DNA from: Clostridia bacterium
Lineage (GTDB): Bacteria; Bacillota; Clostridia; UBA1212; UBA1255
NCBI GenBank assembly: GCA_017963755.1
Contig: JAGCTF010000195.1
Coordinates: 1 to 32,516, forward strand
Direction of reading: 5' to 3'
DNA: 32,516 bases
Position 1 is the first letter of the stretch, and each line of letters begins with the position of its first letter. Positions 1-32,516 of this stretch are shown here, piece by piece. A program made the translations under genes and the position numbers. The notes below the pieces were generated by a model, which saw only the letters and a program-made list of their open reading frames with translations, was not told where the DNA came from and did no database searches.

Positions 1-134
1 ACAGCCTCATCCTCCTTTATTACCAGCGGCTTTTGGAAGACGGAAGTCTTAGAACAGGCTGCAAAAGAAGAAATAAGCAAAACAACCGCGGCAATCAGCA
101 CAAAAAATTTAAAAAATTGCCTTCTCAGCAGCAT
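1..134 (-). CDS. Lipoprotein, N-terminal part only (cut by window edge)
   Basis: An open frame begins at an ATG at 132-134 and runs off the left edge after 44 complete codons. It encodes a charged start (MLLRRQFF), a hydrophobic core and a lipobox-like ISSFAAC, so Cys31 would be the lipidated residue after signal peptidase II cleavage. This is a typical bacterial lipoprotein export signal, so the mature protein should be anchored on the outer face of the membrane. What follows (SKTSVFQKPLVIKEDEAV) is too short to name a family; extracellular solute-binding proteins often begin this way, but that is only a guess. The ribosome-binding site is weak (GGGG about five bases before the ATG). The gene lies downstream of the nucleoside hydrolase on the same strand, separated by the repeat-rich gap. 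Confidence 0.6.
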   Translation of the reverse strand, partial: MLLRRQFFKFFVLIAAVVLLISSFAACSKTSVFQKPLVIKEDEA

Positions 135-149
135 AAAAACCCCAAAAAA

Positions 150-191
150 CCAGTTACCCGTTACTCTCTCAACTCTGAACTCTAAACTCTA
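150..191. repeat. Dispersed repeat: CCAGTTACCCGTTACTC plus degenerate AACTCT heptamers
   Basis: A 17-base motif at 150-166 is followed by three degenerate heptamers, AACTCTG, AACTCTA and AACTCTA (171-191). The 17-mer recurs with one mismatch at 23414-23430, again next to AACTCT units. No coding potential is apparent. Confidence 0.6.
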
Positions 192-211
192 TATACTCCA
201 TTTAAACTTCT

Positions 212-309
212 GCGAAGCCGGATAGATGACTAAGAATTTTGTTTGACCGAAATGCGAATTAAAGCAGGAAACGCATGAGACCCAAAATTCGTGTCATCAT
301 CCGGTTCGC
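212..309. repeat. Long imperfect inverted repeat (about 98 bp)
   Basis: The left arm (212-241) and right arm (283-309) are near-perfect reverse complements, sharing the blocks GCGAA, CCGGAT, GATGAC and GAATTTTG in order. Inside is a second small stem, ATGCG/CGCAT, around 253-275. Transcribed from either strand it would fold into a long hairpin. It lies about 70 bases past the stop of the purine operon's last gene. It has no T-run and so is not a classic terminator. A MITE- or REP-like element or an mRNA 3'-end stabiliser are possible readings. Confidence 0.65.
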
Positions 310-314
310 CTCTT

Positions 315-360
315 AACTCTGAACTCTGAACTCTGAACTCTGAACTCTGAACTCTGAACT
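315..360. repeat. Tandem heptamer array (AACTCTG) x 6.6
   Basis: Six perfect copies of AACTCTG (315-356) followed by AACT (357-360). On the minus strand this reads as AGAGTTC repeats and begins 15 bases after the stop of the nucleoside hydrolase gene, whose own stop codon lies in related sequence (GGAACTAGGAACGAGTAAC). Arrays of this kind can change copy number by slippage. Confidence 0.9.
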
Positions 361-375
361 CCTAGTTACTCGTTC

Positions 376-1293
376 CTAGTTCCTCCTCAGTGCCTCGACC
401 AGTTCCTGCATGAGTGCATCGCGGTTTATGAAAGTCACGCGGCGCATCGGATGGCGCCGGACGTCGTGGCTGTAATGATGGTCGTACTGCGGGATCAGTG
501 CCGGAATGATCTCGGAAAACATAAACCGGTCACCGTCGTTCAAAAGCCATCCCACTGCCGTAACGTCCCATATCACGCGGCTCCAGACCCTGCCCTTCGC
601 GTAGGTATTTGCCGCTTCGACCGTATGCTGAAGCAGATAATCGCATAAAGGATTCTGCCCCTTAAGCCAGTATTCAAGCTCCGGGCCGCTTACGTAGAAA
701 GAAGAAACAACGCCCATACAGGGAAGCTGGACCACGGGGCAGCCGCAGCCCATAACGACTCTCGCCGCAGCGACATCCTGCATCATATTGAACTCGTTGG
801 TGTCAAACCATTGTTCGCTGTGGCCGCCGAGCCAGACCACGACGATATTTTCTTTTATCTCGGGCTTTTTGATAAGCGCGGAGGCAACGTTCGTGATGGC
901 GCCTATTGCCACTACGTATAAAGGCTTTTCGGGAGAATACGTAAGCGCCAGTTCCACGAGCATATCGGCCGCCGGGCTGTCAACGGCTGTTTTTTCGTCA
1001 GGCAGATAAGTTCTCGAGCCTTTAAAAACGATCTGTTTAAGATCTTTCCTTCCCATGAGTTCGAGCAGATTGAGTATCTCGTCGTAAGAGCGCTCCATTC
1101 CGTCCTCAGGAGAAGTCGAATTGGAGTTAAAGAAAGGAGCCGCCAGCAGTGCTCTTACGTGCAGCTTCGGGATTTTTACCATAAGAGAAAGCGCGAACTG
1201 GTCGTCGATCTCGTTGTAAGTGTCGGTATCAAGCACGCAGTCGATATCTCCTGCGGGCACGCTCAGGTTTTTCATAAATTGTTCATGTGTCAT
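376..1293 (-). CDS. Inosine-uridine preferring nucleoside hydrolase family protein
   Basis: A 305-residue protein of the nucleoside hydrolase (IunH/RihA-like) family, which cleaves the N-glycosidic bond of nucleosides to free base and ribose. The N-terminal calcium/ribose-binding motif is visible as DTDTYNEIDDQFAL (a variant of DTDxGxDD), followed by VVAIGAITNVASAL and an IWDVTAVGWLL segment near the C-terminus. I chose the ATG at 1291-1293 because GGGGAG sits seven bases before it; a longer frame starts at a TTG overlapping the purL stop but adds 28 residues unlike the family and has no ribosome site. It is the last gene of the purine operon, 80 bases after purL, and would act in salvage or turnover, opposite in direction to its neighbours. 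The insert NE in the Asp motif departs from the classic form, so the exact substrate is uncertain. Confidence 0.85.
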   Translation of the reverse strand: MTHEQFMKNLSVPAGDIDCVLDTDTYNEIDDQFALSLMVKIPKLHVRALLAAPFFNSNSTSPEDGMERSYDEILNLLELMGRKDLKQIVFKGSRTYLPDEKTAVDSPAADMLVELALTYSPEKPLYVVAIGAITNVASALIKKPEIKENIVVVWLGGHSEQWFDTNEFNMMQDVAAARVVMGCGCPVVQLPCMGVVSSFYVSGPELEYWLKGQNPLCDYLLQHTVEAANTYAKGRVWSRVIWDVTAVGWLLNDGDRFMFSEIIPALIPQYDHHYSHDVRRHPMRRVTFINRDALMQELVEALRRN

Positions 1294-1326
1294 GATCAAA
1301 CTCCCCTTCGGCGCATTGTGCGGCCA

Positions 1327-1352
1327 ATTATATTCAAATATTTTTCTGTCAA
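1327..1352 (-). promoter_or_regulatory. Possible internal promoter before nucleoside hydrolase
   Basis: In the 80-base gap after purL the minus strand carries TTGACA (1347-1352) and TATAAT (1327-1332), both perfect hexamers but only 14 bases apart, shorter than the usual 16-18. It could give weak or activator-dependent expression of the hydrolase apart from the ZTP-controlled operon. It may also be chance. Confidence 0.35.
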
Positions 1353-1373
1353 TAACTGCAGAGTGCCGGACGG

Positions 1374-4300
1374 TCAATTAAAATATTTGACCGCCGCCTC
1401 AAACATACGCATATCATATTCGCCCGGAACGTTTTTGTAAAGCCCGGAGCCTGTGCGCTCGCTGTGACCCATCTTGCCGAAAACGCGCCCGTCCGGCGAA
1501 GTAATACCCTCTACGGCACATACGGAACCGTTGGGGTTAAACTGGATGTCATTGGAAGCATTGCCAGAAAGATCCGCGTACTGCGTGGCGATCTGTCCGT
1601 TCTCGGCGAGCTGCCTGATCTGTTCTTCGGAAGCTAAAAATCTGCCTTCGCCGTGAGAGATCGGGACGCTGTAAATATCGCCTACGTTCGCAAAACTAAG
1701 CCACGGAGATTTTACCGAAGCGATCCTCGTGCGTACGATCTTCGACTGGTGCCTGGAGATCGTGTTGAACGTAAGCGTAGGACTGTTTTCATCGGCGTCA
1801 ATGATTTTTCCGTACGGTACGAGGCCGAGTTTGATAAGAGCCTGGAAGCCGTTGCAGATACCGCACATCAGGCCGCCCCTATTGTCAAGCAGATCGGATA
1901 CGGCTTCTTTGATCTCTGCGTTTCTGAAAAATGCAGTGATGAATTTTCCGCTTCCGTCAGGCTCGTCGCCGCCCGAAAAGCCGCCGGGTATAAATACGAT
2001 CTGCGCCGTATTGAGCTCGCGTGCAAACCGCTCCACGCTCTTTGCGATAGCATCTCCCGTGAGGTTCCTTACGACGATGATTTCCGGATCCGCACCGGCG
2101 TCGCGCATTGCCTTCGCCGAATCGTACTCGCAGTTCGTACCGGGGAAAGCAGGAATAAGAACTCTCGGCCTTGACGTTCTTACGAGAGGATGCGAATTCA
2201 TACGTTTTTTGTACGAAATATCATATACAGGTGTTTTAGCGGGAGCAATGTTGCAGCTGAATACGGGCTCAAGTTTGTTCTCGTACAGCGTCAATACTTC
2301 TTCAGACGAAGCGTATCCGCCGCGGTGCTTAAATCCGTTTTCCGTCACGGTTCCGGCATCAACGCATTCAAATCCGGACGGGACAATATCCGCTTCCGTC
2401 ACGCCTTCGTTCAATTCGACGATGAAGGAACCGTAATTGCGGCCGAATATATCTTTCTGTGAAAGCGCTCCGTCAAACTCAAATCCGAGCCCGTTTCCGA
2501 ACGAAGATTTGATCACGGCTTCTCCGAGGCCGCCCATTTCGAAAGTGCGGCAGGATGCGATCTTCCCTTCTTTAGCGAGGCGCCTGAGCTCCGAAAATTC
2601 TGCTTTAAGCGAACCCGCTTCCGGAAGGCCGGAGTCGTCAAGCGCAGGCTTAAATATAACTGCTTTGTTTCCTGATCTCTTAAACTCGGAAGTAATGACG
2701 TCGGACGTTTTACCCGTCTTCACCGCAAACGATACGAGCGTTGGAGGAACGTGGATATCTTCGAAAGAACCGCTCATGGAGTCCTTGCCGCCGATAGCTC
2801 CGATACCGAGCCTCAGCTGAGCGTCCAGTGCACCGAGCAGTGCGGCAAGCGGTTTGCCCCAGCTTTTCTCGCCTTTCAGCCTCTCGAAATATTCCTGGAA
2901 CGTCAGATATACGTCGCTGAATTCGGCGCCTGACGCAATAAGTTTGCAAACGGATTCGACCACGGCAAGATAAGCGCCGCGGTACGGGCTCTTTTCAGAC
3001 ACGAACGGATCGAAGCCCCACGCCATAAAGGAGCAGTCGTCGGTGTGCTGCTTCTCGACGGATATCTTCTGGATCATCGCCTGCGCAGGGGTCTTCTGGT
3101 ATTTGCCACCGAAAGGCATAACGACGGAACCGGCGCCTATCGTGGAGTCGAAGCGCTCGGCGAGGCCGCGTTTTGAGCACATATTAAGGTCGGAGGCGGT
3201 ATTTTTGACGTTTTCTTCGAAATTATCAGATATTTCAGGCTCGAACGCAAACTGCTCCCCGACAGTGACGTCGACGTGTTTTTCAGCACCGTTGGAATTG
3301 AGGAAATCGCGGCTGATATCTACGATCACGTTGCCCTTCCAGCGCATCACGAGGCGGTTCGTATCGGTGACAACGGCCACCGGCGTCGCCGACAGGTTTT
3401 CTGAATCGGCAAGTTCGAGGAATCTTTTTACGTCTCTTTCGCTGACAACGACAGCCATTCTTTCCTGCGATTCGCTGATCGCAAGCTCGGTGCCGTCGAG
3501 GCCTTCATATTTTTTAGGGACCGCGTCAAGGTTGATGTCCAGGCCGTCGGCGAGCTCGCCTATTGCCACCGACACGCCTCCCGCGCCGAAGTCGTTGCAG
3601 CGCTTTATAAGAAGCGAAGCTTCGGGGTTTCTGAACAGACGCTGCAGCTTGCGCTCTTCAGGCGCATTGCCCTTCTGGACCTCCGCACCGCACGTCTCGA
3701 GAGACTCTACAGTGTGAGACTTGGATGAACCCGTCGCTCCGCCGCAGCCGTCGCGGCCCGTTGCGCCGCCCAGAAGTATGACAACGTCTCCGGCGACCGG
3801 CCTTTCTCTGCGCACGTTTTCCTGAGGAGCCGCGGCTATCACCGCGCCGATCTCCATGCGTTTTGCCGCGTAACCGTCGTGGTACAGTTCATCGACGATA
3901 CCGGTAGCGAGACCGATCTGGTTGCCGTACGACGAATAACCGGCAGCGGCAGTTGTCACAAGCTTGCGCTGAGGAAGCTTGCCCTTGATAGTTTCGGAAA
4001 CGGGTCTGAGCGGATCCGCGCCTCCGGTCACGCGCATTGCCCCGTACACGTACGAACGGCCGGACAGAGGATCTCGTATGGCTCCTCCGATGCACGTCGC
4101 GGCGCCGCCGAACGGTTCGATCTCCGTAGGATGGTTATGCGTCTCATTTTTGAACAGCAAGAGCCAGGGCTCCTTCTTCCCGTCAACTTCGACCTCGATC
4201 TTAACCGTGCAGGCGTTGATCTCTTCAGATTCGTCGAGTTTATCCAGAAGCCCCTTCGATCTTAGATATTTTGCTCCGATCGTGGCAACGTCCATAAGGC

Positions 4301-5087
4301 ATACAGGCTTTTTATCCCTGCCGAGTTCGTGCCGAAGGTCAATATATCTCTCGTACGCCTTCTGCGCGTCTTCGTCTTCGAACCGTACGTTATCGATGAT
4401 CGTGCCGAACGTGGTGTGGCGGCAATGGTCGGACCAGTACGTGTCTATCATCCTGATCTCAGTGATCGTGGGGTCGCGGTGCTCGCTTATAAAGTAGTCG
4501 CGGCAGAACGCAACGTCTCCAGCGTCCATCGCCAGTCCGTACTTCTTAATAAAATCCGAAATTTGGGCATCAGGAAGCCCTGTAAAGCCCGTTACGGTAT
4601 CGACGCGGGTCGGAACAGCATACTCGGTCAAAAGCGTCTCAGGGAGCTCCCAGGCGGCTTCTCTGGCCTCGACCGGGTTAATGACGTATTTTTTCACTGC
4701 GTCGAGCTGCGCTTCGGAAACGTCGCCGTACAGCGCGTACACTTTTGCGGAGCGGACAACGGGTCTTTCGCCTTTCGATATGATCTGTATGCACTGAGCA
4801 GCCGAATCGGCGCGCTGGTCAAATTGACCCGGCAGATATTCTACGGCGAACACCTTTGCCCCGGACAGATCAGACTCTTTATATGCGTTGTCGACCTGCG
4901 GCTCCGAGAACACTGTTTTTACCGCGTAGTCGAACAGCTCTTCCGTTATGTTTTCGGCGTCGTATCTGTTAAGGATCCTGAGGTCCTTCAGTTCGCCGAT
5001 CCCGAGAAGTGTGACAAGGTCGTTTTTCAGTGCGAGTGCTTCAGATGCGAGTTCTTTTTTCTTTTCAACAAATATCCTGTAGATCAT
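1374..5087 (-). CDS. purL: Phosphoribosylformylglycinamidine synthase, single-chain clostridial type
   Basis: FGAM synthase, the fourth step of purine synthesis: FGAR + Gln + ATP gives FGAM. At 1237 residues it is the fused large form, with synthetase and glutaminase in one chain, matching the clostridial-type subfamily. Visible signatures are the region with TYWSDHCRHTTF, the ATP-site HNHPTEIEPFGGAATCIGG, and a C-terminal class I glutaminase with GICNGFQ (catalytic Cys near residue 1078) and MGHSER (His near 1208, Glu near 1210). Unlike the PurF-like and GuaA proteins in this window, its glutaminase triad is intact. The ATG overlaps the purD stop by four bases (ATGA), with GGAGGAG just upstream, implying translational coupling. 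No purS or purQ gene is needed or seen. Confidence 0.97.
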   Translation of the reverse strand: MIYRIFVEKKKELASEALALKNDLVTLLGIGELKDLRILNRYDAENITEELFDYAVKTVFSEPQVDNAYKESDLSGAKVFAVEYLPGQFDQRADSAAQCIQIISKGERPVVRSAKVYALYGDVSEAQLDAVKKYVINPVEAREAAWELPETLLTEYAVPTRVDTVTGFTGLPDAQISDFIKKYGLAMDAGDVAFCRDYFISEHRDPTITEIRMIDTYWSDHCRHTTFGTIIDNVRFEDEDAQKAYERYIDLRHELGRDKKPVCLMDVATIGAKYLRSKGLLDKLDESEEINACTVKIEVEVDGKKEPWLLLFKNETHNHPTEIEPFGGAATCIGGAIRDPLSGRSYVYGAMRVTGGADPLRPVSETIKGKLPQRKLVTTAAAGYSSYGNQIGLATGIVDELYHDGYAAKRMEIGAVIAAAPQENVRRERPVAGDVVILLGGATGRDGCGGATGSSKSHTVESLETCGAEVQKGNAPEERKLQRLFRNPEASLLIKRCNDFGAGGVSVAIGELADGLDINLDAVPKKYEGLDGTELAISESQERMAVVVSERDVKRFLELADSENLSATPVAVVTDTNRLVMRWKGNVIVDISRDFLNSNGAEKHVDVTVGEQFAFEPEISDNFEENVKNTASDLNMCSKRGLAERFDSTIGAGSVVMPFGGKYQKTPAQAMIQKISVEKQHTDDCSFMAWGFDPFVSEKSPYRGAYLAVVESVCKLIASGAEFSDVYLTFQEYFERLKGEKSWGKPLAALLGALDAQLRLGIGAIGGKDSMSGSFEDIHVPPTLVSFAVKTGKTSDVITSEFKRSGNKAVIFKPALDDSGLPEAGSLKAEFSELRRLAKEGKIASCRTFEMGGLGEAVIKSSFGNGLGFEFDGALSQKDIFGRNYGSFIVELNEGVTEADIVPSGFECVDAGTVTENGFKHRGGYASSEEVLTLYENKLEPVFSCNIAPAKTPVYDISYKKRMNSHPLVRTSRPRVLIPAFPGTNCEYDSAKAMRDAGADPEIIVVRNLTGDAIAKSVERFARELNTAQIVFIPGGFSGGDEPDGSGKFITAFFRNAEIKEAVSDLLDNRGGLMCGICNGFQALIKLGLVPYGKIIDADENSPTLTFNTISRHQSKIVRTRIASVKSPWLSFANVGDIYSVPISHGEGRFLASEEQIRQLAENGQIATQYADLSGNASNDIQFNPNGSVCAVEGITSPDGRVFGKMGHSERTGSGLYKNVPGEYDMRMFEAAVKYFN

Positions 5088-6358
5088 TTCTGCTCCTCCG
5101 CAGCGTTAAGTGCTCTTCTTCCGATATCTTTCCTCCAGAAAGCGCCTTCAAAGCTTATCTTTTCAACGCCTTCGTACGCCTTCGAAAGAGCCTCTTTAAG
5201 CGTATCAGCCGTTGCCGTCACGCCCAGCACTCTTCCGCCTGAAGTGACGAGTTTTCCTTCTTTTTCCGCGGCGCCGGCGATATAAACAGTTTCTGCCAGT
5301 TCTTCCGGTATCGTAAGTTCGAATCCTTTTTTATACGATGCGGGATATCCGCCCGAGGCCATGATAACACACGCGGCTTTTTTATCGGAGAATTTTACTT
5401 CGATCTCGCCCAGGCGCTCTTCTGTAACGGCGCGCATGACGGTGAGCAGATCTGTCTCCAGGAGGGGCAGCACGACCTGAGACTCGGGATCGCCGAAGCG
5501 GCAGTTGTATTCGATGACTTTCGGTCCGTCTTTGGTGATCATCAGTCCGAAATACAGGCAGCCCTTGAAGGTACGGCCCTCGGCGTTCATTGCCCGCACC
5601 GTGGGAAGGAATATCTCGTTCATGCATCTTTCGGCCACTTCGGGCGTGTAGAACGGGTTCGGAGCGATCGTTCCCATGCCGCCGGTATTGAGGCCGCGGT
5701 CGCCGTCAAGCGCACGTTTGTGGTCCATTGACGACACCATCGGCACGATCGTTTTTCCGTCGGTGAAGGACAATACGGATACTTCGGGGCCTTCTAAGAA
5801 TTCTTCTACGACGATCTTGTCGCCGCTGCTGCCGAAAGCCTTGTCCTCCATGATCGACTTCACCGCGCCTGTCGCTTCTTCTCTGCTGAAAGCGATTATA
5901 ACGCCTTTTCCGAGCGCAAGTCCGTCGGCTTTTACTACAGTCGGGAGCGGCGCTTCGTTCACGTATTCCAGCGCTTTTGCGGGATCGTCGAAGATCATAT
6001 ACCTGGCGGTCGGGATGCCGTATTTGCGCATAAGCTCTTTAGAAAACGCCTTGCTCCCTTCGATGATCGCTGCGCGTTTTTCCGGTCCGAAGCACGGTAT
6101 CCCCTTTTCTTCCAGAGCGTCTACCATTCCGAGCACGAGCGGATCGTCGGGCGCGACCACCGCATAATCGATCCGGTTCTCTTCAGCGAACTTCACGACT
6201 CCCGGTATGTCTATCGCGCCGATAGGCACGCACACAGCGTCGCGCGCTATCCCACCGTTCCCGGGAAGCGCGTAGATCTCACTTACTTCGGGGTTTTCTT
6301 TAAGCTTTTTTATTATGGCGTGCTCTCTTCCGCCGCCGCCAACGACCATTATTTTCAC
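5084..6358 (-). CDS. purD: Phosphoribosylamine--glycine ligase (GAR synthetase)
   Basis: Second step of purine synthesis: phosphoribosylamine + glycine + ATP gives GAR. The 424-residue length is standard. It begins with the GGGGREHAI motif and contains the ATP-grasp stretches VVKADGLALGKGV and GDRGLNTGGMG and the signature FGDPE(S)Q. The start is GTG (6356-6358) with AGAGGT seven bases before it; the internal ATG three codons on lacks that spacing. It lies between the AICAR transformylase gene, with an 81-base structured gap upstream, and purL, which it overlaps by four bases. Its substrate phosphoribosylamine is very unstable, so its supply by the odd PurF-like enzyme of the same operon matters. 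Confidence 0.97.
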   Translation of the reverse strand: MKIMVVGGGGREHAIIKKLKENPEVSEIYALPGNGGIARDAVCVPIGAIDIPGVVKFAEENRIDYAVVAPDDPLVLGMVDALEEKGIPCFGPEKRAAIIEGSKAFSKELMRKYGIPTARYMIFDDPAKALEYVNEAPLPTVVKADGLALGKGVIIAFSREEATGAVKSIMEDKAFGSSGDKIVVEEFLEGPEVSVLSFTDGKTIVPMVSSMDHKRALDGDRGLNTGGMGTIAPNPFYTPEVAERCMNEIFLPTVRAMNAEGRTFKGCLYFGLMITKDGPKVIEYNCRFGDPESQVVLPLLETDLLTVMRAVTEERLGEIEVKFSDKKAACVIMASGGYPASYKKGFELTIPEELAETVYIAGAAEKEGKLVTSGGRVLGVTATADTLKEALSKAYEGVEKISFEGAFWRKDIGRRALNAAEEQK

Positions 6359-6386
6359 GTCGGTTACCTCTGTTTACGTTTATTCG

Positions 6387-6439
6387 TCCGGCCTGGCCGG
6401 ATCAGTTTTTTGTTTTATCAATATCGGTCAATATTGATA
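6387..6439 (-). other. Two tandem hairpins between AICAR transformylase and purD genes
   Basis: Immediately after the transformylase stop the minus strand carries a perfect 9-bp stem TATCAATAT/ATATTGATA with a six-base loop (6416-6439). Downstream is a second short GC-rich stem TCCGGC/GCCGGA (6387-6401). Neither is followed by a T-run on the minus strand. They could mark mRNA processing or adjust expression of purD-purL relative to the upstream genes. Confidence 0.5.
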
Positions 6440-7624
6440 TCAGTGGTGGAACAGTCTCATTCCGGTGAATGCCATCACCATTCCGTACTTATCGCAGCAT
6501 TCGATCACAGCGTCGTCGCGGATCGAGCCGCCCGGCTCGGCAATATATTTTACGCCGCTTCTTTTAGCGCGCTCGATGTTGTCAAAGAACGGTAAGAACG
6601 CGTCGGATCCGAGCGATACGCCGTCAATGCTGTCGAGGTATGCGCGCATTTCTTCGTGCGTAAACGGCTCGGGGCGGCGCGTGAAGTAACGCTGCCATAC
6701 GCCGTCGGCGCACACGTCCTCTTCGTTTTTATTGATGTAGCCGTCAATGACGTTGTCCCTGTCCGGCCTGCCGATATCGTCGCGGAACGGGAGTTCAAGC
6801 ACTTTTTCGTGCTGGCGCAGGAACCACGTGTCCGCCTTTGTCCCGGCGAGTCTGGTGCAGTGTATGCGCGACTGCTGGCCGGCGCCTACGCCTATCGCCT
6901 GACCGTCTACAGCGTAGCAGACGGAGTTGGACTGCGTATATTTAAGCGTGATGAGCGAAACGATCAGGTCTCTCACGGCAGATTCAGGAAGGACCTTGTT
7001 TGCGGTGACGATATTACCGAGCAGTTCGCGGTCGATCTTGAAATTGTTCCTGCCCTGTTCGAACGTGATGCCGTACACCTGCTTGTGCTCTACCGGATCA
7101 GGCACGTAGTCAGGGTCAATTTTTACGATGTTGTACGCTCCTTTGCGCTTCGTTTTGAGTATCTCGAGCGCTTCGGGCTCGTACCCGGGGGCAATGACGC
7201 CGTCGGATACTTCGCGTTTGATCATTTTAGCGGTGGTGACGTCGCACACGTCCGAGAGCGCGACCCAGTCGCCGAACGAGCACATTCTGTCGGTGCCTCT
7301 GGCTCTGGCATACGCGCATGCTAAAGGAGAATCGTCAAGGCCTTCGATATCGTCCTGGAAGACCGCTTTTTTCAGTTCTTTGGAAAGCGGGATGCCTACA
7401 GCAGCGGAAGTGGGGCTTACGTGCTTGAAGGACGTTACGGCGCACATTCCGAGCGCTTCTTTCAGTTCTTTTACGAGCTGGTAGGAGTTGAATGCGTCAA
7501 GGAAGTTTATGTATCCCGGTCTGCCGGAGAGGATCTCGATGGGCAGGTCGGAACCGTCGTGCATAAATATTTTAGCAGGTTTCTGGTTTGGGTTGCAGCC
7601 GTATTTAAGTTCAAATTCTTTCAT
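6440..7624 (-). CDS. purH: AICAR transformylase, stand-alone (PurH C-terminal domain only)
   Basis: Phosphoribosylaminoimidazolecarboxamide formyltransferase: AICAR (ZMP) + 10-formyl-THF gives FAICAR. The chain of 394 residues starts directly with the transformylase domain (ELKYGCNPNQKPA) and has the family stretches TSFKHVSPTSAAVG, KYTQSNSVCYAVDGQAIGVGAGQQSR (split here for length: KYTQSNSVCYA then GAGQQSR) and DAFLPFFDNI. The N-terminal IMP cyclohydrolase domain of ordinary PurH is absent; that job falls to purO just upstream. I place the start at the ATG at 7622-7624, which matches the usual MKELELKYG start; a GTG three codons earlier sits too close to AAGGAG. The enzyme's substrate pool is what the operon's riboswitch senses. 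Confidence 0.93.
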   Translation of the reverse strand: MKEFELKYGCNPNQKPAKIFMHDGSDLPIEILSGRPGYINFLDAFNSYQLVKELKEALGMCAVTSFKHVSPTSAAVGIPLSKELKKAVFQDDIEGLDDSPLACAYARARGTDRMCSFGDWVALSDVCDVTTAKMIKREVSDGVIAPGYEPEALEILKTKRKGAYNIVKIDPDYVPDPVEHKQVYGITFEQGRNNFKIDRELLGNIVTANKVLPESAVRDLIVSLITLKYTQSNSVCYAVDGQAIGVGAGQQSRIHCTRLAGTKADTWFLRQHEKVLELPFRDDIGRPDRDNVIDGYINKNEEDVCADGVWQRYFTRRPEPFTHEEMRAYLDSIDGVSLGSDAFLPFFDNIERAKRSGVKYIAEPGGSIRDDAVIECCDKYGMVMAFTGMRLFHH

Positions 7625-7638
7625 TGTCAGCACGCTCC

Positions 7639-8370
7639 TTATTTGTTTTTGTTGATGATGATGTCTTCAGCCTTGCCGCATTTCAGGCAGACGCTGCGGA
7701 CGAAGAGAGATACTTTATTGTCCTCGTTGAGATTTTCCCAAACGAGTTCGGCGAGTTCTTTTGCCGTGTTCGGAAGCTCCACTTCCTCGGGTTCGCCTTC
7801 GAACGAAGGGATAGGATTCCCGTCGCACTTATACGTGTGGATGAAGTGGCCTATACCGGCTTTGGGTGTATAATCGAAGCAGTAGCGGTTGCAGATGTCG
7901 CCGGTTCCGTCGCTCTTCAGGATGGAGAGACTGTACGTAAAAGCATCCGGGCAGTAGTACGCGATGCCGGAGATCCTGGGCGTAAAGTTCGGTTTATCGG
8001 GCTCGAACTCGCGCGTCGCAAGTGCTTTTGTAAAGGCGGCGCAGTCGGAAGGGTCTTTTTTCAAGAAATCGTATATCGTATCGGTCTGGTTTCCGTTCGT
8101 GATGATATCGGCGCAATAGTCATCGCACTTAAAACTCAGATACGGATTGTAGATGATGAGGCTGGGATCGACGACTTTTGATTCGTCGAACGCTTTGGTG
8201 CGCATTCCGCCTTCGAACGCCTCGAAGACGCGGTTCCGGCTGTTCACGCTTCTGCCCATGATGAAGTAGGCGATCAGCGCCGATTTACCGTCCGCGGACT
8301 TTCCGATAACGATCCCTCTCCCGGGGTAGGTGTTTTCGGACAACAGTTTTTTCAGATCATATTTAGCCAT
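7639..8370 (-). CDS. purO: IMP cyclohydrolase, archaeal PurO type
   Basis: A 243-residue protein of the PurO family, which closes the ring of FAICAR to give IMP, the last step of the pathway. The N-terminal RGIVIGKSADGKSALIAYF and the GRSVNSRNRVF segment are typical of PurO, first described in methanogens and structurally an Ntn-hydrolase fold unrelated to the cyclohydrolase domain of PurH. The C-terminus has a CLKCGKAED pair of cysteines. The start lies one base after the purN stop, with GGAGA inside the end of purN. Sitting between purN and the single-domain transformylase, it completes a split replacement for PurH. Confidence 0.92.
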   Translation of the reverse strand: MAKYDLKKLLSENTYPGRGIVIGKSADGKSALIAYFIMGRSVNSRNRVFEAFEGGMRTKAFDESKVVDPSLIIYNPYLSFKCDDYCADIITNGNQTDTIYDFLKKDPSDCAAFTKALATREFEPDKPNFTPRISGIAYYCPDAFTYSLSILKSDGTGDICNRYCFDYTPKAGIGHFIHTYKCDGNPIPSFEGEPEEVELPNTAKELAELVWENLNEDNKVSLFVRSVCLKCGKAEDIIINKNK

Positions 8371-8371
8371 T

Positions 8372-9007
8372 TTAGTTTCTCCTCTCCGCTATTTCCCTGC
8401 ATACCTTTTCAAGCGCGGCGGGCAATATTTTCCATTCCGCCTGGCGCATTACTCTTTTTTGTAATTTTTCCGGCGTGTCGCCTTCGTGTACACGCACTGC
8501 CTTCTGCTCTATGATGCGGCCCCCGTCCGGGATCTCATTGACGAAATGGACAGTGGCGCCGGTGACTTTTACTCCGTATTTAAGCGCTTCCTCGTGAACT
8601 TTAAGGCCGTAGTAGCCTTTGCCGCAGAACGACGGTATGAGCGCCGGATGCACGTTAATTATGCGTTCGGGGTAAGCTTTTACAAATTCTTCGGACAATA
8701 TACACATAAATCCGGCGAGCACGATCACTTCCGCGCGCGTCTTTTTAAGAATGTCCGTAATCTTATCTTCAAAATCCTTCTGCCCTGCGCAAGACTTTTT
8801 GTCCACCGTATATGCCTTTATACCGGCTGCTTTCGCCCTTGTGAGCGCATACGCGTCTTTTTTGCTCGAAATAACGGCGCAGAACTCGCACGACGGAAGT
8901 TTACCCGCAGCGTGCTGATCGATCATCGCCTGCAGATTTGTCCCTCCGCCCGAAACGAGGACCGCGACCTTGACCGTATTCGATTTTTCGGAACCTTTAT
9001 CCCCCAC
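8372..9007 (-). CDS. purN: Phosphoribosylglycinamide formyltransferase (GART)
   Basis: Third step of purine synthesis: GAR + 10-formyl-THF gives FGAR. The 211-residue protein shows VLVSGGGTNLQAMID at the start, the catalytic Asn-His part INVHPALIPSF and the GATVHFV...DGG region. The start is the GTG at 9005-9007, because a strong GGAGGT ends five bases before it; the frame stays open to an ATG at 9055, but that lies inside purM and would add 16 Arg-rich residues. The Shine-Dalgarno directly abuts the purM stop codon, so the two are likely coupled. Confidence 0.95.
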   Translation of the reverse strand: MGDKGSEKSNTVKVAVLVSGGGTNLQAMIDQHAAGKLPSCEFCAVISSKKDAYALTRAKAAGIKAYTVDKKSCAGQKDFEDKITDILKKTRAEVIVLAGFMCILSEEFVKAYPERIINVHPALIPSFCGKGYYGLKVHEEALKYGVKVTGATVHFVNEIPDGGRIIEQKAVRVHEGDTPEKLQKRVMRQAEWKILPAALEKVCREIAERRN

Positions 9008-9021
9008 GGTGCACCTCCGGA

Positions 9022-10071
9022 TCAGATTATAACGATGCGCTCGTCGCCTTCGCACGCTTCGATCCTGCCGATGACGTACGCGTCCTCTCCTTCGGACCTT
9101 AATATCTCAAGCGCCTTATCCTCTTCGCCCTTCTTTACGACGATGCTCATACCTACGCCCATATTGAACGTGTTGAACATGTCGTGCTCGGGAACGGATC
9201 CGCGCTTTGCGATAAGATCGAATATCGGCAAAACTTTTACACTCTTCCGGTCGATCACAGCCCTTAAACCTTCGGGGATAGACCTTGGAATGTTTTCGTA
9301 CAATCCGCCGCCTGTGATGTGCGAAATGCCTTTTACGTTAACGCTTTTGAGCAGCTTCAGCACAGGCTTCACGTATATTTTCGTTGGCGTTAAAAGCGTT
9401 TCGAGAAGAGACTTTCCGCCGAGGTCAGGCTCGGGCTTCGTAAGATCTGCGTTTTCGACGTCAAATATTTTTCTCACGAGCGAAAATCCGTTAGAATGTA
9501 CTCCGGACGAAGGCAGCGCGATGATGACGTCACCGGCTTCCATGCGTTTATTGTCAATTATTTTTTCTCTGTCTACTATGCCCGTCGCGTAGCCTGCGAG
9601 GTCGTATTCGTTCTCCGGGTAGAAACCGGGCATCTCCGCCGTCTCGCCGCCTATAAGCGCGCTGCCGGACTGCACGCAGCCTTCGCATACGCCTTTGACG
9701 ATCTGGGCGATGCGCTCCGGTACGTTCTTTCCGCATGCGATATAATCCAGGAAGAACAACGGCTCCGCGCCGCAGCAGATGATGTCGTTTACGCACATTG
9801 CCACGCAGTCGATACCGACTGTATCGTGCTTGTCCGCGATAAACGCAAGCTTCAGCTTTGTCCCGACGCCGTCCGTGCCGCTCACCAGCACCGGCTCTTT
9901 CATTCCGGTAAGATCAGGCTTGAAAAGGCCGCCGAATCCGCCCACGTCCGAGAACACACCCGGAGTCATCGTACGGCTGATATGTTCTTTCATAAGTTCC
10001 ACCGAGCGGTATCCTGCGGTGATGTCAACGCCCGCTTTTGCGTAGCTGTCAGATTTTGAATGTTTATTCAT
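9022..10071 (-). CDS. purM: Phosphoribosylformylglycinamidine cyclo-ligase (AIR synthetase)
   Basis: Fifth step: FGAM + ATP gives AIR. It is 349 residues long, the normal size. Recognisable are [19 protein letters not shown] at the N-terminus, GGFGGLF, the ATP/substrate segment [26 protein letters not shown] and the C-terminal FNMGVGM. The ATG has AAAGGAC upstream. The 64-base gap to the PurF-like gene holds a GC-rich hairpin. Confidence 0.97.
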
Positions 10072-10093
10072 CGTTTTGTCCTTTCAAAGACCG

Positions 10094-10117
10094 AGCCGCG
10101 CTGATAAACACGCGGCT
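10094..10117 (-). other. Hairpin between purF-like gene and purM
   Basis: A perfect 7-bp inverted repeat, AGCCGCG/CGCGGCT, with a 10-base loop. It is not followed by a T-run on either strand, so it is probably an mRNA stability or spacing element rather than a terminator. Confidence 0.5.
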
Positions 10118-10135
10118 TAGTCCTGTTTGTCTATT

Positions 10136-11560
10136 CTATTCTTTTCCGTTCCAGCAGTAAGTGCAGAGTTTGCATTTGTCGAGCCCGATCGCTTCTACGA
10201 TACCGTCCAGCGTCTGGAATTCGAGCGACGACAGGTGGAGTTTCTCGCATATGGCTTTTCGAAGCTGTTTTCCGCGCTCGGTGCTTCCGTCGCTGTATTC
10301 GTCTATATGGTCAAATCCTTCTTTGCCTTCCAGTTCCATTATTACGCGGCGTGCGATCAGTTCCATATCGCTCGTCGCCCTGGAAAAATTCAGATATTTA
10401 CAGCCGAACATTATAGGCGGACATGCCGAACGCATATGGACTTCCTTAGCGCCGTTCTCGTACAGGAATTCTACCGTCTCTCTTAACTGAGTGCCTCTTA
10501 CGATCGAATCGTCAACGAACAGCAGTTTTTTGTTCTGTATCAGTTCGTGCACCGGTATCTGCTTCATTTTAGCCACCCGGTCGCGTTCGATCTGCGTCGG
10601 AGGCATAAAGCTTCTGGGCCACGTCGGCGTGTATTTGATAAACGGGCGGGCAAACGGTACGCGGCTTTCGTTGGCGTAGCCGATAGCGTGAGGGGTGCCC
10701 GAATCAGGCACGCCGCTGACGTAGTCGATGTCGGTGGCATTGCCGAGTTCTGCGTCATGCTGGGCCATTATCCGTCCGTTGCGGTAGCGCATCGTTTCAA
10801 CGTTCACGTCCTCGTAGTTTGACGTCGGATAGCCGTAATATGACCATAAAAAGGCGCATATACGCATTTCTTCTCCCGGAGGAGAAAGCGTTTCTGTACC
10901 GTCCGCTGTGACGGTGACGATCTCGCCGGGACCCAATTCGTGCACAGTCTCGTAACCGAGCTTCAGGAAGGCAAAAGACTCAAAAGAAACGCAGTATCCG
11001 TCGCTGCTCCTGCCTATGATTATAGGAAGTCTTCCGACCTTATCGCGGGCGGCAATGATGCTTCCGTCATCGCGAAGGATGAGTATCGACGCAGTTCCTA
11101 CGATCAGCTCCTGCGCGTATTTTATTCCGTCAACGAAATTCGTTTTCTGGTTTATCAGCGCCGCGGTAAGCTCTACGGAATTCACCGCGCCTCCCGTCAT
11201 CGCGCCGAAATGCTCTCCTGATTTTGAGAAACAGCGTTTGAGCAGTTCTTCGGAATTGTTGATGACGCCGGTCATACATATCGCGTAAGTACCGAGCCTT
11301 GACCGGATGAGCAGCGGCTGCGGATCAGAGTCGCCGATGCATCCGATGGCAGATGTGCCGTGCATTTCGTCGAAGATGTGCTCAAATTTAGTTCTGAACG
11401 GAGAATTTACGATATGGTGTATGGCGCGCTGCAGGCCGATATCCTTGCTGTACGCAGCCATACCGCCTATACGCGTGCCAAGGTGTGAATGGTAATCCGT
11501 GCCGAAAAACACGTCGTCAATGCATTCGCGCCTGCTTGCAGCTCCGAAAAAGCCACCCAT
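10136..11560 (-). CDS. PurF-like amidophosphoribosyltransferase with degenerate glutaminase domain
   Basis: A 474-residue PurF homologue, first step of purine synthesis: PRPP to phosphoribosylamine. The phosphoribosyltransferase half looks competent: VPDSGTPHAIGYA (residues 284-296), the flexible-loop region RSFMPPTQIERDR and the PRPP loop FVDDSIVRGT (348-357). Cys235, Cys387, Cys463 and Cys466 resemble the four ligands of the 4Fe-4S cluster in the Bacillus enzyme. The N-terminal glutaminase is abnormal. Canonical PurF starts with (M)CGIxGI, Cys being the nucleophile; here it is MGGFFGA. The RYST motif holding the glutamine-binding Arg reads IGCIG, and the HNGN oxyanion segment reads MTGVINN. 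A TAG two codons upstream of the ATG and a good GGGAGG exclude a hidden upstream Cys. It probably uses ammonia or a partner glutaminase, or is an accessory paralogue. I withhold the plain purF symbol for this reason. Confidence 0.9.
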   Translation of the reverse strand: MGGFFGAASRRECIDDVFFGTDYHSHLGTRIGGMAAYSKDIGLQRAIHHIVNSPFRTKFEHIFDEMHGTSAIGCIGDSDPQPLLIRSRLGTYAICMTGVINNSEELLKRCFSKSGEHFGAMTGGAVNSVELTAALINQKTNFVDGIKYAQELIVGTASILILRDDGSIIAARDKVGRLPIIIGRSSDGYCVSFESFAFLKLGYETVHELGPGEIVTVTADGTETLSPPGEEMRICAFLWSYYGYPTSNYEDVNVETMRYRNGRIMAQHDAELGNATDIDYVSGVPDSGTPHAIGYANESRVPFARPFIKYTPTWPRSFMPPTQIERDRVAKMKQIPVHELIQNKKLLFVDDSIVRGTQLRETVEFLYENGAKEVHMRSACPPIMFGCKYLNFSRATSDMELIARRVIMELEGKEGFDHIDEYSDGSTERGKQLRKAICEKLHLSSLEFQTLDGIVEAIGLDKCKLCTYCWNGKE

Positions 11561-11593
11561 AAACTACCTCCCGAACTTATTGTCAGTAATTGC

Positions 11594-12283
11594 TTACTGT
11601 GCGAAGAACAGGCGGGAGAGCGTCATCGGATCGACGTACTGTCCGTCTTTGTAAACGCGCATATTGCCCGAAGCGATCTCGTCGATGAGCATCACGTTTC
11701 CGTCTGCGTCGTATCCGAATTCGAATTTGATATCGTAAAGTTCCATACCCCTCTTAGTCATTTCGTCGGCAACGACTTTCGTGACTTTCTTGGTCATTTC
11801 TTTGATATCGTCGTACTGGCGTCCGCTCATGATCCCGAGCTCGATAAGGCCGTCTCTCGTTACCAGCGGATCGCCTTTAGCGTCGTTTTTGAAAGTCATT
11901 TCGACGTAGGAGTCAAGCTTCGCGCCGTTCTCTACGTACTCGCCGTACCTTCTGAAGAAGCTGCCTACGGCTCTTAAACGGCAGATGACCTCGAGTCCTT
12001 TTCCAAACACTTTCGCAGGAAGGACTTCCATCGTGGTGTCTTCGAGGTTTGCGCTCACGTAATGAGTGATAATGCCCGCTTCCTTAAGTTTTTCGAAAAA
12101 ATATATCGACATACGAAGGTTAACGTCGCCAACGCCTTCGATAGTAAGGCCTATTGAGTTCTCGCCCGGATCGAATACGCCGTCTTTACCGGTGCAGTCG
12201 TCCTTGAACTTAAGGAGATAGTTTCCGTTGTCCAGTGCGAAAACGTCTTTTGTTTTTCCAGAATAAACCAGTTTTTTTGCCAT
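11594..12283 (-). CDS. purC: SAICAR synthetase
   Basis: Phosphoribosylaminoimidazole-succinocarboxamide synthase: CAIR + aspartate + ATP gives SAICAR. At 229 residues it is the short bacterial form. It opens with [13 protein letters not shown] (phosphate-binding YxGKxK motif) and has [19 protein letters not shown] and the [10 protein letters not shown] region (family form IDEI/L-x-PD-S-x-R, here with ASGNMR). GGAGGT lies eight bases before the ATG. It is second in the operon, 23 bases after purE. The purB gene needed for the next step is not in the window. Confidence 0.96.
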
Positions 12284-12306
12284 TGTGCATTACCTCCGTT
12301 ATTTGC

Positions 12307-12801
12307 TCAGTCTTCGAGCAGTGATTCTATATCTGCATCTTTTTTAAGTACGGTTTCTCTGTCTGCTGCCCTTTTTGCGTCCAGCCGGGCGGCAAGTTCT
12401 TTGTCTTCGACAGCTATTATCTGCGCTGCCAGGAGCGCTGCGTTTGCCCCTCCGTTTATTGCGACGGCGGCAACGGGTATCCCGGTCGGCATCTGTACTG
12501 TAGATAGGAGCGCGTCCATTCCGTCAAGCACCGGTCCTTTACACGGGATCCCGATCACGGGGAGCGTAGTGTTCGCTGCGATCGCTCCGGCCAGATGCGC
12601 TGCCATTCCGGCGGCGGCAATGATCGCTCCGAAGCCGTTTTCACGCGCCGTTTTCGCGAACAGCGCGGCTTCCTCCGGAGTTCTGTGTGCCGAATATATG
12701 TGTGTTTCAAAAGGGATCTCTAAAGTTTTTAACATCTGTACCGCTTTCTTCACGATAGGAAGATCGCTGTCACTGCCCATTATGATTCCGACTTTTTTCA
12801 T
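12307..12801 (-). CDS. purE: N5-carboxyaminoimidazole ribonucleotide mutase
   Basis: First gene of the purine operon, 164 residues. It carries the PurE signatures GSDSDLP near the start, YSAHRTPEE, and [15 protein letters not shown], which fit class I PurE (N5-CAIR to CAIR). The start is the ATG at 12799-12801, with AGGAGG six bases before it; a longer frame to 12834 runs into the riboswitch terminator and is unlikely. Class I PurE normally needs PurK to make N5-CAIR, and no purK is present here, so PurK is elsewhere or the enzyme works from non-enzymatically formed carbamate. Confidence 0.95.
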
Positions 12802-12816
12802 GATTGCCTCCTGCCG

Positions 12817-12861
12817 AAATAAATAAAGGCGCAATTGCTTCTGCTTTGAAGTAAATGCGCC
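12817..12861 (-). terminator. Conditional intrinsic terminator of the ZTP riboswitch
   Basis: On the minus strand GGCGCA pairs with TGCGCC, continued by TT/AA and CTTC/GAAG around an AAAGCA loop, and is followed by TTTATTTATTT. The 5' arm uses bases of the conserved CUGGGC end of the riboswitch, so ligand-bound aptamer and terminator exclude each other. This predicts an ON switch: ZMP/ZTP binding allows read-through into purE. Confidence 0.85.
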
Positions 12862-12928
12862 CAGACGGTCGGCTTATTCACTCTTTGTTTCGTGTGGTGC
12901 TCCACTTATCCGTCAGTCGCGAAGAGTG
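12859..12928 (-). promoter_or_regulatory. ZTP riboswitch (pfl motif) controlling the purine operon
   Basis: The minus strand shows the two conserved halves of the pfl motif: CGACTGACGG (consensus CGACUGGCGG) and, 3', GCCGACCGTCTGGGC (consensus GCCGACCGCCUGGGC). The outer stem is CACTCTT/AAGAGTG, with an inner hairpin GTGG-AGCA-CCAC. The pseudoknot GACGG/CCGTC is kept by a paired change from GGCGG/CCGCC, which supports a working aptamer. A GCAGTC/GACTGC hairpin (12930-12948) precedes it. ZTP riboswitches sense ZMP and ZTP, which pile up when 10-formyl-THF is short; here they would switch on purine and formyl-transfer genes. Confidence 0.93.
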
Positions 12929-12954
12929 TGCAGTCCTTTCCCGACTGCGGTGCG

Positions 12955-12984
12955 ATTCTACCACACACTTTATGGTGCTGTCAA
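12955..12984 (-). promoter_or_regulatory. Sigma-A type promoter of the purine operon
   Basis: TTGACA (12979-12984) and TAGAAT (12955-12960) are separated by 18 bases. Transcription would start a few bases before the first hairpin of the riboswitch leader. The -35 box overlaps the first bases of the direct-repeat relic at 12979-13040. Confidence 0.8.
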
Positions 12985-13040
12985 GAGTTTCCGACCACAA
13001 TATGTTGAGTTTTTCCAGCCACGATATGTAGAGTTTCAGG
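12979..13040. repeat. 2.5 direct repeats of about 23 bp, possible insertion-sequence end relic
   Basis: Starting at TGTCA, the plus strand has GAGTTT-CCGACCACAATATGTT (12985-13006), GAGTTTTT-CCAGCCACGATATGTA (13007-13030) and a partial GAGTTTCAGG (13031-13040). Multiple short direct repeats beginning TGTCA resemble the termini of IS21-family elements. No transposase gene or opposite end is visible, so this would be a solo relic. An operator for the adjacent promoter is the alternative. Confidence 0.45.
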
Positions 13041-13070
13041 TGTTTGATTTCAAAAATTCCCGGGCGCCGG

Positions 13071-14270
13071 TCACGGCTTGAACGAAACGTGCAGATCGAG
13101 CTCGCCGCTTGAGGTCACGGTCCAGCAGTTAAACAGATCTCCGTCTTCTTCACCCACGAACAGTTCTCCGTCAAAGTTTACGTCATCCTTCCAGTAAACG
13201 GAACGGCTGAGTTTAGTTCCGGATACGGCAAGCGCCGGAGCAGTGTCTTCGGAAGAATAGACCTCGATATTCACTCCCGAATCCGCCATTAAGCACGATT
13301 CGCTTTCTTCGGAATTAAGAAGAATACCCGGCCCGGGCTGGTAAGGATAATATTTTTCGCCCGTGTCCTGATCGTAAAATACAAAATATTCGAGGTCAAC
13401 GGTCAGGCTTCCGCTTCCGGTAAATTTCACGCTTCCTCCGTACATCGCGCCCCAGATGATGATGCGGCCGATGCGGTTCTCGCCTACAAGATTCACAGTA
13501 AAACCGTTGCCCATCAGATTCGTGTCGAGGACAACTCCCACGAAATTTGTAAGGGTCAATACGTTCGTTTCGCGGTCGTATGAAATACTGTCATTGTCCG
13601 ACATTTTCCCGTCGCCTTCCCAGGCTCCTCCGCGCACAACGTAATTATATTCGTTATTACCTAATAACTGATACCTGATATATTCCTCGGAGCCGTAATC
13701 GGCCCAGGCATACTTCCCTTCGAAATCCGGTTCAAGATTCGAAAGTACAGGAAAGCCGTCCTGTGTGTCCTGACCGGGGTCGCTGCCGGGATCGATTCCC
13801 GGATCGCTGCCGGGATCAGTCCACGGATCCGTCCACGGTTCTTCATACCACTCATCGCCGAAAAAGCTTGACCACTTGCTGCGCTCGCGGTATTTTTCCT
13901 CCTCAGCGGCGTGCTTCGCGTGTTCGCTGAAATATTGACCGCTTTCGCCGAAAATATCGAAGCCGATCGGGTCTACTCCGAACGAGGCAAATATGGCCGT
14001 TACGCCGATAAGTGTAGCGGCGATCGGCTGAAGTATGTTTTTCCTGCGGAAAGTGCGGTGCTGCGCCTCCTCTTCTTCCTCTGTCCGGACGTGCTCGTTG
14101 AACTCGTCGAGTTTGAGATCAGGGTCGGAAATGAGCAGATCCTCCTTGACCTCTGTCTCCTCGGAAGGGATATTGTCCTCCATACTCATATTAATAGTTT
14201 CAAACGCGTTGTCCGCGCCGTTTCCTTCAGATATGCGCCTTCTGCGCCACGTACCGGCTATGCTGCTCAC
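13071..14270 (-). CDS. Membrane-anchored protein with acidic N-terminus, DPG linker and beta-rich C-terminal domain
   Basis: Not recognised as a named family. The 399-residue frame has an acidic cytoplasmic-type N-terminus (EEEEEAQ near 64-70), one hydrophobic segment at about 79-99 (NILQPIAATLIGVTAIF), a proline/aspartate linker of DPG repeats (148-168, including DPGSDPGIDPGSDPG) and a C-terminal region rich in beta strands (VLTLTNF, FTVNLVGENRI, SVKFTGSGSLTV). The last part recalls carbohydrate-binding or beta-helix repeats of surface proteins in gut Firmicutes, so an exported C-terminus is likely. It follows mscS by 60 bases on the same strand. The start is unclear: the frame opens with a GTG inside the strong Shine-Dalgarno GGGGAGGTGA; the codon at the right distance is ATA; Met28 or Met30 lack a site. 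Confidence 0.7.
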   Translation of the reverse strand: MSSIAGTWRRRRISEGNGADNAFETINMSMEDNIPSEETEVKEDLLISDPDLKLDEFNEHVRTEEEEEAQHRTFRRKNILQPIAATLIGVTAIFASFGVDPIGFDIFGESGQYFSEHAKHAAEEEKYRERSKWSSFFGDEWYEEPWTDPWTDPGSDPGIDPGSDPGQDTQDGFPVLSNLEPDFEGKYAWADYGSEEYIRYQLLGNNEYNYVVRGGAWEGDGKMSDNDSISYDRETNVLTLTNFVGVVLDTNLMGNGFTVNLVGENRIGRIIIWGAMYGGSVKFTGSGSLTVDLEYFVFYDQDTGEKYYPYQPGPGILLNSEESESCLMADSGVNIEVYSSEDTAPALAVSGTKLSRSVYWKDDVNFDGELFVGEEDGDLFNCWTVTSSGELDLHVSFKP

Positions 14271-14330
14271 CTCCCCGCTTAAAGATCCAGGATCGTGATC
14301 CGATCGATAATAGTTCCGTAACTGCGGTAA

Positions 14331-15224
14331 TTATACCGGGATATTGTGTACGTCCACCTGCGGGAACGGGCACTCTACGCCAAGATCCTTAAATCCGAGC
14401 AGAAGGTCGTGGTTCAGCGTCCTCGCGCCCGAGAAAATATTGGCCTCGTCAACTTCCCCGATAAATTTAAGTACTACGCCGCTGTCGGCCAGTTCGTTGA
14501 TGCCCAGATATACCGGTTTAACTTTGAAAATGTCCGGATGTGCGTCAAAAATGCTCTGAAGGAGATCCGGGATCTGGTTCTCGAGTTTTCTGAAATCGGT
14601 GCCGTAAGGAACGGCAATTTCGCATGCGGCGCGGGAAGGTTTATCGGAACGGTTAAGTATGTTCTTCATGGCGGAATTATTTACGATCTTAACGTTTCCG
14701 CCCGGATCGGTGATGCAGGTCGTGCGCAGTCCGATCGAAGTGACCGTGCCGCGGAATCCGCCGACTTCAACGATATCGCCTACGTTATACTGATTTTCAA
14801 ATACCATGAAAGCCCCGGTAACCATATCCGCGATCAGGCTCTCAGCCGAGAAACCCACGACGAGGGCAACGATTCCTACGCTTGCGACAATAGTAGATAC
14901 GTTCACTCCGATGATCGACAGTCCCCAGCAGATTATGACGATGGCGGCAACGTATTTGAGCACGCTCGATATTATCGACAGCACCGTACGCACTCTGTGA
15001 TTTTTGGGCTTCAGCAGGCTGAATACGAATACGAGCAGCGCTTCTACCGCCAGGACTCCGGCGATCATTATAATGAGCCTCACGAAAATGGAAAGGTTCA
15101 TCTTAACGTTACCGAAACCATTCCATCTTATAAGACCGGTAAGAAAAGCCACCGGAATCAATATCGCGATCAAAGCTCCGCAAACTATCAGACGGATAAT
15201 TCTTGCTTTCTTCTGTACAGGCAT
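14331..15224 (-). CDS. mscS: Small-conductance mechanosensitive channel family protein (MscS)
   Basis: A 297-residue MscS-family channel that would release solutes on hypo-osmotic shock. Four hydrophobic segments lie near 9-32, 44-71, 81-107 and 109-137. The last, with VGIVALVVGFSAESLIADMVTG, is the pore-lining helix, followed by the beta domain (YNVGDIVEVGGFRGTV, IGLRTT) and NNSAMKNILNRS at the start of the alpha/beta vestibule. The length is close to E. coli MscS (286), with one more N-terminal helix. The ATG is preceded by AAAGGAG at a good distance, and the gene has its own consensus promoter. Confidence 0.93.
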   Translation of the reverse strand: MPVQKKARIIRLIVCGALIAILIPVAFLTGLIRWNGFGNVKMNLSIFVRLIIMIAGVLAVEALLVFVFSLLKPKNHRVRTVLSIISSVLKYVAAIVIICWGLSIIGVNVSTIVASVGIVALVVGFSAESLIADMVTGAFMVFENQYNVGDIVEVGGFRGTVTSIGLRTTCITDPGGNVKIVNNSAMKNILNRSDKPSRAACEIAVPYGTDFRKLENQIPDLLQSIFDAHPDIFKVKPVYLGINELADSGVVLKFIGEVDEANIFSGARTLNHDLLLGFKDLGVECPFPQVDVHNIPV

Positions 15225-15264
15225 GCCAATCTACTCCTTTTTTATAGTCGCATTTTCTGTTGAA

Positions 15265-15293
15265 ATTATACAAAAACGTGATATACGTGTCAA
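15265..15293 (-). promoter_or_regulatory. Promoter of mscS
   Basis: Perfect TTGACA (15288-15293) and TATAAT (15265-15270) on the minus strand, 17 bases apart, about 40 bases before the mscS start. It probably also drives the downstream 399-residue protein. Confidence 0.88.
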
Positions 15294-15378
15294 ATATATT
15301 TTTTCGGTATACGCCGCACTCTTCCACATCACAAAAGTATTTTTGAGGCTCCGGAACAGTTCAGGCGGCAAAGGCTCT

Positions 15379-15402
15379 GATAATTGCAGGCGGATAATTG
15401 CA
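15379..15402 (+). repeat. Direct repeat GATAATTGCA x 2 upstream of vapBC promoter
   Basis: Two identical 10-mers at 15379-15388 and 15393-15402, spaced 14 bases apart, end one base before the -35 box of the vapBC promoter. This is a plausible binding site for the VapB or VapBC autorepressor, though such operators are often inverted rather than direct repeats. Confidence 0.5.
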
Positions 15403-15403
15403 C

Positions 15404-15432
15404 TTGACAAAATATATATTTTAATATATACT
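15404..15432 (+). promoter_or_regulatory. Promoter of vapBC
   Basis: TTGACA (15404-15409) and TATACT (15427-15432) are 17 bases apart. The spacer is an AT-only palindromic stretch (AATATATATT), a possible operator. The strong ribosome site AAAGGAGGT at 15456-15464 follows. Confidence 0.85.
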
Positions 15433-15472
15433 ATTTGCTGATCAATGGATCGTTTAAAGGAGGTGCCCGGTC

Positions 15473-15703
15473 ATGGAGACCGCTAAAATATTTGAAAATG
15501 GAAAAAGTCAAGCTGTTAGATTGCCAAAGAAATACCGTTTTTCCGGAGACGAAGTCTTCGTACAGAAATTAGGAAAGACGGTCATATTGATGCCTAAAGA
15601 TAAAGTCTGGGAGATATTCCTTGACGGCGTAAACAATTTTTCAGAAGATTATTTTTCCGAAGATCGAGGTTCTGCAATCGAAGTTGAGAGGGAAAACCTA
15701 TGA
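15473..15703 (+). CDS. vapB: Type II antitoxin, VapB/AbrB-like
   Basis: A 76-residue antitoxin with an N-terminal swapped-hairpin AbrB/MazE-type DNA-binding fold (KIFENGKSQAVRLPKKYRF, then VFVQKLGKTVILMPK) and an acidic C-terminal tail (FSEDYFSEDRG) of the kind that wraps the toxin. It neutralises VapC and, with it, should repress its own promoter. The ATG has a strong AAAGGAGGT nine bases upstream. Its stop overlaps the vapC start by four bases (ATGA), the standard arrangement in such pairs. It is one of the few plus-strand genes, which suits a mobile module inserted between mscS and guaA. Confidence 0.92.
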   Translation: METAKIFENGKSQAVRLPKKYRFSGDEVFVQKLGKTVILMPKDKVWEIFLDGVNNFSEDYFSEDRGSAIEVERENL

Positions 15704-16104
15704 CGTATATGCTTGACACGAATATCTGCATCTATGCTATAAAGAACAAGCCCCGGCAGGTTTTCGATTTAATTAAAGATAATATAGGCAACGGCCTTTG
15801 CATTTCTTCGATTACTTTAGCCGAACTTGAATATGGGGTCGAAAAAAGTATGTATCCCGAAAAAAACCGTTCTGCCCTGCTGCAGTTTCTGTCTATTCTG
15901 AACGTTTTGCCGTTTGACGACAACGCTGCTGTTGAATACGGTATTATTTGCGCCTCACTTCAACGCAAAGGCACTCCGATCGGAACAATGGATATGTTGA
16001 TCGCCGCACATGCTAAAGCAGCTGATCTGATCCTTGTAACTAACAACACGCGTGAGTTTGAACGTGTTGAGAACATTCGCCTGGAGAACTGGGCACAAGC
16101 ATAA
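15700..16104 (+). CDS. vapC: Type II toxin, PIN-domain ribonuclease VapC
   Basis: A 134-residue PIN-domain endoribonuclease. Acidic metal-binding residues are in place: Asp6 (YMLDTNICIYAIK), Glu42 (SSITLAELEYG) and Asp98 (IGTMDMLIAAHA), and the C-terminal TNNTREF motif follows. VapC toxins cut tRNA or rRNA and halt translation when the antitoxin is degraded. The toxin appears intact, without frameshift. Its stop codon overlaps the T-tract of the terminator that serves the convergent guaA gene. Confidence 0.94.
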   Translation: MTYMLDTNICIYAIKNKPRQVFDLIKDNIGNGLCISSITLAELEYGVEKSMYPEKNRSALLQFLSILNVLPFDDNAAVEYGIICASLQRKGTPIGTMDMLIAAHAKAADLILVTNNTREFERVENIRLENWAQA

Positions 16105-16147
16105 AAATCACCCGGGATCCTGCCTGTTTGAAGCAGTTCCCGGGCGA
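16103..16147 (-). terminator. Intrinsic terminator of guaA operon
   Basis: Read on the minus strand, CCCGGGA pairs with TCCCGGG, extended by ATC/GAT outside and CTGC/GCAG inside around a loop, and is followed by TTTTTA. It lies 28 bases after the guaA stop. On the plus strand the same stem follows vapC but without an adjacent T-run, so it is mainly the guaA terminator. Confidence 0.85.
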
Positions 16148-16175
16148 TACGTGCCGGTTAATTATATTTGGAATT

Positions 16176-17147
16176 TTACTCCCATTCGATCGTAGAAACA
16201 GGCTTCTCCGAGATGTCCCAGAGCACGCGGTTCACGCCCGGAACGGTGGCAATGATACGGTCGCGGATCGTTGTCAGCGTCTTAAACGGTATCTCAGGCA
16301 CGGTAGCTGTGACGGCGTCAACAGTATTGACCGCGCGGATCACGACTGCCCAGCCCATATAGCGCTTGCTGTCTTTTATTCCCGTAGACTGGAAATCAGG
16401 GATCGCGCAGAAGTATTGCCACGGACGCTCGGGGAGCTTCTCGATCTCTTCCCTTACGATCGCATCAGCCTCGCGCAGAGACTCCAGGCGGTCGCGCGTG
16501 ATCGCACCCACGCACCTGACGCCGAGGCCGGGGCCCGGGAACGGCTGGCGGTAGACCATATTATCCGGAAGTCCGAGAGCTTTGCCCACTACGCGGACCT
16601 CGTCTTTATACAGGAATTTCACGGGTTCGACGAGCTCGAAATCAAGCTCCGGAGGCAGGCCGCCGACGTTGTGGTGCGCCTTAACGCCTTTGCTCTCCAA
16701 AATGTCGGGGTATATCGTGCCCTGTCCGAGGAAGCGGATGCCGTCAAGCTTAGCAGCTTCTTCTGCGAAGACGTCAATGAATTCTTTTCCGATGATCTTG
16801 CGCTTCGTTTCGGGATCCGACACTCCGGCAAGTTTATCCAGGAAGCGGTCTACGGCGTCAACGTATATCAGGTTCGCGTCCATTTCTTCGCGGAATACCC
16901 GGATGACCTGCTCCGGCTCCCCTTTTCTCAGAAGACCGTGGTTAACGTGGACGCATACGAGATTTTTACCGATCGCTTTGATGAGCAGCGCAGCCACTAC
17001 CGAAGAGTCAACGCCTCCCGACAGTGCGAGCAGCACTTTTCCGTCGCCGATCTGGGTGCGGAGTGCTTTTATCTGCTCTTCGATAAAAGCATTTGCAAGT
17101 GTTTCATTTGTGATCCTTTTCAGTGATTCAGGTCTGATATCGCTCAT
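16176..17147 (-). CDS. guaA: GMP synthase, ATP-pyrophosphatase part only (no glutaminase domain)
   Basis: A 323-residue protein matching the C-terminal two-thirds of GuaA, which aminates XMP to GMP with ATP. The PP-loop SGGVDSSV is at about residues 44-51, followed by HVNHGLLRKGE, LGQGTIYPDILES, the QPFPGPGLGVR region and a C-terminal dimerisation domain ending STIEWE. The class I glutaminase domain (about 190 residues) that precedes it in ordinary bacterial GuaA is absent: the ATG has its own AAAGGAG site and the 74 bases upstream are repeats. This is the archaeal-style GuaAb arrangement, where a separate GuaAa subunit supplies ammonia. No such subunit is in the window, so the enzyme depends on one elsewhere or on free ammonia. 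It has its own downstream terminator. Confidence 0.94.
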   Translation of the reverse strand: MSDIRPESLKRITNETLANAFIEEQIKALRTQIGDGKVLLALSGGVDSSVVAALLIKAIGKNLVCVHVNHGLLRKGEPEQVIRVFREEMDANLIYVDAVDRFLDKLAGVSDPETKRKIIGKEFIDVFAEEAAKLDGIRFLGQGTIYPDILESKGVKAHHNVGGLPPELDFELVEPVKFLYKDEVRVVGKALGLPDNMVYRQPFPGPGLGVRCVGAITRDRLESLREADAIVREEIEKLPERPWQYFCAIPDFQSTGIKDSKRYMGWAVVIRAVNTVDAVTATVPEIPFKTLTTIRDRIIATVPGVNRVLWDISEKPVSTIEWE

Positions 17148-17160
17148 GATTTGCTCCTTT

Positions 17161-17204
17161 CAATAGCCATTCAATAGCCTTTCAATAGCCTTTCAATAGC
17201 CTTT
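17161..17204. repeat. Tandem 11-bp repeat x 4 before guaA
   Basis: Four head-to-tail copies of CAATAGCCTTT (the first with ATT for TTT) fill the gap between the CofE-like gene and guaA. On the coding (minus) strand each unit reads AAAGGCTATTG, so every copy offers a weak AAAGG ribosome-site-like core, the last leading into the true AAAGGAGC of guaA. Copy-number changes here could alter guaA translation. Confidence 0.85.
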
Positions 17205-17221
17205 ATGCAGAATGGCGCGTA

Positions 17222-18421
17222 TTAAGAATTCGTGTAGTTGTCGAAGTATCCCTGGACAAGCACGACCGGAGTGCCTTTATCTCCCGAGCCGCTGGTGAGG
17301 TCGCACAGTGAACCGATAAGGTCGGTGAGGCGGCGGGGCGTGGTGCCCTGGGAAGCCATATTGCCGACGAGGTTGCTCTGCTTTGCTTTGATGGAGCGCG
17401 AGATCGCCTCTTTAAGCGCGTCGCCGGAAAGGTCCTTATAATCGTTGTCAGCGAGATACTTAAGCTTCAGTTCGTTCGGAGTGCCTTCGAGTCCGTCGGT
17501 ATAAAAAGGAGAAACGACCGGATCAGCGAGTTCCCAGATCTTGCCCTTCGGGTCTTTGAACGCGCCGTCGCCGTAGACCATTACTTCAACGTGCTTTCCC
17601 GTAGCGTTTTTCATGAGCGCCTGGATCTCTTCAACAAGCCCCTGTGCAGCTCTCGGGAAGAGTTTGACCTTGTTTTCCGTAGATTTATTCGAGCCAAGAA
17701 GGCCGTAATTTTCGTTGAATCCGCTGCCGTTTACGCTTTCGTTGAGTATGTCGTCGAGGCCGAGCACTATCCTGCCGCCTGCCGCTTTTAAGATGCGCTT
17801 GGTGCGCGCTCTCGTGTGGATGTCGCATGCCAGAACGCAGTCGGTGTAGTTCAGAATGGTGCGCGGCTGATTAGCGAAAATGATCTCGACTTCCGCGCCC
17901 TCTTCGCGAATAAGATTACCGTAATACTCGACGTAATCCACACCGGTAAACTCATGTTTATTTACACCGAACAGTTCGCGGTAGCGCTCGAGCGTCAGCA
18001 CGTCGGAATAAGGATTGACGCCCGCCGCGTCGATCTTATCGAGGCTCACGAGCTCGTTGCCCACTTCATCCGAAGGGTAGTTGAGCATGAGTACTATCTT
18101 CGAAGCGCCCCTCGCGATGCCGCGCAGGCAGATCGCAAAACGGTTGCGCGAAAGGATCGGATTTATGACTCCCACCGTTCCTCCGCCGAACTTTTTCCTG
18201 ACGTCCACGGCAATGTCGTCAACGCTCGCGTAGTTGCCCTGGCTCCTGGCCACGATCGATTCCGTGATGGCAATAACGTCGCGGTCCCTGATCTCAAATC
18301 CTTCGCTCTTCGCGGCTTCCAGTACGCTGCCGGCAACTATGCCCGCGAGGTCGTCGCCCTGGCGGATGATGGGAAGTCTGATTCCCCTTGAAACTGTTCC
18401 AACTCTTCTTTCAGTGCTCAT
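17222..18421 (-). CDS. Coenzyme F420-0:L-glutamate ligase (CofE) family protein, function uncertain
   Basis: A 399-residue protein resembling the CofE family of GTP-dependent gamma-glutamyl ligases: GIRLPIIRQGDDL at the N-terminus, IRDRDVIAITESIVARSQGNY, and a later MVYGDGAFKDPKGKIWELADP segment. It is longer than the roughly 250-residue archaeal CofE. No other F420 genes are here, and the gene is translationally coupled (ATGA overlap) to dapL and follows dapF, so an amino-acid or peptidoglycan-precursor ligase role is at least as likely as F420 tailing. Conserved metal-site residues cannot be checked by eye alone. Clostridial genomes often carry such a homologue annotated as F420 ligase without F420 synthesis. 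Confidence 0.75.
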   Translation of the reverse strand: MSTERRVGTVSRGIRLPIIRQGDDLAGIVAGSVLEAAKSEGFEIRDRDVIAITESIVARSQGNYASVDDIAVDVRKKFGGGTVGVINPILSRNRFAICLRGIARGASKIVLMLNYPSDEVGNELVSLDKIDAAGVNPYSDVLTLERYRELFGVNKHEFTGVDYVEYYGNLIREEGAEVEIIFANQPRTILNYTDCVLACDIHTRARTKRILKAAGGRIVLGLDDILNESVNGSGFNENYGLLGSNKSTENKVKLFPRAAQGLVEEIQALMKNATGKHVEVMVYGDGAFKDPKGKIWELADPVVSPFYTDGLEGTPNELKLKYLADNDYKDLSGDALKEAISRSIKAKQSNLVGNMASQGTTPRRLTDLIGSLCDLTSGSGDKGTPVVLVQGYFDNYTNS

Positions 18422-19653
18422 ACCAACTTTCCTTTCTTTATCCTTTCGACAGCCCTGAGCGTATTTTCCCTGCTGCCGAATCCGGTCAATCTGAAATATC
18501 CTGCTCCGGAAGGGCCGAAGCCGCTGCCGGGTGTTCCTACTATGTTAAGTTTCGTGAGGAGGTAGTCAAAAAATTCCCACGAGCTCATGCCGTCGATCGT
18601 TTTAAGCCATACGTACGGCGAGTTCACGCCTCCCCACACGCTGAAGCCCGCTTTTTCGAGCCCCGTGCGTATGATCTTCGCGTTCTCAAGGTAATAATCC
18701 ACGAGTGCGCGCGTCTCTTTTTCTCCTTCTTCCGTATATACGCTGTCGGCGGCGAGCTGAACGATATACGGAGTTCCGTTGAATTTTGTATTGTGCCTGC
18801 GGTTCCAGAGAGAGTTCAGCGAAACGCCTCCCACTTTAAGTGAGCGCGGAATGACTGTGTAGCTGCATCTGAGCCCCGTGAAGCCCGCGTTTTTCGAGAA
18901 GCTCCTGAATTCTATCGAGCAGTTCTCCGCGCCCGGGATCTCGAAGATGCTGTGCGGGATCTCCGGATCGGTGATATACGCTTCGTACGCGGCGTCGAAA
19001 AGAATGACCGAACCGTTCTCAAGCGCGTAATCCACCCACGCTTTAAGCTGAGCGCGAGTCGCCACCGTACCTGTCGGATTGTTCGGGAAGCACAGATATA
19101 TGAGATCGGGAGCATCGGCGCCTTTAAGATCAGGAACGTCAGGGACAAAGCCGTTGTCCTCGTTACCGGGAACGTAAATAAGGCGGTCCCACTTGCCCGT
19201 AGCAGCATCGTAGTTCCCCGCTCTGCCGGCCATCGCGTTGGTGTCAATATAAACCGGGTACACCGGATCGCACACCGCCACTTTATTATCAAGTCCGAAT
19301 ATGTCTCCTATATTACCGGTGTCGCTCTTCGCTCCGTCGCCGATAAATATATCGTCCGGCTCGATCTTTATACCCCTGTCGCCATAGTCGCGTTTTGCAA
19401 TACTTTCCCTTAAGAAAGCGTAGCCCTGCTCGGGGCCGTAGCCTCTGAACGTCTCAGCGCGGCTCATCTCGTCAACGCCTTTATGAAGGGCACTTATCGC
19501 AGAAGGCGTAAGCGGGAGCGTTACGTCGCCTATTCCGAGCGATATGAGCTGAGCCTCCGGATGTGCTTCTACGTATGCCTTCCTGCGCTTTGCAACTTCG
19601 CTGAACAGATAGCTTCCCGGGAGTTTTAAGAAATTTTCGTTGATCCTTGCCAT
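18418..19653 (-). CDS. dapL: LL-diaminopimelate aminotransferase
   Basis: A 411-residue PLP enzyme that converts tetrahydrodipicolinate and glutamate directly to LL-diaminopimelate, the short route to lysine and peptidoglycan. The start MARINENFLKLPGSYLF is the typical DapL start, with GGAAGG just before the ATG at 19651-19653; the longer frame to 19710 overlaps dapF and lacks family similarity. Other family blocks are SLGIGDVTLPL, FIGDGAKSDTGNI, YLCFPNNPTGT and the PLP-lysine motif SFSKNAGFTGLR. It is 23 bases after dapF, its pathway successor enzyme, and overlaps the CofE-like gene by four bases. Confidence 0.96.
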   Translation of the reverse strand: MARINENFLKLPGSYLFSEVAKRRKAYVEAHPEAQLISLGIGDVTLPLTPSAISALHKGVDEMSRAETFRGYGPEQGYAFLRESIAKRDYGDRGIKIEPDDIFIGDGAKSDTGNIGDIFGLDNKVAVCDPVYPVYIDTNAMAGRAGNYDAATGKWDRLIYVPGNEDNGFVPDVPDLKGADAPDLIYLCFPNNPTGTVATRAQLKAWVDYALENGSVILFDAAYEAYITDPEIPHSIFEIPGAENCSIEFRSFSKNAGFTGLRCSYTVIPRSLKVGGVSLNSLWNRRHNTKFNGTPYIVQLAADSVYTEEGEKETRALVDYYLENAKIIRTGLEKAGFSVWGGVNSPYVWLKTIDGMSSWEFFDYLLTKLNIVGTPGSGFGPSGAGYFRLTGFGSRENTLRAVERIKKGKLV

Positions 19654-19676
19654 GTTACCTTCCTGCCTTTTCCCTG

Positions 19677-20507
19677 TTATTCCTCTTTTGCGCTCTGATG
19701 ATTCGCGCATCCTGAAATATCATAATTCTTTATGTCAAAAACGTACGTCGCGCTGCCTGTCATAAACAGGTGGTCCGTCTCCGGATCCCATCTGATATTA
19801 AGCGTTCCGCCGTCAAGTTTTACGTTTACGTTCCTTTCGCAAAGTCCGAGGTACGCCGCCGCGGCAGCGCTCGCCGTCGCACCTGTACCGCACGCCAGCG
19901 TTATCCCGGAGCCGCGTTCCCAGACGCGCATACGCATATTGTTTCTGTCGTGAACGGTGACAAATTCCACGTTCGTGCGGTCAGGAAATTCAGCCAGATT
20001 TTCTACCACAGGTCCGAGCACCGCCGGATCCGTTCCGTCCGCGTCGTCAACGAAGAATATGCAGTGAGGGTTTCCGACGTCAACGCATACCGCTCTCATT
20101 TTTCCGGCTCTTACAGTAAGTTCCTTCTCTTCTATGACCGGCCTGCCCATATCTACAGTCGCGCCGGTGCATATCCCGTCTTCGACAACGAGATCGAGTT
20201 CTCTCAGCCCGCTTTTCGTCTCGACCGTAAGATGCGGTTTTGTAACGTATCCGCTGTCGTACATGAATTTACCGACGCAGCGTATGCCGTTTCCGCACAT
20301 ACCCCCTTCGGAACCGTCCTGGTTATACATTCTCATACGGCAGTCTGCGATCTTCGAGGGACAGATCATTATGAGGCCGTCGCCTCCGACGCCGAAATGT
20401 CTGTCTGAAATACGCACAGCAAGCGCCCCGGGGTCGCCGACAGTTTCATTCATACAATCCGCGTAAACGTAATCGTTACCGATACCGTGCATTTTAAACA
20501 ATCTCAT
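19677..20507 (-). CDS. dapF: Diaminopimelate epimerase
   Basis: A 276-residue cofactor-free epimerase that interconverts LL- and meso-diaminopimelate. The two catalytic cysteines are present: Cys71 in GGMCGNGIRCVG and Cys206 in LACGTGATAS. The N-terminus MHGIGNDYVYAD is also typical. GGGAGG precedes the ATG by eight bases. It sits between the transglutaminase-like lipoprotein gene (21-base gap) and dapL, giving a cell-wall/lysine operon. Confidence 0.97.
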   Translation of the reverse strand: MRLFKMHGIGNDYVYADCMNETVGDPGALAVRISDRHFGVGGDGLIMICPSKIADCRMRMYNQDGSEGGMCGNGIRCVGKFMYDSGYVTKPHLTVETKSGLRELDLVVEDGICTGATVDMGRPVIEEKELTVRAGKMRAVCVDVGNPHCIFFVDDADGTDPAVLGPVVENLAEFPDRTNVEFVTVHDRNNMRMRVWERGSGITLACGTGATASAAAAAYLGLCERNVNVKLDGGTLNIRWDPETDHLFMTGSATYVFDIKNYDISGCANHQSAKEE

Positions 20508-20528
20508 TGACCGCGCCTCCCCTTAAAA

Positions 20529-21359
20529 TCATTCGATGTAATCGTTCTCTGGCGTTTCAGGCCACACGCCTGCCTGCCAGGTAATACCGTTGCCCGAAGT
20601 AGCGACGTCGCTGCTTTTTTCCGCATCTGTCATAAGCATCTGATGATGGAGCGGATCGAAATGATACCAGCCCTGATCAGTTTTTACGATCGTCCAGTAA
20701 TGCAGCGCTTCGTCTGCCGCTCTGTAGCCGTGTATCACGTACGCTTCGTATCCGGCCGCTCTTAGTAAATAACACGTGAGCGACGCATAATGATAACATA
20801 CTCCGTGCCCTTTTTGAAGCATATATTGAGCGAGTTCGAGATAGCCCGGAAATTCGGTGATCATATCGTCGTAATCGTAGAAGAAAAACGGAGTGCCTGC
20901 GGAACCGTTATTCATTATGCTGTATATTTTGCGGTAGATATTATCGCCTCTTGCGCGGTTAAGGACAGACGTGAGTTTCGCCCTGAAATCGTCAGGCATA
21001 GGATAATTCTCCGGTGACATCGGATCGTACGGCGTGTCAGGTATCGGAGAAACGACAGGTTCAGGGCCGCGTGTGATATCAGGCGAGCCTGAATTATCCG
21101 GACCCGGTGTCCGGCTGTCAATTTTTCCCGTATATTCGGCCTGATCCGACGGGCGCGGGGTGAATGACGCGCCGGCAATATCTGTCGGGCCGTCGAAAAA
21201 ATCTATTGGGATAATATGGCACGCGGTCAATAAAGACAGGAGGATGAGCGCCGTGAGTGCGCAAAAGCACACCTTGCGGCATATGCTGTGTTTATCTGCC
21301 GCCTTTGAGCGACGGTTTGCGGTTGTTTTATTCGAATAACAATTGCTCTTTTTGAACAT
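20529..21359 (-). CDS. Transglutaminase-like lipoprotein
   Basis: A 276-residue exported protein. A basic N-terminus, a hydrophobic core (residues 32-45) and lipobox LLTAC place the lipidated Cys at 47. A Pro/Asp/Ser-rich linker (about 65-120) leads to a transglutaminase-core domain with a plausible Cys-His-Asp triad: Cys188 (GHGVCYHYASL), His220 (ALHYWTIV) and Asp235 (WYHFDPL). Bacterial proteins of this superfamily act as cysteine proteases or transglutaminases at the envelope. It is the first gene of the dapF-dapL operon, so a cell-wall role is attractive but inferred. It has its own promoter and GGGAGGG ribosome site. Confidence 0.82.
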   Translation of the reverse strand: MFKKSNCYSNKTTANRRSKAADKHSICRKVCFCALTALILLSLLTACHIIPIDFFDGPTDIAGASFTPRPSDQAEYTGKIDSRTPGPDNSGSPDITRGPEPVVSPIPDTPYDPMSPENYPMPDDFRAKLTSVLNRARGDNIYRKIYSIMNNGSAGTPFFFYDYDDMITEFPGYLELAQYMLQKGHGVCYHYASLTCYLLRAAGYEAYVIHGYRAADEALHYWTIVKTDQGWYHFDPLHHQMLMTDAEKSSDVATSGNGITWQAGVWPETPENDYIE

Positions 21360-21386
21360 TCAGCGTACCCTCCCGGTACGTCCGAA

Positions 21387-21415
21387 ATTTTAGCACAAGC
21401 GCTGAGCGGAATCAA
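21387..21415 (-). promoter_or_regulatory. Promoter of transglutaminase-dapF-dapL operon
   Basis: TTGATT (21410-21415) and TAAAAT (21387-21392) on the minus strand with a 17-base spacer; the -10 is extended by TGC. It begins just after the NUDIX gene ends. Confidence 0.72.
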
Positions 21416-21434
21416 TGAAAAAATAGTCCGCGAG

Positions 21435-21908
21435 CTATATTTCGATCGCTGCGCCGTTCACGTACGCGCGCTCCAGCCTGTCACCGCAGTATTCGAGTTT
21501 CATCAAAAAGAAAGGAGCGTCATCTGAGAGCAGTTTCAGGAAAAGCCTGTCCCCTTCCCATAGATTGAGGCTCCCTATCTGCTCTTTCGGTATCCAGCGA
21601 AGTTCGCCCTCGTCACATACGGTATTTAGAGCACCTTCAAACCGATCCGAAGTGAAGAGAAACATCTGCTCTGTTTCATATTTATCTGAAACGAAAGTGA
21701 CTATGCCGCGAATTTTAGGCAAAACGAGTCTCAGCCCGGTCTCCTCCAGCGTCTCACGCACTACGCAGTCATCGGGGCTCTCGTTTTCGAGGAACTTACC
21801 GCCTACGCCGATCCATTTGCCTCCGTTTGCGTCGATCTTCTTCTTGTTACGGTACAGCATCAGATAGCTGCCGTCTTTCTCAATATAGCAAAGCGTGCTG
21901 TTGACCAA
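21435..21908 (-). CDS. NUDIX hydrolase (8-oxo-dGTP diphosphatase/MutT-like)
   Basis: A 157-residue NUDIX protein. The box GGKFLENESPDD then CVVRETLEETG (36-58) fits GX5EX7REUXEEXGU exactly, so divalent-metal pyrophosphohydrolase activity is expected. The N-terminus (TLCYIEKDGSYLMLYR) resembles the clostridial 8-oxo-dGTP diphosphatase group; the real substrate could be another nucleoside diphosphate derivative. The likely start is a TTG at 21906-21908, ten bases after GGGGAGG; no better ATG is in frame. It lies 29 bases downstream of the aldo/keto reductase gene and may share its transcript. Confidence 0.88.
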   Translation of the reverse strand: MVNSTLCYIEKDGSYLMLYRNKKKIDANGGKWIGVGGKFLENESPDDCVVRETLEETGLRLVLPKIRGIVTFVSDKYETEQMFLFTSDRFEGALNTVCDEGELRWIPKEQIGSLNLWEGDRLFLKLLSDDAPFFLMKLEYCGDRLERAYVNGAAIEI

Positions 21909-21937
21909 AATAGCGCATCCTCCCCGCGGCCGGAGCC

Positions 21938-23077
21938 TCAGTTCTTCTTCTCGAATGTTTCCGCAACCTGTTCAAGGTACCTGCGGATCTCAAGTTTCTG
22001 CGGGCAGACGCTTTCACACATGCCGCACTGGATGCAGTCGGAAGCCTTGCCGTGGCCGCCTGCGGTCAATACGGTTTTGTACAAGAAGCGCGTGTTCCAG
22101 TTTTTAAAGACTTCGAATGTGTTGAGCGCGGAAAACAGGTCCGGGATAAGTATGTCCTGCGGACAGGAATTATCCGTGACGCAGTAGCGGCAGGTCGTGC
22201 ACGGTATCATATTCAGGCCTTTGAAAATGCCGCAGACCCTCGAAACGGCGTTCATTTCTTCGGCGTCAAGCGCTTTGAAGTCGCACATCGAAGAGATATT
22301 GTCCTCCATCTGTTCCATGTTGCTCATACCGGACAATACCATAGCTACTTTATCGAAACTTCCTGCGAATCTGAGCGCGTAGCTCGCGTTGCTCCCGCCG
22401 CCGAGGGAGCGGAAAATATTGTCCGCCTCCGGAGTGAGGTTTACGAGGCTTCCGCCTTTTACAGGCTCCATAATGATAACGGGCTTGTTATGTTTTTCGC
22501 AGATCTCATACTGCGCGCGGCTCTCGACCGCGGAGTCGTTGTAATCCGCGTAATTGAACTGTATCTGGACCGCTTCGATCTCCGGATGTTCCGTTAAGAT
22601 CATATCGAGCACCTGCGGTTTGTCATGACAAGATATGCCGAAATGCCTGATAAGCCCTTCTTCTTTAAACTTATAAGCAGTCTCATATGCGCGGCATTGC
22701 TTAAATTTCTGGTAATTATGGGCGTTCTGGGCGTGCATCAGGTAGAAATCGAAATAATCAACTCCGCAGGCAGCCAGCTGAGATTCAAAAAGCGGCCTTA
22801 TTTCATCCTCTGATTTAAAATAAGGGTCGGTAAGTTTATCGGTAAGCAGGAAATCGCTTCTTTTATGGCGTTTCGATACGCATTCGCGGATGGCAAGCTC
22901 AGATTTTCCGCCGTGATATCCGTGCGCGGTGTCAAAATAATTGAAGCCGGCGTCAATAAATCTGTCAGCCATCTCACACACCTGTGCAAGATCGATCTCT
23001 CCGTCTTTCATCGGCAGTCTCATGCAGCCGAATCCGAAGTTGCCTTTAATCTCGGGGAAAAATCTGTTTTGTTCCAT
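21938..23077 (-). CDS. Aldo/keto reductase with C-terminal 4Fe-4S ferredoxin domain
   Basis: A 379-residue fusion. Residues 1-280 are an aldo/keto reductase barrel with the usual tetrad visible: Asp49 and Tyr54 (FDTAHGYHGG), Lys81 (TDKL) and His115 (LMHAQ). The C-terminus carries two cysteine sets: Cys293, 296, 299 and 305, and Cys348, 351, 354 and 358, each ending in CP, consistent with two 4Fe-4S clusters. This architecture is common in anaerobes and suggests electron exchange with ferredoxin instead of, or besides, NADPH. AGGAGGG precedes the ATG by five bases. The substrate is unknown. Confidence 0.92.
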   Translation of the reverse strand: MEQNRFFPEIKGNFGFGCMRLPMKDGEIDLAQVCEMADRFIDAGFNYFDTAHGYHGGKSELAIRECVSKRHKRSDFLLTDKLTDPYFKSEDEIRPLFESQLAACGVDYFDFYLMHAQNAHNYQKFKQCRAYETAYKFKEEGLIRHFGISCHDKPQVLDMILTEHPEIEAVQIQFNYADYNDSAVESRAQYEICEKHNKPVIIMEPVKGGSLVNLTPEADNIFRSLGGGSNASYALRFAGSFDKVAMVLSGMSNMEQMEDNISSMCDFKALDAEEMNAVSRVCGIFKGLNMIPCTTCRYCVTDNSCPQDILIPDLFSALNTFEVFKNWNTRFLYKTVLTAGGHGKASDCIQCGMCESVCPQKLEIRRYLEQVAETFEKKN

Positions 23078-23126
23078 GTTGACCCTCCTGATCAGTCTAA
23101 GTTAAGTTGCGGGTTCCGGAATTTTA

Positions 23127-23164
23127 TCAAAAAATAAAATCTCCGTCTGGACAGAGCGGAGATT
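23127..23164 (-). terminator. Terminator of the tRNA operon
   Basis: Minus strand AATCTCCG pairs with CGGAGATT around an 11-base loop, followed by TTATTTTTTG. It lies six bases past the 3' end of tRNA-Arg and before the aldo/keto reductase gene. Confidence 0.9.
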
Positions 23165-23169
23165 AACAG

Positions 23170-23243
<74 letters not shown>

Positions 23244-23250
23244 AAAAGCA

Positions 23251-23321
23251 AGCGGGTGAAGGGAATCGAACCCTCACAATCAGCTTGGAAGGCTGATGTT
23301 CTGCCATTGAACTACACCCGC
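23251..23321 (-). tRNA. tRNA-Gly (UCC)
   Basis: A 71-base cloverleaf on the minus strand with perfect acceptor stem GCGGGTG/CACCCGC, anticodon stem ATCAGC/GCTGAT region with loop CTTCCAA (anticodon TCC), T-loop TTCGATT and discriminator U, as in bacterial tRNA-Gly. No encoded CCA. It is seven bases upstream of tRNA-Arg in the same transcript. Confidence 0.96.
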
Positions 23322-23332
23322 AGGCGAAGCGT

Positions 23333-23361
23333 ATGATACCACAATCAAAATGCCATGTCAA
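23333..23361 (-). promoter_or_regulatory. Promoter of tRNA-Gly/tRNA-Arg operon
   Basis: TTGACA (23356-23361) and TATCAT (23333-23338) on the minus strand with a 17-base spacer, 11 bases upstream of the tRNA-Gly 5' end. Confidence 0.87.
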
Positions 23362-23413
23362 TATTTTTTTTAATCACCAGTCATCATCCGTTTTTCGGGT
23401 TTTCCTACCGTTG

Positions 23414-23439
23414 CCAGTTGCCCGTTACTCTAAACTCTG
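23414..23439. repeat. Second copy of the CCAGTTRCCCGTTACTC/AACTCT repeat, at a gene end
   Basis: The 17-mer at 23414-23430 matches 150-166 at 16 of 17 positions and runs into ACTCTAAACTCTG. The stop codon of the overlapping minus-strand gene (TAG, 23430-23432) lies within it. Confidence 0.65.
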
Positions 23440-24311
23440 TTGATACTGCCTGCCGCTTTGACACAGCACTCTTTAAACGACGCACGCACTGCTCCCTCAT
23501 CAATACCGGAGCCGTACGTTGACGCGCCGCGGAATACGTAGGCCTTGTCAAATGCGGAAGAAATATCCTCACACGCCCCGTAAACAAACTTGAGCGCGGA
23601 GACATCATCTTCGAATTCAAGGCCGCACAATGCCGGAAGGCGCGTTCCCTGATTCGGAGTCACTTTGCAAAGGCCGCTCTGAACGGTGAGCCACGTTCCT
23701 TTATCGTTTCCTGCGGTATCGAAGAAATACGATCTCCTCTGCCCCTGCGCGAACGACTTGAGCGTTTCATCCCCGTCTTTCAGCAAAATATTGAACTCTT
23801 CCGCAAGTCCGAAAAGCGCCATACGGGCCGAAAAGCCGAGAAGCGCGGCATCGGAAATATCTACGGCTGCGGAAGTTTGAAGTCCGGCGCACTCAACGAG
23901 CAACTGGTCAAATACTCCCGGGCTGCAATGCGTACCGGAGAGCTTGCTGCCGCGCGTTTTAGGGCATTTTGAAGATCTGCCGCACATATACTCTCCGGCA
24001 GCGTTTACGAACGCCTCGAACTCTGCCTCGTCCTTGAAATTCACTTCATAATCGGGCGTAGTCTCCTGTTTGATCTGCTTTTTAGACTTCTCCTTATACT
24101 TGAACTCGTCGTTCCAGTCTATAAAGATCTCGCCGGTGTAAAGGCCTCGTTTGAACTGGCATACACCGTCCTGGACGATATAATGCCACCCCGTCTTCTC
24201 CTTCTTTCCTATTGAAAGCTGGAAGACGGATTTTTCAGGCGTAAGTTCTTCCGCCCTTCCGGAGAGGTCAATGTAATTTTTCAGGTTTGCGGCAATAATC
24301 GCGTTGATCAT
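23430..24311 (-). CDS. Uncharacterised protein, possible internal duplication
   Basis: A 293-residue soluble-looking protein with no signal peptide or membrane segment; family not recognised. Two stretches resemble each other in layout: KTGWHYIVQDGVCQFKRGLY in the first third and KGTWLTVQSGLCKVTPNQG in the last third (pattern W-x-x-V-Q-x-G-x-C), each preceded by a beta-like segment, hinting at a duplicated small domain, perhaps SCP2-like; this is a guess. A middle part holds several cysteines (CGRSSKCPK, HCSPG). GAAGG lies six bases before the ATG. It is 61 bases after the class II aldolase and probably last in the alaS transcript. The stop codon falls in the AACTCT repeat. Confidence 0.7.
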   Translation of the reverse strand: MINAIIAANLKNYIDLSGRAEELTPEKSVFQLSIGKKEKTGWHYIVQDGVCQFKRGLYTGEIFIDWNDEFKYKEKSKKQIKQETTPDYEVNFKDEAEFEAFVNAAGEYMCGRSSKCPKTRGSKLSGTHCSPGVFDQLLVECAGLQTSAAVDISDAALLGFSARMALFGLAEEFNILLKDGDETLKSFAQGQRRSYFFDTAGNDKGTWLTVQSGLCKVTPNQGTRLPALCGLEFEDDVSALKFVYGACEDISSAFDKAYVFRGASTYGSGIDEGAVRASFKECCVKAAGSINRV

Positions 24312-24372
24312 AAGGAACCTTCTTTCAACTGGCAGCGAGTAACGGTTAGTTTAAATCTCTGCTTTAGGCTTT

Positions 24373-25659
24373 TCAGAAGTGGAATGCTTTTCTGAGGTCT
24401 TTCACTTCGTCGTCAGAGATCGCGACAACGTTTCCAAGGCAGTGCGTTGCGATTACTGCTTTTGCGCTGTACTCCAGAACTTCGAGCTTATCGAAAGCAT
24501 TCAGGAGGCTCGAACCGGTGACGATAACGCAGTCGTTGTCAACGAGCACGATGGGCGTCATATTGTCAAACATATCCGCTACCATGTCCGGCTGCATAAA
24601 GCTCGCGCCGAACGGCACTTTTTTCACGTTTCTGAGCATTATATATGACTCAGGGATCGTTCTGGAGTCGAATTCGGCGTCAGTCACCGCAAACGCCATA
24701 ATATTTGGTGCGTGGGCAATGATGACTGAATTTATCTCAGGGTGTTTTTCGTATATCTTTTTGTGCAGCACCGCCGAGCGTGAAGGATTCTTTCCTTCTT
24801 CTTTCCAGTCTCCGAGTATTCTTACCAGGTCGCTCTCTTCGAGATATTTTCTGTCTTTCTGGTACGGCGTGATTATAAACGAGCCGTCCGGAAGTCTAAC
24901 AGAGAACGTTCCCTGTGCGCTCGTGAACAGTTCCTGGTCATACGCGCGGTGGATGAATTTGCACATATCTCTGCGCGCGGCTTTTTCTTCGCTGCTGATG
25001 CTCGAATTAATAAATTCACCCATCTTAACGTTCTGCTTCTCGCGAGAGATCATTACGTGCTTTTCAGACAAAGGATGGATCGTTCCGATCTTCGATGCTT
25101 CGATCTGGAGCCTTGCACAGTAGTCGAGCGTTTCAAATGCCATAAATGCTTTGAAGATATCTGCGGCACCTACAAATACGCCGTGATTTTCAAGCACGAC
25201 GCAGTTATGCCCTTTCTCAAATTCCGAAGCTATCTTTATACTGAGGCCGGTGCTGCCGGGAACGTCGTACGGAGCCATTGACACTGTCCCGCAGACCTGC
25301 GAGAAGTTCGGTATCAGGTTTGTCTCGGGGATCTTACGCACGATCGAAAATGCCACCAGCGCCGGTGGATGTGCGTGAAGTATGCCTTTGATATCCGGTC
25401 TCGTGCGGTAAATGCGCTCATGAACCGGGAACTCGCTCGAAGGCTTGTGCGGCCCGATTATGGTGCCGTCAGGTTTGACCTGGATGATGTCAGCACGCGT
25501 GAGAGAACCTTTATCTACGGAACCGGGAGTGATCCATATATCGCCGTTTTCGTCAAGTATAGACAGATTTCCGCCGGATGTGGTGGTCATGCCGTAGTTG
25601 TATACGCGTTCCATAAGCATCACGAGCTGATCCGCCGGATGAAGCATCTCAAAATTCAT
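24373..25659 (-). CDS. Tandem class II aldolase/adducin protein (second domain degenerate)
   Basis: A 428-residue protein made of two class II aldolase/adducin domains. The first (about 1-205) has the active-site set: SGGN (28-31), Glu76 (SSEFPVHERIY), the zinc ligands HAH (95-97) and His159 (ENHGVF). Such enzymes act on sugar phosphates such as fuculose- or ribulose-phosphate. The second (about 222-428) keeps the fold landmarks but not the residues: the Glu position is in SRSAVLHKKIY, HAH became HAP (316-318) and ENHGV became DNDCV (374-378). It is therefore probably structural or regulatory. GGAGG precedes the ATG. It follows prmA by 20 bases. The natural substrate is not evident. Confidence 0.88.
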   Translation of the reverse strand: MNFEMLHPADQLVMLMERVYNYGMTTTSGGNLSILDENGDIWITPGSVDKGSLTRADIIQVKPDGTIIGPHKPSSEFPVHERIYRTRPDIKGILHAHPPALVAFSIVRKIPETNLIPNFSQVCGTVSMAPYDVPGSTGLSIKIASEFEKGHNCVVLENHGVFVGAADIFKAFMAFETLDYCARLQIEASKIGTIHPLSEKHVMISREKQNVKMGEFINSSISSEEKAARRDMCKFIHRAYDQELFTSAQGTFSVRLPDGSFIITPYQKDRKYLEESDLVRILGDWKEEGKNPSRSAVLHKKIYEKHPEINSVIIAHAPNIMAFAVTDAEFDSRTIPESYIMLRNVKKVPFGASFMQPDMVADMFDNMTPIVLVDNDCVIVTGSSLLNAFDKLEVLEYSAKAVIATHCLGNVVAISDDEVKDLRKAFHF

Positions 25660-25674
25660 AAAAAACCTCCAAAA

Positions 25675-25694
25675 AACTCTTAACTCTTAACTCT
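25675..25694. repeat. AACTCTT heptamer x 2.9 at prmA 3' end
   Basis: Two AACTCTT units and AACTCT. The prmA stop codon (TAA, 25680-25682) is inside the repeat, and the last codons Val-Lys-Ser are also read from it. Confidence 0.7.
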
Positions 25695-26624
25695 CCTCGC
25701 GACCAGCACGCACCAGCCGCCCTGTTCTTTCGAATCAACGACGCGGTAGCCGCTCTCGCCGAGCCCCTTCTCCACGTCCGCGCGCCGCTCGGTAATAATT
25801 CCGGACAAGATCAGTTCCCCGTCCCGCGCCAGCAGCCTGACCGTATCAGGTATCAGTTTCAGCACGACGTCGGCAACGATATTCGCAACGATCATTCTGT
25901 ATTGACCGCCAACGCTCTCTGCAAGATCTCCGCAGCAGGCGCTGTACCTGTCCTGAAGGCCGGAACGCTCGGCATTCTCCATTGATATCTTAACGGCGAG
26001 AGGGTCGATGTCGATCCCGACCGCCTTGTCCGCACCCAAAAGCAGCGCGCCTATCGCGAGAATCCCGCTCCCGGTACCGACGTCGAGAACATTGTCCGAA
26101 CGCCTTAAATGTTTCTCGATCATCTCGAGGCACAGGCGCGTCGTATCATGCTGCCCGGAACCGAAAGCCATACCCGGATCCATCACGATCCTTGTCCGAC
26201 CCGCATACTCATCTGGCACGTTTTCATCCCACGAAGGCACGATCACGAGATTTCGGCCGACGGGCAACGGCTTGAAATACTGCTTCCAGTTGTTCGCCCA
26301 GTCTTCCTCCCGAACAGTCTCGGAGCCGGTCTCATATTTTACGCGCGCTGCATTCAGGCGCTCGGTCATAAACATCAGCGCCTCGGAAGGATCATCTTCG
26401 GGGCTCACGTAAATGTGAACTATCGCGTTTTCCCTGTCTTTCGCCAGTTCCAGCAGTTCTTCCGACACGAGTTCGTCCGGCTTGAAATCAGATATGTAGC
26501 TGTCAATATCCGAATAATCCTCGATATATATCCCGCCGCTTACGCACATTTCGGCGATAGACGAGACTGTATCCAGATCTGCGCGGGCAACTTTGAATGT
26601 CAGTTCGGTCCAGTCTGCGCTCAT
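25680..26624 (-). CDS. prmA: Ribosomal protein L11 methyltransferase
   Basis: A 314-residue SAM-dependent methyltransferase that trimethylates L11. The N-terminal L11-recognition domain (to about 110) is followed by WKQYFKPLPVGRNLVIVPSW, the GMAFGSGQHDTTRLCL motif and the SAM site VLDVGTGSGILAIGALLLG with IDIDPLAV; IVANIVADVV matches the NIxA (NPPY-like) motif. The length is standard. Its ATG overlaps the HIT-family stop by four bases. The C-terminal tail reads into the AACTCTT repeat. Confidence 0.95.
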   Translation of the reverse strand: MSADWTELTFKVARADLDTVSSIAEMCVSGGIYIEDYSDIDSYISDFKPDELVSEELLELAKDRENAIVHIYVSPEDDPSEALMFMTERLNAARVKYETGSETVREEDWANNWKQYFKPLPVGRNLVIVPSWDENVPDEYAGRTRIVMDPGMAFGSGQHDTTRLCLEMIEKHLRRSDNVLDVGTGSGILAIGALLLGADKAVGIDIDPLAVKISMENAERSGLQDRYSACCGDLAESVGGQYRMIVANIVADVVLKLIPDTVRLLARDGELILSGIITERRADVEKGLGESGYRVVDSKEQGGWCVLVARRVKS

Positions 26625-26965
26625 ACTATCTTCTCACCCATATCGCCGCCGGCAAGTATGTGGTAGTGCAGATGAGGCACGGACTGGTGTGCGTCGGCGC
26701 CGCAGTTGTTGATCACTCTGAATCCGTTTTCGGTAAGCCCTTCCTGCTCGGCGATCTTAGCTATCGCAAGCTGGATGCCGCCCAAAAACTCTTTTTCCGC
26801 CTCGCAGAAGCCCAGTACGGAAGGCACGTGCTTCTTCGCCGCCACAACGATATGCACGGGCATCTGAGGGGCAATGTCCCTGAATGCCACGCAGTATTCG
26901 TCTTCGTACACTTTCGTCGAAGGAATGCGGCCGCCAATAATTTTACAGAAAATGCAATTGTCCAT
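26621..26965 (-). CDS. HIT-family nucleotide-binding hydrolase (HinT-like)
   Basis: A 114-residue histidine-triad protein. The N-terminal CIFCKIIGGRIPS and the active-site HLHYHILAGG (H-x-H-x-H) are typical of HinT, a purine nucleoside phosphoramidase. I take the second of two near ATGs (26963-26965): GGAGG is seven bases before it, but only one base before the first. It lies between alaS (24-base gap) and prmA (four-base overlap) in one transcript, an arrangement common in Firmicutes. Confidence 0.94.
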   Translation of the reverse strand: MDNCIFCKIIGGRIPSTKVYEDEYCVAFRDIAPQMPVHIVVAAKKHVPSVLGFCEAEKEFLGGIQLAIAKIAEQEGLTENGFRVINNCGADAHQSVPHLHYHILAGGDMGEKIV

Positions 26966-26989
26966 GATCATGCCTCCAATCGATCATTT

Positions 26990-29629
26990 TCAGACCAGTT
27001 CAGGTACTTTTCCGAGCATAGCGTCGATGGCCGAAACGTCTTTTCCGCCCGCCTGCGCCATATCGGGTCTTCCGCCTCCGCCGCCCTGGCAGAGAGAAGC
27101 GCACGCTTTAACGAGCTTTCCGCAGTTGATGCCCGCGCTTACGGCACCGGGCGTACACATAGCCACGATCGTGACTTTTTCGCCTTTTCCTGAAGCTAAA
27201 AGCACCACGCTCTCGCCCGCTTTAGAACGGAGCTGCTCGCAAAGTTCGCGAAGTCCGTCGCCTTCGAGCGCGTCGAAACGTCCCGTAACGACTTTAACTC
27301 CTTTAACGACCGGCGCGTCGCTCACGAGGCTGTCAGCGCCCTTTTTCGCTGATTCCATCTTAACGTTTTCAAGTTCTTTAACGGCTGTCTTGTACTGCTC
27401 GGAAAGCTGTCTCGCCTTTGCGGGAGCCTCGCCCTTTCCTGCTTTCAGCACTTCCGCGGTCTCTTCGAGCTGTGCTTCCTCTTCTTTGAAAAGCAGTCTC
27501 GCAGCCTCTCCCGTAACAGCCTCTATCCTGCGCACGCCGGCGGCAACGGCGCTCTCGTGCACGATCTTGAACAGTCCCACGCTCGCCGTGTTTTTAACGT
27601 GTGTTCCGCCGCAAAGTTCGACGCTGTAATCACCCATAGATACGACGCGGACAACGTCTCCGTACTTCTCGTCGAACAGCGCCATTGCGCCAGTCTTTTT
27701 AGCTGCCTCTATATCCATTTCGGCGGTGTTAACGTCGAGATCCTCAATGATAGCTTCGTTGACGAGTTCTTCAACTTTAGCGATCTCTTCAGCCGTCATT
27801 GCCTGCAGATGGTTGAAGTCAAATCTGAGTCTTTCGGGATTTACGGAAGAACCGGCCTGATGCACGTGATCTCCGAGCACGGTGCGCAGCGCTTTCTGAA
27901 GCAGGTGCGTCGCCGAGTGGTTGCGCGCCGTTGCCAGTCTGTCGTGGCGGTTAACAACTAAAGAAGCTTTGTCCCCCGCCTCTATCGAGCCTTCGGTGCA
28001 CTCGCCGACGTGGCGGAAAATACCGTCTTTGGATTTCGTAGTATTGAACACGGTGAACGTGCCGGTATCAGTCTTAATAGTACCGTTGTCGCCCGCCTGG
28101 CCGCCGCTCTCGCCGTAGAATACGGTCTTATCAGTGATTATTACCGCTTTATCCCCCTCTTCAAGCGCGGGCATCACCGTGCCGTCGGCTTCGAGAATGT
28201 ACAGTATCTTCGCCTCTTCGCAAAGCGCGCCGTAGCCGTCGAATACGGTGGGCGGGCAATCTTTCGGGACAACGAGCTGCTCACCGGCCGCCCAGGAACT
28301 CTCCCTGTCTTTAATGGCGTCTCTCGCCATAGCGCGCTGGTTCGCCATCTCGGCTCTGAATCCTTCTTCGTCAACTTCCATGCCGTTTTCACGAAGGATG
28401 TCGCGCGTGAGATCGAGCGGGAAACCGTACGTATCGTGAAGCTTGAAAGCGGTCTTGCCGGCGAGCACCGGAGTCGTACCTTCCGCTGCGTTCGCTCTCG
28501 TCTCTTCCATAGCGGCGTTCAGAAGGCTGATGCCCTGCTCGAGCGTCATATCGAAGCGCTCTTCTTCGATGCGGATAACTTTCTTTATATAGTCCTGTTT
28601 TTCGGCGATCTCGGGGTATGCGCCTCCGGACAGTTCGATCACTACGTCCGCCAGATCGGAGAGGAAACATTTCCTGATGCCGAGCTTACGTCCGTGACGC
28701 GCCGCGCCGCGCAGAAGTCTTCTCAAAACGTACCCTCTGCCCTCGTTCGAAGGAACGACGCCGTCGCCGATCATCATAACCGTGGAGCGGATGTGGTCGG
28801 TGATAACGCGGATAGAAACGTCCGTGAGCCATTCTGCACCGTACGTCTTGCCCGACCATTCGCACACGGTGTCAAGGATCTTGCGCACGGTATCGACTTC
28901 GAAAAGATTGTCAACGCCCTGCATCACGCACGCGAGTCTCTCGAGGCCCATTCCGGTGTCAATATTTTTGCTTTTGAGTTTTTCGTAGCTTCCGTCTTCC
29001 TGGCGGTCAAACTGAGTAAACACGAGGTTCCAGACTTCGATATATCTGTCGCAATCGCAGCCTACGCCGCAAGTGGGTTTGCCGCAGCCGTATTTTTCGC
29101 CGCGGTCAAAGTGTATTTCCGAGCAGGGGCCGCAGGGGCCTGTACCGTGCTCCCAGAAATTGTCTTCCTTGCCCATACGAATGATGCGCTCCGCCGGAAC
29201 GTGCTCCTGGTTCAGCCAGATGTCGTACGCTTCGTCGTCTTCTTTATATACCGTAACGTAGAGGCGGTCTTCGGGGATCTCCATCACTTTGGTGAGGAAC
29301 TCCCACGCCCAGGAAATGGCTTCCTTCTTGAAGTAATCTCCGAACGAGAAGTTACCCAGCATCTCAAAGAACGTGCCGTGGCGCGCTGTCTTTCCTACGT
29401 TATCGATATCAGGCGTACGGATGCATTTCTGGCAGGTAGTCACGCGCCTTCTGGGCGGTATCTCCGCTCCTGTAAAGTACGGCTTTAGCGGCGCCATTCC
29501 GGCATTTATAAGAAGAAGGCTCGGGTCGTTTTTAGGGATGAGCGGGAAGCTCGGCAGCCTTAAATGACCTTTACTTTCGAAGAAGCTGAGATATTTTTCT
29601 CTGATGATGTTGAGACCTAATTTTTCCAT
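26990..29629 (-). CDS. alaS: Alanyl-tRNA synthetase
   Basis: An 879-residue class II synthetase that charges tRNA-Ala. The N-terminus MEKLGLNIIREKYLSFFESKGH is the family start, and the ATG at 29627-29629 has AAAGGAA ten bases before; a longer frame to 29740 would reach over the promoter. The catalytic core has NAGMAPLKPYF and RRVTTCQKCIRTPDIDN, and the editing domain has the zinc ligands HSATHLL and CGGTHVKNT. The C-terminal C-Ala region ends with GGGGGRPDMAQAGGKD. No T-box leader was found; the leader instead has two competing hairpins. Confidence 0.97.
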   Translation of the reverse strand: MEKLGLNIIREKYLSFFESKGHLRLPSFPLIPKNDPSLLLINAGMAPLKPYFTGAEIPPRRRVTTCQKCIRTPDIDNVGKTARHGTFFEMLGNFSFGDYFKKEAISWAWEFLTKVMEIPEDRLYVTVYKEDDEAYDIWLNQEHVPAERIIRMGKEDNFWEHGTGPCGPCSEIHFDRGEKYGCGKPTCGVGCDCDRYIEVWNLVFTQFDRQEDGSYEKLKSKNIDTGMGLERLACVMQGVDNLFEVDTVRKILDTVCEWSGKTYGAEWLTDVSIRVITDHIRSTVMMIGDGVVPSNEGRGYVLRRLLRGAARHGRKLGIRKCFLSDLADVVIELSGGAYPEIAEKQDYIKKVIRIEEERFDMTLEQGISLLNAAMEETRANAAEGTTPVLAGKTAFKLHDTYGFPLDLTRDILRENGMEVDEEGFRAEMANQRAMARDAIKDRESSWAAGEQLVVPKDCPPTVFDGYGALCEEAKILYILEADGTVMPALEEGDKAVIITDKTVFYGESGGQAGDNGTIKTDTGTFTVFNTTKSKDGIFRHVGECTEGSIEAGDKASLVVNRHDRLATARNHSATHLLQKALRTVLGDHVHQAGSSVNPERLRFDFNHLQAMTAEEIAKVEELVNEAIIEDLDVNTAEMDIEAAKKTGAMALFDEKYGDVVRVVSMGDYSVELCGGTHVKNTASVGLFKIVHESAVAAGVRRIEAVTGEAARLLFKEEEAQLEETAEVLKAGKGEAPAKARQLSEQYKTAVKELENVKMESAKKGADSLVSDAPVVKGVKVVTGRFDALEGDGLRELCEQLRSKAGESVVLLASGKGEKVTIVAMCTPGAVSAGINCGKLVKACASLCQGGGGGRPDMAQAGGKDVSAIDAMLGKVPELV

Positions 29630-29663
29630 AAAAAAGCAGTTCCTTTCTGGGCACTTTTCATTC

Positions 29664-29695
29664 GAAATCGGGGTCGATTTCAGCAAAACCCCAAT
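29664..29695 (-). other. alaS leader: two mutually exclusive hairpins
   Basis: In the roughly 68-base untranslated leader, ATTGGGGT (29688-29695) can pair with ACCCCGAT (29667-29674), or GAAATCG (29675-29681) can pair with CGATTTC (29664-29670). Both use bases 29667-29670, so only one can form at a time. There is no T-run and neither covers the ribosome site directly; function is unknown. Confidence 0.5.
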
Positions 29696-29702
29696 CGGAA
29701 AA

Positions 29703-29731
29703 ATTATACGCTCAGGAAGGAACTGTGTCAA
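29703..29731 (-). promoter_or_regulatory. Promoter of alaS
   Basis: Perfect TTGACA (29726-29731) and TATAAT (29703-29708), 17 bases apart, on the minus strand. Within the spacer, CAGTTCCTT forms an inverted repeat with AAGGAACTG around the alaS ribosome site (plus-strand positions 29717-29725 and 29637-29645). Confidence 0.92.
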
Positions 29732-29782
29732 GTTTTGCAAATCGGGAACGGGCTGCCGCGGTCAGTGTAAAGATGATCTGTA

Positions 29783-30664
29783 TCAGTCCAGGCTGTTCTT
29801 GTTTTTAGCTATCTCTTTATCCGTGATCAGCATTGCGGCGACCGCGATCGCACCGACGCCGCTTATAATGGCGACAAGGATCCAGTTGACTTCGGCAAAT
29901 CCGCCGGAATTCCAGTTACCCGTTTCGGCATCCTGCAGTTTGCTGAAAATGAGCACCACATCAGCGATTATTACGGCGGCGGCAATAAACAGCCCGATAA
30001 TCGTATAAACCGGTACGCGGTTATGTTTGCTGTTCACTCTCACCGGCGTAGGAAGACGGAAATCAAGAGAGTTTCCGAGGAAATACGCGACTGCAACGAG
30101 CACGATGGTCTCAGGCACCATATACGTCGCGTTATACGCAAACGAATATGCGAGCGCCGCTTTTGTAGGAATCGAAAGCCCCGCCCATACAGTCGCACCG
30201 GAAATGACGTGGCAGGCGTATCTCAGCAGGCATATCAGGAGCGATCCGCAGACAAGCTGCATAGCCTGGTTTGAGCCGAAACGTTTCCTGAACGATCCGC
30301 CGAATCCGATCACGGCAAAAGCGACAATATAATCGAGCATAATGACAGCGAGCACCGACTGCCATGAAGAAACGTAGCTAAGATTTTTAAGGCCGAAGAG
30401 CTGCTGGATGCCTCCGAACACCGTTGCCGATACGAGACCGTATCCGAGGCCGTGGCGGTACGCTATCAGCATCACCGGGAACATTGACGCCACTGTGACC
30501 GAACCGCCGTACGGAAGTTCAAAAAGTTTGAGGATGGAAAGTACGACTGCCATTGCCAGAAGCACGGCGCTTTCGACGAGACGCTGAGTAGTCGATACTT
30601 TTACGTTTCCCTGCTCGTGTTTAGCAGGTGAACCGAATTCTGATTCTGTTGCCAAATTTAACAT
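29783..30664 (-). CDS. thiT: Thiamine transporter ThiT-like (ECF substrate-binding protein), extended
   Basis: A 293-residue membrane protein whose first part matches the ThiT/YuaJ family: LFELPYGGSVTVASMFPVMLIAYRHG, followed by repeated hydrophobic helices. ThiT binds thiamine and works with the shared ECF energising module, not present here. Identity is backed by the TPP riboswitch directly upstream. Canonical ThiT is about 190 residues; this protein has a 30-residue polar N-terminus and a C-terminal extension with two further membrane segments (VYTIIGLFIAAAVIIADVVL and NWILVAIISGVGAIAVAAML). The ATG at 30662-30664 uses an AAAGGAG that forms the 3' arm of the switch hairpin. Confidence 0.88.
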   Translation of the reverse strand: MLNLATESEFGSPAKHEQGNVKVSTTQRLVESAVLLAMAVVLSILKLFELPYGGSVTVASMFPVMLIAYRHGLGYGLVSATVFGGIQQLFGLKNLSYVSSWQSVLAVIMLDYIVAFAVIGFGGSFRKRFGSNQAMQLVCGSLLICLLRYACHVISGATVWAGLSIPTKAALAYSFAYNATYMVPETIVLVAVAYFLGNSLDFRLPTPVRVNSKHNRVPVYTIIGLFIAAAVIIADVVLIFSKLQDAETGNWNSGGFAEVNWILVAIISGVGAIAVAAMLITDKEIAKNKNSLD

Positions 30665-30710
30665 AAAAAAACTCCTTTCTTCATAATCTTACCGTTTAAA
30701 AGAAGGAGTC
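30665..30710 (-). terminator. Expression platform of the TPP riboswitch (terminator that includes the ribosome site)
   Basis: ACTCCTT (30703-30709) pairs with AAGGAGT of the segment at 30671-30681, with CTT/AAG extension, followed by TTTTTTT just before the ATG. The same hairpin can stop transcription and hide the Shine-Dalgarno, giving an OFF switch with TPP. Confidence 0.8.
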
Positions 30711-30713
30711 AAA

Positions 30714-30803
30714 CCGCTTCCCTACGGTAGGATTACCTACACAGGTTCGAGGGGACAAAGCCGCGCGCCGCGGCTAATCTCAGCCTTAAAGCGCCCCCAG
30801 CGG
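30714..30803 (-). promoter_or_regulatory. TPP riboswitch upstream of thiT
   Basis: The minus strand has the THI-box pattern: closing stem CCGCT/AGCGG, GGGGGCGC, GGCTGAGATTAGCC (CUGAGA core), GTCCCC, GAACCTG, GGTAATCCTACC and CGTAGGGAA. A GC-rich variable stem GCCGCG/CGCGGC lies in the middle arm. All core elements are intact. Confidence 0.97.
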
Positions 30804-30811
30804 ACGTCAAT

Positions 30812-30840
30812 ATTGTACATCATTCAGATGCGTTTTGCAA
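30812..30840 (-). promoter_or_regulatory. Promoter of thiT
   Basis: TTGCAA (30835-30840) and TACAAT (30812-30817) with a 17-base spacer, ending nine bases before the riboswitch. Confidence 0.7.
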
Positions 30841-30877
30841 GTTCAAAAAAAACACAACAAATAAAAGCTTTATTAAT

Positions 30878-31028
30878 TTATGGGCAGGCATTAAATACAT
30901 AAAGATTCTTTGGCAATCTCTGCAAATCACCTGCTTTCTCAAAGCTTAAAACATACGGCATAAATGATTCGCCATAAAGAAAATCATCCGGATTTTTTTC
31001 GTTTGTCTTGTCTAAGAATGAAAGCCAT
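30878..31028 (-). pseudogene. Small frameshifted ORF with promoter and ribosome site
   Basis: An ATG at 31026-31028 has AGGAGG six bases before it and a good promoter, but its frame stops after 14 codons (TGA at 30984-30986). The neighbouring frame is open from there to TAA at 30878, with protein-like content (KNPDDFLYGESFMPYV, then LSFEKAGDLQRLPKNLYVF). Removing one base from a run of seven A's (CGAAAAAAATCC) joins the two into about 49 residues. It is thus a decayed small gene or one read by slippage. No homologue is recognised. The 648-base stretch between thiT and the last gene otherwise holds only regulatory signals and AT-rich sequence. Confidence 0.45.
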
Positions 31029-31067
31029 AATGTACCTCCTGAAAGCGAAGTGCTATAGAGTGCTATG

Positions 31068-31095
31068 ATTATAGCATATTAAAAGAAAAAGTCAA
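31068..31095 (-). promoter_or_regulatory. Promoter of the small frameshifted ORF
   Basis: TTGACT (31090-31095) and TATAAT (31068-31073) on the minus strand, 16 bases apart. The predicted leader contains ATAGCACT twice. Just upstream is the perfect inverted repeat TTCAAAA/TTTTGAA (31100-31116), a possible operator. Confidence 0.65.
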
Positions 31096-31207
31096 CAGTT
31101 TCAAAAAAATTTTGAAGAAATTGCTAACTTTTTTACGACGAATTTTGAACTTTTGCTACGAATATTTAATAATCATAAAAACAGTCTATGAACTGCTCCG
31201 GAAAATG

Positions 31208-31236
31208 TTGACATTAAGAACCATATCATCTATAAT
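31208..31236 (+). promoter_or_regulatory. Promoter of the secreted beta-trefoil protein gene
   Basis: Perfect TTGACA (31208-31213) and TATAAT (31231-31236), 17 bases apart, on the plus strand. It gives a leader of about 70 bases before the ATG. Confidence 0.88.
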
Positions 31237-31312
31237 GATTTACGAGATGCCGATAAAAACGTGGGTTTAAGCACTCAAATAACAGGGGGTCGCTTCACGG
31301 AGGTGTGTTCAA

Positions 31313-32516
31313 ATGAAAAACAGTTTATATAAAGTAACCATATTAATGTCTTTGCTTATGTTTGTTTTACGTTTTACACCTTTCGCAGCCAGGACGTATG
31401 ATTGCTGTTTTGAGACATCTGCTCAAGTCCTTTCTACTACAAATATAGAGTCGGGAACATTCTTGATTAAAAATCAATCAATTGGAAAATATTTGACGTT
31501 TGTTGCTGGATCGTTGGAATTAAGAGATTATGACGGCTCTGATAGTCAAAAATGGTACATTCGTCCTTTTGAAAGTGGTTATGTTATCGCAAGTTTGAAT
31601 GAAGCGACACCTACAATCGGAAATCAGTTTTATTGTTTATATCATTTTTCCAACTATACAGTTTCGGGTGCTATTGGCAGTAATCCAGACACAGACATTG
31701 GTATGTGTTGGACTATTACTCAGAGTTCAGGTTCGTTTATTTTGCAATGTATCAGAAACCCAAATTATTATTTAACAGCCTATTCATCGAGTAATATTAG
31801 TTTATCGTTTCCGATAAACAGCGGTATATACTGGAATTTAATAGAATGCTCAAACAAGTATATTCTTCCTACAATAGGAGATAGTTCTTTCTGTATTGAC
31901 AAATATTGCACAACAGGAACAGAAGGGTTAAAACAGCGAATGAACTGCTATTCTTACGCAGTTGGATTTTATGGCGATTATTCTCAAAACTATTATTCTT
32001 CTGAATATAGTTCTGTCCAACCCGGTTATATCTCAAACCGTCCATCCCCTTTATCTTCATATACTACAAACTGGGTACTTTATCCAGATGATATAAATAC
32101 TTTAACGCAACAATCAATAAACGCTTGGGAAAACTGGTTAATAGATTCTTTAAATTCAGATTTGAAGATATTATGTAACGATTCTGAAAATGATTATTCT
32201 AGGAGGGTTTATTCGTCATCTCTGTCCGAAGTAATGATGGGTCCGTGGAAAAAGGTTGCTTTAGTAATTGATCCGTATTACTTCTTGTATCGCGATGAAA
32301 ATAACTTACTTCACTTTCGTTATCCGGACTATCATTGGTACGTTGAAACTGAAGATGGTTACTGGACACATAAGTTAGGGCTAGAAGATGCTATGATTAC
32401 AGATTTTTCTGACAGTTTAATAACTGACCCGGAAAATTGTGATCGAGGAAACTATTCAGTTTTCTGCGGTTACTATAAGATTAAAATTGATTGTATTCCA
32501 GAATATAACAATCCCT
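31313..32516 (+). CDS. Secreted protein with ricin-type beta-trefoil region, incomplete at window edge
   Basis: An ATG at 31313-31315 with GGAGG (31299-31303) opens a frame of at least 401 codons that runs off the right edge. Residues 1-26 look like a signal peptide (basic MKNSLYK, hydrophobic core, FAA at the end). Residues about 48-180 have beta-trefoil-like repeats (GTFLIKNQSIGKYLTF, SQKWYI, NPNYYLTAY), as in carbohydrate-binding ricin domains. The region from about 208 shows NCYSYAVGFYGD and YHWYVETEDGYWTHKLG, then DRGNYSVFCGYY; this Cys...His layout recalls uncharacterised exported Firmicutes proteins with NCYAYA and HWYRQD-type motifs, possibly cysteine hydrolases, which is inference. 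Codon use is much more AT-rich than in the neighbouring operons, suggesting transfer. Confidence 0.85.
   Translation, partial: MKNSLYKVTILMSLLMFVLRFTPFAARTYDCCFETSAQVLSTTNIESGTFLIKNQSIGKYLTFVAGSLELRDYDGSDSQKWYIRPFESGYVIASLNEATPTIGNQFYCLYHFSNYTVSGAIGSNPDTDIGMCWTITQSSGSFILQCIRNPNYYLTAYSSSNISLSFPINSGIYWNLIECSNKYILPTIGDSSFCIDKYCTTGTEGLKQRMNCYSYAVGFYGDYSQNYYSSEYSSVQPGYISNRPSPLSSYTTNWVLYPDDINTLTQQSINAWENWLIDSLNSDLKILCNDSENDYSRRVYSSSLSEVMMGPWKKVALVIDPYYFLYRDENNLLHFRYPDYHWYVETEDGYWTHKLGLEDAMITDFSDSLITDPENCDRGNYSVFCGYYKIKIDCIPEYNNP

What the first reader, a model, noticed from the sequence alone, without database searches (positions are those of the whole stretch)
30841..32516. AT-rich right end with a secreted beta-trefoil/Cys-His protein
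Base composition falls sharply after thiT, and the last gene has AT-rich codons, a signal peptide, ricin-type repeats and an unusual NCYSYA...HWYVETEDGYW layout. This suggests a horizontally acquired exported effector or surface enzyme; it is incomplete here.
Basis: partly seen in the sequence, partly recalled or inferred. Interest (0 to 1): 0.5.

Follow-up and report, generated by a model that had tools for sequence, protein, structure and literature searches.

The report
Secreted cysteine-histidine enzyme, probable antibacterial toxin
The AT-rich gene cut off at the end of this contig encodes a secreted enzyme-like protein from a widespread, apparently undescribed family that bacteria seem to use against rivals, and relatives often carry a small protective protein next door, so it is probably a new variety of toxin and immunity pair.

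Summary
The last gene (31313-32515, + strand, cut by the contig end) is 34.3% GC; none of 206 clean 1-kb windows sampled elsewhere in the genome is that low (mean 51.7%). It encodes a signal peptide, one degenerate ricin-type trefoil and a Cys/His domain (Cys212, His341, His353). That domain belongs to a family seen here in 15 phylum-level groups (one archaeal MAG included) and in phages, without a Pfam or NCBIfam model of its own; 13 of 74 members weakly match DUF7689. A confident domain model (pLDDT 94.9) has papain-like topology; its nearest solved structures are papain-fold enzymes, but only at Z 6.3 or less, and it shows no sequence link to NlpC/P60. In some relatives the domain is C-terminal cargo of Rhs or TcdB-like proteins or lies beside a VgrG gene; others look Sec-secreted. 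The next gene encodes an apparently exported protein in 34 of 63 loci. Two partner families recur: one related to beta-lactamase inhibitory protein and BamE, and one ('FSGRPNP') also found fused to the enzyme. Best reading: an envelope-targeting effector with immunity, perhaps a peptidoglycan amidase (substrate inferred). The window's own partner lies beyond the contig; partners of its closest relatives match neither family.

The parts
31313..32515 (+). Gene for the secreted trefoil plus Cys/His-domain protein, first 401 aa; 3' end cut by the contig end
   Evidence: the domain is found once in the genome
31208..31236 (+). Perfect sigma-70 consensus TTGACA-17-TATAAT, likely promoter of the gene
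   Evidence: 12 of 12 matches; 5 promoter-like sites in the region against a mean of 2.0 in shuffles
31299..31303 (+). GGAGG ribosome-binding site, 9 nt before the ATG
   Evidence: read directly from the sequence
31313..31393 (+). Sec-type signal peptide, about aa 1-27
   Evidence: read from the translation: basic start, hydrophobic core; no signal-peptide predictor was run
31442..31852 (+). Degenerate ricin-type beta-trefoil, about aa 44-180
   Evidence: PF14200, 23.2 bits, below cut-off 25.6; trefoil lectins are the top matches, Z 7.4 at best
31895..32506 (+). Cys/His domain, aa 195-398, predicted papain-like catalytic domain
31946..31948 (+). Codon of Cys212, predicted nucleophile at the start of a helix
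32333..32335 (+). Codon of His341 (DYHWY), predicted catalytic base on a strand
32369..32371 (+). Codon of His353 (WTHK), possible third catalytic residue on the next strand
   Evidence: 70 of 74 His; replaced in several wider relatives
30841..32516 (.). AT-rich end of the contig

Best explanation
The gene encodes a Sec-secreted effector of an undescribed Cys/His domain family. The trefoil probably binds a surface glycan; the C-terminal domain is a papain-like thiol hydrolase (Cys212 nucleophile, His341 base, His353 or another polar residue as third member) that cleaves an amide bond in the envelope of competing bacteria, most likely peptidoglycan. A small membrane-anchored or exported protein encoded directly downstream in relatives, and presumably just past this contig's end, inhibits the enzyme outside the producer's membrane. 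Shown by computation: the family, residue conservation, a high-confidence domain model, toxin-cargo architectures in some relatives, and a downstream neighbour that is often export-like and homologous across distant members. Inferred: catalysis, toxicity, immunity, the peptidoglycan substrate, and the presence of a partner in this genome.
For: Family: 85 of 121 pattern stretches in the genome collection encode relatives, best 80 kept as 79 loci. Conservation over 74 members: N 73, C 74, D-Y-H-x-Y 74, W 73, H 70, K 73. Domain model pLDDT 94.9, pTM 0.89, Cys at a helix start, His on a strand, second His on the next strand. Top VIA rows are papain-fold enzymes: staphopain Z 6.3, PeiR 5.8, MepS 5.4, Tae1 4.8. 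Toxin architectures: RHS repeats above cut-off in 6 of the 11 carriers scanned (L072, L081, L091, L074, L085, L055), chosen partly for their length; L072 also has a WXG100 match below cut-off (22.2 of 27.3 bits) and L074 TcdB-type domains; a VgrG-like gene follows L092. In L085 and L071 the domain begins shortly after a DPxGL end of the Rhs core (motif recalled). Partner: a + ORF starting within -50..+80 of the stop has a hydrophobic N terminus in 34 of 63 non-redundant loci, against 29 of 212 other ORFs of 200 aa or more in the same loci (Fisher 3.6e-10; among genes that have such an ORF, 34 of 51 against 29 of 103, 5.3e-6). 29 of 51 partners fall in homologous clusters, against 4 of 54 upstream genes and 0 of 57 second-downstream genes. 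Partner type (BLIP-like or FSGRPNP) changes once on the domain tree over 35 rows. The BLIP-like profile matches beta-lactamase inhibitory protein (E 9.3e-6) and a T6SS immunity protein, BtiO (E 0.0058).
Against: VIA Z is 6.3 at most and Foldseek finds no significant solved match (best E 0.55). Profile comparison with NlpC/P60 gives probability 0.1. Partners of the window's nearest relatives (L044/L052, L057/L060, L078) do not align with either partner family beyond the signal peptide. 12 of 63 loci have no downstream ORF by the rule used and 17 of 51 such ORFs lack a hydrophobic N terminus; three FSGRPNP partners look cytoplasmic (L042, L058, L067). The two partner types largely follow the Bacillota/other split of the tree, so the single change may partly reflect taxonomy. 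The BLIP match is a sum over BLIP's two repeats; each stretch alone is weak (0.043 and 6.1). A Hodarchaeota MAG and a Hokovirus model carry the domain, settings where peptidoglycan is not the obvious substrate. His353 is replaced in several wider relatives. No activity was measured.
Confidence: 0.6

Rival explanations
1. Same effector-immunity logic, but the domain is a thiol protease, deamidase or acyl hydrolase acting on envelope proteins or lipids rather than on peptidoglycan.
For: Papain-like folds serve many substrates; a Salmonella T6SS toxin with a permuted NlpC/P60 core, Tox-Act1, is a phospholipase (PMC12994826, abstract and passages seen). Best fold neighbours include proteases such as staphopain as well as cell-wall amidases. 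An archaeal MAG and a Hokovirus model carry the domain.
Against: Carbohydrate-binding modules in some members (ricin, CBM96) and exported partners fit a wall target; Tox-Act1's core is permuted, whereas here Cys precedes His.
Confidence: 0.25
2. The secreted members are nutritional or housekeeping hydrolases and the downstream gene is an inhibitor or chaperone that tames the enzyme, with no role in competition.
For: Window-clade proteins carry glycan-binding modules (CBM96, ricin), and a phage relative has a weak, below-cut-off trypsin-like match in front (P0003).
Against: The same domain is carried by Rhs and TcdB-like proteins and lies next to a VgrG-like gene, with homologous partners in secreted and Rhs members.
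Confidence: 0.15
3. A host-directed adhesin or effector of a gut or rumen bacterium; the trefoil binds host mucus glycans and the Cys/His domain acts on host protein.
For: Trefoil lectin and secretion; the family also occurs in a TcdB-like protein of a Lachnospiraceae MAG and in Xenorhabdus.
Against: An adjacent exported partner, seen in 34 of 63 loci, is not expected for a host-directed enzyme.
Confidence: 0.06
4. The gene is foreign contamination mis-binned onto this contig, so nothing follows about this genome.
For: The gene's GC is outside the sampled range of the genome and lies at a contig end.
Against: It is on one contig with thiT (name recalled), a TPP riboswitch and an alaS-like ORF, and a same-genus genome (L004/L052) carries a 38% identical AT-rich homologue.
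Confidence: 0.04

Closest known systems
Tae1/Tse1 T6SS peptidoglycan amidase with Tsi1 immunity
   Same: Similar predicted fold and Cys-before-His order; VIA Z 4.8 over about 115 residues; cognate immunity (recalled)
   Different: No detectable sequence similarity to any solved chain (profile search 0 hits at E 10); different carriers and partner families
NlpC/P60 family (PF00877), e.g. MepS/Spr
   Same: Predicted Cys-His-His order on helix, strand, strand, a triad type that NlpC/P60 enzymes use (PMC10318531, passages seen); VIA Z about 5
   Different: PF00877 is not among the families matched by any of 74 members at E 0.1; hhalign probability 0.1
Tox-PL1 and other papain-like toxin domains of Zhang et al. 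2012 (PMC3482391, passages seen)
   Same: Papain-like toxin domain on Rhs or WXG carriers; Tox-PL1 has an NC-H-DxQ signature
   Different: No Tox-PL model among the 16 Pfam families matched by any of 74 members; the DYHWYRQ and WSHKPG blocks are not in the signature given for Tox-PL1
DUF7689 (PF24738)
   Same: Distant sequence similarity over the Cys-to-His core: 13 of 74 members at E 0.1 or better, best 4.8e-6
   Different: The window protein does not match and 61 of 74 members do not; where bit scores were shown they lie below the 22.6-bit cut-off. No paper in the library holds the word DUF7689
Beta-lactamase inhibitory protein, BamE, DUF3862 and BtiO (relatives of one partner family)
   Same: Shared pattern around GMTxxEV...G; profile hits BLIP 9.3e-6 and BtiO 0.0058; Pfam BamE 6 of 22, DUF3862 7 of 22 members
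   Different: These partners sit beside a Cys/His effector and are mostly lipoprotein-like or membrane-anchored; not recognised beside the window clade

Membership tests
Papain-like cysteine hydrolase superfamily | Nucleophile Cys at the N terminus of a helix, followed in sequence by His on a beta-strand and a polar residue on the next strand | tested here: met
   Domain model: Cys26 starts H26-31, His101 in E100-105, His113 in E111-114 (numbering of L015). Interatomic distances could not be measured
Papain-like cysteine hydrolase superfamily | Fold similarity to a solved member | tested here: inconclusive
   Nearly all of the 50 rows shown are papain-fold enzymes by title or by my recall, but Z is 6.3 or less with rmsd 3.5-5.5; Foldseek E 0.55 at best
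Papain-like cysteine hydrolase superfamily | Thiol hydrolase activity | not testable with these tools
   needs protein
NlpC/P60 (PF00877) | Sequence match to the family | tested here: not met
   Not among the families matched by any of 74 members at E 0.1; hhalign probability 0.1 against 16 NlpC/P60 domains of related genomes
DUF7689 (PF24738) | Match above the 22.6-bit cut-off | tested here: inconclusive
   13 of 74 members match at E 0.1, best E 4.8e-6, whose bit score is not shown; window no match; shown scores 14.3-18.8 bits
Tox-PL type papain-like toxin domains | Match to a Pfam Tox-PL model | tested here: not met
   None among the 16 families matched by any of 74 members at E 0.1
Ricin-type lectin (PF14200) | Score above the curated cut-off of 25.6 bits | tested here: not met
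   23.2 bits in the window; 26.3 in same-genus relative P0007
Ricin-type lectin (PF14200) | Beta-trefoil fold | tested here: inconclusive
   Best Z 7.4 to a trefoil lectin, but much of the trefoil has pLDDT under 50
Polymorphic toxin effector | Domain used as C-terminal cargo of Rhs/WXG/Tc-type carriers | tested here: met
   RHS repeats in 6 of 11 carriers scanned, junctions; WXG100 in L072 below cut-off. Met for the family; the window member itself has no such carrier
Polymorphic toxin effector | Cognate immunity gene adjacent | tested here: inconclusive
   Statistically strong in relatives; the window's own next gene is beyond the contig and was not found elsewhere in the genome
Polymorphic toxin effector | Toxic, and neutralised by the partner | not testable with these tools
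   needs an experiment
BLIP/BamE relatives (partner) | Sequence match of the partner group | tested here: met
   Profile of 22 partners (17 of the 18 in the cluster, plus 5 added by hhalign): BLIP E 9.3e-6 over two weak stretches; Pfam BamE 6 of 22, best 6.2e-6, DUF3862 7 of 22
BLIP/BamE relatives (partner) | Match of the partners in the window's own clade | tested here: not met
   hhalign against the BLIP-like group: L044/52 2.7%, L057/60 46% (signal-peptide region only), L078 3.4%

The most novel reading that the evidence does not exclude
A cross-phylum, apparently undescribed effector domain family carried by Sec-type, WXG100-Rhs, Rhs, TcdB-like and VgrG-linked proteins, whose immunity proteins in one large branch are relatives of BLIP and BamE. 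If so, beta-lactamase inhibitory proteins may descend from immunity proteins of a cell-envelope toxin arms race, and the FSGRPNP protein is a second inhibitor family that exists both as a separate gene and as a built-in N-terminal inhibitor of the enzyme.
Probability: 0.35. Interest if true: 0.75.

Novelty: new variant of a known kind. Interest (0 to 1): 0.6.

Why it matters
It would add a widespread toxin domain that has no Pfam or NCBIfam model of its own, give many unnamed genes of gut, rumen, soil and water bacteria a testable role, supply two inhibitor families, and offer a possible origin for BLIP-type inhibitors. Domain boundaries, candidate catalytic residues and cognate partners are defined well enough to test in laboratory strains.

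Tried and rejected
The window protein alone gave nothing in PDB sequences, NCBIfam and one viral-contig scan, a chance-level PHROGs hit, and one distant hit each in plasmids and phages. The first fold search was filled by trefoil lectins and said nothing about the Cys/His part, so the domain was modelled alone. NlpC/P60 membership was rejected. DUF7689 as the family name was not accepted. A scan for DUF7689 in 38 related genomes found none, but its 14 control genomes rang in none either, so it shows nothing. The rest of the gene and the partner were sought in the same genome with relatives' sequences: only hits at E 0.05 and 0.2. An unfiltered GC table contained all-N contigs and was redone. 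The first partner control (32 of 248) may have held antisense shadow ORFs; it was redone with one set of non-overlapping ORFs on both strands (29 of 212) and the conclusion held. Placing the window clade's partners in the two partner families failed; in that of the 40 upstream control genes tried (of 54) also scored over 20% against the BLIP-like group (maximum 96.7) and none against FSGRPNP; which genes they are was not looked up (one may be the lipoprotein gene that lies upstream of L014). Paper searches for DUF7689, for the motifs, for NlpC/Rhs/BLIP combinations and for BtiO found no description of the family; some searches listed related papers, of which I looked at passages of PMC3482391, PMC10318531 and PMC12994826 only, the rest as listings. 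Only open PubMed Central papers were searched. An idea linking Anaeroplasma's lytic habit (recalled) to this enzyme was dropped: no paper, and the gene after the domain in L031 looks FtsW-like, by recall.

Rows dropped before counts: L064, L089 and L094 (no usable ORF) and L023, L026, L077, L083, L086 (no Cys part) were left out of the 75-locus alignment; A5 holds 73 of the 75 loci plus the window (near-duplicates L043 and L060 left out), A4 65 plus the window. Statistics use 64 representatives under 70% identity, 63 testable. Clustering left out 12 loci judged by eye to have no partner; the cluster comparison with controls dropped none of the 51.

Full report
Observation. The window is a whole contig of a 2.66-Mb genome in 272 contigs. 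Its last gene, 31313-32515 (+), runs off the end. Composition drops from 0.52 over 1-30664 to 0.34 in the gene. In 206 clean 1-kb windows from 16 other contigs of the same genome the mean is 0.517 and the minimum 0.392, so the gene is outside the sampled range. It has a perfect sigma-70 consensus 76 nt upstream of the ATG and a GGAGG site, so it looks like an independently expressed gene. On the other strand upstream lie a transporter ORF (thiT, by recall) and a TPP riboswitch.

Who has it. The same-genus genome G004 carries a 967-aa relative, 38% identical, while the five other same-genus genomes searched showed no match; some of these are incomplete. A profile found the domain or wider relatives in 16 of 391 genomes of the class, and a narrower profile in 2 of 398 drawn from the phylum, own genome included in both. 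A pattern-plus-tblastn scan of the genome collection gave 85 confirmed relatives, 79 distinct loci kept. The tree tool lists 15 phylum-level groups, one archaeal; many records are MAGs. The window groups with L057, L044, L052 and L078 (SH-aLRT 95, quick tree without bootstraps). A Bifidobacterium copy pairs with a Roseburia copy (99), one sign of transfer. Phage, plasmid and other viral relatives exist; three viral protein models match the domain model, one named Hokovirus and two without a name.

The domain. Across 74 members: Asn-Cys 73 and 74, Pro-Gly 70 and 72, Asp-Tyr-His 74, Asp-Gly 72 and 68, Trp 73, His 70, Lys 73, Gly 73. DYH[WF]Y was the search pattern, so that block is largely by construction; the script also required a C-x-x-aromatic motif. 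In the pattern-free set the members that reach the Cys region have N-C and all shown keep the His, but the third His varies, so its catalytic role is uncertain. The domain alone is modelled at pLDDT 94.9 with the Cys at a helix start and both His on successive strands. The nearest solved structures are papain-like enzymes but at low Z; Foldseek has no significant PDB hit. NCBIfam has no model for it and Pfam only the weak DUF7689 signal. I call it papain-like with about 85% confidence and do not file it in NlpC/P60.

What it is for. Of 11 carriers scanned, chosen partly for length, 6 have RHS repeats above cut-off; one of these also has a WXG100 match below cut-off (L072) and one TcdB-type domains (L074). 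In L085 and L071 the domain begins shortly after a DPxGL Rhs core end (motif recalled). The gene after L092 has the Pfam domains of a VgrG (name recalled). These are places of polymorphic toxin cargo (Zhang et al. 2012, PMC3482391, passages seen). Others look Sec-secreted by N-terminal hydropathy, some with ricin or CBM96 modules; a phage member has a weak trypsin-like match.

The partner. In 34 of 63 testable non-redundant loci the longest ORF that starts within -50 to +80 bases of the stop, same strand, has a hydrophobic N terminus, against 29 of 212 other non-overlapping ORFs of 200 aa or more in the same loci (Fisher 3.6e-10), or 34 of 51 against 29 of 103 where such an ORF exists (5.3e-6). 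Partners are homologous far more often than other neighbours: 29 of 51 in clusters against 4 of 54 upstream and 0 of 57 second-downstream genes. Two families dominate. One (18 proteins, mostly lipoprotein-like or membrane-anchored; L015 and L082 lack a hydrophobic start) serves both secreted and Rhs-borne enzymes; a profile of 17 of them plus 5 more matches beta-lactamase inhibitory protein (9.3e-6, two weak stretches added), BtiO (0.0058) and, weakly, BamE. The other (FSGRPNP, 10 separate genes) is also the N-terminal part of five enzymes, for example in Rhizobium and Streptomyces, which suits a built-in inhibitor; L090 has it both fused and in a lipoprotein ORF after it. Over 35 rows the partner type changes once on the enzyme tree, which fits joint inheritance, though the types also follow the Bacillota/other split. 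An exported partner suggests that the enzyme acts outside the producer's membrane.

Limits. The window gene's own partner is beyond the contig and was not found elsewhere. Its nearest relatives (three independent cases: L057/L060, L044/L052, L078) do have a next gene with a hydrophobic or lipobox-like start, but those proteins are not visibly homologous to the two families. Some FSGRPNP partners lack an export signal. Peptidoglycan as substrate rests on analogy: papain-like wall amidases, exported partners, carbohydrate-binding modules. My step-wise confidence: family real 0.99, papain-like fold 0.85, effector-immunity pair 0.8, acts outside the cytoplasm 0.65, peptidoglycan 0.45.

Novelty. 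The kind (effector with immunity) is known; I found no description of this domain or of its pairing with BLIP-like proteins in the searches made, which cover open PubMed Central texts only, and most papers listed there were seen as listings.

Noticed in passing
window 30702-30808 (-) and 29783-30664 (-): TPP riboswitch (66.7 bits) in front of a thiT-like ORF (name recalled), an ordinary thiamine-uptake unit bordering the AT-rich end.
   Followed up: yes
window 30878-31078 (-): A 66-codon stretch without stop whose translation looks protein-like but which has no start codon near its beginning: possibly the end of a decayed AT-rich gene.
   Followed up: no
window 15001-16000: The other marked GC dip of the contig (0.407) holds a 134-aa ORF at 15700-16104 that looks like a VapC-type PIN toxin (by recall).
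   Followed up: no
L072, L081, L091 (Rhs carriers): Between the Rhs part and the Cys/His domain lies a hydrophobic segment ending in a lipobox-like LTGC or LTAC, as if the released cargo could be exported or anchored; unexplained.
   Followed up: partly
L007:4380-5210, L073, L075, L079, L090: The FSGRPNP partner is fused in front of the Cys/His domain, while elsewhere it is a separate downstream gene.
   Followed up: yes
L008:4021-6219: Anaeroplasmataceae phage protein with a weak (below cut-off) trypsin-like match in front of the Cys/His domain, followed by a gene whose product is related to the partner of L034.
   Followed up: partly
L028:4410-5786, after the Cys/His domain: The enzyme's own C terminus carries an ISKGMTYSAITEEIGLP stretch like that of the BLIP-like partners, as if a partner domain were fused behind the enzyme (seen by eye).
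   Followed up: no
L088:4821-5934: Two Cys/His-domain ORFs in tandem in a Micavibrio MAG.
   Followed up: no
L010:5649-6192: In one viral contig the domain is split over two overlapping frames; another contig (L009 and L093) has it in one frame.
   Followed up: no
   Followed up: no
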